Shown piece by piece: positions 1 through 64,000 of a DNA stretch of 64,000 bases; positions within the stretch are counted from its first letter, which is position 1, and the number at the start of each line of letters is the position of its first letter. The DNA is taken from contig JAGTXO010000059.1 in the NCBI GenBank assembly GCA_019448385.1, forward strand, positions 142,392 to 206,391. The letters run 5' to 3'. A program made the translations under genes and the position numbers. The stretch comes from Diacronema lutheri. Taxonomy: Eukaryota > Haptophyta > Pavlovophyceae > Pavlovales > Pavlovaceae. Under the pieces are notes generated by a model. It was not told the origin of the DNA, did not search any database, and saw only the letters and a list, made by a program, of their open reading frames with translations.

Positions 1-3000
1 GAACGGAACACGCAGCGCGACGTGCTGCGCAACTCGGAGGACATCTCCGACGCGCTCCTCGGATTCTGCTCGGGTGACGAGGACGACGCCGATGCCGACG
101 GCGACGGCGTCTCGCGCGCGCGCGGCGCGGACGGCGCGCTCGGCTTCGGCGACGACGAGCACCCGACGGTCGCGTCCGACGGCGACTCGGAGCTGCGGCC
201 CCGCGGCGAGGGAGCGCACGCCCCGCTGCTCAGCTCGCCGTACGCGCCCGCGCTCGCGCCACTGCCGCGCTTCGATTTTTCGCAGCTCGGCGCCGCCGAG
301 CAGCCGGCGCGCTGCGAGGTCGGCACGCTCAGCAGCCGACGCGGCGGCAAGGGCGGCGACGGTGGAGGCGTGCTGGGCGGCATTGGCGCAGCCGATGGCG
401 CGCTCGCCGACCGCGCCGACCGCGCCTTCATGCACACGCCCGCCACATCGGGCCACGCGGACGAGGCGGCGCGGTCGTTCGGGGCAAGCGGCGCGCGCGA
501 TGGCGGCGCGCGCGAGTTCGCGGGCGCGGCGGGCTCGCGCTCGACGGCGGCGGCGGATGGTGGTGCGTACGGTGATAGCGTGTTGTACGCCAGCGCCGCC
601 GGCTACGGCTCGCCCTCATCGGCCGCGCACGACACGCGCGCGTCGTCGGCGCCGGCGCCGACGCGCGCGGGTGCGGGCGCGAACGCGGGCGCGGGCGCGG
701 GCGCGGGCGCGGCCGGCTCGGCGCAGCCGCCGCGCGGCGCGCCGCTGCCTGAGCGCAACGTCTCGTGCGAGTCGCTGCTGCTCGGCTTCCAGGCGTCGGG
801 GCTGGCGGGCTCGGCGCCGCTCGGCGGCTTGTTCCACGCGCTGAACACCGCGCGCGAGCTGGGCGCCCACGCGCCGTTCCCGCGCTCCGCGTCGCTCGCC
901 GCGGCCGCCAGCTCGGCCGCCGCGCTCGGCGCGCGACGCGCGACGGCGGAGACGTCTTTGAGCGCCGCGCTTGGCGGCTTGAGCGGCAGCTGTGGCGGCG
1001 GCACGGACGGCATGGCGGGCGGCGCGCGCGCCGGCGCGCCGGCGACGGGCGCAGGCGGCCTGTTCGGCGCGGCGGCGTTGGGCGCGGATGATGGCTGGGC
1101 GGCGGCGCGGCGCGACCTTGGCTCGCGCCGGCCAACGGCCGAGACGTCGACGGCGTTTGCGGGCGGCTACGGCGGGTACGGCACTTACGGCATGGGCTCG
1201 CGCCGCGCAACGGCTGAACCGTCTGTTGGCCTCCTGCCTTTCCCGCCGCCATCGCCGCCCGGCTCGCTTGCGCGCGCTGCATCGTTTGGCACGCCGTTCG
1301 CGGGCGGCGGAAACGCCTCCCCACCGGCGGCGAGCGAGGGCGAGGGCGGCGGCGAGGTGGAGGGCGAGGGCGAGGGCGAGGGCGAGGGCGGCGACGCGGA
1401 GGCGGGCGCGCCGGATGGCGAGTGCGAGGACGCAAACGGCGCGCGGCGGCCGTCGGCGGCTTACTGGATCAATTATTGGCAGCAGGTGCGCGCGACGAGA
1501 TCGTTTCCCCATTTCGAATGGGAAAGCTCCCCGCTGTCCAAACCCACAAGTGGAGAAGACACCCCCACTCAAAACCCCAACAGCCGCGCGTGCGGCGCGC
1601 GCCGCGCGCATGCCCGCCCATTGCCCACAGGCACCGCGCCTGCACACCCTCCTCCGCTCACGTGCCGCTGCGCCCGTAACCGCGCGCCATGGCAGGTGCG
1701 TAACGGCATGATGGAGTTCGCAGCTGCTGCCGCGGCGGCGTCCCCAGCAGACGCGGCCGGCGGCGAGGCTCCGGCCACAGGCTGCGCCGCCGCCGCGCTC
1801 GGCGTGAGCGTGGAGGCGTTCGCGGCGCAGAGCGCGGCGGCGGCGGCGATGACGGCGGCTGCCGCCGCGGGCGTGCCGCCGCTCGGCTGGGCGGCGTGCG
1901 CGCCGCCCGTCGGCGACGGGGACGCGTCGATGACCGGCGGCCATGCTGATGGCGGCAGCCATGCTGATGGCGGCAGCCATGCTGATGGCGGCAGCCATGC
2001 TGATGGCGGCAGCGGCTGGTCTCCGTACCTCGAGCTCGCGCGGCTCGCCGCGGCGTACGCATCGGGCTGCTTGCCCTTCCCGCCCGCCGCGGCCGCCGTC
2101 GGCTGCGCGCCGCCTCCCACCGCCGACGGCGCCGGCGCGGCGGGCGCGGCGCCGCTGGGCAGCGGCGCGCGCCTGCCGTGCGCGCTGTCGCTGGCGCCGG
2201 GCGCGCCGCCCCCTGCCGAGCCCGCCTCACTCGCGCGCGCAAGCAGCCCGCATGGTGCGCGCCGCGACGCCATCCTCCGCCGCCGCCGTGCGAGCGGTCG
2301 CCCCGCCCCACCCCGCCCCGTCCCGACCTCCCCCTCGCCCCGCCCCACCCCGCCCCGTCCCGACCTCCCCCTCGCATGGCCCCACGCCCCTGCCTCCCGA
2401 CCTCCCTCTCGCACGGCCCCACGCCCCTGCCTCCCGATCTCCCCCTCGCGTGGCCCACGCCCCTGCCTCCCGATCTCCCCCTCGCCCCGCCCCACCCCGC
2501 CCCGTCCCGACCTCCCCCTCGCGTGGCCCCACGCCCCTGCCTCCCGACCTCCCCCTCGCATGGCCCCACGCCCTTGCCTCCCGACCTCCCCCTCGCATGG
2601 CCCCACGCCCCTGCCTCCCGATCTTCCCCTCGCATGGCCCCACGCCCCTGCCTCCCGATCTCCCCCTCGCGTGGCCCCACGCCCTTGCCTCCCGATCTCC
2701 CCCTCGCACGGCCCCACGCCCCTGCCTCCCGATCTCCCCCTCGCGTGGCCCCACGCCCCTGCCTCCCGATCTCCCCCTCGCGTGGCCCCACGCCCCTGCC
2801 TCCCGACCTCCCCCTCGCGTGGCCCCACGCCCCTGCCTCCCGATCTCCCCCTCGCGTGGCCCCACGCCCCTGCCTCCCGATCTCCCCCTCGCATGGCCCC
2901 ACGCCCCTGCCTCCCGATCTTCCCCTCGCGCGGCCCCACGCCCCTGCCTCCCGATCTCCCCCTCGCGCGGCCCCACGCCCCTGCCTCCCGACCTCCCCCT

Positions 3001-3356
3001 CGCGCGGCCCTTACGCCCGCGCACGTGCGCCTTGCTGCCCGCGCCGTAGGCTGCGCCAATGCCGGCGGTTGGGGCATGGCCGGCAGCTTCGAGTCGTGCG
3101 GCTTCGATGACGAAACCGACGCGCTGCTCCCGGACTCGGACACGCTCGGTCCGGACAGCCTCTTCGACCTGGAGCTGCTGATGCTGCCGCCCGCGCCCGC
3201 GTCGCCCGCGCACGAGCGCGACGAGCGCGATGCAACCGACGCGCCGCCCGCGTCCGACGTGCCGCTCGCGCCATCGTGCGAGCCCGCCGGCGCGGCCTTC
3301 GCCGGCGCGCCGCGCCCGTCCCACGCGCGCGCTGGCGCGGCTGGATCCGGTGCGCC

Positions 3357-3388
<32 letters not shown>

Positions 3389-3474
3389 CGCCTGGCGCGC
3401 GCGCGAGTGGCAGGCGCGCCGCGGCGGCGTGCGTCGAGATCGACCTCGAGATGCTCTACACCGACGAGCAATGA
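1..3474 (+). CDS. Unknown Ala/Gly-rich protein, 3' part (5' end outside window)
   Basis: The frame is open from base 1, so the start lies upstream. The exons I support are <1-1485, 1696-2287 and 3050-3474 (stop TGA). Intron 1 is 1486-1695, phase 0. Intron 2 is 2288-3049, phase 1, and is filled by a 37-bp minisatellite. Joining gives YWINYWQQ followed by VRNGMMEF across intron 1. The protein is mostly low complexity (Ala, Gly, Ser). Better-conserved islands are RNVSCESLLLGF (about residues 247-258), three copies of an RR-A/P-TAE-T/P-S motif (about 310, 370 and 398), a run of four HADGGS units (nt 1942-2013), and an acidic tail ending EMLYTDEQ. The RRxTAE repeats resemble basophilic kinase sites. 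I do not recognise the family. A nuclear regulator with acidic activation-like segments is possible but is inference only. Confidence 0.6.
2290..3010 (+). repeat. 37-bp intronic minisatellite, about 19 copies
   Basis: C-rich tandem array inside intron 2 of the first gene. The unit is 37 bp, with core CCCCACGCCCCTGCCTCCCG followed by a CTCCCCCTCGC segment. The first copies carry a CGCCCCGCCCCACCCCGCCC variant of the same length. Because 37 is not divisible by 3, all three frames stay open and create spurious proline-rich reading frames. Confidence 0.9.
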
Positions 3475-4485
3475 GCGAAACGCGATGGCGCAGTCCGGGC
3501 GTGCGCAGTCCGGGCGCGCGCAGTCCGGGCGCGCGCGGTCCGGGCGCGCGCAGTCCGGCCTGTCCGGATCCGGCTCGTCTGGGCTGCGCGCCGCGCCGCT
3601 CGGTGCTCTGGCCGGCGTCTTGACGGCTTCGACGGAGCCCCGCCCGCCGTCTTTTCCGTTTCACCCAGCGGCCTCACGTGGCCCACACATGCTACCCACC
3701 CCATTTCGCCATGCATGGCAGCCGAGCAGCATCACACGCCACACGCGCCGCCGGGAGCGCGTTCCTTCGTGCGCCCGCTCCCGGCCCCGCTGCATGCTTG
3801 CGCATGCGTGCCCGTGGTGGCCCGCCGGCGCGCCTGCGAGGGGACGGACGGGGGACGTTGTTCAACGTCCCGCCGCCGCCCTTCTCGCACCACGCTCCGT
3901 GCCCGCCAGCCGCACGCCTGACGCCCATGACGATTGACGAGAACTCCGAAAATGTTGAGCTTCTCTTACAAGACACGATCTGCCCACCACTTAGTCACCA
4001 CTCATGAGTCACATCAGTCACCAGTCATGCCGGAAAACACCTCAACTTCTGAGCCCTGAACTCATTGAACAGGAGAGGCCCTCATCATGATCAAGAGAGG
4101 GCGTCGCGTGAGGGAGCAGGCCCGCCGCGCGCAGAGTGTCCGTCCGCGTTGCGAATACAAAATGTGTACATTGGACAACAAGGGGGCTGCGGGTGCGTGG
4201 TCCGCAGTCCGGGACGGGTGCGCGAGCCAGCGGCGGGGACGCAGACGACGTCGCGCTCCCGCGTGCCGGCTCGGCAGCGCGTGCGGGACGGCCTCGGCAG
4301 CGCGTGCGGGACGGCGAGCATGAGATCAGCCGCCAGGCGTGCGCCATGCGCCATGTGCCATTCGAGGAGCGGCGGTGGTATACACTCGAGCGCAGCGGCC
4401 AAAGAGGAAGCGCCCGCAACCGGCGTAGGCCAGCGCGCGCACCGACCATGCGCGCGCACAAAGCGACGCAAGAGCTGCGCGGCGC
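3475..4485. other. Intergenic stretch with a short tandem repeat and a GTCAC cluster
   Basis: No convincing gene. Just after the stop, 3487-3562 holds about five copies of a 13-14 bp unit built on GCGCGCAGTCCGG. Bases 3985-4035 hold several GTCAC/GAGTCA words, similar to those found after other stop codons in this window. The reading frames across 4042-4480 lack family features and look like antisense noise. Confidence 0.5.
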
Positions 4486-4752
4486 CTAGGCGTCGCGCTC
4501 GGCGGCCACGGTGCGCCGCGCCTCGGCGTTGAGCTGCCGGTGCGCGCGCGGCGAGATCCGCCGTGCCCCGGCTCCGAGCGGGTCCATCTGCACGAGCACG
4601 TCCTCGCGCTCGGCCCACCGGGCGTCGCATAGCCGCCACTGGCGGCGCGAGCCGACGACGATGCGCGCGGCGCGCGAGTCATCCGAGGACGACTCTGATG
4701 AGGAAGCCGATGGCGGCGTTCGCGCGCGGTGCGCGGCGTCCGCTTGATCCAT
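4486..4752 (-). CDS. Small Ser/Asp-rich hypothetical protein (88 aa)
   Basis: ATG at 4752 and stop at 4488-4486. The N-terminus has an acidic serine run (SASSSESSSDDS). The rest is a non-repetitive basic segment that reads like real protein (RRQWRLCDARWAEREDVLVQ), with normal Trp, Cys and Val content for this region. No membrane segment or family is recognised. It points away from the helicase remnant at 4874, and the 120 bp between them is the least GC-rich part of the neighbourhood, including a G9 run at about 4818, which would suit a shared upstream region. It could be the only visible exon of a longer gene, or chance coding. Confidence 0.35.
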   Translation of the reverse strand: MDQADAAHRARTPPSASSSESSSDDSRAARIVVGSRRQWRLCDARWAEREDVLVQMDPLGAGARRISPRAHRQLNAEARRTVAAERDA

Positions 4753-4873
4753 CTCGCCGAGACGAGCAGGATGGCGATGTGGTGAGAGGGGACTCCTCCC
4801 TATTTCGACTAAATTTGGGGGGGGGCAACTTTCGCCTTCGCGCCACGCAAGTTTCGTCGGTTACGCGCGGGAG

Positions 4874-7800
4874 ATGGCGGCCATCGCCAACGTTGGTCGA
4901 CCGGCGCGCTTTCACTCGCCTCCGCCGGCCAACCGCTCGCCTTCGCGGCCACGGTCGCGCGCGGCAGTGGCCGTCGGCTCCAATGCTCGCACGCTGCACC
5001 GCCCGCGCTCGCTCGGCGTCCTCTTTACGGCGCGCGCGAGCCCGCCGGCTGCGACGCTCGCCGAGCTCCAGCCGGTGCGTTTCGTCGCCCTCGCGGACGC
5101 GCGCTCGCGCCTCCCACACCTCTCGGCGGCAACGGTCGCGCCGCGCGCGTCGCCCTATACTCCAGCGGCGAATGACGGCGGCAACGACGGCGACGACGAG
5201 CAACCGGCCCGGTCGGGATGGACGTCGCGCGACAGGTCACCGTCGCGCCACACCCCACCGATCGGCCTCGTTGGGTCGGGCGGCGGCGCAGCCAGCGCCA
5301 GCAGCACACGGACGGGTGCGCATGTTACCGCCGCGCTCACTGGCGCCAATGTGGCGCCCCACGCCGCCGATGCGCCAGACGCGGCGGCGGCGGGCGGTGC
5401 CGCGCCTGCCGGTCCGGCGGCAGTGGCTGCACCGGCGCCGGACGTGGAGTTGGCGCGGCGCGAGCATGGCGTGCATGGCCCGCGGTGCTCCGTCGACGAT
5501 CTGCGCAGCAACGCGGGCAAGGCGGCCAAGCTGCGAGCGCGCGAGCGCGCGAGCGCGGAGGGCCGTGCGCAACGCTCGCTCGCTCCGCATGAGGTGCGCG
5601 CTTGCCTGCCCATTTTGCGCATTCCTCGTCTGAGGGCGCATCCTTGCCCTGCATTTTCACCTTTTCCTCCCATCCCGCCCCCACTTCCCCCTCCACTTCC
5701 CCCCCACCCCCCCCCCACCCCCCCCCCCCCCCCCCCCCCTCCTGGCCCCACCTCTCCACCTTCCCTCCCAATCGCATGGACGGCGCAGGCTGAAATGGCC
5801 ATGCAGTTGCTCAAGGAAACTTCCTCCTTTCGTGGTTGCCCCGAGCTTGGCCTGCGCGACCTGCTCGCCGCCTCAACCGTGCGCTCAGCTCTTTGCGCGC
5901 CCGGCGAGGAGGGCACGCTCTTCGATGCGGAGACCATCGCGCGCGGCGTAGGTCGATGCTGGACGCGTGGCTCGCCTACGCTGCGTCTCACCCGGGCGGC
6001 GACGTGCCGGGGCAGCAGGCGGCGCCGCGCCGCACGTCGGCTGCGGCTACTCTCGCGCGCGCAGATCGTGCGCTCCTGCCTCAAGTACTCGGCGTCGTGG
6101 CAAAAGCACGATCGGCAGCACGCCTTGGTCGAGAACTTTCGCGCCTCGAACGCGGCGCGCGACACGGGCGACGCGCTCGGCGCGGGCGAGTGGGCGAAGC
6201 TGCCGCGCAGCCTCGGCGACGGCGCCTTTCCCGCGGCGGTGCCGCCTGCCGGGGCCATGCCCGGCGCATTCCCGCTCGATCCCGTGCAGCTGCCCCCCAT
6301 CCGCATGTGCTCGGCCTACCCGACGGAGCGCGCGACGACTTTGTCCACGGCGCGGCGTGTTGGACCGACGACGGCTGGCTGTGCGACCGCGCGGTGCTCT
6401 GCGCCAAGCACACGGACGTGGCGCGGATCAACGAGCTGGTGATCGGCCGCTTCCCGGGCGCGGCGGCGAGGTGCGAGTCGGTGGACGAGCTGGCGCGACG
6501 ACGGGGCGGGCAAGCAGATTGCGCTGGCGTCGGTCGAGTTTTTCAACTCGCTCGAGCATGCGCAGATGCCGCACCACGTCCTCGACCTGAAGCCCGGGAT
6601 GGTGGTGATGCTGCTGCGCAACCTCTCGCCCGGCGAGGGGCTGTGCAGCGGCACGCGGCTGGTCGTGCGCGGCGTGCGCGCCGGCGGCCGGCTGCTCGAG
6701 TGCGCGCGCCCCGGCGCGGCCGCCGGGCGCGACAGCACCGTGCTCATCGCGCGCATCGACCACCACTCGCCCGACGACGGCACGTTCGCGTGTGCGTGGA
6801 TGCGCCGCCAGTTCTCGGTGCGGCCGGCGTTGGCGATGACGATCAGCAAGCCGCGGGGGCAAGCGCTCGGGTGCGCGGGCGTGTGGCTCGCCGAGCCGTG
6901 CTTCACGCACGGCCAGCTCTACGTGGCCGCTTCGCGCGTCGGGCACGCGTCGCGCATCCGCTTTGCGCTCGGCCCGGACCTCGCGACGCGCAACGTCGTC
7001 TTGACGGAGGTGCTCCGCGCGGTCAGCGGTGGCGAGGCGGCGGCGGCGGCGGGCGCGGCGGGCGCGGCGCGGACGGCGCACGCGGCGCCGGCGGTGGGCG
7101 GCGCGCTGGCGACGGGCGCGCCGCCGGCTGCGGGCGCGGCGGGCACGCCTCCGTCGGCGCGACGCCCGCCGCGCCGCTCTCGGCCGACGCGCAGCCGGCG
7201 GGTGCTGGCCAGCGCCGCGCGCCGCGCAACCGGCTCGCGTACCTGCGCGCCCTTCTGGGGCGCGCAGGGCGGCGTTAACGCGGCCGGCGCGCAAAGGCCT
7301 CGAGGTGGCGCTCTGCCAGCCGCCGCGTGGGTCGCCGCCGCGCGCGTGCCGTCGGCGCTGGGGACGCCCGGCGTCGCGCTCGCGCCGCCGCCGCAACCGC
7401 AGCCGCCGCCGCGGTCGCCACCGCCTGCCGGCACACCAGGCCAGCGTGTGGCAGCGGCGACGGCGGTGCGCGACCCGGCGAGCAAGCGGCAGCGGCGCGC
7501 CACCGAGCCGGGGGCGGGCTCCGTGGGCGACGCGGCCCGCCCGCCACTCGCACCACTCGCCCCGAGCGCAGCAGGAGGACAACTCGTTCTACCGCCCAGC
7601 CATCCCGCAGGACGCGCTCGACGCCATGGGCGCGCGCACGGGGACAGCACGACGCTCGCGCGTCCCGGTGCCGGACATTACACTCCAGCACGATGCCGCG
7701 CGTGGCCTCGAGCGAAGATGACCAGCTTCTGCGAATCGTGGTACCCGTCCGGCGCGCCCGCGAGCGCGCCATCGCCCCGGAGTACCTGCGCAAGGCACGC

Positions 7801-7879
7801 GCGCTTGACCGCGCGTTTGGTCTTGCGCCGGCGGGCGCGGGCACCGAGAACGCGCGTGGTGCGGTCGTGGGCTGCTTGA
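4874..7879 (+). pseudogene. Pif1/Helitron-type helicase remnant, frameshifted
   Basis: The C-terminal half of a Pif1-family (Helitron-like) SF1 helicase is clear. LVENFR matches the L..NmR segment. Then come DGWLCDRAVLCAKHTDVARI, FFNSLEHAQMPHHVLDLKPG, MVVMLLRNLSPGEGLCSGTR, WMRRQFSVRPALAMTISKPR and FTHGQLYVAASRV. These lie in frames 2, 1 and 2, with breaks near 6325-6335 and 6490-6500. Both breaks are at short GCGCGACGAC tracts and neither can be removed by splicing. Upstream, 4874-5593 and 5789-5947 join cleanly across an intron (5594-5788), and 6065 restarts in phase, but no Walker A or B motif is visible. Beyond about 7020 the frame runs on as Ala/Arg-rich sequence to 7879. It is either a decayed mobile-element helicase or a gene broken by sequence errors. 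A cellular Pif1 cannot be excluded. Confidence 0.6.
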
Positions 7880-8205
7880 ACGAGCGCAGTGCCGGCCTCT
7901 ACAGCCTCATCGCTGACATCTCTGCGGCGGCGGGGCGCAGAGTGCACTCGCATTTGGGCCTGAGCGCGGCGGCCGCCGCGGCGGCCGCGCGGCGGGTTGC
8001 TCACCTCGCACGTCGGCACGATGGCCGCGCGAGGCCACGCGCAGCTCATCCTCGCGCGCCTGCGAATCGTCGCTCCGCTCGCCGCGCAGCGCGCGTCCAG
8101 TCGCGCGCCCGCGCGCGGCGTCTTCTCCATGCGCTCGCTCGAGGTGGCGCTCATGGCGCAGGGGGCCGGCGGGCGCTGTTTTGGTGGTGCGGTGGCGGCG
8201 TAGGG
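7600..8205 (+). other. Three overlapping ORF pieces, possible frameshifted coding remnant
   Basis: Protein-like segments follow each other in three frames: EDNSFYRPAIPQDALDAMGA (7578-7637), then APEYLRKARALDRAFGLAPA to AGLYSLIADISAAAG (about 7770-7940), then MLTSHVGTMAARGHAQLILA to the stop at 8203. No plausible splice pairs link them. The RALDRAFGLA core recurs on the minus strand near 46620. They may be the C-terminal part of the same decayed element as the helicase. Confidence 0.3.
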
Positions 8206-8230
8206 GGGTTTCCGAGTTCAATATGGGTAA

Positions 8231-8707
8231 TTCTATTTTGATTCCTTGTCGGATGATTGTCCTCTCGAAAAGGTCCCGGCCCTCCTGCCCTTTGACGCCG
8301 GTGGGTGCATCAGCGCGCTCGGCGCGCACCTGACGCTCGAGCAACTCGACCCGCCGTGTACCTTGGAACAGATGAAGACGGGCGACTTCATCAGCCACCA
8401 CCGCGGACAGATCATGCGCACGCTCGTCGACCCGGAGGCGAGCGTGTTCAACGCGCGCGCGAGCACTGACGAACTGTCGTCCTTCCTCTTTGACGGCTGG
8501 CAGTGGATCGGTCGCTTCGGCGAGACCGACGCGCTCGGACGGCCAGCCGACGTCGGGGGCAGGCGCAAGACGCGCCGCGGCGGGAAGGGCTCGATGGGTC
8601 GGGGCGGCGGCCACCGCGCGGGCGGCGACGCTCGCAAGCGCCGGCGCCTCAGCATCGCCAGGGCGGCCAGCGCCTCGGGCGGCGCGGAGAATGCAGGCGC
8701 GGAGTGA
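8231..8707 (+). CDS. Hypothetical ORF fragment without an ATG start
   Basis: Open from just after the in-frame TAA at 8228-8230 to the stop at 8705-8707. The first ATG is far inside (before KTGDFISHH). The sequence is non-repetitive and protein-like: CPLEKVPALLPFDAGGCISA, then EQMKTGDFISHHRGQIMRTL and SSFLFDGWQWIGRFGE. It ends in a basic tail with KTRRGGK and RKRRRLS, which could be a nuclear signal. I do not recognise the family. The missing ATG suggests a 3' exon or a remnant linked to the decayed region upstream. Confidence 0.35.
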   Translation, partial: FYFDSLSDDCPLEKVPALLPFDAGGCISALGAHLTLEQLDPPCTLEQMKTGDFISHHRGQIMRTLVDPEASVFNARASTDELSSFLFDGWQWIGRFGETDALGRPADVGGRRKTRRGGKGSMGRGGGHRAGGDARKRRRLSIARAASASGGAENAGAE

Positions 8708-8751
8708 TCGATAGTGGCGTCGCATGCCCCCCTGCATTTTGTGTTGCGCGT

Positions 8752-9538
8752 TCAGATCTCACCCAAATGCCCAAGAGGGGCTTCCCAGGCCAGGTAGTAC
8801 GCTAACGGCGCCGGCAGCCAGGCGTCCACATCATCGTGCAAGCCTTGGGCGGCCCGGCGCTGCGGCGGCCCCTGCACGCGCGCCAACTGCGCGCGCACGA
8901 GCAAGCCTGCGCGTGCCCACGCACGACGCACGCGGCGAGCTGAGGCCGCTCCATTTGCCGAAGCCAACGCAGAGGCCGCGCGGGCGCGAGATGGCGGCGT
9001 GCTCAGCGTTGAGCATGTCGACAAAGCGGTGTGCGCGGTCGCCGGTGATATCGGCCAGGGGGGCTAGGCCGGCCGCCGGCGGCGAGGGAGGCGGGCGCGG
9101 GCGCGAGCCCGGCGGCAGGCGGAGGACCTGCACCTCCGTGTCGCCCTGCCCGCCACCGAGCCCAGCCCGCATGGCGCGCCAGGCGGACTCAAGCTCGCGC
9201 CATACGCGCGAGTCCGAGGCGAGGAACGAGCGCCGCCCGTGCGCGCTCATGCCGGCGAAGGCGCCGCGCCCGACGCGCGCCGCGATGGCAGGCCGTTCCG
9301 CGGAGCGAGGTCCAGGACGAGCCCAGGAGGCCAGGACTGAGACCCCCCCCCCCCCCCCGACCGGCCATTTTCGTCGAGCAGAATTCGGAATCGAGCGGGC
9401 GCGGCGGACGGAGGGCCCGAGCCGGGCCGACGGAGGGTCCGACCCCGGAATGCGAGGGACGGGAAGGGCGGCAGTGAGATCGCGACGGCGGCAATGAGCG
9501 TGTGCTTCACTGACAGTGATTGTTGAGTGAGTCGCCAT
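8752..9538 (-). other. Antisense ORF pair, possible degraded gene
   Basis: Two minus-strand frames carry protein-like stretches. One (9538 down to 8831) has ASDSRVWRELESAWRAMRAG and ITGDRAHRFVDMLNAEHAAI. The other (9024 down to 8752) has LHDDVDAWLPAPLAYYLAWE and stops at 8752. They would need a frame change near 8930-8990. A G/C homopolymer at 9343-9358 interrupts the 5' part. No family is recognised. This may be more debris of a mobile element. Confidence 0.2.
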
Positions 9539-9633
9539 ACGACATTTTAAACTGCAGCACTCTGACTCTGAGAGCGCCCAAATCCAATTTCAAAGCCCTC
9601 GACGTCCGCCTTTGGCAGCCCAAAAGGGGGAAA

Positions 9634-12600
9634 ATGTCGGCGCTGTTGTCGGCGATGTTGCTGCTTGCGCCGACGGGCACTGGCCGCGCGCCCGTCGGTG
9701 CGCAGGTGCGGCTCGGCCGCTCACCTCGTTCATTGATTGTCGCGCGCGCGTTTGGCGCCGACGGCTGCTCCGAAGCCGGCGCCGCGACTCCGGCCGGCGC
9801 ACGTGACGCGCGCTCGCCGCTCGGCGCCGACGCGGAGCGGATTGAGCGCGAGGTGTACCTACACCCGGAGGACATGCCGTACCGTGAGGGCACACGGCCC
9901 GAATCGGCGCTCGCGCTTGGTCTCGCAAACTTCCGCCGGTGCGCGCGCGCGCGCGTGCGTGCGCATCCCCTTCCTCTCCCCGGCGCGCCGTGCGTGTAGC
10001 CGGCGGCCATTGCTCGCCGGTGCGCCCGCCGTGCGCGAGCGCAGCCCGCCGGCCGCGTTCACCCGCACCTTGGTGACGATGGGCGCGCCCCGCGCACACG
10101 CAGGCAAGGCCGCACGCTCCTCGAGCAGTCCGTGCGCGCCACCGCCGCGCTGCTTGGCCGGCCGGACCCGGCACTTTCCGCGAAACCTCCGGGCTGCCTC
10201 GCCCTCACCCTCTCCAACGAAGAGGTCGCAGCGGCGGAGCGGCGGCGCGAGGAGGCGGGCTCGGGCATCCCGGCGCACCCCGTCGCGCGCGCCTTGTACG
10301 ACGTTGGTTGTGCCTTCCTTGACCGTTTCTTTGATGGCCGCCCAATTGAGCGGTGCGTGCCGCGCCACGCCGCGCGCCATCCCCCCTTCCCACATCTCCC
10401 CTACCCCCCGCCCCTTGAACACTCCCTTCCCCCCCCCACCCCCACCCCCACCCTCCCGTCCACTGCCCACTGCCTCCCCCCTCCCTCCCACCCCCCCCCC
10501 CGTCCACTGCCCACACTGCCTCCCCCACCTCCCCCCCCACCCCCCCCACCCCCACCCCCGCCCCCCCCCGTCCACTGCCCACACTGCCTCCCCCCCCCCC
10601 CCCCCGTCCACTGCCCACACTGCCTCCCCCATCCCCCCCCCCCCCGTCCACTGCCCACACTGCCTTCCCCATCCCCCCCCCCCCCCCCCCGTCCACTGCC
10701 CACACTGCCTCCCCCATCCCCCCCCCCCCCCCCCCCCCGTCCACTGCCCACACTGCCTCCCCCATCCCCCCCCCCCCCCCCCCCCCCCCCCCCCGTCCAC
10801 TGCCCACACTGCCTCCCCCATCCCTCCCCCCCCCCCCTCCCCCCCCCCCCCCCCCGGGACGCAGTTTCTGGTTCCTCGAGACGATCGCGCGCGTGCCCTA
10901 CTTCGCCTACGTGTCCATGCTGCACCTCTACGAGACCTTTGGCTGGTGGCGCGCGCCCGGCCTGCGTCAGGTGTGGCGGTGACGTCCCCAGTGTTGCGCT
11001 TCAGCTGTAGGCCGCAGCTCGGAGCGCTCCAGCGCGCACTGCCGCAGCTGTTCCCGTCGCCGTTTGGCGCCGCACCCCCCCCCCCCTTCCCACCCCCTCT
11101 TCCCACCCCCCCCCCCCCCCACCCCCACCCCCTCCCCTCCCCTTCTCTTCTCTCTCTCCTCTTGCCACCGGCGGTCGCCCTCGCGCGCGGCAGCCTTTCG
11201 TAACGGCCGTACGGTAACGGCCAAATTGGCATCCGCCATCGATGGCGGCGCCATGCTTTCAGCCGGCGCGCTCCTGACGGCACTCGGGCCGTGCACCGCC
11301 CGCCATTGCACCGCCCGCCATTGCACCGCCCGCCATCGCACCGCCCGCCATTGCACCGCCCGCCATTGCACCGCCCGCCATTGCACCGCCCGCCATTGCA
11401 CCGCCCGCCATTGCACCGCCCGCCATTGCACCGCCCGCCAGTGCACCGCCCGCCATTGCAGCGCGCGCCGCGCGGAGGGCGGCTGAGCCGCCGCGTCGCC
11501 GCCGCGTCGCCGCCGCGTCGCCGCCTTGCCCGCGTTGCGCTGGCGCGGCAGGTCCACTCAGCGGAGGAGTGGAACGAGCTGCACCATCTTTTAATTATGG
11601 AGGCGCTTGGTGGGGACGCGCGCTGGTCCGACCGTTTCCTGGGGTACCATGCGGCCGTGGTCTATTATTGGCTTCTCATCCCGACGTATCTCTTCTCGCC
11701 TGCCGTCGCGTGCGTGCATGCTTCTGGGCTGCCCCCCCCCCCTCCCCCCCCCCCTGCGCACCGCCGTTTCGTGCATGCTGGCCCCCTTTTGAACGGCGCC
11801 AAGCCCCCGTGTGTGTTGTGCTCTTGGTGTGCACCCTTTCCCCTCTTTCCTCGGTGTCCACCTTTCCTCCCCTCCCCTTCCTCTCTCTCCCCTTCCTCCT
11901 CCCCTCCCCATCTACCCTTCTCCCTCACCGCACTCCACACCCCACACCCTACTGCCCGCCATCGCCCCGCAGTTACCAGTTCATGGAGCTCCTTGAGGCG
12001 CATGCAGTCGACACGTACTCAACATTTGTGCGACTCAACCGCAAGGCCCTCGCCGCCCTCCCGCCGCCCTCCGTCGCGCGCTCTTACTATCTCGGTGAGC
12101 CGAGCATGCGCAGCGGCCTTGGCCCACGCCGCCGCCGCGCCCGAACAAGAGCCGCTTTCCTTCCCTCCCCCCCCCCCCCCCCTTTCCCCCTTCCCCCCCC
12201 ACACCCCTGCCGCGCCCGAACAAGAGCCGCTTTCCTCCCCTTCCCCCCCCCCCCCCCCCCCTTCCCCCCTTCCCCCCCCCACACCCCGCCGCGCCCGAAC
12301 AAGAGCCGTTCGCCGCCCTCATTTCCTCTCCCCTCTTCCCACTCACCCCCCCCCCCCCCCCCCCTTCTTTCACCCCTGCCGTGGTCGCGCGCAAACGCAC
12401 GCGCGCAAACGCACCCATGATGCCTCCCCCCCCCCCCCCCCCCCCCTCCTGCGCGCAAACGCGCTCGAACATCGCCTGCGCCTGGCGGCACCTTGCGCGC
12501 GTAACGGCAGACGGCGACCTCTATCTTTTCGACGATTTCCAGCAGCGGCTGCCCGGCTCGCGTCGGCCTCCGTGCGGCACGCTGCTCGACGTCTTTGTCA

Positions 12601-12884
12601 ACATTTGCGAGGACGAGGGCGAGCACGTCAAAACGATGCGCGCGTGCCAGGACTATGCCCAGCTCGGCACAGTCGTCACATCGCCACACCTGCCGCCGCC
12701 GCGCAGCCAATCGGTAGCCGCGGCCGATGGAAGCTTTGGCGGCGGCGCGCGCCTTGCGGCGGAGTGGCAGCCGGAGCCGAGCGCGGCCGACGTTGCGGCC
12801 GCCAAGGAGAGGCGCGAGGCATGGGCGCGCTGGAGCGCGCAGGTGCGCACCGAGATGGCGGGCGGCTCTGATGGCGTGGTGTAG
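9634..12884 (+). CDS. PTOX: Plastid terminal oxidase (PTOX), 6 exons, complete
   Basis: Diiron plastoquinol oxidase of the alternative-oxidase family. It oxidises plastoquinol and reduces O2 to water in chlororespiration and carotenoid desaturation. Exons: 9634-9938, 10104-10352, 10865-10970, 11552-11709, 11973-12094 and 12511-12884. Phases agree and give 437 aa. The iron ligands are visible in [14 protein letters not shown] (Glu190), [10 protein letters not shown] (Glu229, His232), [10 protein letters not shown] (Glu281) and [11 protein letters not shown] (Glu347/349/351, His352). The [10 protein letters not shown] form and the LYLFDDFQ segment fit PTOX rather than mitochondrial AOX. The N-terminus ([17 protein letters not shown] followed by [15 protein letters not shown]) looks like a signal peptide plus transit peptide, as expected for a secondary plastid. 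An ATG at 9520 is in frame, but the one at 9634 (GGGAAAATG) fits the presequence better. The tail after about residue 370 is low complexity. Confidence 0.93.
10435..10855 (+). repeat. C-tract repeat in PTOX intron 2
   Basis: About eight copies of a GTCCACTGCCCACACTGCCT core, separated by pure-C runs of variable length (up to about 23 C at 10770-10794). The array lies just upstream of the acceptor GGGACGCAG at 10864, so it also forms an extreme polypyrimidine tract. Confidence 0.9.
11292..11460 (+). repeat. 15-bp minisatellite in PTOX intron 3, about 11 copies
   Basis: Tandem GCACCGCCCGCCATT units with single-base variants (C for T at 11336, G for T near 11443). The array is private to this intron (10971-11551). 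The same intron also has C runs at 11077-11120. Confidence 0.92.
12135..12440 (+). repeat. Three-copy repeat plus C tracts in PTOX intron 5
   Basis: Three copies of GCCGCGCCCGAACAAGAGCC, starting at about 12134, 12212 and 12291, are spaced by C/T-rich runs. More pure-C runs follow to 12446. The intron runs 12095-12510. Confidence 0.8.
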
Positions 12885-12984
12885 GCGCTTGCGAACACTG
12901 CGCACTGGCTGCAGACGTGTCGCTTGTGACTTGAACTCAAGCTCCTCGTGGGCCGCCGGCAGGGCCCATGGGCCCACTAGACGA

Positions 12985-15900
12985 TCAATTGAAAGGCGCT
13001 TGGCGCAGCGCCCAGTGAACCGACAGCTCGCCGTGCTTGTCGCCGTGCGGCGGTGCATGCGTAGACAGCACGTGCACGGTGGGCACTGCGATGAGCGGTC
13101 GTCGCACCACCGCGTCACTTCCGACGGCATCGCCCTCGCTCGAGCGCACCGACGAGCGCGCGCTGCACGGCTGCGCCGCGCGCGCGCACCCATCCAAGCC
13201 CGGCTTGTCCGCGTTTGCAGCCGCGAAAGCGCCGGGGGATGGGCCGAGCGCGGACGCCTGACTCGCGCTGCCATCCGTAGCCCACGCTCGCTCGAGCTGC
13301 AGCTCGGGTTGCTCCCGTGCACCTGTTGCGTCCGCAGGGTCTGCGAGCGCGGCGCAAACGCCGTAGGCGGCAGCTGGCCGGCCGGTTCGTGGCTGCGCTG
13401 TCTCGGGCCGCGCACGCGCGCCATCGCCGCCGAGCGGCGCGCCGCTCGCGTTTCGAGCCGCGGCGCCAGGCGGCGGTGGCGACCTGAACGCCGCCGAGCT
13501 GACGGGTGCCGTGCCCGGACGGCGATCCGGACTCGAAGCGCCCACGCCCACGCCGCCGACCGGGCGGCGACCGCCGCCACTCGCGCTACCGAGCGGGCGA
13601 GCGCGCAGCGCGGCGAGTTCCCGACCTCCAGCGCCTCCATCGCCCGCCTCTGCGCTCAGCCGAAGCGCATGCACGTACTTGGCGTGCTGCTGCGCCGCGG
13701 CTGTCGCGCCCGCCGCTGACGCGGCCGCGGACACTGGGCGGCGTGCGCCAATCACACCGCCGCCGCCGCCGCCGCCGTCTGCGCGCAGAGACGCGCGCGC
13801 GCGTTCCGCGCGAGCTCCAGCATCGCCCGCCATCGCTGGCGCCGCCGCCGAGCCGAGTAACGAATTACACAAGCGCGGCTCGCCAAGCGCGCCGCCGCCC
13901 ACCCCCCCTCCGGCACCGGCGCCGAGCCAGCGCAGCGCGGGTCTGCCGCTAGCGCTCGCCAGCCAGTGGTGCGTAGGCGAGCCGCTATAGAGCTGGCCCT
14001 CGTCCGCGCGCGCCGGCAAGGGCGCACGCGCGAGCGGGCCGAAGCGCGCCTCGAGCTCGATGCAGCGCGATTCGAGTGTCTCGAACACGCCCCAGAGCTC
14101 GGCCTTGCGCCCGCGCGTGCCCTCGAGCTGCGCGCGCACGGCGGCAAGCGCGGCGCGCGTGTCGCCAAGCTCGCGCGTCCTGCGCGCGCGCGCACGCGCG
14201 GCGCCGACAAGGCGGCAGGGAAAGCTGCGAGGCTACCGGTGTCTGTGAGCCTCGCGGGGAGGGCATTCGGGTGAGAGAGCAGCTGAAGAGACCAGAGGGA
14301 AGCGCACGGCAAGGCCGCATGCAGGTGTAGGCCGCATGCAGTGCTGGAGCTGCCCGCAAGGCCAGTATGGGGGAATATACAGCGCGCAGGCAACACGACA
14401 GGTGCGCAGGCTGCACGAGCCCAGCCAAAGCGAAGCCGAGCCGCACGGCAGACGAAGCCAAGGCGGGATGTGAAGCGCCGGCGCCGCTGCCCTGATGCGG
14501 CGCGCGCGTGGATGTGCGCGCGTCGCGCGCGGAGCGCGCGCACGCACGTTGTCCCGAGGCGTTCCGCTCGCGCGGCGAGCTGTGCCTCGAGGCGCGCAGC
14601 GTTCGCCCCGGCGAGTTCGGCAGCCGCGCGATGCGCCTCCGCGTCCGCCGCCGCGCGCGCCGCCGCGTCCGCCGCGCGCGCCGCATCAGTTTGCGCTCGC
14701 CCCACTGCTTCGCGTGCGCGCGTGAGCTCTGCGCGCGTCGCGGCAAGCTGCACAGGCATCGCACGCGCATCGTCGCCGACGTGTAGCGCCTCGGCGAGCG
14801 CTGCCTGCGCGCCGCCGCGCGCCGCCTCCGCGCGCGCGGCGCGAGCGCGCGCGGCGCGCAGGGCGACGCGCAGCCACAGGAGGAGCGTGCGCGTCACGCG
14901 GCTCGCGCGCTCGGATGCGGCTGCGATCGCGCTGAGCTCGGCGTCGGACTCGAAGGCGGCGGCGAGCATGATGCGCAGGTGCAGCCCCGAGAACTGCGAG
15001 AGCTCGACGTTGCGCGACGACACGCGGCTCAGCTCGGCCGCCGTCTCGTCGAGCGCGGCGGACTTTGCGCGCAGGTGGTGCAACGCGCCGCCCGCGTCCG
15101 CGCGGGCGACGTCGCGCGCCGAGCGCAGCGCGACGTTCTCGCGCGTGAGCTCGGCGACGGAGCGCTCGAGCTTGGCGATCGCGCGCCAGCGCTGCTCGAG
15201 CTGCGCGCGCAACTCGTCGGCGGTGGCCTCCGCCTGCGTCAAGCGCCGGCTGAGCGACGGCCCGCCGCCGGCATCGCCGCCGCCGCCGCCGCCGCGGCCC
15301 GGGCTGCTCACGTCGCCGTCCGCATCGGACGCGACGCTGAACGCGACGCTCTGCCGCGGCGGGCGGCGCGGCGCCCTTCCGTCGCCATCGTGGCCCAAAC
15401 CCTGGCGCGAGACGAGCGAGCAGGCGGGCGATGCCAGGCGCGCATCGGCAGCACCCGCACCCGCCGGACCGCCGCTCGAAGCCGCGCCCGCGTCGCTGAA
15501 GGCGGCGAGCGATGCGAGCGGGCTGCCCACGCCTGCGCCCGCGCCGACGCTGCCGACCGCCAGCCGCGCCGAGCGGCGGCTGGGCCTCTGCGCCGCGGCC
15601 GCGGACGTCGCGGCGCGCGCGTGGGCGCACCGCTGGAATGCGCTGGGCGCTTCGCCCGCGACGGCTGCGCGCGTGGGCGAGCCACGAGGCGATAAGGCGC
15701 CGCTGCGCGGGCTGCTGATTGGCTGCGTGCTCGCCAGCGCATGTCTGCAAACGCGCGTGCGGCGCGGGCGAGCGGCGCGAGCGTGGGGCACGGGCGTCAT
15801 GGGAAGGGCGGCGGCGGGGGGGGGGGGGGGGGGGCGGAGGGGGGGGGGGGGGCGGAGGGGGGGGGGGGGGGGGGGGGGGCGGATTGCAGCAGTGCTGGGG

Positions 15901-17233
15901 CAGGGCAGCAAAGCTAGGGCAGGGCAGCAAAGCTGGGGCAGGGCAGCAAAGCTGGAGCAGGGCAGGAAAGCTGGGGCGGGGCAGCAAAGCTGGGGCAGGG
16001 CAGCAAAGCTGGGGCAGGGCAGCAAAGCTGGGGCGGGGCAGCAAAGCTGGGGCAGGGCAGCAAAGCTGGGGCAGGGCAGCAAAGCCGGGGCAGGGCAGCA
16101 AAGCCGGGGCAGGGCAGCAAAGCTGGGGCAGGGCAGCAAAGCCGGGGCAGGGCAGCAAAGCCGGGGCAGGGCAGCAAAGCTGGGGCGGGGCAGCAAAGCT
16201 GGGGCAGGGCAGCAAAGCTGGGGCAGGGCAGCAAAGCTGGGGCGGGGCAGCAAAGCTGGGGCGGGGCAGCAAAGCTGGGGCAGGGCAGCAAAGCTGGGGC
16301 AGGGCAGCAAAGCCGGGGCAGGGCAGCAAAGCCGGGGCAGGGCAGCAAAGCTGGGGCAGGGCAGCAAAGCTGGGGCAGGGCAGCAAAGCTGGGGCAGGGC
16401 AGCAAAGCTGGGGCAGGGCAGCAAAGCCGGGGCAGGGCAGCAAAGCTGGGGCAGGGCAGCAAAGCTGGGGCAGGGCAGCAAAGCCGGGGCAGGGCAGCAA
16501 AGCCGGGGCAGGGCAGCAAAGCTGGGGCAGGGCAGCAAAGCTGGGGCAGGGCAGCAAAGCTGGGGCAGGGCAGCAAAGCTGGGGCAGGGCAGCAAAGCCG
16601 GGGCAGGGCAGCAAAGCTGGGGCAGCAGCGAGCGAGGCCGGCGCGCCGCACAAATTCGCCTCCTCCCCGCCGCCATCCTGTGCGTAGGGGCGCGCGTCGC
16701 GCTCGCGCGCCACCTCAAGACGCTCCGCCTGCTCGGCCACGAGTTCACGCAGCGCCGCCACCTCCGCCTCCGCCGCGTCGGCGCGCTTGGCCACAGCAGC
16801 CGCCACGCGCCGCGCCTGCGCGCCACCGCCGCCGCCGTCGCCGAGTCCGCCGAGCGCGCCGCCTTTGACAAGGCGGCCAAGGCCGTTGGCGCGGAGCGCG
16901 CCCTCGAGCTCGAGCGCGCGCTGCTCGGCGTTCGCGAGGCGCGCGCCCTTCGCGTCGAGCTCGCGGCGCAAGTGCGCAGTAACGATGGAGCCTGTCTTTG
17001 CGCGGTGGCGCGCGGCCTCGAGCGCGCTCGCGGCCGCGGTGGACATCGTGAAGTCATCGGACGGGAGCGCCGGGCCGAACGCGCGCGTCGGTACGACCAT
17101 CGCGCGCTCCTCCCGCGCCACCCGCCGCTGCCAGCGCAGCCGCTGCAGCAGGAACGTCTCGGCGTCCGCGCGGCCCGCCACGCGCCCGTCGGCCGCGCCC
17201 CGCGCGCTCGCGCCCTGCGCGCTCGCGCCCAGC

Positions 17234-17266
<33 letters not shown>

Positions 17267-18950
17267 GCGTCGGCAGACGTTACGCTCATCCGCTCGCCCG
17301 CCGCGCTGAGCGCCAACCGCCGCACGAATGCCACACCCAGCGTGGCATCGCGCGCGAGCAGAGCGTCGAGCGTTTCAAACTTCCACCCACCGATCGTGCC
17401 GCCGCCACGCCCGCCCGTCAGGTCGAGGCGCGCGCGCGCGGCGCGGCGCAACGCCGCGCCGGCGCGGCGCGCGTCGCCCGCGGCGCGCGCAGCGCCGGCG
17501 ACGCCCGCCGCCGACGGACCGGCGCCCTCGCTGGCGATGGCGATCGCCACGTCCAGCCAAGCGCCGCAATTTAAAAGCGCGCCCGCGTCGAAGCGCCACG
17601 TCGGGCGCTCCGCGTCGGCGCCCGCGCCCGCGCCCGCCATCGTGTCCGCCATCGTGTCCGCCATCGTGCCCGCCATCGTGTCCGCCATTGCGCCGCCCGT
17701 GCCTTCCGCCGAGCCCGCGCGCGCGCGCGCGGCGCGCGCGGGCGCGCGCGACACCGCGCGGCGCGCGCGGGCGGACGCGTGCGGTGCGGTGGCGACGACG
17801 TGGCCGGCGAGGACGACGAGGACAGAGTCGATGCGGTGGTCGGCGGGGATGAGCGGCTCGCCGGACGCGAAGTGGTACACGTCCATGCCCGTGGCGAGCA
17901 GACGCGTCTGCGCGGGCGCGTGCGTCGGTCCGGGCAGTCCGGGGGAAGAGGGACGGGGTCCGGAGAGTCCGGGGGTCCGGGCAGGGTGGGCCGTTTGCGG
18001 GCGCCAGCGCGCGCTCCGCACACGCCGCGACGCGCGCACATCGAGCACGGCGCCGCGCATTGCAGCATGGCAGAGCGCGCCCACCGCGCGCGCGCGCGCG
18101 TGTGTGTGCGCGCGCCTGCGCCCTGCTCAGGCCATGCTGCGCGCCAAAGTCAGATGCGACCCAGTTTTCAATGGCGAGCGCGCGCACGCCCTGCGGGTCG
18201 TGCGCCGCCTCCCATGGCAGATCTGTGGATGGCGGCGGCGCGTCCGTGCCGGCCGGCGCGAGCGCGGTAACCGCCGCGCGGCCGAGCGCGCGCGCGAGGA
18301 CGAGCGCCGTTTCGGGCGCGGCGTCAAAGAGGCGCGCGAGCGTCGGCTCGGAGAAGCACGCGACGAAACTGCGCGGTCGCACCGCATGGCGGCGGGCGGA
18401 GGGGCGGAAGGGGCCGTGGCGCGGATGGGCCGTGCGCTCCGGCGGTGAACGCACGCGCGCGCACGCGTTGGGTGGGTGGTGGCGCGCGGACACGGCTCGC
18501 ACGCCGGTGCTGACGAACTGTGGGCGTGGGTGCGCGCTTCATCCGGGGGTGGACGGAGGCTCGCGCGATGCCGCGCGCCCACCCGTCCTCGCTGCCGACG
18601 AGCGATGCGCCGCGCTTCCCGCCGGCGACGAGCGCAAGCTCGTCGCACAGCGCGCCGGCTCGGCACACGCCTAGAAGGGCGCCGCGCGCGTCGCGCGCCT
18701 CGAGCGCGCCGCGCAGCACCACGGCGGACCACGCGGCCTCCTCGCCCGCGCGCGTGAGCGGCTCGCCGACCGCGATCGGCGCGATCCGCACGGCGCGCGC
18801 CAGCTCGGCGAGCTGCGCGCGCGAAAATGGCGCCAAAACCTCGGAGGCCTCGCGCGCGGCGTGGAGCAGCTCGAGTGTCTGCTCGACCGAGAGCACAGGC
18901 CGTTGCGCCGCCGCCGCGACCGGCGCGTCGCCGCCGGCCTCGGCAAACAT
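12985..18950 (-). CDS. Protein with two cyclic-nucleotide-binding-like domains and coiled coil
   Basis: Exons in coding order: 18950-18583, 18368-18116, 17907-16652, 15744-14548 and 14179-12985 (stop). Phases agree and give 1422 aa. CNB domain 1 spans the first two exons: SVEQTLELLHAAREASEVL, SRAQLAELARAVRIAPIAVG, a phosphate-binding-cassette-like GALCDELALVAGGKRGAS, then FVACFSEPTLARLFDAAPE. CNB domain 2 begins RLLATGMDVYHFASGEPL with SVLVVLAGHVVA. Its cassette is replaced by GALLNCGAWLD, so it probably does not bind a nucleotide. Heptad-rich segments follow (AHLRRELDAKGARLANAEQR; LTQAEATADELRAQLEQRWR; ELWGVFETLESRCIELEARF), then a disordered C-terminus. Intron 2 (17908-18115) is GC-AG. The start at 18950 (MFAEAGGDAP) is provisional because no upstream exon was convincing. 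It may be a scaffold or regulatory protein; function unknown. Confidence 0.75.
15808..16630 (-). repeat. 19-bp minisatellite, about 38 copies, plus G/C tracts in CNB-gene intron 3
   Basis: On the plus strand the unit is GGGGCAGGGCAGCAAAGCT, with T/C variation (GCT or GCC) and A/G variation (CAGGG or CGGGG), spanning about 15893-16630. Next to it, 15815-15882 is nearly pure G on the plus strand (C on the coding strand). The array stays open in every frame and is responsible for several false long reading frames. Confidence 0.95.
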
Positions 18951-19040
18951 CTCGCGCGCAACCGGGCGATGAAACAGTCTCCCTCCCTCTCCCGCAGCAT
19001 GGCGGCGTGGTAACGGACGCGCATGCTCTCGGCGACGGGC
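18951..19040. promoter_or_regulatory. 90-bp divergent intergenic region
   Basis: Separates the provisional ATG of the CNB-domain gene (minus) from the ATG of the next gene (plus, 19041; an earlier in-frame ATG is at 19023). It must hold both 5' regions unless there are overlapping untranslated exons. No TATA-like element is seen. Confidence 0.35.
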
Positions 19041-19778
19041 ATGTCGGCACGGCGGCGCCAGAGCCGCTCCGCGCCGCACAAGCTCACAGAGACGTCGCCC
19101 TTGGTTGTGCCGCCCATCACCATCCCGCTCCGCCCGCTCGACAACCCCGCCGACCCGCCGCCCGAAGGTTTTGTCGAGCACGTGAAAAACGAGTACGGCG
19201 CGCAACTCCGCGCGCGTGGCCCCGCCCGGCGCCGTCCAGCTGAGCCCAAGACCGTCGCGCGGCCGCGCGGGCTGACGCGCGCGTGCACGCGCGGGCAAGT
19301 GCCTGTTCCGAGTCTCGCCCTTGCTTGCCCCTGTGCCGCGGCTTGCCCTTGTGCCGCTGCCCTCCCAACCGCACGGCCGCGCGGCGACGCCGCGCCTCAG
19401 CGCCGCACCACGCCGCGCCCGCTTGGCTCCGAGGTCGCGCCGGGTGTCGCGCGTGTGACCCGCCACCCGCTTGCGTGGCACCTCCATGGCCTTTTATGGC
19501 ATGCACCGCCACGCCCCGCGAGCGCACGCCCCCGGCCTGGTCACGCGCCGGCGCGCGCGCAGCACCCACACCCACGCCCACGTCACGTCTCCGCCCCGGC
19601 CGCGCGTCCCTCTTCTCATCTTTCTCCATGCCCGACTTTGCCCATCGCGCGGCCGCGCAGGTACGCCGTGCACTACCTCGAGGCGATCGGCGTAGCGCCC
19701 ACCCGCGCCAATCTGGACATGGTTTGCGCGCAGCTTACAGCCCCGCCTCGCGCGGCCGCGGCGCGGCGTGGAATCGCG

Positions 19779-19823
<45 letters not shown>

Positions 19824-20276
19824 CCCGCGGGTGGAGGGGCAACTGGATATGCACCACCGTCCAACCGCCGCCCAACCGCCGCCCAACCGCCGCCCAACCG
19901 CCGCGCAGGTGCGCCGGCACGTGCCCAAATCCGAGCTCGTCGTCACGTGGGCGTGGCGCGCGCGCGGCTGGCCTGCCGACCAAATCTTCATCTCGCACGC
20001 GCCGCCGGAGACCGCGAACATTCAAACAGAGGGTCGCGCGGGTGGCGCGGCGGCGGTCGGCGGCGGCGACGCGGGCGACGTGGGCGGCGCGCGCGGCGCT
20101 TCTGTGGGAGGCGGTGGCGCCGGCGGTTACGGCGGCGGTTACGCCGGCGGTTACGGCGGCGGGGGTGTGGCGGCAACGTTACCCAGCTCTCTTATGACGC
20201 TACTTACGCCATCGTCAGGCCAGGATTTAATCGGCAGCGCAGGCGCGGGCGCGGGCGCAGGCGCGGGCGTGGGAGT

Positions 20277-20313
<37 letters not shown>

Positions 20314-23300
20314 CCGGGCGTCCGGCGACTCGCAACGGCCGCCGAGGCGGCGGAGCGGCAGCGGCCGCAAGCCGTTACATCGACGGGCGCGCCCCTTGAG
20401 TTCCCGTCCTTTGCAGAGATCCGCGCAGAGCACGTGCGTCCGTTCTGCGCCGCGGCCACCGCGCGCCGCGCCGAGCTCGCCGCCGCCGCGCGCGCGCGGC
20501 TCGCGCGCGGCGCGCCCGTGTGGGCGGCGGGCGCGGGCGCGGGCGGGCTCGCGTGGGGCGGCTCGCGCGACACGTCGGCTCACGCGACGTACGGGTTTGA
20601 GGAAGTGCTCGCCGAGCTGCAACGGCCCTTTGTCCTACACACGAAGGACGTGCTTGCGTCGCTTGGTGGGTGCTGCGTGGCGCGATCGCGCGGGCGGGGG
20701 TCGGGGGTGAGGGCGGGGGCGGGGTTGAGGGAGGGTGGGTGGAGGGTGAGGGCAAGGACGGAGGTTGGGGGTGAGGGCGTGGGCGGGCGCGAGGGCGGTG
20801 TTTGGGATGAGGGCGAGAACGGGGGTTGGGGCAAGGGCGAGGGCGAGGGCAAGAACGGTGTTGGGGATGAGGGCAAGGGCGGGGGTTGGGGGTGAGCGCG
20901 AGGGCAGGGGTTGGGGCAAGGGCGAGGGCGGGCGCGAGGGCGGGCGCGAGGGCAAGGGCGCGCCACGCCGCGCCGCACTGCGACCGAGCGCACGTGGCGC
21001 TGGCCCCTTGCGTGGCGTTTAAAAACAATCTTCTCCCCCCTCCCCCCTCTCCCCCCCCTCCCTTCACATACGCACAAACACACGCACACCGCCCCTTTTC
21101 AAATCGGCGTCCATGCGTAAGGCGCCTTTGTCGCCGTCTTCCCGTTTCGAGCCATCGAGCAGCGGCTCGGGCCCGACGACACCGCCGCGCTCGCCGCGGA
21201 GCTCACCGCCGCGCCGCTCGCGCGCCTTCTCGGCTTCCTCGCGCTCCTTCTCCACGATCTCCACGTGTTGCCCTGCACGCCGCCCGCGCCCGCGCCGACG
21301 GCCGCGCCCGCGCGCGCGCGCTCACCGACGCGCGGCACGGACGCGTGCGTCGGCGTCGGCACGCCCGCGGCGGGCGGCGCGCGGGGCGTGCTGGGCGGCG
21401 CGCATTCCCGCGCACGCTGCTGTTCGCTCGGCGTGCCGTCGGAACCCGCGACACCGTGCGCGTCCGCGCGCGGCCCGGACTCCGCACCGGACAGCGAGGA
21501 GGGAGTCCGGACGCGCTCACCCTCCGCGCGCGCGGCCAGGCCTGCGAGCGCTCGCGGTACTGGCGCGGTTACGACGGCCGTTACGACGGCCGTTACGACG
21601 GCCGTTACGACGGCCGTTACGGCCGGCAGCGCGGCGCACGCCCAGCGCGGCGCCGGCGCTGTCGGCTTGGGCGACGCCGCCGACGTCGCCGCTGACGACG
21701 CGAGCGAGGCGGGCGGCACCGCCGCGCTGCTCGCGGCGGTGCAGCAGGGCTTCGTGACGTTACAGGCGCGCATGCGACAGAGCCGGCAGCGGTTACTCCA
21801 ATGGTTGCCGGTGCTCGTCCTTTCGCTGCGCGTGTGCGCCGAGGCGCTCATTCGCATCGCGCTGCCAAAGTGGTGCGTGCCGTGTGTCCCTTTGCACCAC
21901 CTTTATTGCCCCTGCTCCCCCTCCCAGCGCGCTGCCAAAGTGGTGCGTGCCGTGTGTCCCTCTGCACCACCTTTATTGCCCCTGCTCCCCCTCCCAGCGC
22001 GCTGCCAAAGTGGTGCGTGCCGTGTGTCCCTTTGCACCACCTCTGTTGCCCCTGCTTCCCCTCCCAGCGCGCTGCCAAAGTGGTGCGTGCCGTGTGTCCC
22101 TTTGCACCACCTTTATCGCCCCTGCTTCCCCTCCCAGCGCGCTGCCAAAGTGGTGCATGCCGTGTGTCCCTTTGCACCACCTTTATTGCCCCTGCTTCCC
22201 CTCCCAGCGCGCTGCCAAAGTGGTGCATGCCGTGTGTCCCTTTGCACCACCTTTATCGCCCCTGCTTCCCCTCCCAGCGCGCTGCCAAAGTGGTGCATGC
22301 CGTGTGTCCCTTTGCACCACCTTTATTGCCCCTGCTTCCCCTCCCAGCGCGCTGCCAAAGTGGTGCGTGCCGTGTGTCCCTTTGCACCACTTTTATTGCC
22401 CCTGCTTCCCCTCCCAGCGCGCTGCCAAAGTGGTGCGTGCCGTGTGTCCCTTTGCACCACCTTTATTGCCCCTGCTTCCCCTCCCAGCGCGCTGCCAAAG
22501 TGGTGCGTGCCGTGTGTCCCTTTGCACCACCTTTATCGCCCCTGCTTCCCCTCCCAGCGCGCTGCCAAAGTGGTGCGTGCCGTGTGTCCCTTTGCACCAC
22601 CTTTATTGCCCCTGCTTCCCCTCCCAGCGCGCTGCCAAAGTGGTGCATGCCGTGTGTCCCTTTGCACCACCTTTATTGCCCCTGCTCCCCCTCCCAGCGC
22701 GCTGCCAAAGTGGTGCGTGCCGTGTGTCCCTTTGCACCACCTTTATTGCCCCTGCTCCCCCTCCCAGCGCGCTGCCAAAGTGGTGCGTGCCGTGTGTCCC
22801 TTTGCACCACCTCTGTTGCCCCTGCTTCCCCTCCCAGCGCGCTGCCAAAGTGGTGCGTGCCGTGTGTCCCTTTGCACCACCTTTATCGCCCCTGCTTCCC
22901 CTCCCATCGCGCTGCCAAAGTGGTGCGTGCCGTGTGTCCCTTTGCACCACCTTTATTGCCCCTGCTTCCCCTCCCAGCGCGCTGCCAAAGTGGTGCGTGC
23001 CGTGTGTCCCTTTGCACCACCTTTATTGCCCCTGCTTCCCCTCCCAGCGCGCTGCCAAAGTGGTGCGTGCCGTGTGTCCCTTTGCACCACCTTTATCGCC
23101 CCTGCTTCCCCTCCCAGCGCGCTGCCAAAGTGGTGCGTGCCGTGTGTCCCTTTGCACCACCTTTATTGCCCCTGCTTCCCCTCCCAGCGCGCTGCCAAAG
23201 TGGTGCGTGCCGTGTGTCCCTTTGCACCACCTTTATTGCCCCTGCTTCCCCTCCCAGCGCGCTGCCAAAGTGGTGCGTGCCGTGTGTCCCTTTGCACCAC

Positions 23301-24735
23301 CTTTATCGCCCCTGCTTCCCCTCCCAGCGCGCTGCCAAAGTGGTGCGTGCCGTGTGTCCCTTTGCACCACCTTTATTGCCCCTGCTTCCCCTTCCAGCGC
23401 GCTGCCAAAGTGGTGCGTGCCGTGTGTCCCTTTGCACCACCTTTATCGCCCCTGCTTCCCCTCCCAGCGCGCGCTCAGTGCGCCAAGCCAGGTTGCCCCC
23501 CCCCCCCCCCCCCCCCTACCCCCAACCACCCCACCCACCCATTTACCCCCCGGCGCAGGTGGTCGACCCGCCACGGCGAGGAGACGATGGCTGCAGCGCA
23601 CACCACAATCACCGCCATATTCGACCACGATGGCTACCGTGCGCACATTCCCGCCCTCTCCTCGTCCACCGCCGCCGTGCGCGCGTCGCTCCGGCGCGAC
23701 GTGCGCGCGTCGCTTCGGCCGAGCGCGGCGCAGCGCGAGGCAGGGTACCACGGCACGTCGCACCTGCTCCAGTTCGCCCTGCCGGAGACGGCGTTGCGCC
23801 GGCTGCCGCCGACCGAACGCAACGCCGCCATCGCCGCCGCCGCCGGCGTTCACGCCACCGCCACCGGCAGCGGCGCGCCCGACGTGGCGTGCACAGCCGC
23901 CGGCGCGGCCGTGGCGGGCGCGGCGGCCGCCGCGGCTCGCGCGCTCGCCGCGACGGTCGGCGCGAATGCGCGATCGCGCGAGCACGTGCGCCGCCTGGCG
24001 CTGCTGCATGTGGCGTCGCGCGCGGCGCGCGCCGGGGGCGCAGGCGGCGCGGGCGGCGGTGGCGGCGCGCGCGGCGCGCCGTCGCCGCCGCCGGCCGGCG
24101 GCGGCGGCGGCGGCGCGGCCGCGGCGGCGCCGGCGAGCGGCGCGGCCGCCGCTGCCGCCGCCGCGCGTCGCGCGGCGGCGGCGACGGAGGCGGCGGTCAT
24201 GCGACGTGTGTTACCCGCACAGCGTGCGGGCGGCAGCGGCGGTGGCGGCGGTGGCCGCGGCGTGGGCGCGCACGCCGTCGACGACGAGCTTTCCGACGGA
24301 GGTGATGATCGTGGTGGCGTGCGCGGGCGCGGCACGGACGGCGCGCGCCACGCGCCGCGGGCAGCGACGTGGCGGTCCGGGTCCGGTGGCGCGGCGGTGC
24401 GGAGTCCGGAGGAGCACATCGCGCATGGGCGCGCTGCGCTCGAGACGCGCGGGCGGCCGTGGCGCGGCGCGGGCCCGGGCTCGGAGGAGTTGGCGGCGCT
24501 CGCTGCGCGCTCGCCCGTGCGCTTCGGCCTGGACACACCCGCGCGCCGGCCGGCGGCCGCGGCGGCGCCGCGGCCGGCGGCGCGCGCGGGTGGCGAGGGG
24601 GGCGCGCGCGGCGCGACGGTCGACACGCCGGGCCGTGAATCGCTTGCGCCGTCCGTGCGCTCTGGCGACGTGCCGTTCCGCGTGCCGCGACGCCGCAGCG
24701 CCGGCGCTGCTGGGCTGTCGGCGCGCGTGGTGTGA
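19041..24735 (+). CDS. Unknown conserved-looking protein, 5 exons (952 aa)
   Basis: Exons: 19041-19192, 19661-19721, 19909-20665, 21122-21833 and 23559-24735. Phases agree. Non-repetitive segments read as real domains: LVVPPITIPLRPLDNPADPP, EGFVEHVKNE joined to YAVHYLEAIGVAPTRANLDM, HVPKSELVVTWAWRARGWPA, TYGFEEVLAELQRPFVLHTK, FVAVFPFRAIEQRLGPDD, LARLLGFLALLLHDLHVLP, and in the last exon HTTITAIFDHDGYRAHIPAL and HLLQFALPETALRRLPPTER. Between them lie Gly/Ala-rich linkers. LLGFLALLLHDLHVL could be a membrane or buried helix. I do not recognise the family, and the conservation is my impression only. Intron 1 could instead use a GC donor at 19214. The intron 4 acceptor is at 23558. An in-frame ATG at 19023 would add six residues. 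Confidence 0.6.
19778..19908 (+). repeat. C-tract and CCAACCGCCG repeats in intron 2 of the unknown gene
   Basis: A pure-C run of about 39 bases at 19782-19820, then four to five copies of CAACCGCCGCC ending at the acceptor CGCGCAG (19908). Confidence 0.85.
21861..23470 (+). repeat. 70-bp minisatellite, 23 copies, no length change
   Basis: Each copy starts GCTGCCAAAGTGGTGCGTGC and ends TTCCCCTCCCAGCGC. Copies start at 21861, 21931, 22001 and so on to 23401, exactly 70 bp apart. Only single-base variants occur, for example GTGCATGCC for GTGCGTGCC, TTTATCGCC for TTTATTGCC, CTCTGTTGCC, and CTCCCC for CTTCCC. It fills intron 4 (21834-23558) of the gene at 19041-24735. The unit contains both a donor-like GTGCGTGC and an acceptor-like CTCCCAG. 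Confidence 0.97.
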
Positions 24736-25068
24736 GCAGCTGCTGTCCGGGTGGAACGGATACGGGGCCGCGTTGACTGGGGAGGGCAACGGGCCGCGCC
24801 TTGCAGCTCGCAGAGAGAATGCAGCGGGGGGGGGGGGGGGGGGGGGGAGACTCGACCCGCCAACGCGTATAAGCGGCCTTCCGGATAAGCGGCCTAGCTA
24901 AGGCTGAAGATCGCGTAAAGCGTCGTGCTGAGCTGTGCGTGCTGTGGCTGCGCGGCGGCCCGCCCACCGCCGCTGCGCTGCTTGCCGCGCGCTGCGCGGG
25001 CATCGGACGCGCGGCTGCCGCACTGTCAACGACATTATCCACTCACAGTCAACGGACAACGGCGGAGG
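24736..25068. other. Intergenic, 5' region of the four-helix protein gene
   Basis: Holds a G run of about 22 bases (24826-24847) and a short direct repeat, ATAAGCGGCCT, at about 24867 and 24885. Local AT content rises towards 25030-25060 (ACGACATTATCCACTCACAG), just before the ATG at 25069. No gene seen. Confidence 0.5.
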
Positions 25069-26136
25069 ATGAGCGCCGCCCGACAAATAAGAATGGCGTC
25101 GCTCTTTCTGCGCCTTGAGGCGCGCCTCGACCAGGCGACGCCGGCCAAGTCATGCTTGTGCGGCCTCTCGCTGCGCGCGTGCGTGATGGCGGGCGCAATC
25201 TTCATGACACTCGCCGGATGCGTCATGCTTGTCCACTCGCCCATGTCCATGGTCCGCCCACCCGCCCACGGCTCGCCCGCCCGCTGCCGCGGACGGGCGC
25301 TCGGCTCGCGCGCTCTCACGCTCAGTCGCCACGCGGCGCGCGCTCGCACAGCCGCGCGCCCCTCGTCTGTGCGCTGATGCAGCGCGCGTGCCCTCCGTGC
25401 GTTGATGTTCTGCGCCCCTTCCTCTATCCCATTTCGCCGCATCACGCACGCGCCGTGGCCCCGCCCGCGCACCCGCGCGCACGCGCAGGTGGGCACGATC
25501 AAGTCGCTGCTCGCCGGCCATTCATCGGGCATGCAGCGCTGGGCGTTCGTGTGCGTCGCGCGCGCGTATGCGCCCTCCATCGTGGAACGAGGAAGCGGGG
25601 GAGGGAGGGGGGGGGGGGGGGGGGGGTCAACGTGCCAGCTTCACCGCGCCGCGCCGGCGACGCGCCAGCGTGGTTTGTGCGACGCCGCACGTAGCCCGCG
25701 TCGGTATAATGGCGCGCCGTTCACCTTCACCCCGTCTCACCCCCGCCAACTGCCTGTCACCTCCCCCGCTCCACGCGTCATCCGTTACATATCCCTACAT
25801 ATCCCAGGTACGTGCACATCTACCTGATCTGCCTGCACCTGCTTACGACCGCCTTCCTCCTTTACGCCGTCCCGCTCTCGGTGCTTGCGCTGCGCTCGGC
25901 CTTCCTCGAGGAGAGCCGTTACTTGCGCTCCTACTTTCGGATGAATGTGCAGGCGAGCGGCTGCTTGCGCCCGCCCTCCATTTTTTCACTACTGTCCACA
26001 CACACAGTCACACTTTTGCCACACTCACATTCTCACGGCCGCAGTCGCGCTATGGCGCACCTCCACCCGCCCTCACTTCGCACGCATATAGCCCCCCCCC
26101 CCCCCCCCCCCCCGCCCCCATTCCCCTTCCCCCCTA

Positions 26137-26182
<46 letters not shown>

Positions 26183-27328
26183 ACACACATTGACTCAACT
26201 CACTGACGCACGCACGCACCAAACTGCCCTCCACACAGGTCGTCGGCCTCCTCGTGCTCGGCTCGCTTTTTAATCTGATGCTCGACAACACGTTGTGCGA
26301 CATGGCCGTCTCGGACCCGTGCGCGCGCACTGCCGCTGCCCGCGAGTTCGCGTTGCGCTCCACCCGCCTGCACGGTCGGTGCATTTGGCTTGGCTGTGCG
26401 CAGCTACCCAACCACTCACCCGACTACCCACCCAACCACCCAATCACTCAACCAACCGACCACCTCACCATCTATTCGCTTAGCCACCAAACTACACAAC
26501 CACTTATGCACCCACCCTTACCCACCACACCACGTTCCACCCACCCGCCACGAGATCAAAAGCTGACGTTGGACCCCTCCACCCCTCACACCCTGCTACC
26601 CACCTGTCCCCTTCCCATCCACCCCGCTACCCACTTTACCCCTTCCCATCTACCCGCAGCTACGGAGCGGTATACCCGCCAACCGGCGACGTCGCCGACG
26701 CCCTCGAAGCCGACCGCTCGGCCGCAGGCGGCGCCGGTCGGTGCGGTTTTGGCGCCAACGTGGCGAGGCTCGCCTTGTCCATCGCGGTGAGCGCGAGCGT
26801 CGCCGCGTCGCCGCGTGACAGCGCGCGCGCCGCTCGCGTGTGCGCGCGCGCGGGTGGCGAGGGGCAGAGTGGGCGCGGCGAGGGCGACGTTGCGCCTTTG
26901 GCCACGTGCTCGCCACACCTCGCCTCGCCGAGTTGCGTTGCTTTGAAAACTGAGCCGCCCCAACGGGGACCCTTCAAAATCTCCCACCGCCCCTTTTCCC
27001 GCGTATACCCAAACCCTACCCGCAGTTGGCGGTCATCTATATTTACCTCGCGTGGATCACGTACTGTTACAGGCGCGAATTGGAGCAAGGCACGCAGCTC
27101 GACGACGCCGACCATGGCGGTGGCGTCGGAGTGCACGGCGGCGCGCGCGCGCCCAAGCCGCGCGGAGGCGGAGGCGAGGGCGTGGGGAGCCGCGGCGGGT
27201 ACGGCGACGACGGCGAGGACGGCGGGTACGGAGGGCGCGGCGGCGGCGGTGGATATGCGGACACGGACGGCGCGCGTGGAACGGAGATCCCCGTGCGCGC
27301 GCGAATCGGCGATATGGTCGGGCGCTGA
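25069..27328 (+). CDS. Four-transmembrane-helix protein, 6 exons (310 aa)
   Basis: Exons: 25069-25230, 25489-25550, 25808-25946, 26239-26378, 26660-26786 and 27026-27328. The total is 933 nt with agreeing phases. The exon 1 donor (25230/25231) is the least certain. Predicted helices: ACVMAGAIFMTLAGCVML; YVHIYLICLHLLTTAFLLYA with VPLSVLAL; VVGLLVLGSLFNLML; and VARLALSIALAVIYIYLAWI joined across intron 5. The loop between helices 3 and 4 is the longest and has Cys residues (LCDMAVSDPC; GRCGFG). The tail is Gly/Asp-rich (YGDDGEDGGYGG) and ends RARIGDMVGR. The layout resembles tetraspan proteins, but no CCG motif is present, so I do not call it a tetraspanin. Confidence 0.65.
26091..26195. repeat. 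C run and CA microsatellite in intron 3 of the four-helix gene
   Basis: A C run with a G interruption at 26092-26120, then about 20 CA units at 26140-26190. Confidence 0.9.
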
Positions 27329-27485
27329 GCCGTGCTGTGCGCAGCGCCACCGGCGCGGCGAGGCGGCGAGGCGGGACGGGCCGGGGCCGTTCCATGCGTC
27401 GGGCTCCAGAGGCGGGCCAGTCTTTGAGCCCTGCTGATTCAAATCCAATACGGGCACAAGCCGGTTTCAATCCAAACCCGTTACA
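27329..27485. other. Convergent intergenic gap of 157 bp
   Basis: Shared 3' region of two convergent genes. It contains AT-richer sequence around 27430-27485 (TTCAAATCCAATACGGG; CAATCCAAACCCGTTACAC) that could hold 3' processing signals for both. No AATAAA is seen. Confidence 0.4.
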
Positions 27486-30400
27486 CTACCAGAATTCGTA
27501 GACGACGCCGCCGTCGAACGGCACGCCCACGCGCTGCGCGTCGCCGTCCCACTCGGGCACAACCTCCGGCGCGGCGACGAGCCCTCCGCCCTCCCGCCTC
27601 TCGAGGAAGACGGTGCCGCAGAAGGCGCGCACGGCCGAGATCGGCGCGGTCGCGCTCTCCCTACGCATGCGCTCTTTGAACTGGCCGTTGGCGCACGCCC
27701 ACAGCTCGATCAGCGGCGTGTCGCCTGCGTCGGTCGAAGGCGCGCGCCCGGCGGCGCGTGCGCGGGTGGTCAGCCGCGGCAGATGGCACAGCCGAGCGGA
27801 AACGAAAAGAGGGGAAAGGTAGATTTAAAACAAGCGCACACGGGGGAGCGACCTGCTGAGGGCGAACGCCCAACTGAAGTCGCGCGCGCAGCCCGCAGTC
27901 TCGGCGCGTGCCCCGTCACCGAGACTCACCGCCCGCTGCGCAGCGCACAAAGTCCGTCCACCCAGCCCCCCCCCCCCCCCTTCCCCCCTTCCCCCCTTCC
28001 CCCCTTCCCCCCTTCCCCCGTCGTACGCGATGCGGCCCGTCTGCCGCCCCGTGGCGTGCACGCGCCTCCCTCGCACCCGTCGCAGCGCGCACCCTTGTAC
28101 TCGCGCGGCATGCAGCAGCAGTTGTCCGTAAAGTCCCTCCAGTTGCCATACTGCAAAAACTCAAGCCGTACAACTGCTTGCTCTAGGACGCACGGCTCAA
28201 TGCCTGTGGGCAGCGTCGAGTTTGTGAGTGTGCCAGTGACAGGCGCTTTCACTGCGGTGTGGAACCAGCCGAGGAGAATGACCGCGGCGCACACAAAGCA
28301 GAAGACGACCTGCGATGGCGGCGAGTGGAAGGGAGGGTGTGTTTTTGGGGGGGTCAAAGGAGATGAGGAATGGGGAGTGTGAGTGTGTGTGTGTGTGTGT
28401 GTGAGTGTGTGAGTTAGTGTGTGTGTGTGAGTTGGTGTGTGTGTGAGAGAGAGTTAGTGTGTGTGTGTGTGTGTGACTGGACGTTCGTTCCTCCAAGAAG
28501 GGCGAGGCGGGGCGGCAGAGACGCGCCAGCAATCGGTGAAGCCAAGCGCGCTGTGTGCGAGGGAAGGCAGGGCGGAGCCAGAGGCCAGTGGGCGGGAAGG
28601 CAGGGCGGGGCAGAGGCTAGTGGGCGGGAAGGCAGGGCGGGGCAGAGGCTAGTGGGCGGGAAGGCAGGGCGGGGCAGAGGCTAGTGGGCGGGAAGGCAGG
28701 GCGGGGCAGAGGCCAGTGGGCGGGAAGGCAGGGCGGGGCAGAGGCCAGTGGGCGGGAAGGCAGGGCGGGGCAGAGGCCAGTGGGCGGGAAGGCAGGGCGG
28801 GGCAGAGGCTAGTGGGCGGGAAGGCAGGGCGGGGCAGAGGCCAGTGGGCGGGAAGGCAGGGCGGGGCAGAGGCTAGTGGGCGGGAAGGCAGGGCGGGGCA
28901 GAGGCCAGTGGGCGGGAAGGCAGGGCGGGGCAGAGGCTAGTGGGCGGGAAGGCAGGGCGGGGCAGAGGCTAGTGGGCGGGAAGGCAGGGCGGAGCAGAGG
29001 CCAGTGGGCGCGGCGCGGTGCGCGCACGACGCATGCAAAAAAGTTGACGAGGAAGCGCATCGTGTACTCGTTGATCCCGCGGTCGACCTGCCGCACGGTG
29101 CAGCAAAGGCAGGCACGGATGGTTCAGCGCGCACTTTGTGCGCGTGTGTGTGTGTGCGCGCGCACGCTGTGCGCTGTGCGCTGGCTGCGTGCCAGGGTGT
29201 GCGTGGGTGAGTGCAGCGTGGCTTTGGTCGCCGGTGCGCTTGGCTTGCGCCGCGCGTGCAGCCGACATACAAGCACCCGCTGCCCGCTTTCGCATTCGCA
29301 CGCGCAACAGCCGCGTTACAGCCGCACGCGCAGGCGCACGCGTAATAGCCGCGTAACAACCGCGTAACAACCGCGTAACAGCCGCGTAACAGCCGCACGC
29401 GCAGGCGTACGCGTAACAGCCGCGTAACAGCCGCAGGCGCATGCGCGCGCACCTGCACACGTGCCAACCGAAGGTACTGCGCGTCCGGATCCCATGGCAC
29501 AATCCCCTCCTCCGAGCCATCCGTCATGGACTCGCGCGCGCGGCGAGCCGCGGCCTTGGCCTTCTGGCGGCGCTGGCGCGTTCGGCACCCGAAGCCCACA
29601 ATTAAAAAGGCGATGGGTGTGACCACCTGCCTCGGCGCGGCGCGCCGCGGGTGGGAGGCGGGCGCGGGGCGGGCGGGCGGGTGAGCGCGGCGGGAGGTGG
29701 GGGTGGAAGGAGGCAGGGGGGGAGGGAGGAGGGGGAGGAGGGGGAGGGGGGGAGTGTGAGATGTGCCGCGCAGCGGAGGCGGGCGCTGGCGGCCCGCACG
29801 CCGCGCGGCGATGCGTACGTTGACGACGAGCATGCAAAATCCCATCCAGTCCGGGAGGGCAATACCGAGGAAGGCGATGAGCGCCATGGCCGGATTAAAA
29901 GTGGAGACGAGCGAGACGGCGATGGCGAGTGTGTCGGGGCGTGGGTCGAGGTACGGGCGCATGACGCACGAGACGCCGAGGAAGATGCCGTGGATGAGGA
30001 CGAAGGCCGCGGCGGCGAGCACGGGGAAGTCGGAGACGTAGACGAGCACCGCGACGAGCAGGAGCTTTTGCAGCAGGACGCCAATTTTGTAGTAGCGGAA
30101 GCGGTATTCAAAATCGGCGTACAGGTTTCGCGCCTTATTCGCCACGGAGAGCTGCACGCGCCACGCCCACTGGTCGTCGTCGTCGGCCGCCGGGTCGGCG
30201 GGCAGCGCACGGTAGCGGCGCGAGTGCTCGCGGATTAAAAAGGCGTACAGGAAGGGCGTGCCGAGCGTGAAGACAAAGAGCATTAGGGCCGAGGCGATGC
30301 CGGTGAACGGCCAGATCTGCGCGCGGGTGTGCGCGGTGATGGCGGTGGTTGTGAGGGGGGGGGGAGGGGTTGGGGTAGGGCGGAGGCGGTGGTTGTGAGC

Positions 30401-31368
30401 ACGGCGTGCGTGCGTGTTTGTTTGGGAGGGGGGGAAGGGGAGGGGAGGGCATAGTCGCCGCATCGGCGATGAAGCCGCGCGCCCCGCCCAAATTCCGCGC
30501 AAATCCCGCGCAAATCCGCCGCCGACGCCGCCACGACCGTGTGGCGGCGGCAGCGGCGGCGGCAGCGGCGGCGGCAGCGGCGGCGGCAGCGGCGGCGGCG
30601 GCGGCAGCGGCGGCGGCGGAGGCGGCGGAGGAGGCGGCGGAGGCGACGCACCTCGAGGCTGCACTCAACGTCAGGCGAATCAACGAGCCGCAGTGACGAC
30701 GAGCCCGGGCACAGCTGCGCGGCGAGGGGACAATGCGCGCGCGCGTCCGTCGCGTCGGGCCCGGCGGCGAAGCTGCCGCCGCCGACGTCGGGGAAGGGTC
30801 CACGCGGGTAGAAGGGGCACGGCTGGCACGAGGTGGCGGCGGTGCGCAGATCGTCGAGCGTCGCGGCGCCCGAGAGCGTGGGCGAGGCGACGGGGTACCA
30901 CTGGCCGGGCGCACACGCGGTCTGGCGGCAGTTCCACACGGAGAGGAGGGCCTTGGTGACGGGGATGTAGAGCATCTGCAAGACGATGAGCAAGAAGCCG
31001 ATGTAATAGGAGCGGAAGGTGAGGGTCGCGTGCTCGAGGAAGCGACGGCCCGCGCGGAAGAGCGACAGGGAGGTGGACGTGCTCAGCAGCGCGAGAAGGG
31101 TGGCGGCGAGGGCGAGGGTGATCACCGCGCCGCGCGCGGAGAAGGCGATCGTCGCGAAGAGCGGCGGGACGAGGAGGCGAAGCAGCGCAAAGAGCGTGCA
31201 GACCGCCGTGACGAAGATGAGCGACGAGCTGCGCAGGAGCGCGACGAGCTTTGGCGGCTCGGCGACGCTCTGCTCGAGCGCCATATGCAACGCGAGCTCG
31301 TACTCCGCGGCCTCGGCCGCCGTCGCCGGCCGGAGTGCGCCCACGCCCATCCCGCGCGCGGTTGACAA

Positions 31369-31400
<32 letters not shown>

Positions 31401-33048
31401 CCAAGATCGACGCCGAGATCGTCGAGCCGCGCGCCGTCGAGCAGCGCGCCGTCGGGCAGCGCGAGCGGCCGTGCGCGGCCGCCGCCGCGTCGGCGTCGTC
31501 GTCGTCGGCGGCGGCGGCGGTCGCGAAGGACGAGACGCGGTTCCTGCGGCTCGGCGAGACAGACGGTGACGCGCGTGGGCTCGGCGCGGGCGACGAGGCG
31601 GGCGACGAGCCAGGCGAGACGAGGCCGTACCCGTGCCCGCCAAACGACAATCCGCCGAGGCCTGCGGCAAACCCCAACGCCGCGCCGCCCGCGCCGCCCG
31701 CGCCGGGGTGCACGACGCCGCCGCCGGCCGAGCGGAGGTGCGCAATCTCGGAGAGGAGCGCGCGGTTCCTCTCGCGCAGCGCGAGCACCTTCTTCGCCGC
31801 GTACGTGGCGGCGCAGAGGAAGAGGCCAATCACGGAGATGTACAAGATGAGGTCGGTTTGAGCGAGGTAACCATCGTATGCCGGGTTGGATTGCTCGGCG
31901 CCAAGAATAGCTTTTGCGGCGATGACAAAGATAGTTGCGAGGAGCGATGCGGTCAGCACGAGGAGCCAGAGCACGGAGGGCAGGTCCTTGATGAGCAGCA
32001 CCGTCGTGAAGGCGAAGGCGAGCGGCAGCGCGACAGTGATCAGAAGGTACCTCCCGCCCCACGACATGGCGGTCAGCACGCCGAGCTGCGGGTAGAGCTC
32101 GGCGACGAGGGTGAAGTCGAGGTTGAAGAGCGCCGTCCACGCCATGTACTGCCGCCACTCGCGCACCCACCCGAGCTCATCGATCCGCACGCCGCGCAGC
32201 GCGAGCGCCTCTGCGCCCCGCGCGAAGAGCACCTCGACGAGCGACAGGAACTGGACCCAACTGACGAGGAGCTCGGCGGACGCGGAGAAGGGCATGCCGG
32301 GCGCGCAGCACGATGCGCACGCGCCGTCGCCGCCCGCCGCGCCGCCCGCCGCGCCACCGCTGCCGCCGCCGCGCATCCCGCCGATCGCACCGGCGCCGTC
32401 GCCGAGCGAGCGCGCGCGGCTGAACGTGAGATCAAGGCCGCCGCCGCCAGTGGCGATCGCGTCGGCCGCGGCGCTTCCGCAGCCGCCCGCGCCGAATGGG
32501 GCGCCACCGTCCGTGCCGCTCTGCACGCCCGCGCCGCCCGCCGCGCCCGCCGCCATCAGCTCACGCGTGAGCGCGGCGTTCTGCGCGCCCGCCGTCGCCT
32601 GTTCAAGCAGCGCGTTCTGCGCGCCATGCGGCGGGCCCTTGGCCGCGCGCTCGCCCGCACGCGCACCCGCGTCGCGCCCGAGGCGGTCGCGCCGCTTGCG
32701 CTCGTTCGCGACGACGACGAGCGCGCGGATCTCGTCGGCGAGCGGGCCCATCTCCTGCGCGGCGCGGCGCCGGTTCGCGCGGGGCCACGCATGCGCGGCG
32801 CGGTTCGCGCGCGCGCGCGCGGAAGCGTCAGGCGCGTGCGCGCGCGAGGCGCGCGAGGCGCGCGCGCACCGCGCACCGCGCGCCGCGCGCGCCTGGCGCG
32901 TCGGCTTGCGGCCGTTGACGGCCTCGAAGCGCTCCTCGAAGCGACGAATGGTCGACGCAAGCGCGAGGCGGGCATCGTCGAGAGCGTACTGGTCGAGGCC
33001 GACGACAAAGTCGGCCGTGAGCTCGTACGGCTCGAACGCGAGCGGCAT
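27486..33048 (-). CDS. Large polytopic membrane protein, 7 exons (1170 aa)
   Basis: Exons in coding order: 33048-32893, 32754-30652, 30316-29819, 29626-29453, 29087-29028, 28309-28027 and 27724-27486. The total is 3513 nt with agreeing phases. The N-terminus has IRRFEERFEAVNGRKPTRQ joined to EMGPLADEIRAL. At least ten hydrophobic helices follow, for example YLLITVALPLAFAFTTVLLI, LLVLTASLLATIFVIAAKAI, YIGFLLIVLQMLYIPVTKAL, GIASALMLFVFTLGTPFLYA and LLVAVLVYVSDFPVLAAAAF. Between them are a Cys-containing ectodomain (WNCRQTACAPGQWYP; ATSCQPCPFYPRGPFPD) and a low-complexity cytosolic loop. The last part has DNCCCMPREYKGARCDG and ELWACANGQFKERMRRESAT. This layout matches large algal membrane proteins often labelled ephrin-receptor-like or TRP-related. 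A sensory or channel role is inference. Intron 1 is GC-AG (its 138 bp also stay in frame). Confidence 0.75.
28375..29010 (-). repeat. GT microsatellite and 32-bp minisatellite (about 14 copies) in intron 5
   Basis: Plus strand 28377-28474 is a GT-rich microsatellite with GA interruptions. From 28560 to 29010 the 32-bp unit GGCAGGGCGGGGCAGAGGCT plus AGTGGGCGGGAA repeats, with T/C alternation at one site (GGCTAG or GGCCAG). Both lie inside intron 5 (28310-29027) of the minus-strand membrane-protein gene. Confidence 0.95.
29334..29440 (-). repeat. GCGTAACAGCC repeat in intron 4 of the membrane-protein gene
   Basis: About eight copies of an 11-bp GCGTAACAGCC or GCGTAACAACC unit, interrupted by GCACGCGCAGGC segments. 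The array adjoins the donor end of intron 4 (29088-29452). Confidence 0.85.
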
Positions 33049-33172
33049 CGTGCGCGGACGTTGGCCGCCCGGCTCGGTGGCCGTGCGCTACCTAGAGAGG
33101 CCTTCAATGCCGTTTCGCCGTTTCCTATGATTTACTTACTGTATTCCACTGGCCAACGCTTCCCAAAATAAC
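33049..33172. promoter_or_regulatory. 124-bp divergent promoter region with an AT-rich island
   Basis: Lies between the ATG of the minus-strand membrane protein and the ATG at 33173. Bases 33119-33170 are markedly AT-richer than the rest of the window (TTTCCTATGATTTACTTACT then GTATTCCACTGG and CCCAAAATAAC). A bidirectional promoter is inferred. Confidence 0.45.
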
Positions 33173-35373
33173 ATGGCGCAGGTCGCCGATGGCAAGTGGG
33201 AGCTGACCACGGACGTCGAGCCCGCGCCGCCTGCCGCACCCGCGGGAAGCGCGGATATCGCGCACGACACGGCGCCACGGCCAGATCGCCGCTCGACCGT
33301 CAGCAAGCCGCGCGCGCTCTTCAAGATGGCGGGCCACGCGACGCAGTTTGCGATGGCGCTCGTGAACGAGGGCGAGGGGACGGAGCAAACCTTCCTGCAC
33401 GCCGTGCCGCAGTGGATCCGGTGCGCCGTGCAGCGGCGCGTGCGCACCCACTGCGCTTCGGCCGGGCGAGTTGGCCCGCGCGGCGCGCACGGCGGGCCGA
33501 CCGTAGCCCTCGCCACCGTGCCGCAAGGCGCGCGCCAACCGCCACACGCGGCCGCTCTCCGCTGCGGCTTTCAGGGCGGTTTGCCCGCGCACCGCTCCGC
33601 GCACTCACCGCGCCCATCGCGGTCTTTTGCCATGCCACCCGCGGCTGGCGTGCACGCGCGCGCGCGCGCGCAGGTACGCGCGGATCCCCGGCATGCGTTA
33701 CCGCCTCGTTTATAAGATAAAGCAGGTGCGCATGCCGCCTTCCTCGTTCCGCCGTTTCGTCATCTGCGTCTCCAACCCGCGCGCCGCATTGCGTTTGACC
33801 GCCGCACGCCTTGCCGCGGGCCCCGCCGCGCTATCAGCGCCTGACCCTGCGTCCCACCCCACGTGCCGGCGCAGGTGGCTGACCTCGGCTTTGCTAAGGG
33901 CGTCGCGTCCGGACTCCACGCGTACGGATTGCCCGGCGTGCCCGGCTGGGCGGACGAGATCGGCCCCGTCGCCATCCTGTACGCCGGGCGCGGCGTCACC
34001 GATGTAACCGACGGCGCGCTCGGCTGGTTCGTCTTCCGGAAGCTTCTGCCCTTCGACTCGCGACGCGCACAGGACGACTCGCCGCTTCTCCTCGGCGCCG
34101 AGCCGCACGTGCGGCGCACACGCCGCGAGGTGAGCTCGTTGGGCCGCACGACCACCGCCACGCTGGCCGTCGCGGGGCGCGCGCAGGGCGCGGCCGCGGG
34201 CGCGCGCGCCGCCGGCAAGAGCGGCGTGGGCGGCGCGGGCGGCGCAGTGGGCGGCGCGGTCGGCGCGGGCGGCGCGGTCGGCGCGGGCGGCAAGTGCACC
34301 GTGCTGCTCGCCAACGGTGGAGGCGAAGAGCGCGTGCCGCTGCGCTCGCTCGGCGCACGCGAGCGTTACCGACTTTGGCTTGCGTGGTCGCACCCGGCTG
34401 AGCCACGCAACGCGCTCGTCGCCGACTTCCGCACGGTGCGCGCCTGCGCGCACGGCGTGCGCGGCGCCTGCGCGCGCGGCGCGCGGCGCGCGCGCGTGTG
34501 CGCCGCGTCCGTGCTGGTTCTGCTCTGTGCGCGCGCCATCGTGCGGGTGCGGCGCGTGGCCTGCGCCAGCCGCCATTGTCCTCCCGGACTTTCCTCCCCC
34601 TTCCACCACCGGACCCCCTTCCGGACCCTCGTGCGCTCAGCGCGCAGCCTCGGCGCTTGGCCCCACTGCGCGGCAAGGGAGGGTGCGCTCACCACCCGCA
34701 CCGTGGCGCGAAGAGCGAATGGGGAGGGGGTGTGGTTTCTTTTATCGTGAAAATAGATTGTGCGCGTCGCTTTTGAAACCCGCGTCCGGCCCTGCGCCGT
34801 TCCCGCCCAACGCCGCGCTCCCAACGCGCAGACACGCGGCCTCGACCGCCCGCTCTCGTCGCTGCACCACGCGGCGACGCGCGCGCTGCACGCCTTCCTC
34901 GGCCTCGACCCAATCTCGGACACGTGGGCCATGCAGCCGTTTCAGCAGGTCTGCGCGTGCAGCGCGCGGTGCGGTGCGGTGCCACGCGTGGGTGGAGTGG
35001 TTGCGCGCCTGCGCTGTCCGTGGGCCGCGACGTAAAAAGCGGCCGCAACGCCCTCCCTCCCGTTCCCGACCCAAACACCTCTTCCCCCACCCCTTTCCTT
35101 TCTCCTGCCCCACCCCCACCCCTTGCACCCCGCGACGGGCAGATTGACCCAGCGTACTACGCGCAGCTCACGCAGCGCGCGCGCGCGCTGCTGGCCGAGC
35201 GGCACACCGTGAAGAAGCTGCAGCTGCGGCTCGAGCGCGGCGCGGCGGCTGCGCTCGCGCTCGGCGGAGGGGGCGCGGCTGATCTGGGCGTGCGCGGTAC
35301 ATTGACGGAGGTTGGCGAGGACGCGCCGGGAGCGGAGGCGGGTGGCGCGCCCAGCTTCGTGCAGCGCGTGTGA
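33173..35373 (+). CDS. Unknown soluble protein, 5 exons (402 aa)
   Basis: Exons: 33173-33420, 33674-33725, 33875-34435, 34832-34948 and 35143-35373. The total is 1209 nt with agreeing phases. Joined segments read smoothly: LHAVPQWIR then YARIPGMRYRLVYKIKQ, then VADLGFAKGVASGLHAYGLP, GWADEIGPVAILYAGRGVTD, GWFVFRKLLPFDSRR, and later GARERYRLWLAWSHPAEPRN, LSSLHHAATRALHAFLGLDP and YYAQLTQRARALLAERHTVK. There is no signal peptide or membrane helix. Gly/Ala linkers interrupt the third exon. The last exon looks like a coiled-coil helix followed by an acidic tail. I do not recognise the family. The middle region (RYRLVYKIKQ to FDSRR) looks like a real folded domain. Confidence 0.62.
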
Positions 35374-35485
35374 GGGCGCGGCTCTGTGGCAGCTCCACAG
35401 TCCAGACTGACTGAGCCGCTAGCGTGTCTGACCCACTTGACTGACCATATTCTTCCTTTTGACATACTTTTCCGCGTCGCGCACG

Positions 35486-36343
35486 ATGTCGCTCGTGCCG
35501 GTCAACCCGAAGCCCTACCTCAACGACCTCACGGGCAAGCCGGTCGTGTGCAGGCTCAAGTGGGGAATGGAGTACAAGGGTGCGCGCGCCGTGGTGGCGC
35601 CACACGACTCCCGCCGTGCCGTCCTGAGCCGCTGCTCCGCGCGCGGTCCGGGGCGCGCGCCCCGCTCGCGGCTCACACGCCTTCGGCCCATCCGCGCGCG
35701 CATGCGCAGGCTACCTCGTGTCGGCGGACTCGTACATGAACCTGCAGGTTGGCCACCTCGCGCGCAGATGCCCGCGCTCCCGCGATTCGCGTCTCGGCCA
35801 GGCTGCGCTCGCCTTCGCGTGCGCGCGGCTCTCTGTGCTGGCCGCGCCGCAGTGCATCCGTGCGCGCGCTCGCCCACGCTCGCACGCCCCGCTCCCTCCG
35901 CCACCCCTCGCGTGCGCCCCTCGGCACCGCAGCTCGCGAGCACGGAGGAGTGGATCGACGGGCAGTTCTCCGGAAACCTCGGCGAGGTCCTCATCAGGAA
36001 AGAGCGCCCACGCGCGCCGCGCGAGCGGAGCCGTCGCCTGCGCCGGTGCCCGCGCGCGCGCCGGCGCACGCGCGCGCCCGACACGGAGCCGGCGTTGCTC
36101 TGCGGCGCGTCAAGATGCACATCCGTGCGAGCATGGCCGCCCGCCATGCCGGCCGCATGCGCTCGAGCCGGCTCCGTCAATTGCGACCGCTTTGGCGCAG
36201 TGTTGCGCGTGCCGCGTGCACCACCAGACGCGTTGCGCGCGCGCGCGCGCGCCTTGTCCGTCGCGCGCTCGGTGAGCAGGTGTAACAACGTGCTCTACTT
36301 GCGCGGCGTGCCCGAGGAGGAGGAGGAGGGCGGGGCGAGTTGA
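35486..36343 (+). CDS. SNRPF: Small nuclear ribonucleoprotein Sm F, 4 exons (86 aa)
   Basis: Core Sm protein F of the heptameric ring on spliceosomal snRNAs. Exons: 35486-35579, 35710-35747, 35933-35997 and 36280-36343. The total is 261 nt, giving 86 aa, the usual SmF length. The product starts [20 protein letters not shown], then [11 protein letters not shown] with [12 protein letters not shown] (Sm motif 1), then [20 protein letters not shown], and ends with Sm motif 2 [20 protein letters not shown]. Introns 1 and 2 are GT-AG. Intron 3 (35998-36279) starts GAAAGAG, so it is GA-AG. No GT can replace it without losing conserved residues, because LIR must join CNNV. It lies 112 bp after the preceding gene. 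Confidence 0.95.
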
Positions 36344-36603
36344 GAGTGGGGCGCACTCAGTGCGCTGAGTCACCGTGAGTCTGTGACTGAACACGTCTGC
36401 GGGTCGCGACGGAGCGCCGCTTGCCCGTCTCGGCACGCGGCTCCGCCTGGCGCTCCACGCTGTGTCTCGCGCGAGTGACCCTGTGCGCGCGAGTGTCTGC
36501 CACGGACAATGCCGCGCCGCGCCACCTCTGATGACTGATGCCACAGACTTGAGTCAGCACAAGCCAGCGCGCGCCCACTGAAAACGCTTCCGCCTCAAGA
36601 TCC
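36344..36603. other. Intergenic region between SmF and the TRPC4AP-like gene
   Basis: Right after the SmF stop there is a cluster of GTCA/TGAC words (ACTCAGTGCGCTGAGTCACC; GTGAGTCTGTGACTGAAC). A second cluster lies at 36527-36560 (TGATGACTGATGCCACAGAC; TTGAGTCAGC). No gene seen. Confidence 0.45.
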
Positions 36604-38141
36604 ATGCCCACGGCCATGGGGCAAGAGCGCCCCGCCCAGCCATCGACGTCGGTGCACCTGGCGCTCCGGCGCGCGCAGCTGTGCGGCCGTTCGCCCGTGT
36701 GGCGAGGTGGTTCGCCCGCGCGCCTGCCGCTGCAGCTGATCGCCAACCTCGACCGTGGCGCCGGCCGGATCGCGTCTATACTCGCCGTGATTGACGCCGA
36801 GGTCGCGCTCCTCGGCGCCCGTGGCGGCACGGACGCGCAGCTGGGCCCGCTGCTGCGCGCGCTGCTCGACGCGCTTGCGCGCTTCGGTCTCGTGGGCGAG
36901 CAGCTCACGCCCGCCGAACTTCAACGCCGCCATTCGCTCTTCCTGGCGATCGGCGGCGGGCGCGTGCTCGCGCGGCTTCTCACGATTCCGTTCGCGCACC
37001 TGGACGACGACGACGGCGGCGGCGGCGGTGGCGGCGGCGGCAGTGGTGGTCTCGGCGGCGGCGTTGATGGCGGCCGTGGCGCCGGCGCACGCTTCGGCGC
37101 TGCTGCTCTCGCCGTCGTGCACGCCGCGACCGTGCCCGACGCGGCGCGCCCGCCGCCACCGCCGCCTTTGGCCGCCGACACGCGCGCAACCGGCGCTGCG
37201 CGCGCTCCCGCCGTCGGCCCGTCGCGCGCGGGCGCGGGCGTAGGTGCAGATGCGACGGCGGGCGCTGGGCGCGCGAGCCGCGCGCGCTCCTACGCGCTGA
37301 CGGCGGTGGTCTCATATGCCACGATTCACGATGCGCTGCACGTGCTCATCGACGTGGCGTGCACGAGCGCAGCGCACGCCGACGTGCTCGCCGAGACGCG
37401 CGGGCTCCTGCCGGCGGTCTTCTCGCTCTTCGACGCGGCGCCGCTTGCCGATTCGGTGCTCACGCTCACGCAGGTGCGCGCGCGCGCGCTGTGCTCGCCG
37501 CGCGCCGCGCGCTGCGCGCCGCGCGCCGCGTTAAGCATGGCTGCGGAGGGCGAGGGGGGCGGAGGGCGATGGGGGCGGAGGGCGAGGGGGGCGGAGGGCG
37601 AGGGGGGCGGAGGGCGAGGGGGGCGGAGGGCGAGGGGGGCGGAGGGCGAGGGGGGCGGAGGGCGAGGGGGGCGGAGGGCGAGGGGGGCGGAGGGCGAGGG
37701 GGGCGGAGGGCGAGGGGGCGGAGGGCGAGGGGGGCGGAGGGCGAGGGGGGCGGAGGGCGAGGGGGGCGGAGGGCGAGGGGGGCGGAGGGCGAGGGGGGCG
37801 GAGAGCGAGGGGGGGCGGAGGGCGAGGGGGCGGAGGGCGAGGGGGGCGGAGGGCGAGGGGGGCGGAGGGCGATGGGGGCGGGGGCGAGGGGGGCGGAGGG
37901 CGATGGGGGCGGAGGGCGAGGGGGGGCGGAGGGCGAGGGGGGGCGGAGGGCGAGGGGGGGGCGGAGGGCGAGGGGGGGGGGCGGAGGGCGAGGGGGGCGG
38001 AGGGCGATGGGGGCGGAGGGCGAGGGGGGGCGGAGGGCGAGGGGGGGGGAGGGCGGGCTGCCGTGTGAGCGCGCGCGCGTGGATCCCGAGCGCCGGCTCG
38101 CGACGCGACGCGACGCCACACCGCCCGCGCGCTCAACGCTT

Positions 38142-38176
<35 letters not shown>

Positions 38177-39396
38177 CCCGCCCGCTCACCCGCCCGCCCC
38201 GCCCGCCCGCCCGCGCGTCACCTGCAGGAGCTGCTTGCCGCCGGCCGGACGATCTTGCCGCTTTCGTCGGTTCCGTGCCTTCCGCGCCTCGTCCGCGAGC
38301 TGCCGCCGCGCGGCCTCGCGCTACTTGGCCGCGCGCTCGCCGTATTGCTCTCGCGCACCGCCGAGCGGTCGGTGGACAGCGGCGCGGTCGGCGGCGCGGT
38401 CGGGCCGGGCGGCGCGGCGTCGCCTCCGCCGGACTGCACGCCACCGGACTTGTGCACGTCGTGCCGGAACAGCGCGACGCTCTGCGCGCTGTGCGAGCTG
38501 CTCCCGCGCGTCGTCGCCCTCATCGAGCGCGAACGACCGCTGCCCGGACTTGTCCTGCACGCGCCCCGGTTTCCCGCCGAATCGCTGCGCGACCTCGCCG
38601 TCTTTCTCGCGCGCGCCGCCGGGCCCGATGGCGGCGGCGGTGGCGTCGTGCTCGCCGGTGGTGGCGAGCTCGGCGCGCCGCCCGGCGGTGGCGGCGGCGG
38701 TGGCGGGTTGGCGGGCGGTGTCGCGGCTTTTGCGCGCGCCGGGCTGGGCGCGGGCGCGGCGGGCGCGGGCGCGGCGGGCGCGGGCGCGGCGGGCGCGGGC
38801 GCGGCGGGCGCGGGCGCGGCGGGCGCGGGCGCGGCGGGCGCGGGCGCGGCGGGCGCGGGCGCGGCGCGCGTTGCCGACGCCGGCGCGTGGCGCGCGCCGC
38901 GTGCGCTGCCGCCGGCGGGCGCGCGAGGCGACACCGGCGGGCGCGCCGCCGGCGCTGGCGCGGACGAGGGCCCGTCGGTCGCGGAGCGCGTGGCGGCGGG
39001 CGCGCCGGCCACCGCCGAGGCGGGCGCGAGCTCCGCGGTGTCTCTCGCGCGCGCGCTCTCGCAGATGACGGCGCAGGCGACCGCCACCACAGGCGAGGCG
39101 CCGCCCGAGCGCGCGCTCGCCGCGCGAGCCGCGGCGTCCGCCGTGGCGGCGGGGCGGCGGACGCGCAGCCCATCGCCGACGGCGGGCGGCGCGGCGGCGC
39201 GCGGCGCGGCGATGTCGACGTGGCGGCTGGCGGCGCCGCGTGGAGGCAACGCGGGCGCGGCCGAGCGCGAGAACGCGCCAATCGCGCGCGCTGGCGTGGG
39301 TGGCGCGCGCGCTGGCGGTGGCGCGGCTGGGCCGGGCGAGGGTGCGGCGGCAGCGGCGGTCGCGCAGCGCGGCGACGCGGAGGCAACGGCCGCGCA

Positions 39397-39431
<35 letters not shown>

Positions 39432-39893
39432 CGAGCCCGCGCGGCGTCGGCGGCGGCGGTGGCGTCGTGGTCGTTGTCGGCACGGAGGCCGTGCGCGCGC
39501 GCGCGCTCGCCGTGCGCACGCACGCGCTCGTGACGGCCGCGACGACCATGGCCGCAGGCGCGCACGCGGCGAGCGCCGAGCGTGCGCTCGGCCCGCGGCC
39601 TTTGGACCCGTGGGCGCAGCTCGCGGCGGACAACGCGGCGGCCGCCGAGGCGCGCGGCCGCGCGGCCGCGCGACCGCGCGACCGCGCGGCGGCCGCCGCG
39701 TCGGCGGCAGCTTCGGACGAGAGCGTGGTCAACGATGGCGGCGTGTCCGCGGATGCGTTGAGCGGCGAGCAGGGCGCCGCGGCGCGCGCCGGCGCGCCGG
39801 CGGTGCCCGCGCCGACCGCCGCGCTCGCCGCCGCGCGTGGCAACGATGGCGGCGGTGGTGCGCGGGGGCGCGAGGCGCCTGCGCACGCCGCGC

Positions 39894-39924
<31 letters not shown>

Positions 39925-42900
39925 GCCTCTTCTGCCGGCAGCGGGAGGCTCAGCGACGCTCGGGTCACTACCAAGCGCGAAAACGCTAGAGAACAGTCTA
40001 TGGGCGACGCTGCGATCCGACCTTCTGTGCGCGCGCGCTCCCGCGAAGTGCTGCGCTGCGCTCGCCTTCCGTTTGCTCCAGCCCGGCCCCTTCCCGCGAC
40101 ATGCTGCGCGGTGCTCGCCTTCCGTTTGCTCCAGCCCGGCCCCTTCCCGCGAAAAGCTGCGCGGTGCTCGCCTGCCTCACAGACCACGCGCGCGCATGGC
40201 CGCGCGTTGCGCGCATCGCTGCCGCTCGGCCGCCCGTGTAGGTACGTCGCGTGGGCGTTAATGGGCGGGAAAACAAAGGCCGCCGCTCAGGCGCAGCTGT
40301 TGCGCGCAGGGCTGCCGAGGGTGGCGGCGGCAGTTTTTGAGCGGCTTGACTGGGTGGAGCCGGCCAATGAGGCGACGGGGGGCCGCGGCGGTGCACGTGG
40401 CGGTGGGGCCGACGGCGATGGAGAGTCGGACGACGGCGACGGCGACGGCGACGGCGATGTCGACGGTGACGGTGACGTCGATGGTGACGGTGACGGTGAC
40501 GGTGACGATGACGATGACAGTGACGGTGAGGGCGACAGCGCCGCCGCCAGTGACAGCAGCGACACCGACGCGTTCGGCCATGGCGAACGGCCATTTGCCG
40601 TTGCGCCCGCGTCCGCTGCGTTCTCTGCGGCGCGGCGTGCGACCGCCGGCGCCGCTGGCGCCACCGACGCCGCCGACGCCGGCACGCGCGGCGTGGACGC
40701 GCGCACCGACCGCACTCGGGGCGGGGGCGCGCACATCGACCGCGTGGGCGGTGAGGCGCACGGCGAGGCGCACGGCGAGGCGCGCGGCGAGGCGGACGGC
40801 GTGGCGCACGGCGAGGCGCACGGCGCGGCGGACGAGGAGGCGGACGGCGAGGCGGACGGCGAGGCGCACGGCATGGGGTGCGCTTGCAACGCGCTGTCGT
40901 CTCTACAGATCCAACTGCTGCGCACACTGCAGGCGCTATGCGAGAAAGATGGCATGGGGTGCGCGCGCTCGCACGGATGGCATTGCAACGCATCGCAAGG
41001 ATGTGCGGCGGCGGGAGCCCCCGTCAGCCATCGCAAGGATGGCATGGGGTGCGGCGGCGGGAGCCCCCGTCAGCCATCGCAAGGATGGCATGGGGTGCGG
41101 CGGCGGGAGCCCCCGTCAGCCATCGCAAGGATGGCATGGGGTGCGGCGGCGGGAGCCCCCGTCAGCCATCGCAAGGATGGCATGGGGTGCGGCGGCAAGA
41201 GCCCCCGTCAGCCATCGCAAGGATGGCATGGGGTGCGGCGGCGGGAGCCCCCGTCAGCCATCGCAAGGATGGCATGGGGTGCGGCGGCGGGAGCCCCCGT
41301 CAGCCATCGCAACGCATCACACCGCGCCGCCTCGTCGCCGCGACGGCCCCCGGTGCCGCCATCGCCCGGCGCCGCGGTGGTGGCGCGCCGGTCGACGCGC
41401 TGCTCCGCGCCCGCCCGTGGCATTGGCTGCCCTCCCGCTGCACGGGCAATGCGCCCTGCATTTCACTGCACCGCTGAGCCGCTTGGCTGCCCACCCGTGG
41501 CATTGGCTGCCCTCCAATCGGAGGATGTAGCTGACCCGCTTGCCTGCACGCTTGCCCGCCCGCTCGCCCGCCCGCCCGCCTGCCCGCCCGCCCGCCCGCC
41601 GCATGCCGCGCCTCCGCCAGCTACACGGCCCATCGCTGCCTCCTCTCCGCCACCGAGCAGCGCGCCGTGTACGGCGAGGCACTCTGCCTCGAACGGCGCG
41701 CGCGCGGGCCCGACTCCCTGGACACGGCGTACGCCGGCGCGTTGGACGCCAGCGTGCCCGTGCTGCGCGGTGGCGAACACGGCCGCGGTGACGGCGGGGC
41801 GGCGGACGGCGGTGACGGCGGGGCCGCGGATGGCGGTGGCGGCGGTGACGGCGGGGTCGCGGATGGCGGTGGCGGCGGTGACGGCGGGGCCGCGGATGGC
41901 GGTGGCGGCGGCGCGGCGGGCGGCGATGGCGGCGGCGATTGCCGCGGCGAGCGCGAAGGCGAGCGCGAAGGCGAGCGCGAAGACGACGACAGGAAGGAAG
42001 ACGTTGGCTTGCTCGTGCGGATCGTGCGCCTGCTCATCGCACAAAGCCCAAACTCGCCGTGCGTGACGCGCCGCCCGCGCGGCTCTGCACCGCGCCGCGT
42101 CACGCCGTGACCTTGTCTCGCTGTGACCGCGCCCCACTGTCCCATCGCCGCACAGTGGGACAGTGTCCCACTTCCCCACTTTGCGCCGCGGTTGCGCCTT
42201 TTGGCCGGCCTCCGCGCGGACGGCTGCCAGCGCCGCGGCCGTGCCGACCCGCCGCGCCGCTCCGCGCACGCGCACTCATATGAACACACGTGCGCGTGCG
42301 CCCCCCCCCCCCCCCCCCCTTCCCCCCGCGGCGCCCCGCCCCTTCCCCCCCCCCCCCCCCCCCTCCCCCCCTTGCGCGCCCACAATGTGTACATGTTTTT
42401 GGTTCGGCCGCCATGCGACCAACCCTGTCTGCCCCTTTCTCCCTCCCGCGCCAGCTATCGCTATTGGCTCGCTGGCTGCGTGCACAAGTGGCTCCAGGCC
42501 ACGTCGCCGCCTGAGCAGGCCTTTGTCGCCGCCATCCCGGGCTTCCTTCCCGCTCTCGTGCGTATGGTCGCACACTCGAGCGCTGACTGTTACACCATGC
42601 GCCAGGTGTGCCCAGGGGCGCTAAATGCCCGCCTTACCCCTGCTCTCCTTGTCCTGCCCCACCCCACTCCACCCTCTCCCCCCCTATACACCCGCCCCTG
42701 CCCATGCACTGCCCCCGGCGCATTTCGCGAACTACATAAAGGGCAACGGCGGGGGCAAGGCGAGCTTGGCAAGCTCAACCGCCCAACCGCCCAACCGCCC
42801 AACCGCCCAGGTGCAATTCGACCTCCTCGGCGAGCTCGTCAAGTTCTCGCCCGCGCTCCTCGCGGCCGTCGAGGCCGAGGCCGCGCGCCAGCGGCTGCGC

Positions 42901-45900
42901 CGCCGCTTCCGGGAAGCGACCCGGAAGTTTCCGATCGATTCCTCCGTCTTCCTCCACTGCGTCGCCCTCACGCGCACGCGCCGCGTGCGCCCGCTCGTCA
43001 CGTTCGCGGCGGCCGCCGCGCGCACCGCGGACGTGCACGGCTTTTTCGCGCTGCCGCCCGGCGCGGTCGGCACGCGCGCCGCGGCGGTCAGCGCGGGCGC
43101 GGGCGAGGAGGCGGCCACGCCCGCCGCGGCGGTCAGCGCGGGCGCGGGCGAGAAAGCGGCCGCGCGCGCCGCGGCGGCCGCCGCGCCGGCCGCCACGCCG
43201 CCGCCCGCCGACAACGTGCGCGCAGGCGTCGCAGCCGACGCGCCCGCGATGGCGGCGGCGGCGCAGATGATGGCCGACGGTGGCGCGCGCACGGCCGCGT
43301 CCGGCGAGTCCGGCGAGTCCGGCGAGTCCGGCGAGTCCGGCGAGTCCGGCGAGTCGGCGCTCTCGGCGCGCGCGCCCGCTGCGGCGTACGCCGGCGCGGC
43401 GATGGCGTCCGGGCGCGCCGGACTCGGCGGCGCGCGCGAAGCGGCAACCGTCGCTGGGCGCTGGGCGCCGAGCGGCGGCGACGCCGGCGGCGACATTGGA
43501 GCTACGTGTGAGCTGTGCACCACGTGTGCTGAGCACGATGGCGGCGGTGACAGTGGCGGGGGTGGCGGCGGCAGCGGCGGCGGCGGCGCTGACAGCGGCG
43601 GCGGTGGCGGTGGCGGCGGCGGCGAGCGCGCGCGCGCGCCTGCGCGCGACGGGCAGGCGGACGGCGGCGGCGGTTGCCATGGCACGTGCCCTCCGCCGGG
43701 AAGGCGGAGGGCGGGCGAAGATCGCTGCTGCCCGCACGGCTGCCTATCGCACGGTGCACCGTCCGTCAGTGGCGCGTTACATGCGAGCGCGCAGCGACCG
43801 CAGCCGCCGGCAGCGGCGGAGGCGGAGACACAGCCGACGGCGCGTGCGTACGCGCCGCCCGCTCACTCGCCGCCGCGCGCGCGTGCCGCCGCGTCCACGG
43901 GCGCGGCGCGACGCCACGATGGCGGCGGTACGGGCAGCGATGGCGGCGGTACGGGCAGCGATGGCGGCGGGCGTGACGGCGCGTCTGCGGCGGCGGCGGA
44001 TGGCGACGCGCCGCCGCCGACGCCGCCGCGCGGCGCCTCAGGCGTTCCCGGCGCTTCCGTCGCAGCCGTGGGCGGCGGCGGTGGCGCGGCGGCCGGCGCT
44101 GACCCACCGGCGCGCCTTGCAGGCCGTAGTCCCGCTGCGCCGCCCGCGGCTGCGGCGGGGTTGGGCGCCGCACCGTCTGACTGGGCCGCCGTGCCGGTGG
44201 ACTCCGCGGCCGCGACCGTCACCGCGTCCGTCGCCGCGTGCGCGGCGGCGCGCGCCAGCCGCGTGGCAGGCGCCGCCGTGCCGCCGCCCGTCGCGGCCGC
44301 GCGCGCGGCGCGGGTCTCCCATCAGCCGGGCGCGTTCGGAGCGCTTGCCATGGCTCCGTCCGAGGCGGCGGTTATCCGGCTGCTCGTGCGTGCGGTCGCG
44401 CGCGACCCGGGCGGGTTGTCAATTGAGAACGTGTGCGTCATCAACGGGATGGTGGCGCTCTTCATGGCCGCGCGAGACGGCGGTGGCGATGACGACGACG
44501 GCGGTGGCGACGACGACGACGGCGGCGGCGGCGTGGTGCCGAACGGGCGCGCCCGCGGCGGGGACGGAGGCGGCCAGGGGCCACGTGGACGCGTCGCCGG
44601 CGGCGACGGCGAGGCCGGCGCCGGCGGCCCGGGCGCGCGCGGCGGCGAGGACGCAGCGGGCGCGTCGGGGGCTCACGCGCGCACGAGCGACTGGCGCCAC
44701 GCGGAACCTTCCAGCGGCTCGGATGCGTCCGGCTCGGATGCGTCCGGCTCGGATGCGTCCGGCTCGGATGCGTCCGGCTCGGGTGAGTCCGGCTCGGATG
44801 AGTCCGGCACGGATGAGTCCGGCACGGATGGGTCCGACACGCCGCGCGGGCGCCGCGTGCTCGCCGCCGGTGGCGATGCCGCCGCCGCCGGCGCTGACGC
44901 GGGGGGCAATCCGGGCGCGGCGCGCATGCGCCGCCTGTTTTTAAACGCGCTCGGGCCGCCGCCGCGCGCGCGCGCGCCTCGCGCACTCACGCTCGGCAGC
45001 CGGAGGGGCCGGCAGGCCGGCCACGCGCTCGGCGCGCGCAGTGCCGGTCGCTTCGACGATGGCGTGCGCGCGGGCGGCGGCAGCGGCGCGCGTTGGTGTG
45101 ATGAGGCGGCAGCGCCAGCAGCAGCGCAGCCAATCTCGTCGTTACCGTCGTTACCGTCGTCACCGTCGTCACCGTCGTCACCGTCGTCACCGTCGTCACC
45201 GTCGTTACCGTCGTCGCCGTCGCTGCCGCGCGTCGAGGCTGCAGGGGTCGCCACCTGCGCCGCGGCGCGCGAGGCGGCGTCGGCCGGCGCCGCCTGCCCG
45301 CCGCGTGGGTCGCACGATGGCGGCGGCGATGGCGGCTACGATGGCGGCGGCGATGGCGGCTACGATGGCGGCGGCGATGGCGGCTACGATGGCGGCGACG
45401 GCACCGCAGCCATGCGCAGCCGCGCGTGTGCGCCCGGTGCCGCGCGCGCACCCACGCGCGCTCCGCTCGCTCTGTCGCCGCCATCGCCCGCCATGGACGG
45501 CGCGCTGCCCGACGCTGCCTACGCGCGCGACGGCGACGGCGATGGCGCGGGCGCGGGCTTGCGGGGCGCGCGCAGCGAGGCGACGAACGGTGGCGCGCGC
45601 ACGCTCGCGCCCGCGTCACCACGCGCCGGCGCACGCAACGCGCCGCCATGGGTCTTTTCAGCGGGTGCGCTGGGCATTATGTCTCGCGCCGCTTCGGCGC
45701 GCCACGCGCGTGAGCGCAGGAACGGGCGACCGCAGCAGCGCGCGATGGGCGGCGCGGCGGACGGCGGCGCGGACGCGCGTGCGGACGATGGCGGGTGCGC
45801 TGGCGCGGTTTCGTCATTCGCCAGCATGGCGGTCGCTGGCACGCCCGCGTTGGCAGCCAACGGCGCGGCCGAGTCCACGCAGGTGCGACACTGCGCGTCG

Positions 45901-46200
45901 CAGTCCTCCGGGGCGGCGGCCGCTAGCGCGCACGTGCTGCAGGCCGACCACTGCGCGTCGCCGCCTTTGAGCGGCGCGGCGCGACCAGCCCGCGCCCCGC
46001 GCGCCCGATCGAAGGGGACGCGCCTGCGTCGCAAATTCCTCGCGCAGCTGCGCTTTTGGCGCGAGTTTTACGCGGGGCACGCTTACGAGCGGCGCTTTCT
46101 CGAGTTCTCGTCGATTGTGCCGTTTGCCGTCTGGGACGAGACCGTGCGCCAGCTCGAGGCGCTGGCGCGCTGTCCTAGGCGCGCGCCAGGCGGGCACTGA
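36604..46200 (+). CDS. TRPC4AP-like protein (TRUSS family), 6 exons, greatly enlarged
   Basis: In animals TRPC4AP is a substrate receptor of DDB1-CUL4 ubiquitin ligase. Exons: 36604-37473, 38228-40026, 40242-40958, 41621-42058, 42455-42605 and 42811-46200. The total is 7365 nt, giving 2454 aa, against about 800 in animals. Family-like blocks appear in order: [50 protein letters not shown] joined to [40 protein letters not shown] joined to [71 protein letters not shown]; and a C-terminal [20 protein letters not shown] with [19 protein letters not shown]. The extra length is low-complexity Ala/Gly/Asp/Ser sequence, including [23 protein letters not shown], and ASGSD runs in the last exon. The start could also be ATG 36616. 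Confidence 0.85.
37546..38056 (+). repeat. 15-bp G-rich minisatellite in intron 1 of the TRPC4AP-like gene
   Basis: About 33 tandem units of GGGCGGAGGGCGAGG with occasional indels and GATGG variants. It is purine/G-rich on the coding strand, unlike the other intron arrays, and has many runs of three or more G, so quadruplex formation is possible. A pure-C tract of about 33 bases (38143-38175) follows before the acceptor. Confidence 0.93.
40054..40170 (+). repeat. 53-bp duplication in intron 2 of the TRPC4AP-like gene
   Basis: Two full copies of CTCGCCTTCCGTTTGCTCCA plus GCCCGGCCCCTTCCCGCGA and the rest, at about 40061 and 40114, with a degenerate third start (GTGCTCGCCTGCCTCACAG) ending in an AG. 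Confidence 0.85.
40947..41316 (+). repeat. 46-bp repeat recreating the exon 3 donor, 6 full copies
   Basis: Units have the core GATGGCATGGGGTGCGGCGG and continue GGAGCCCCCGTCAGCCATCG. The copies' GGCATGGGG words start at 41041, 41087, 41133, 41179, 41225 and 41271. The exon 3/intron 3 junction itself reads GATGGCATGG|GTGCGCG (break after 40958), so each unit carries a copy of the exon end plus 5' splice site. Partial copies lie at 40976-41036. Confidence 0.93.
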
Positions 46201-46735
46201 TCTTAACATGCCGAGGGATGAGGAAGGCGCCGTTTCATGGTGTACGTAATTGTGAGGGGCACGTGAAGACAAGTCTTCCTCGGATGCACGCTGTGCGCTC
46301 AGCGGAGCGACAAAGCCAGTGCGCGCGGCGAAGCTCGCGTGGCCGCGCGCCAATCCTTGTGACGAAATGCGCGAGACAAGCGGCCGCTTTTGCATGAGTG
46401 CGGCCCACGCCGCGCCGAAGCTCAGACAAGAGTGCAGCTCGCGCCTCGCCGACTAGCAGAGTGTCGCCAGGAGCGCAGCCCTCGTTGAAGCCCTCCATAA
46501 CTGCACCGCGCCATCCATCACCCATCCCCCCCCCTACCCCCCTGTCCCCACCTGGATGAGTACTTTTCGAGGGCTCGGGCGGATCGAGCACACGGTCGCA
46601 TGCTCATGGCCTGCGCCAGGCCGAACGCACGGTCGAGCGCCCGCACCGTGCGCAGGCTCTTGGCGCTGCCCAGCGAGGGCGCGCTCGCGGCAATCATCTG
46701 CGAGCTGGCGGCAATCATTCTGCCATCTTGCCTAG
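46201..46735. other. Intergenic region with a short remnant related to 7770-7840
   Basis: Downstream of the TRPC4AP-like stop is AT-richer sequence (ATCTTAACATGCC; GTGTACGTAATTGTG). On the minus strand at 46690-46600 there is a frame reading LGSAKSLRTVRALDRAFGLA. It matches LRKARALDRAFGLA encoded at about 7786-7830 on the plus strand, with clear nucleotide similarity as well. Otherwise no gene is supported. Confidence 0.45.
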
Positions 46736-48026
46736 CTATCCAAAGCCGGGCAGGTTCATCGCGCGCGAGCGCGCGCGCGCGCGTGCGCGCGCCGCCTGCC
46801 TTGCGCTCTGTGGAAGCGAGCGTCGCGAGGGCGGCGGCACAAAAAGCTTGAGCACCGCGCGCGGCCTGGCGAGCGCCGTAGTCTGCTCGCGGCCATGCCC
46901 GCGCGGCGGCACGCCGTCGAGCGGCAGCACGGACGGGCGCGGTGGGTCGGCCGGCGGCGAGCAGAGAGGGGACGGCGGAGGGAGGCGAAGGACGAACGGC
47001 TTCTTGCGCGCGCGCGTGCGCGGCAAGGGTGGCAGCGCGCGGCCGAGCACGCCGAGCATGCCACGCCGCGCCGGCTCGCCGTCCGCCATGCGCGGCGGCG
47101 GCTGCTGCCCCTGGCGCGCGCAGTGCGCTCCGGCCGTTGCGTGCCGGCGTGGGCGTGACATGCTCGTCGGTTTGGAAAGCCGAAGAGGTATGTCACGGCG
47201 CGGCGCGGCGGGCGCCGCGCCGCCCAGCTCGGAGGGCACGTCGCGCGCGTCAAGCGGCCATGGGGCCACCGGATTGCAAGACGTCAGCGCGAGCAGATCG
47301 CACGCGCTCCTCCCGCTCGGGTGGATTGGCGCCGCGCGCGCCTTGCGCGGCGGTGGCGCGGGCACGGCTCCCGGCGGCGCGTCCGAGCGCTCGGCGCCGA
47401 GGCGCGCGGCCGCGTCGGCCGCTGCGCTGCGCTCGTGCGGGCTGCACGACGCTTCGCCATCGGCCGCACTGCCGCGGCTGCCGCGTTCCGAGGGCGCGCT
47501 GGAATTGCATGCAAAGAAGGCGGGCCGTGGCGGCGGTGGCAGCGGCGGTGGCGGTTGTAACGGTGACTGCCGGTGCAGCGGGCGCGGCGGCAAAGAGAAG
47601 CTTGGCGCGGGCAGCGGGTCGGCCGAGTCGGCCGACGAGCGCGCACGCGGCGCATCGCCGGGTGCGAACGTCAGCGTCACCGCCGCCAACGCCGTGCCCG
47701 CCGCCGCGCCCGTCCCGACCGTCGTGTTCGTCGCCGTCTTTGCGTCCGAGCGGTCCGACGAGCTGTGCATCGGCGACAGGCGTATAGGCGGCCTGTGCGA
47801 GGACGCCGCCGCCGCGTCCGCGCCCTTGTCACCGCCGTCGGTCACCTGCGTAACAAAGCGCGTGCTGAGCGACAGGCCGCACAGCTTCCCGCCAAAATGC
47901 ACGTGCATGCAGGCGCAGATGGTTACGAGCCCGACGCAGAAAAGCGATGGCAGCACAACAGCCAGCGCGAGCTCGGCGGCGGAGAGGCCGCCAGGCCGGA
48001 CGCTCTGCCCGCTGTCGTCGCTGTCG

Positions 48027-48116
<90 letters not shown>

Positions 48117-49912
48117 TTGGGCGGCGGTGCGGGTGGCGGTGCGGGCGGCGGTGAGCGACCGATGAGTGAAAGTGTAACAGTCGCGCGCGAAAGCACGCCT
48201 ACGCCGAGCGCCTCGGAAAGCTGCGTGAGCGTCTGGCTATCGAAGAAGTTGGCAATGTCGACGCCGTCCGCGCCTGCCGTCCCGTCCTGCACGAGGAGCC
48301 GAACTTGCCACGTCACGATCACCGAGCCGGCGGTGACGCTTGTCACCTGCGCGCGCGTCACGCTCACGTTGAGCAGCGCGGCGAGGCGCGCGCCGAACGC
48401 AAGCTGCGCAGTGTCGTTGAAGGCTTCGAGAGAAGCATCAATTAAAAAGGTGACCGACACGAGCGTGCCGCGCGGCGGTGGGCTGGGCGGCGGCGGCGGC
48501 GGCGGCAGGCTCGGCGGCATGTTGGGCGGCGAAATCGACGGTAAAGTGGGCAGCGGGCTCGGCGGCAGACTTGGCGGCGGACGTAGCGAGGAATTTGGCG
48601 GCGAACTAGGCGGGGGACTGAATGGTGGGCTCGGCGGCAGGCTCGGCGGCGTTGGCGGCGGGAACGGCTCGAAGCGCGGCGGCGGTGGCGGGCGGGGCGG
48701 TGGCGAGGGCGGTGAGCTCGGCGGCGGGACTGGCGGTGGGCTGGGCGGCGGGCTGGGCGGCTGGGTCGGTGGCAGACTAGGCGGCGGGCTCGGTGGCGGC
48801 AAGGGCGGTGGGCTAGGCGGCGGACTGGGTGGTGAGCTTGGTGGCGGGCTGGGAGGCGAACTGGGCGGCAGCGGCGGCGGCGGCCGAGGTGGCGAGCCGG
48901 GTGGCGCGCGCGGCGGCGGGCTGGGCAGAGGCGGCGGCGGGAATGGCTCGAAGCGCGGCGGCGGGGGTGGGCTGGGTGGCGGGCTGGGCGGCGGGCTGGG
49001 CGGTGGGCTGGGCGGCGGCCTGGGCGGCAGGCTGGGCGGCGGTGGGCTTGGCGGTGGGCTGGGCGGAGGCGGACTCGGAGGTGGGCTTGGTGGCGGACCA
49101 AGCGGCGGCGGGCTGGGTGGCGGGCTGGGCGGCGATCTCGGCGGCGGGCTCGGCGGCGGGCTCGGCGGCGGCGAGGGCGGCGGCGGGCTGGGCGGCGGAT
49201 TCGGCGGCGGGCGTGGCGGCGGGCTGGGCGGCGGTGAAGGCGGCGGTGCGGGCGGTGAGCTTGGCGGCGGCGGGCTCGGCGGCGGACGTGGAGGCGCGCT
49301 GGGCGGCGGTGGGCTTGGCGGCGGGCTCGGCGGCGCGCTAGGCGGCGGGCTGGGTGGCGGGGTTGGTGGCGGGCTGGGCGGCGGGCTGGGTGGCGGACTG
49401 GGTGGCGGGCGCGGCGGCGGGCGCGGCGGCGGCCTGGACGGCGGGCGCGGCGCCGGCGGTGGCAGCGGCTCGGGCGGCGAAGGCGGAGGCGGCCAAGGCT
49501 GCGGCGGGGGGGGAGGAGGCTGCGGGCTGGGCGGCGGCCTCGGCGGCGGCGGCGGACTGGGTGGCGGCCTCGGCGGCGGCGGCGGACTGGGTGGCGGCCT
49601 CGGCGGCGGCGGGCTGGGAGGCGGGCGAGGTGGCGGCTCAGGTGGCGCGGGCGGAGGCGGGCTGGGCTGCGGCGGCGAATGAGCTGGCGGCGGACTCGGC
49701 GGCAGCGCGGGCTGCGACGACGGCGATAACTGCAACCGCCTGCGCGTGGCACGTTCATCCGCCGGCCGCGCGTGCACGCCGTGCTCGGCAGCGTTTGCTG
49801 GCACGCTCGCGCGCTCGCACGGCACGGCCGGACAGCCCACGCCGAGCAGCGCCGCCGCGACGAGGCACAGCGCGCGCCGCGCCGGGCGGCGCCCGTCGGT
49901 ACTTTGACCCAT
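46736..49912 (-). CDS. SPPP-rich type I membrane protein, pherophorin-like, single exon (1058 aa)
   Basis: ATG at 49912 and stop at 46736-46738. There is a signal peptide at the N-terminus (ALCLVAAALLGVGCPAVPC), then RRLQLSPSSQP. A rod of PPPSPPP and PPPRPPP repeats runs over about residues 70-478, typical of hydroxyproline-rich glycoproteins of algal surfaces. A globular SEA/ferredoxin-like domain follows at about 480-580 (TLVSVTFLIDASLEAFNDTA; VTAGSVIVTWQVRLLV; ANFFDSQTLTQLSEALGVGV). Then come a poly-Gly linker of about 28 residues, one membrane helix (ELALAVVLPSLFCVGLVTIC, about 645-668), and a basic, low-complexity cytosolic tail of about 390 residues. It is probably an extracellular-matrix or scale/wall-linked receptor. 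The ligand and exact family are unknown. Confidence 0.8.
48031..48117 (-). repeat. GCC trinucleotide repeat encoding poly-Gly
   Basis: About 28 uninterrupted CCG/GCC triplets on the plus strand, read as GGC (Gly) on the coding strand. It forms the linker between the extracellular domain and the membrane helix. A pure triplet run of this length is likely to vary in length between strains. Confidence 0.95.
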
Positions 49913-50071
49913 CGCTGGGCCCGTTTTGCAACCACTTACTTATCACGAATGGAGGGAGGGAAGACGTTGACTGTTTCGAAGACCCGTCCGAAAGCACAGA
50001 TGCAAGGACGACGCAGGGGCGGCAGCTGATCTACTCTTGATCAAAAGCGCGCGAGGTCTCAGCCTTGCAAC
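49913..50071. promoter_or_regulatory. 159-bp divergent region
   Basis: Lies between the ATGs of the SPPP-rich protein and the methyltransferase. It is AT-richer than its surroundings (ACCACTTACTTATCACGAAT; GATCTACTCTTGATCAAAAG). The second segment contains GATCTACTCTTGATC, with an outer GATC pair. A shared promoter is inferred. Confidence 0.4.
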
Positions 50072-51289
50072 ATGCGTGGGGTTGAAAGGCGAGGCTGCAG
50101 AGGCACGCGCGAGCGCCACGGTCGCCGGCGTGACACAGCAGGTCGGCCCTTGCGCGATTTGAAACGCGCGCCGCACCCCACATCCGCCATCGTGCGCTTC
50201 CCGAGTGGGTCGCCGCGCTCGCTCGCGACGTCGCCCGCGCTCGCGCTGCTCGTGGCAACGAGCGTTGTGCCGTCCGCCCTCCCGCGGCTGTTGGGCACGC
50301 CACGACGGTCGCTCGTGCGCATGCTCTCGCCCGCCGGCTCGCCGCACGCCGATGCGCACGCCGACGCCGCGCGCGGCGCGGGCGCGGGCGCGCCCGCCGC
50401 ACCTCCTGCCGCGCCCGACGGCGCGTCCGGCGGCGCCGAGGAGCCGGACGTCATCTTTCGCGCGGCGGGCACGTTTCTGGCCGAGTCGGCGGGCGCGTTG
50501 GCGCGCGGCTCCGAGCCGCCGCGCCTCCGCGTGCTCGACGCGGGCACGGGGCGCTCGTCCGTCAGCTGGCTGCTCCGCTCGCCGTTCGTGGGCTCGTGGG
50601 CCGCCGTGACCGCGAGCGGCGTGATGGAGCGCGAGGTGGCGGGGGTGGTGGCGGCGGCCGAAGGCGCGCGGGCAGCTGGGGCCCCGCCCCTCCCGCCCGG
50701 CCGAGTTGTGCGCGCCTCGTGGGACGAGCCGGACTGCCTGCGTGGCGAGGCCTTTGACGCCGTGGTCGCAGATTACCTTCTCGGCGCCGTCGATGGCTTC
50801 ACGCCGTACCGGCAAGACGTGCTCTTCGAGCGGCTGCTGCAGCATCTCGCGCCAAACGGCACGCTCGTCGTCGTCGGCCTCGAGCCCATCCCAAACGACG
50901 CGCCGCCGCCCGCCGACGTCGTGAGCAAGTGCGCGAGATTGCGTGACGCCGTCTTCTTGCACGCGGGCCAACGGCCGTATCGCGAATACCCGTTGCAGTG
51001 GGTGACGCGCGCGCTGCGGCGCGCGGGGATGCGCGTCGCGCTCGTGCGCCGCTTCCCCATCCTCTACTCGGTGCAGGACCTCGTCAAGGAGTTGAACACC
51101 GCGCGCTCGCGCCTGCCCGCCGTGCGCGAGCGCTCGGGCGCGCGCTTCGCCGACGCGCTCGCCGAGCACATTGATGCGGTCGAGGCGACGACGCGCGCGC
51201 GGCTTGCCGAGCAGCCTGGCGGAAAGCTCGGCTTCGGCGAGGACTACCTTGTCTGCGCGGTGCGCGATTCTCCACCGTGTCAGCCGTGA
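50072..51289 (+). CDS. Class I SAM-dependent methyltransferase, single exon
   Basis: Rossmann-fold methyltransferase. Motif I is RLRVLDAGTGRSSVSWLL (about residues 151-168), an acidic post-I/II region leads to DEPDCLRGEAFDAVVADYLL (about 219-238), and a beta4-like strand HLAPNGTLVVVGLEPIP follows (about 257-273). The C-terminal half (PLQWVTRALRRAGMRVALVR; IDAVEATTRARLAEQPGGKL) completes the fold. The substrate cannot be read from the sequence. From ATG 50072 the product is 405 aa with a basic N-terminus and a hydrophobic stretch (SPALALLVATSVVPSALPRL) that could be a plastid or secretory presequence. ATG 50321 (MLSPAGSPHAD) would give a shorter form without it. The start is undecided. Confidence 0.78.
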   Translation: MRGVERRGCRGTRERHGRRRDTAGRPLRDLKRAPHPTSAIVRFPSGSPRSLATSPALALLVATSVVPSALPRLLGTPRRSLVRMLSPAGSPHADAHADAARGAGAGAPAAPPAAPDGASGGAEEPDVIFRAAGTFLAESAGALARGSEPPRLRVLDAGTGRSSVSWLLRSPFVGSWAAVTASGVMEREVAGVVAAAEGARAAGAPPLPPGRVVRASWDEPDCLRGEAFDAVVADYLLGAVDGFTPYRQDVLFERLLQHLAPNGTLVVVGLEPIPNDAPPPADVVSKCARLRDAVFLHAGQRPYREYPLQWVTRALRRAGMRVALVRRFPILYSVQDLVKELNTARSRLPAVRERSGARFADALAEHIDAVEATTRARLAEQPGGKLGFGEDYLVCAVRDSPPCQP

Positions 51290-51554
51290 AACTGCCGCTC
51301 AGGGGTCGTCGCCCTGCCTTCGGACCTGCGCTGCGTGCTCCGTTTGTTGCCCTACGGCCCTGTGGACGCCCCGCGGCCCCCGGCCCCCGGCCCCCGCTCA
51401 CTCGCCAGAAAGCGTCTGAGTGCGTCTCCGCCATATCCGCCATCGTTCGTGGTACTTACTTTTTAAGTACCTCGGTCGGGGGTGGGGGAGAGGCGCCAAC
51501 GCGCATTTCGACTTGCACCCAGCCGTGGATGGGGCGCTGACGGCCGCGGCCGCG
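51290..51554. promoter_or_regulatory. Upstream region of the POLQ-like gene with an inverted repeat
   Basis: Contains an AT-rich island at 51451-51471. The arms GGTACTT (51451-51457) and AAGTACC (51465-51471) form a perfect 7-bp inverted repeat around a T-rich loop. An in-frame ATG at 51420 exists, but the sequence between it and 51555 does not look coding. Confidence 0.4.
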
Positions 51555-54500
51555 ATGGCGCCGCCGCCGCCTCCAGAGCACAAGGCGCGCACGTCGCTCC
51601 TTGTCTGCTCGCGCCACCGCTGCGCGCTCGACGCGTACGTCGTCGCGAAGGCCGGGCCCAACCACGGCCGGACGTTCGTGCGATGCGGCGGGAACGGCTA
51701 CTCGCGCTGGCAGTGCGCCCTCTACTGCTTCTGGTCGGATTTGCCATGGCAGGCGTGGCAGCGCGGCGAGCAGCCGGCCTTTTCGATCAACCCGCACCCC
51801 GTCTACCAGCCACCGCCACCGACTGGTTGCGATGCCGACGCTCGCGCGCGCGGCGTGACGGATGGCGCGCGCGCGTGCAGCGCGCCGCCGGCCGCGCCGC
51901 CGTGCGACGCGGACGGCGGCGGCGCTGCCGCGCCGCGACCACACGACGACGTGGCCGCGCTGCGCTTAACAGAGGCCGTCGTCCAAGCCTGCGCTCTCGA
52001 CGCGCGGCTGAGCCACGATGGCGGCCCGGCTGCGCAGAGAGCGGAGGCGCGAGCCGCGGACGGCGCGGCGCGCTCGCGCTCGCCGCCGCTCAACGCGGGT
52101 GCGCTGTCCGTCCCAGGTGCCACAGATGCCTGCTTGCCGTGCGCCACGCCCCTCGTTGATGAGCGCGCCCTGCACGCGCCGCCGCCCTACGGCCCCAACC
52201 TACTGCAACCCGCAGTGCTTGGGCCGTTGCGCTGGGCCCCGCTGCCGCAGGCGGCAGCGCGCGCGCCGCCGCACCCGCAGGCGCCTGCGCGGCTGCAGTG
52301 CGGGCCGCCGCTGCCGGCGCCGTCGCCGATCGGCGCGCTGCCACCGCCGACGCGCCCGCCAGCCCGCGGACACTCGACGCCGCGCGCGCACGCGCCAGCC
52401 GTGCGGGCTGAGGGGACGCTACAATTTTTAACGCGCAGGGCAGACGGTCCGGCCGAGTCCGGCGCGGCGACCGGGGCTGAGGGGACGCTACATGGAACGC
52501 GCAGGGCAGACGGTCCGGCCGAGTCCGGCGCGGCGCAGCCTGGGCTAGCCGCGGCGGCGTGCGCGGCGGCGAGCGCGCCTGCACACTGCGCGAAGCGCAA
52601 GGCGGCTAGTCCGGCTGAGTTGGGTCCGGACGAACGCGCGCGCGCCGCGCCGCGGCGTCCAGGCGCGGCCGGGTGGTCGGCTGGCGCGGCGAGCGACGCG
52701 CGGCTGCTGGCGCACGCGCGCCAGGCGCAGCTGCAGCCGCAGCCCAGCACGCAGCTGCAGCCGCAGCCGCAGCCGCAGTTGCAGCCGCAGCTGCAGCCGG
52801 TGCCGCAGCCGCAGTTGCAGTTGCAGCTGCAAACGCCGCTCGCGCCTGCGCACGCCACACCCCTCCGTCCACGTCCTGAGCCGCTGCCAGTCCGGCGTCC
52901 GACGGGCATGCAATGCCGCCCGGACTCAATGCAGGGCGGTCGCCCGGACCCAGTGCCGGCCGCGCCCGTGTGGCCGCGTGTGGGTAACGCACCCGCCGAA
53001 ACCTCTGCCTGCATCGCCGCCGGGCCCGCCGCGCTCGCCGCGCCCGCCACGCCCGCCGCGCCCGCCATGCCCGCCGCGCCCTCCGCGCACCCGGCGCCAG
53101 CGCCGTGCGCCGCGCCGTCTACGCCCACCGCGGGGTCCGGGCCGCGGTCCGGGCCGCGGTCCGGGCCGCGGTCCGGGCCGCGGTCCGGACCGCGCACGAT
53201 CGCGGAGCTTGGCCTGCCGCGCGACGTGGCCGAGCGCTACGCGGCGGTGTGCAACGTCTCGCAGCTGTGGCCCTGGCAGGTGCGCCGCCCAGTCCGGGCG
53301 CCCGCCGCCCAGTCCGGACGCCCGCCGCCCAGTCCGGGCGCATCGCGAGCGGGGCGCCTGCTTCCCGGGCTTCCGGCTGCCCGCGCCAGCGCGCGAGCGC
53401 GCCGCGCGCTCGTGGGCGCGCAGGGAGGAGGCGCATATCGCGCGCGCCGCCAACAGCGCGCGGCACGGGCGCGCGCGCTTGGCCCTCTGACCGTGCGTGG
53501 CGTGTGTGCGCGCGTATAACGCGTAGCAAAGCAACAAACCAACCAACAAACCAACGCACGGCTTGCGCGCCCTCTCGCCCGCCCTGCGCCGCAGACGCGT
53601 GCGCTCGGGCTGCCTGGCGTTTTAAACGGCAGTGCCGACCTCGTCGCCATCGCTCCTACGTCGGGCGGCAAGTCGCTCGTTGCTGAGGTGCGTGCGACTG
53701 GCCCGTCGCGACCAATCTGGGGCGCCCCGCGCGGTGCGTGCGATTGGCCCGTCGCGACCAATCTGGGGCGCCCCGCGCGGTGCGTGCGACTGGCCCGTCG
53801 CGACCAATCTGGGGCGCCCCGTGCGGTGCGTGCGACTGGCCCGTCGCGACCAATCTGGGGCGCCCCGTGCGGTGCGTGCGACTGGCCCGTCGCGACCAAT
53901 CTGGGGCGCCCCGCGCGGTGCGTGCGACTGGCCCGTCGCGACCAATCTGGGGCGCCCCGCGCAGTCCGTGCGATTGGCCTGTCGCGACCAATCTGGGGCG
54001 CCCCGCGCGGTCCGTGCGACTGGCCCGTCGCGACCAATCTGGGGCGCCCCGCGCGGTGCGTGCGATTGGCCCGTCGCGACCAATCTGGGGCGCCCCGCGC
54101 GGTGCGTGCGACTGGCCCGTCGCGACCAATCTGGGGCGCCCCGCGAGGTGCGTGCGATTGGCCCGTCGCGACCAATCTGGGGCGCTTCGCGCGGTGCGTG
54201 CGACTGGCCCGTCGCGACCAATCTGGGGCGCCCCGCGCGGTCCTCCGTCCGCGTGAGGCGCGCGCGTGCCGCCGCCGCCGCCGCGCTCCGCCATCGCGGC
54301 GCCCATCACGCACGCATGCGTTACGAGCCACGCGCCGCGCGGACGGGCTGTGCCATCGATGTCGGCTCTTATGCTGCTTGCACCCGGACGGCTGGCGCGC
54401 CACGCGGCCGACGCGTCGCCTCTCGCGCGTGCGCCTCTCGCGCGTCCGCGCGTCCGCGCGCAGGCGCCGTTACTGCTCGCAGCGACGCGCGGTCGTCTCG

Positions 54501-57500
54501 GCCTCCTCGTAGTCCCTTTTAACGCGCTCGCCGCGCTCAAGGCCGAGCAGCTCAGTGCCGCGCTCGCGGCGTGCGAGGTGCGTAACCGACGCGCGCGCGT
54601 TTTCGCGCTACACGGCGATGCGCCGCCTCCGCCCGTCGGCTGCGCCGACCCACTCGACGCGCACGTGGTCATCGCGACGGCGGAGAAGGCGAGCGCGCTC
54701 ATCTCGCGAGTGATCGCGCTCGGCCGCCTCGTGGACGTGGGTACGCGATGCGCAGCACGCGGGCGCGGCGCGCGGGCGCAACATGCGGGCGCAGCGCGTG
54801 GGCACAGGCACGGGCGTGGGCGCGGGCGCGTGCGCGGGATAGGCGTGGGATAGGACGCGGGATAGGACGCGGGATAGGCGCGGGATAGGACGCGGGATAG
54901 GCGCGGGATAGGGCGCGATGAGGCGTGGCTCGATGCGCGCTTTCGGCGTAAGCATCATTCGGGCGCGGCGGGGCGACAGGTGCCGCGGCAGCGGCGGTGG
55001 CCCGGCGCGCGTGCGCGTGTGCTGCGCGCACACACATTCTTGTTGCCAGAGCGCGCGCCGCGCCCCGGGGCACGTGTGGCCTCGCCCTCGCCCTCGCTGC
55101 GCCAGGCGCCAGGCGCGCGCCGGCTGCGCGCGTTCGCCGGGGCGGGCGCGATGCCTTCCGCCCGCCCGCCCGCGCCTGCCGACCCGCCGCGTCGCGTTCC
55201 GCCCCTTGGCCGCAGGCTGCATCGTGATTGACGAAGCGCATATGATAGGTGACACGGGGCGCGGCACGGTGTACGAAGGCCTGATCGCCAAGCTGCTGCG
55301 CGCGCGCTGCCGGCTGCGCAAGCAGGGGGCGGCCACCCCGCAGATTGTGGCGGTGAGCGGCACGTTGCGCAACGGTCGGCACATCGCCGCGTGGCTCAGC
55401 GCAGGCGGCGGCGTCCCGCGCGCAGGCGACGGGGGCGATGGTGGCGGCTGCAGCGGTTACGACCTTGGCGGTGGCGACGCGCTGCGCGCTGGCGCGGGCG
55501 CGGGCGCGGGCGCAGCAGGAGGCGACGGCCAGGCTGGTGGTGGTGGCTGCGGCGGTGGCGCTGGCGGCACCGACGGTGGCGGAGTCGGCGGCGGCGGCGG
55601 CGGCGGCGTTGGCGGCGGCTGCGGCCATGCGCAGGCGCGCGCAGTGCACCCGGTGCACTTTGTCGAGGCGCACGATCGGCCTGTGACGCTCCGTTACTAC
55701 CTCCTCGACGGTGACGCGCTCGTCACGCTCGACGGGCCAGACGAGGCGCGCCCCGGTGGCCCTGAACGCAGCGTCGACGGTGCACGCGACGATGCCGCCG
55801 GCGGCGGCGCGGGCGGCGGCCACGCGCGCGAGCCGGCGGGCAGCGCGCTTGGCGCGCCGGTGGCGGGCACCGGCGAGCGCGGCGTGAGCGCGCCGCAGTC
55901 GTTGGCGCACGCTACGCCGCTTGCGCCCGCGCGCGGCGCACGGCGACCGCTTTGCCCGGCGTGGCTACGCAGATTGCTCCCATTGGCCGACGGCGTGCCC
56001 GCGCGGCCGCTGACCGTTGCCAAGGACACGGCCCCTCCCATCGAGCAGGGCCAGTGTCCGCCTCCGGCTTGGCTTGAGTGGGCGCCCCCGCCGCGCCTGC
56101 CCGCCCACCCGCACGGCCAGCGCCTCTGCGAGCTGCACTACCTGACGCTCGTCGGCATGCTCGACGGCGGCCCGGCGGCGGGCGCGCCGCGGTCCGGCGC
56201 CGCGCAGCCGGACAGTGGCGACGGCGGCGGCGGCGGCGATGGCGGCGGCGGCGGCGGCGGCGGCGTCGACGGCGCCAGGTGCGATCGCGTGAGCGGCGGC
56301 GGCGCAGCTCGTGCGCGCGACGGTGGCGGTCAGCGCGGCGGCGGCGGTGGCGGCGTCGGCGGCGGCCAGCGCGGCGGCGGCCTGCTCGTCTTCGCCCACT
56401 CGCGCGCCGACGCCGAGCGGTGCGCGCTCTGGCTCGCGTTCGGCGCGTGCGTCTGCTCGGCGCGCGCGGCGGACGCGCGCGAGCGCGTGGCGGCGACGAT
56501 GGAGCTGTGCGCGGAGGGTGGCGCGCTCGTCGTCGGCGCGCGCTCCGCTCGCGGCGGAGGCGGCGGCGGCGACGGCGGCGGCGGCGACGGCGCGGGCGGC
56601 GGTGCGCGCGGCGAGACCTTCGCGTCGCTCGCGCGGCGCGGCGTTGGCGTCCACCACGCCGCGATGCCCCGTGCGCTCCTCGCGCTCGTCGAAGGCGCGT
56701 ACGTCGACCGCGTGCTCACGGCCGTGTGCGCGACCTCGACGCTCGCCGCGGGCGTCAACCTGCCCGCCGCGACCGTCGTCATCTACGGCGGGCTGCACCC
56801 GTCGCGCGGCCGCTCGGGGCGCGACGACGCCGATTTTCAAATGGGCATCGTCCAATTCCGCCAGATGGCCGGACGCGCGGGCCGCGCCGGAATGTGCGAC
56901 GTGGGCCAGGTCGTCCTCTTCGCCACCGGGCGCCCAACCGAACCGGCGCGCGCGCGCGCGCTCGCGAGCGCGCCGCTGCCGCCCGCGCGCTCGCAGCTGC
57001 GCGCGCGCGCGGGTGCACTCGACGCACTTTCGCTCGACGCGGTCGCGTGCGGGCTCGCGCCCGACGGCGCGGCGCTCTGCCGCGTGCTGCGCTGCACGCT
57101 GCTCGCGCACGAGCGCGCGGCCGAGGACGCGCGCGAGCCGCGCGCATTGGATCATGCGGCGGCGGCGGCCGGCGCACCGCGCCGGGGCGTGCGCGGGGAT
57201 GAGCGCACGCGCGCGGACGCCGACGCGGCGGCCGGCGCGAGAGAGTGCGCGGCGCGCGCCGACGCCGTCGGCGCGCCGGCGTTCGTCGAGCGCCTCGCGC
57301 TCGCCGCGGTGCGCTCACTTGCCGCACGGCGGTTGGTCAAAGTGACAAGCGCGAGGCGCATGGCGGCCGGGGCCGGGCGGTGCCACGACGCCATCCTTTG
57401 CAGCGCGGCGCGCGCCGCCGGCGCAGATGGCGCGCACGCCGCGCCGCCGGCCGTGCGGCCGGCGCTGCGCCCGAGCGCGCTGCAGCATCCACCCGCCGCC

Positions 57501-60500
57501 TTGCCCGCCGGCGCGCTCGCGCCTTCGCCTTCGCCCGCGCGCGCGCGCGCGCGCGCCGAGCCGAGCGTGGCGCGCGCGCTCGCGTGCGTGCGGCTGGAGG
57601 CGACGCCGCTCGGTCGCGCGCTGCTGCACACGGGCTTGCCGCTTGACGAAGCTCTCAGCGCGTACCGCGCGCTGCTTGCCGCGTGCGTCGGCAGCAGCGC
57701 CGCGCCCACGCCGCCGCGAGACGCGCCGCCCTCGAGCGCGCGCGCGTCGAACGCCGCCACGGCCACCGCCGCTGGCCGCGCGCGCCGCGCGCGCGCACCC
57801 GACGGCGAGCGTCCCGTTGGCCTCTGCGTGCTCTCAGACCTGCAGCTGCTCGCGCTCGCGTGCGGCAGCCCGCAGGCGCTCGCTGAGCTCGCGCGCGGCC
57901 TCTGCCCGGCCAAGCTCCTGGGCGAGTGGACGCGCGTGGCGGAGGCGGGCGCGCGCGCACACGCGCTTCACGGCGAGCGGCTGCGCGCGGCCGAGCGGCA
58001 CGCGGCGGCGGGGCGCGCGCATGCGGCGGGCGCCGGCGTCGGCGCGCGCGCAGCCGCCGCGGGCGGCGCAGGCGGCGCCGGCGCCGGCGGCGACGACGGC
58101 GACGGCGCGTCGGGCGGCGGATGCGGCGGCGTCGGCGCCATGCACGCCGCCGCCAAGCACGCCGCCGCCGCGGGCGAGACGGAGCTGCGCGCGCTGCTCG
58201 TGATGCGCACCGACGCGGAGCGCACGCACGCCGAGCTCGGCGCGTGGCGCGCCGTCGGCGTGCGCGAGCACGAGCTCGCGCGAGCGGTCGGCGGCGGGAA
58301 GGTGTGCGGCCATGCTGAACTTTGCATTGGTGGGGCGATTGCGCTGCGCGCGCTGCTCGGCGGTGAGAACGCCGACGCGGCGTGCGCGCGCGTCAGCTGG
58401 GACGGCGGTGGCGGTAGCGGCGGCGGTGGCGGTGAGAATGCTGCCGGCGTGTGCGCCGCCGCAGGCGCCGACGGCGCGCGCGCGGGCGGAGGCGTCGGAG
58501 GCTTTGGCGTCGGCGGCCTCGAGCGGCTGCGCGCGTGCGCCTCCGCGCGCGCGGCGGTGCTCGGCGCGCTCGCCGCGGAGCTCGCCGCGGCGGGCGCGGA
58601 GGCGTGGCCGTCGGACGCGGACTCCGCCGGCGCGCGCGAGGCCGCCGCGGCCCTCGCCGCCGCCGCCGACGCCGACGGCGCCGACGGCGCCGACGCCGAC
58701 GCCACCGCCGACGACGGCGGCGACGACGGTGACGGTGGCGGCGGCGGTGGCGGTGGCGGTGGTCACGACTGCACCAAGCGCGCGCGAGCGCCGATGGCCG
58801 CGAGCGCCTGCCTGCTGCCCCTCGCGCTCCTCGCGCCGATGTTTAAAGACGTGGCAGAGCGGCTACGCTACTGCGTGCCCACGCACCTCGCGCCGCTCGT
58901 CAGCGCAAGCGGCGGCCTGCTCGGTCGTGAGGCCGCTCGCAGGCTGCACGCGCGCGGCGTCCGCTCCGCCGAGGACTTGGCGCACACGACCGTCGCCGCC
59001 GTCGCCGACGCGCTCGCGCCGGCGCACGCCGGCGCGCGCGCGAGCGTCGCGTCCGCCTGCGCGCGCGGCGACGGCGGCGACGGCGGGAGCGGCGGCGTGT
59101 GCGCGCGCGCCGGCAACGGGTGGGCGGTGGACGTGGGCCTGCGATCGGGCGTGGCCGCGGCTGCGAGCGCGGCGCGCGCTGTGCGCGCCGCCGCCGTGCT
59201 GCGCGCAGCGCGCGCCTCCGTCGCCGAGCGCGTCGCCGAGGCGGAGGCGGCGGCCGCGGCGAGCGCGTGCGGCGGCGCCATGCTTGATCGCTTTGCGCTT
59301 GCGCGCCCGGCAAAGCGCAGACGGCTCGCCGCCGCCGCGGCCGTGCGCGGGCGCGCGCCGCGCAGCGGCGTGCGCGGCGGCGCGCCTGGCGCGTGCGTCA
59401 TGGCGCCGCCAGACGCCCCTCCGTGGCTGCCGCCGCCTGTCAGCGCTGCGGTTGCTGGCGGGTCCGCCGCTGATCGAGCGCCAGTCACGGCGCGCGCGGC
59501 CGCCACGCCGCGTGTGCCGCTCGCCGCGCCGCGCGCCCAGTGCTCCAGCCCAGCGATCCACCCCGCGCCAGGTGCGGCGCCCGCGCCGGGCGCGGCGCGC
59601 GCGCACGCCGGCCACGTGGCGACGTACACGATCACTGGGCCATTTGAAAGTGACCTTGCGTGGGCGCGCTTCACCGACGCGTGCGCCGGCGCTGCGGACG
59701 TGGCGGTCGTGGTGGTCGAGGACGGGTGGGACGACGACGACGACGACGACGACGACGCTGACGACGCCGACGACGCCGTCGCCGCCTCTGAGAGCGGCGA
59801 GGGGGACGGCGAGGGCGGCGGCGAGGGCGGCGGCGAGGGCGGCGGCGAGGGCGGCGGCGAGGGCGAGGGCGGTGGCGAGGGCGGTGGCGAGGGCGGCGGC
59901 GAGACGGGGTGTCCGGCTGTGCGGGCGACGAAGGCGTGCGGCGGCGCTCTGGCACCTGTCGAAGCGCGCACGCGCGCGCGCGGATCGGGCGTATTCGCAG
60001 TGGAAAGCCTGGCGCCGCGCGCGCCGCGCGCGCTCGCCGTGTGCATCCGTCCAGGCCAGGTCTTCTGGATACCGCTGCCGCTCTCCGCCGCCCAGCCGTG
60101 CATCGAGCCGCCGTTGCCGCCGCCGCCCTTCGGCGCCGCCGCCGTCGCCGCCGCCGCGCACGGCGCGACGGCGAGCGGGCCGGCGGCGGTCGCCGGTGCG
60201 CGCGCGGCGTGCGTGCGTGCGCTGCTGCGGCGCGCGACGGGCGTGGACGCCAGTGGCGGCGGTGGCGGCGGCGGCGGCGGCGCGCGCAGCATCGGTGCGG
60301 ACGGCGCGAACGCCCACGCGACGGCGGCACTCGCGGCGGGCGCGCTGCGCGGCGCGCACGGCTGGGCGGCGCACCCCGCGCCGCGCGCGCGTTCGCACGT
60401 CTGCTGCGCGGACACCCAGCTTGCCGCCCTCGGGCGCGCGGGCCTGGCGCTCGGCGCGCCCGTCGTGGACGCGCGTGCGGCAAGCGCCGCGCTCGCGCGA

Positions 60501-61016
60501 ACGGGCGGCGCCGCCGCCGCCATTAGCGACGGCGCGCGGCGGGGGGGGCTCGGCGCCGGCGGTGAGGGCGACGGCGGCGGCGCGCGCCGCGCGCCGCGCG
60601 CCGTGCCGCGCGCGCCGCGCGCGCGCAGCGTGGGCGCGTGGCTGCGCGCGCTCGGCGCGCGCCACCGCGTCGCGCTGCGCGCACTCGCGCAGCCGCCGCC
60701 CCCGCCCCCGCCGGCGCTGCTCACGCACGATGGCTTCCGTCGCGCCTCCGAGCCCGCCGCCTTTGGCGCCAACGGCGGCGTGGGCACGGGTCTGGGCGCG
60801 GAATCGCTTCTCGCGGCCGCGCACGCGGCCGCGCAGGTGCCGCGCGCGGCGCCCGTCCTCACGCACGCGCCGCCGGCCGAGCGCGAGCGCGCCGCGCAGA
60901 TGTGCGCGCTGCTGCTCGACTTGGGGCGGTGGGCGTGCGGCGCGCTGCGCGAGGACGAGCTCGCGCTCTGCTGCGTGCGCGTCGACATGCTTCAGCAGCG
61001 GAGTCGCGCGTCGTGA
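51555..61016 (+). CDS. POLQ/HELQ-type SF2 helicase with GRF zinc finger, no polymerase domain (2631 aa)
   Basis: Exons: 51555-53279, 53595-53687, 54464-54740 and 55216-61016. The total is 7896 nt with agreeing phases. A GRF-type zinc finger lies at about residues 14-66 (LLVCSRHRCALDAYVVAKAG, GPNHGRTFVRC, CALYCFWSD). A Gln/Ala/Pro-rich linker follows. The helicase core has AELGLPRDVAERYAAVCNVS, WPWQ, Walker A APTSGGKSLVAE (Lys601), LLVVPFNALAALKAEQL, DEAH in CIVIDEAHMIGDTGRG (704-707), VSGTLRNGRHIAAWL, LLVFAHSRADAERCALWL, GVGVHHAAMPRALLALVEGA, STLAAGVNLPAATVV and QMAGRAGRAGM (about 1248). POLQ-like helical elements continue (ERLRYCVPTHLAPLVSASGG; LHARGVRSAEDLAH). A degenerate exonuclease-like region lies at about 2165-2465 (TYTITGPFESDLAWARF; VCIRPGQVFWIPL; CADTQLAALGRAGLALGAPV). 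It stops at LQQRSRAS, where family A polymerase would begin. It probably acts in break repair or fork processing. Confidence 0.85.
52408..52545 (+). repeat. Two-copy in-frame duplication in POLQ-like exon 1
   Basis: A GCTGAGGGGACGCTACA start followed by CGCGCAGGGCAGACGGTCCG and GCCGAGTCCGGCGCGGCG occurs twice, about 65 bp apart with a small length difference. It encodes two copies of RRADGPAESGAA in the linker. Later in the same exon, GGTCCGGGCCGC repeats (53136-53190) encode SGPR units. Confidence 0.85.
53688..54240 (+). repeat. 46-bp minisatellite, 12 copies, starting exactly at the 5' splice site
   Basis: The unit starts GTGCGTGCGACTGGCCCGTC and continues GCGACCAATCTGGGGCGCCC. The first copy starts at 53688, the first intron base after GCTGAG. 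The next starts are 53734, 53780 and so on. Variants include GATTGG for GACTGG, GTCCGTGCG for GTGCGTGCG, and GCGCTTCGC. The host is intron 2 (53688-54463) of the POLQ-like gene. Confidence 0.96.
54842..54914 (+). repeat. GCGGGATAGG repeat in intron 3 of the POLQ-like gene
   Basis: About six copies of GGACGCGGGATA or GGCGCGGGATA (12 or 11 bp) in tandem, inside intron 3 (54741-55215). Confidence 0.9.
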
Positions 61017-61074
61017 CTGGCCCTGACAGCTGACTGACCGCGCGTCGTGACTGGCCCTGACAGCTGACTGACCG
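61003..61074 (+). repeat. 34-bp duplication across the POLQ-like stop codon
   Basis: GCGCGTCGTGACTGGCCCTG plus ACAGCTGACTGACC is present twice in tandem. The first copy includes the stop TGA (61014-61016). A third partial copy starts at 61073. The TGACTGACC words match the GTCA/TGAC clusters at other gene ends. Confidence 0.92.
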
Positions 61075-61284
61075 CGCGGCGCGACGCTCGTGCTGCACAC
61101 GCCCTTGGCCTCTGGAGGCGCAAGTGTCAGGAGTGAATGGTGTCGGGGTTGCGAGTGTGAGCACCGATTCGATGACCATCGTGCATCGCCCTCTCGGTGT
61201 CTGATGGGCGTTCAGTCAGCTCTGCCGGCAGGCCCCTCAGCTCTCTCTGTCATGTCAGGCTGCGGCGCCCACTGCCGCTGCAGC
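61017..61284. other. Convergent intergenic region
   Basis: 268 bp between the stop codons of the POLQ-like gene (plus) and the CDKL-type kinase (minus). Besides the duplication it holds GGTGTCTGATGGGCGTTCAG and TCTCTCTGTCATGTCAGGC. No gene seen. Confidence 0.5.
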
Positions 61285-63317
61285 TCAAAAGCGCTTGGGC
61301 CCCTTGCCGTACGGCGCGTGCGAGTAAGAAGCTGTCAAACGGCCGCTCACCGCAAACGCCGCGCCGGCCAAGCCGTCGACGCCGCGCCGGCTGAGGGGCT
61401 CAGGCAGCTCACGCGGGAAACCAAACTGGTCGTGTGCGTAGGCGCCCTGCGGCGTCTTGGGCGGGCCAAAGCTGCCGCCGCCGTGCAAACGCTCGTCGCC
61501 GCCGCCGCCGCCAACGCCACCCAACGCTCCGCTGCCGCCCGCTTTCCCGCCCGGCGCGCGCGATCGCGGCTTGGGCGGGCGGAGCGCCACCATGCCCGGC
61601 GCGTGCGGCGGCGCGTCGTAGGGTGACGACGAGGCGTTGCCGTACACCGGGCCGGGCGGTGCGTTGGCGTTCGCCTGCAGCCTCTTCTTAGCGAGGCTTG
61701 TGCCCGTGCTCTGGAAGCTCGACCCGCCGAGCCCGCCACCGCCGCCGCTGCCGCCGCAGCCGCCCGCGCAGCTGCCGCTGCCGCCGCCGCTCCCGCCACC
61801 ACCGCCGCCATGGCCGACGCTCGCCGCCGCGTCAGCGGCGCCCAAATTCAAATTGAGCGTCGGCAGGTTGCCGCCGTAACCGCCATGGCCGCCGTAGAAG
61901 GCGCCGCCCGCGCTGACGCCCGAGTTGAGCGCGGTCATGTGCTCGGACGGCTTGGTGCGCCTGGCGCCGCCGCCGCCGCCGCCAAGCCCAGCGCCAAGCC
62001 CTCCGCCGAGCCCTCCGCCGAGCCCTCCGCCGAGGCCGCCGCCGCAGTGCCCGCCGCCGCCGCCGAGCCCGCCGCCGCCGAGCCCGCCGCCGCTTTCAAA
62101 ACCGTGCATTCCGAGCGAGTGCATCGTGCGCGGCGGCGGGCCCCACGGATGGTGCGCGTGCGCGCCGCTGCCGCCGCCCTCGCGCTCGCCGCGCCCGCCC
62201 CCGTCGGCCGCCGCCGCCGTCGCGCGCGCGTCAAATCGCACGGCTGCGCCGCCGCCGCCCGCGCCGTCGCGGCTCGAGCCAAAGTCCGCCCGGCCGCCAC
62301 CGCCACCGCCACCGCCGTTGCCGGTACCGGTACCGTCCGGTCCGGCCGGACCGGACTCGTGGTGCGAGGCGAGCTGCGGGAAGGCGACAAGGCCCTGCGT
62401 GCGGGCGCGGATTCAAATTGGGCGGGTGCGGTCCGGGGGGTCCAGGGTGGGTGGGGGTTGGGCAGGGCGGCGCGAGCGCGCGGCTTGCTGCAGCGGCAGC
62501 GGCGGCGGCGGCAGGCGCGGGCGCGGGCGCGGGCGCGGGCGCAGCAGGTTGTCCGGCGCAGTCCGGCAGCACAGGAGGGCAGACGCGGGCGCGGCTGGTT
62601 GTCCGGCGCAGTCCGGCAGCACAGGAGGGCAGGCAAGGCGCAGCTGGTTGTCCGGCGCAGTCCGGCAGCACAGGAGGGCAGGCGCGGGCGCAGCAGGTTG
62701 TCCGGCGCAGTCCGGCAGCACAGGAGGGCAGGCAAGGCGCAGCTTGTTGTCCGGCGCAGTCCGGCAGCACAGGAGGGCAGGCAAGGCGCACGCACCTTTG
62801 CCCTCGGCGTGAGCGGCTTGGTGAGGTCCGGCAGCAGGGGCGCCCGCTCTCGCACGGCCCCTCCGCCATCCTCATGACCGCCCCCAAGCCCGCCGCCGCC
62901 GCCGCCGCGCGCGCCGGCCCCGCCCCCGCCCCCGCCCCCGCCCCCGCCCCCTCGCTCAGTGCCCGTGGACATTTGCGAGTCAGACTCGAGGCCGCAACCG
63001 CCAAAACCGCCGCCATACATGAAGTCGCCGTTACGCACCGACGAAACGTCCGACCCTCGCGAGTGGCCGCGCCGCTCCGCGGGCAGCGGCGGCGCGCGGC
63101 TGCCGCCACCGCCGCCGCCGCCGCCGCCACCTCCGCCACCGCCGCCTCCTCCGCCGCCGCCGCCACCGCCGCCGTATCCACCGCCGCCGCCGCCGCCGGC
63201 GTGCGGCCAGCCGCCACCACCATCGTCGAGCGAAACGCCGCCGAGCGCGCCGGCGAGCACGCCGGGTGTGTCGCGCGGCGAGTTTAAAAAGTCGCCACCG
63301 CCGTGCAGCAGGCCGCT

Positions 63318-63348
<31 letters not shown>

Positions 63349-63585
63349 TCAGCATGCCAGCTGTTGGCGTCAACATCATCTGCACGCGCGCCCACGCCGC
63401 CGCCGCCGCCGCCGCCTCCTCCGCCGCCTCGCTTGCCGCGGCTCTCGCGGCTCTCGCCGCGGCTGGCCGCGCCGCCGTCCGCGCCGTTCCGCGCGTTGGC
63501 AGACTTTCGAAGCTTCTTGTGCTTCATTTTAAACTCGGCGGCGTCTCGCTCGAGGATTCGGCGCAGCTCGTCTTCAAACCATCTG

Positions 63586-63630
<45 letters not shown>

Positions 63631-63957
63631 AGGGGGGTAGGGGGTTCGGGGTAGGGGGTTGGGGGTAGGAAGGGAGGGATACGGAGTTCGAGGGGAGGGA
63701 GGGGAGCAGCAGCAGCTGGGGCCAGAGGGCCCAAGGGCGGAACCAACACCGGCGCAGCGCCGGAAGACGGGCGCGGCGCGCGCACTCGCGGAAGCCGCCC
63801 TGGTCGAAGAAGGGGTGACGCATCAGCTCCTCGCACGAGCCGCGCTCGCCGGGCTCGTAGGCGAGGCAGGCGCGGACGAAGGAGAGGGTGGTCTCGTCGA
63901 AGGTGGGGAAGCGTGCCTCGAGGGGCTCGAGCTCGGTCACCTCGGGGACGTTGATGC
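61285..63957 (-). CDS. CDKL-type Ser/Thr protein kinase, C-terminal part (5' end outside window)
   Basis: Exons in coding order: 63957-63786, 63582-62796 and 62394-61285 (stop). The gene continues past the window end, since bases 63958-64000 are intron with a G tract (C on the coding strand). The first visible exon is the end of a CMGC kinase fold: GINVPEVTELEPLEARFPTF, TTLSFVRACLAYEPGERGSC and EELMRHPFFDQGGF. It joins REWFEDELRRILERDAAEFK, as in cyclin-dependent-kinase-like (CDKL) proteins, many of which act in cilia or flagella. The rest is Gly-rich and disordered, with poly-Gly runs, then SSFQSTGTSLAKKRLQANAN and ending HAPYGKGPKRF. The catalytic core is not in the window, so activity cannot be judged. 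The subfamily is inferred from the C-lobe only. Confidence 0.75.
62335..62356. repeat. 22-bp perfect palindrome in the kinase coding sequence
   Basis: Arms GTCCGGTCCGG and CCGGACCGGAC with no spacer, preceded by alternating CCGGTACC. Codes for part of ESGPAGPDGTG in the disordered tail. Confidence 0.85.
62544..62795 (-). repeat. 49-50 bp minisatellite, 5 copies, filling the donor side of the last intron
   Basis: On the plus strand the unit is TTGTCCGGCGCAGTCCGGCA, GCACAGGAGGGCAGGC and a variable GCGGGCGCAG or AAGGCGCAG end. The array ends at 62795, which is the first base of the intron on the coding strand (GTGCGTGCGCC). The host intron is 62395-62795. Confidence 0.93.
63587..63663 (-). repeat. 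About 40-base G run in a kinase intron
   Basis: Plus strand 63587-63629 is pure G (pure C on the coding strand), followed by GTAGGGGG repeats. It sits a few bases from the acceptor at 63583, so it is the polypyrimidine tract of this 203-bp intron. Confidence 0.9.
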
Positions 63958-64000
63958 CTGGGTGGGGGAGAGGGGGGGGGGGGGGTCCGGGCAGGGGGGG

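Follow-up and report, generated by a model that had tools for sequence, protein, structure and literature searches.

Copies of a predicted 5' splice site within an intronic tandem repeat of Diacronema lutheri, probably a chance overlap of repeat and junction

In a predicted intron of a TRPC4AP-like gene of the haptophyte Diacronema lutheri, we observed a tandem repeat whose units carry the last bases of the preceding exon together with the 5' splice site. The exon end and donor, GATGGCATGGG/GTGCG (the slash marks the junction), span positions 40948-40963 with the donor at 40959, and the 16-nt sequence GATGGCATGGGGTGCG occurs seven times in the window (the whole 64-kb stretch of DNA analyzed, which is the terminal 64 kb of contig C99): at the junction itself (40948) and at 41038, 41084, 41130, 41176, 41222, and 41268. 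The claim of an initial annotation that the intron contains at least six additional junction copies was thus borne out by exact matches, and its division between exon and intron was shifted by one base, given that both the reading frame and the ab initio model place the junction one base later. An ordinary tandem repeat that overlaps a splice site by chance probably explains the copies in the intron.

The + strand gene that includes 40261-46200 matched Pfam family PF12463 (DUF3689), which we take to be tied to TRPC4AP. Exons joined as placed by the reading frame gave an E value of 3.9e-25 (89.3 bits), and single exon pieces scored 14.7 and 22.7 bits, under the family cut-off of 27. A PDB sequence search with a TRPC4AP-like protein as query returned no matches at E ≤ 1. 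For three introns of the gene (40959-41620, 42059-42454, and 42606-42810), frame reading and the unsupervised gene model agreed. A short repeat, CCCAACCGC (42780-42810), extends into the acceptor of the last of these. The GC content of the window was 75%, and the whole genome sequence comprised 43,492,796 bases in 103 contigs; an excerpt of the genome paper for strain NIVA-4/92 gives 43.503 Mb, 103 contigs, and 73.25% GC (PMC8379373). Coordinates of the features are collected in Table 1.

Table 1. Features of the TRPC4AP-like locus and of two further arrays in the window (positions within the 64-kb stretch; a slash marks an exon-intron boundary).
Feature	Position	Strand	Basis
TRPC4AP-like exon, ending in GATGGCATGGG; start codon at 40261 assumed	40261..40958	+	open frame, PF12463, gene model boundary
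In-frame exonic copy GGCATGGGGTGCGC, 81 nt upstream of the one at the junction; donor 9-mer GGG/GTGCGC	40870..40883	+	
Predicted intron, GT-AG, phase 2	40959..41620	+	reading frame and ab initio model
First unit, degenerate, 52 nt; contains the end of the exon and the predicted true donor	40948..40999	+	unit layout
Second unit, 38 nt, without 8 nt of the exon-end copy	41000..41037	+	unit layout
Block of six full-length (46-nt) units, all containing GATGGCATGGGGTGCG; donor copies at 41049, 41095, 41141, 41187, 41233, 41279	41038..41313	+	
CATCGCAA past the last unit, also present where units adjoin; flanking short direct repeat	41305..41312	+	
Next TRPC4AP-like exon	41621..42058	+	reading frame and gene model
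70-bp array, 23 units, each of 15 nt of exon end and a 55-nt GT...AG stretch	21858..23472	+	
POLQ-like 46-bp array, starting one base before donor 53688 of predicted intron 53688-54463	53687..54241	+	

Tandem Repeats Finder (TRF) delimited the array as 41003-41312, with a period of 46, 6.7 copies, and 98% matches. Starting at the junction, one unit of 52 nt and one of 38 nt are followed by six of 46 nt, so that the proposed recurrence of the junction in every 46-bp unit holds for the six 46-nt units and fails for the shortened second one. The junction unit shares its first 16 nt and its terminal CATCGCAAG with the standard units and differs from them in the middle; in all, CATCGCAAG closes seven of the eight units. 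The six full 46-nt units vary at two sites, both within one unit. Of all eight units, the one that holds the junction lies farthest out and has diverged most. The reading frame is open across the array until a stop at 42064. With tandem units in the range of ~10-100 bp inside a predicted intron, the array qualifies as an intronic minisatellite. Comparison of the 374-bp segment 40947-41320 with the 43.5-Mb genome at E ≤ 0.001, by a search that ignores simple repeats and words of very high frequency, retrieved only the segment itself. A dispersed or introner element was rejected as a candidate, the one genome match being the array itself and the core having five copies elsewhere.

Short direct repeats such as CATCGCAA are sites between which tandem duplications arise. 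The copies, their register with the junction, and the flanking short repeat are direct observations, as is the absence of excess junction overlap in the introns sampled below; the duplication mechanism is one that we infer from the sequence. We consider it likely that part of a short GC-rich intron was duplicated in tandem across the 5' splice site, which would give every unit a donor preceded by the final bases of the exon. The duplication probably took place between short direct repeats, CATCGCAA being found both where units adjoin and immediately past the final one. Inner units would later have been multiplied and made uniform by slippage or unequal exchange, with the outer, junction-bearing unit staying divergent. 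The layout of one 52-nt, one 38-nt, and six 46-nt units, the flanking CATCGCAA, the local confinement of the repeat, and a donor overlap at the random level together give this chance-overlap duplication good support. The copy of the core in the upstream coding exon counts against it, given that a duplication confined to the junction leaves a copy 81 nt upstream unexplained.

That exonic copy at 40870 is identical to the predicted real donor over the nine bases around the GT. The 13-nt core GGCATGGGGTGCG has 13 exact copies in the 43.5-Mb genome, eight of them at the TRPC4AP-like locus, and this clustering indicates that they are not due to chance. By alignment score alone, local matches as strong as the 14-nt exonic copy are common in the D. 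lutheri genome, having been found in 477 of 3000 neighboring window pairs on contig C1. The exonic copy might be read as the origin of the intron: coding sequence that held a latent donor, GGCATGGGGTGCGC, would have given rise to a copy 81 nt downstream, this copy would have turned into the donor, and further copying would have formed the intron. The in-frame position of the exonic copy, its shared donor 9-mer, the collinear recurrence of TTGCAACGC at the intron start, and the frame that stays open through the array are consistent with such an origin, and tandem genomic duplication is a recognized route of intron gain, described in an excerpt of a review as the sole proposed mechanism shown in vivo (PMC3443670). 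The units, however, contain neither AGGT nor a good acceptor, and the 14-nt match is unremarkable by score, and we regard this origin as unlikely. If it were true, a single repeat process would have made a donor, an intron, and the growth of that intron in one gene. The direction of copying is a matter for comparison with relatives.

Splice sites were scored as percentiles against 174 other predicted introns, with matrices retrained without the 70-bp array. The copied donors (28th percentile) scored below the predicted real donor at 40959 (52nd percentile). The final acceptor of the intron, which sits beyond the array, fell at the 31st percentile, and three AGs examined in the 46-bp unit reached the 1st, 6th, and 11th percentiles as acceptors; a search of the 46-bp units for AGGT found none. 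These scores identify the copied donors as the weaker ones and the units as being without a good acceptor. The first donor is therefore probably the one that is used, or mainly used, and the copied donors are probably passengers or weak decoys. Splicing from the copies would lengthen the product by 90 to 320 nt: those at 41049 and 41187 would preserve the frame and the remaining protein, adding 90 or 228 nt, and the other four of the six would shift the frame. We consider it distinctly unlikely that the donor was copied from the latent coding donor 81 nt upstream and that further copying then supplied a series of donors, the two in-frame ones being used at times, in which case a single repeat process would make, lengthen, and diversify an intron. 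Very doubtful, too, is the view that the array acts as a reservoir of alternative donors from which length variants or frameshifted transcripts arise; although the copied donors are usable in strength and two of them keep the frame, the majority disrupt it, and intronic arrays in our sample usually lack a donor.

Four arrays clearly carry donors: those of the TRPC4AP-like gene, a POLQ-like gene, a gene with a 70-bp repeat, and an ABC transporter gene. The POLQ-like helicase gene gave a DEAD domain match (E 9e-8) on joined exons. Its donor is GAG/GTGCGTGCG, its 46-bp unit differs in sequence from that of the TRPC4AP-like array, and GGTGCGTGCGA is kept in nine further units. The initial annotation had pointed to the equal period of these two arrays; both are indeed 46 bp, and the agreement is probably a coincidence, given that the listed arrays range from 14 to 72 in period and that the units of the four arrays showed no likeness by eye, as distinct from mutual alignment. 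A meaningful 46-bp period was accordingly rejected. The 70-bp unit consists of five codons plus a 55-nt donor/acceptor stretch, and any donor-acceptor pairing in it therefore stays in frame. GTGCGTG is present in 19 of its 23 units, and the unit acceptor and donor scored at the 76th and 74th percentiles, respectively. The gene model renders this array as 22 mini-introns; it may be either one long intron or many spliced mini-introns. A Pfam search with the two exon pieces that flank it gave no family above the cut-off. At the ABC transporter locus (ABC2_membrane_3, E 6.4e-15; L033, C48:254300-255700), positions 466-690 contain four copies of ~56 bp, each with 20 nt of exon end, the donor, and poly-C.

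The wider sample of introns came from 311.6 kb of two contigs, 197.6 kb of C1 and 114 kb of C99, on which the gene model was trained unsupervised; the models were thus tested on their own training sequence, and the introns are predicted ones. Two introns were set by hand: the 22 mini-introns of the 70-bp array were merged, and the POLQ-like intron, which the model had missed, was added. A set of 207 introns excludes those under 60 nt, near sequence ends, or other than GT-AG, and a set of 177 further omits the right arm of C1 and other duplicates and adds words starting at -1. The ends of C1 (L002-L021) are inverted repeats of ~30 kb, with 761-31058 matching 167341-197600 at 98.7-99.5% identity, and more inverted repeats lie around 71-123 kb; they may be a real palindrome or an assembly artifact.

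Junction-spanning 12-mers recurred at least twice in their own intron for three of the 207 introns, compared with 0.03 expected for junctions swapped between introns; the suggestion that units resemble their own donor more than chance was in this narrow form upheld. For random interior points of the same introns 29.5 recurrences were expected, and in the 177-intron set five junctions recurred compared with 30.7 (P about 3e-14), although this interior-point comparison ignores the intron edge. A random-placement null, which takes the edge into account, gave five donor overlaps versus 4.3 expected (P 0.43) for the 46 arrays of period ≥12 in the 177 introns, three versus 3.8 (P 0.78) for the 27 arrays of period ≥20, and three versus 2.4 (P 0.43) for the 15 arrays of period ≥30. 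Acceptor junctions recurred in their own intron in three of the 177. Across the 207 introns, the repeated fraction was 0.12-0.18 at +60 to +120, 0.039 at +6, and 0.014 at the first intron base; on the exonic side it was 0.005-0.010 at -6 and -12, and no intron showed repetition from -18 to -90. Repetition therefore declines smoothly toward the donor without a peak there. The longest junction-spanning repeats among 187 introns measured 59, 57, 41, 25, 18, and 16 nt, the TRPC4AP-like case being the sixth. At L026 (399-601; C99:132790-132992, coordinates 40399-40601 in the fetched block), the donor junction of a predicted intron lies within a 41-nt stretch that is repeated inside the intron. The TRPC4AP-like array is a clear example of a donor-copying tandem duplication in a short intron, and the D. 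lutheri genome is one in which the frequency of such events can be determined. Within the 311.6 kb sampled, repetition inside the same intron affected ~14-17% of interior intron points and junctions only seldom, rates that provide a baseline for judging claims of intron birth by junction duplication.

Across the whole genome, three GGTGCGTG octamers at gaps of 20-50 gave 95 matches in 17 loci, compared with 54 for the reversed control, and AGGTGCGT arrays gave 16 matches in four loci, compared with none. On these figures, arrays may contain somewhat more donor-like words than expected. Control octamers were permutations of similar local frequency (54 for GGTGCGTG; 58 and 64 for the permuted words): GCGTGGTG yielded 30 matches in six loci (reversed, 52), and GGCGTGTG yielded 116 in at least 14 loci (reversed, 69). 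The genome-wide counts are therefore mixed, GGTGCGTG standing above its reversed control and GCGTGGTG and below GGCGTGTG. A 51-bp-period array with GGCGTGTG in its unit extends over ~8.5 kb at C36:156884-165357. For 11 of the 17 GGTGCGTG loci, sequence was fetched and orientation called by running the gene model on short flanking pieces: the word was sense in an intron at one (the ABC transporter locus), antisense in an intron at nine, and antisense to coding sequence at one (L030). Another sense-oriented occurrence is the window's POLQ-like array. Introns appear C-rich on the sense strand by eye, and a G-rich word may be antisense for that reason alone.

These results bear on whether duplication in D. 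lutheri starts preferentially at exon-intron junctions, for instance as a result of breaks linked to transcription or splicing. The four clear cases and the excess of GGTGCGTG and AGGTGCGT over reversed controls lend themselves to such a rule, which we nevertheless rejected and regard as extremely improbable: array-donor overlap is at the level of random placement, the donor shows no peak, and GGTGCGTG is antisense at ten of the 11 fetched loci. In the introns sampled, donor-containing arrays thus did not prove to be the genome-wide rule that the initial annotation envisaged, and its view that duplication of a junction created the array remains apt locally, where the divergent outer unit fits a founder or an edge, and does not extend to a general origin. 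Gene conversion of the exon end by the array, which would account for the 16-nt identity of junction and units and which had been named as a possible refutation in its recent form, is hardly credible for a junction unit that is outermost, most divergent in its middle, and 52 rather than 46 nt long, with the core present in the upstream coding exon as well.

We found no report of donor-carrying intron arrays in D. lutheri in the literature listings searched, and the excerpted sections of the genome paper contain no discussion of them (PMC8379373). Comparable arrays are already in print, as far as excerpts and titles convey, for human 6-16/G1P3, Cryptococcus, fission yeast, and potato. Turri, Cuin and Porter in 1995 reportedly described, to judge by the title, a minisatellite with multiple splice donors in the human interferon-induced 6-16/G1P3 transcript; its unit is said to be 12 nt, compared with 46 nt in D. 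lutheri. Both are tandem arrays at an exon-intron boundary with donor sequence in the units: in D. lutheri the array is in register with the boundary, the junction lying in the first, degenerate unit, and the units contain plausible donors in six exact 16-mer copies. Several donors serve the human transcript according to that title, whereas those described here are known from sequence alone. By analogy, the human minisatellite appears to be the closest known system in behavior.

The remaining comparisons refer to excerpts of the cited papers. Tandem-repeat introns of fission yeast likewise resemble nearby exons, but species comparison identified those as intron gains (PMC3629103) and their units are 24-bp AGGT units (PMC4974935), whereas the D. 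lutheri units lack AGGT and come from one genome. In the potato RdRp intron a tandem duplication also crossed an exon-intron boundary, although there it was a single duplication that crossed the acceptor side and created a new intron (PMC4974935). Polyubiquitin UBC has a splice site in each tandem unit as well, but its repeats are coding and each dual-specific site is both donor and acceptor (PMC10809524). The repeats of Cryptococcus CNN00420 include exon ends together with intron sequence and were ascribed to duplication or slippage; whole introns were copied there and are spliced, with ESTs, whereas the TRPC4AP-like units comprise the exon end, donor, and intron start only (PMC2395259). CNN00420 is matched more closely by the 70-bp array (21858-23472).
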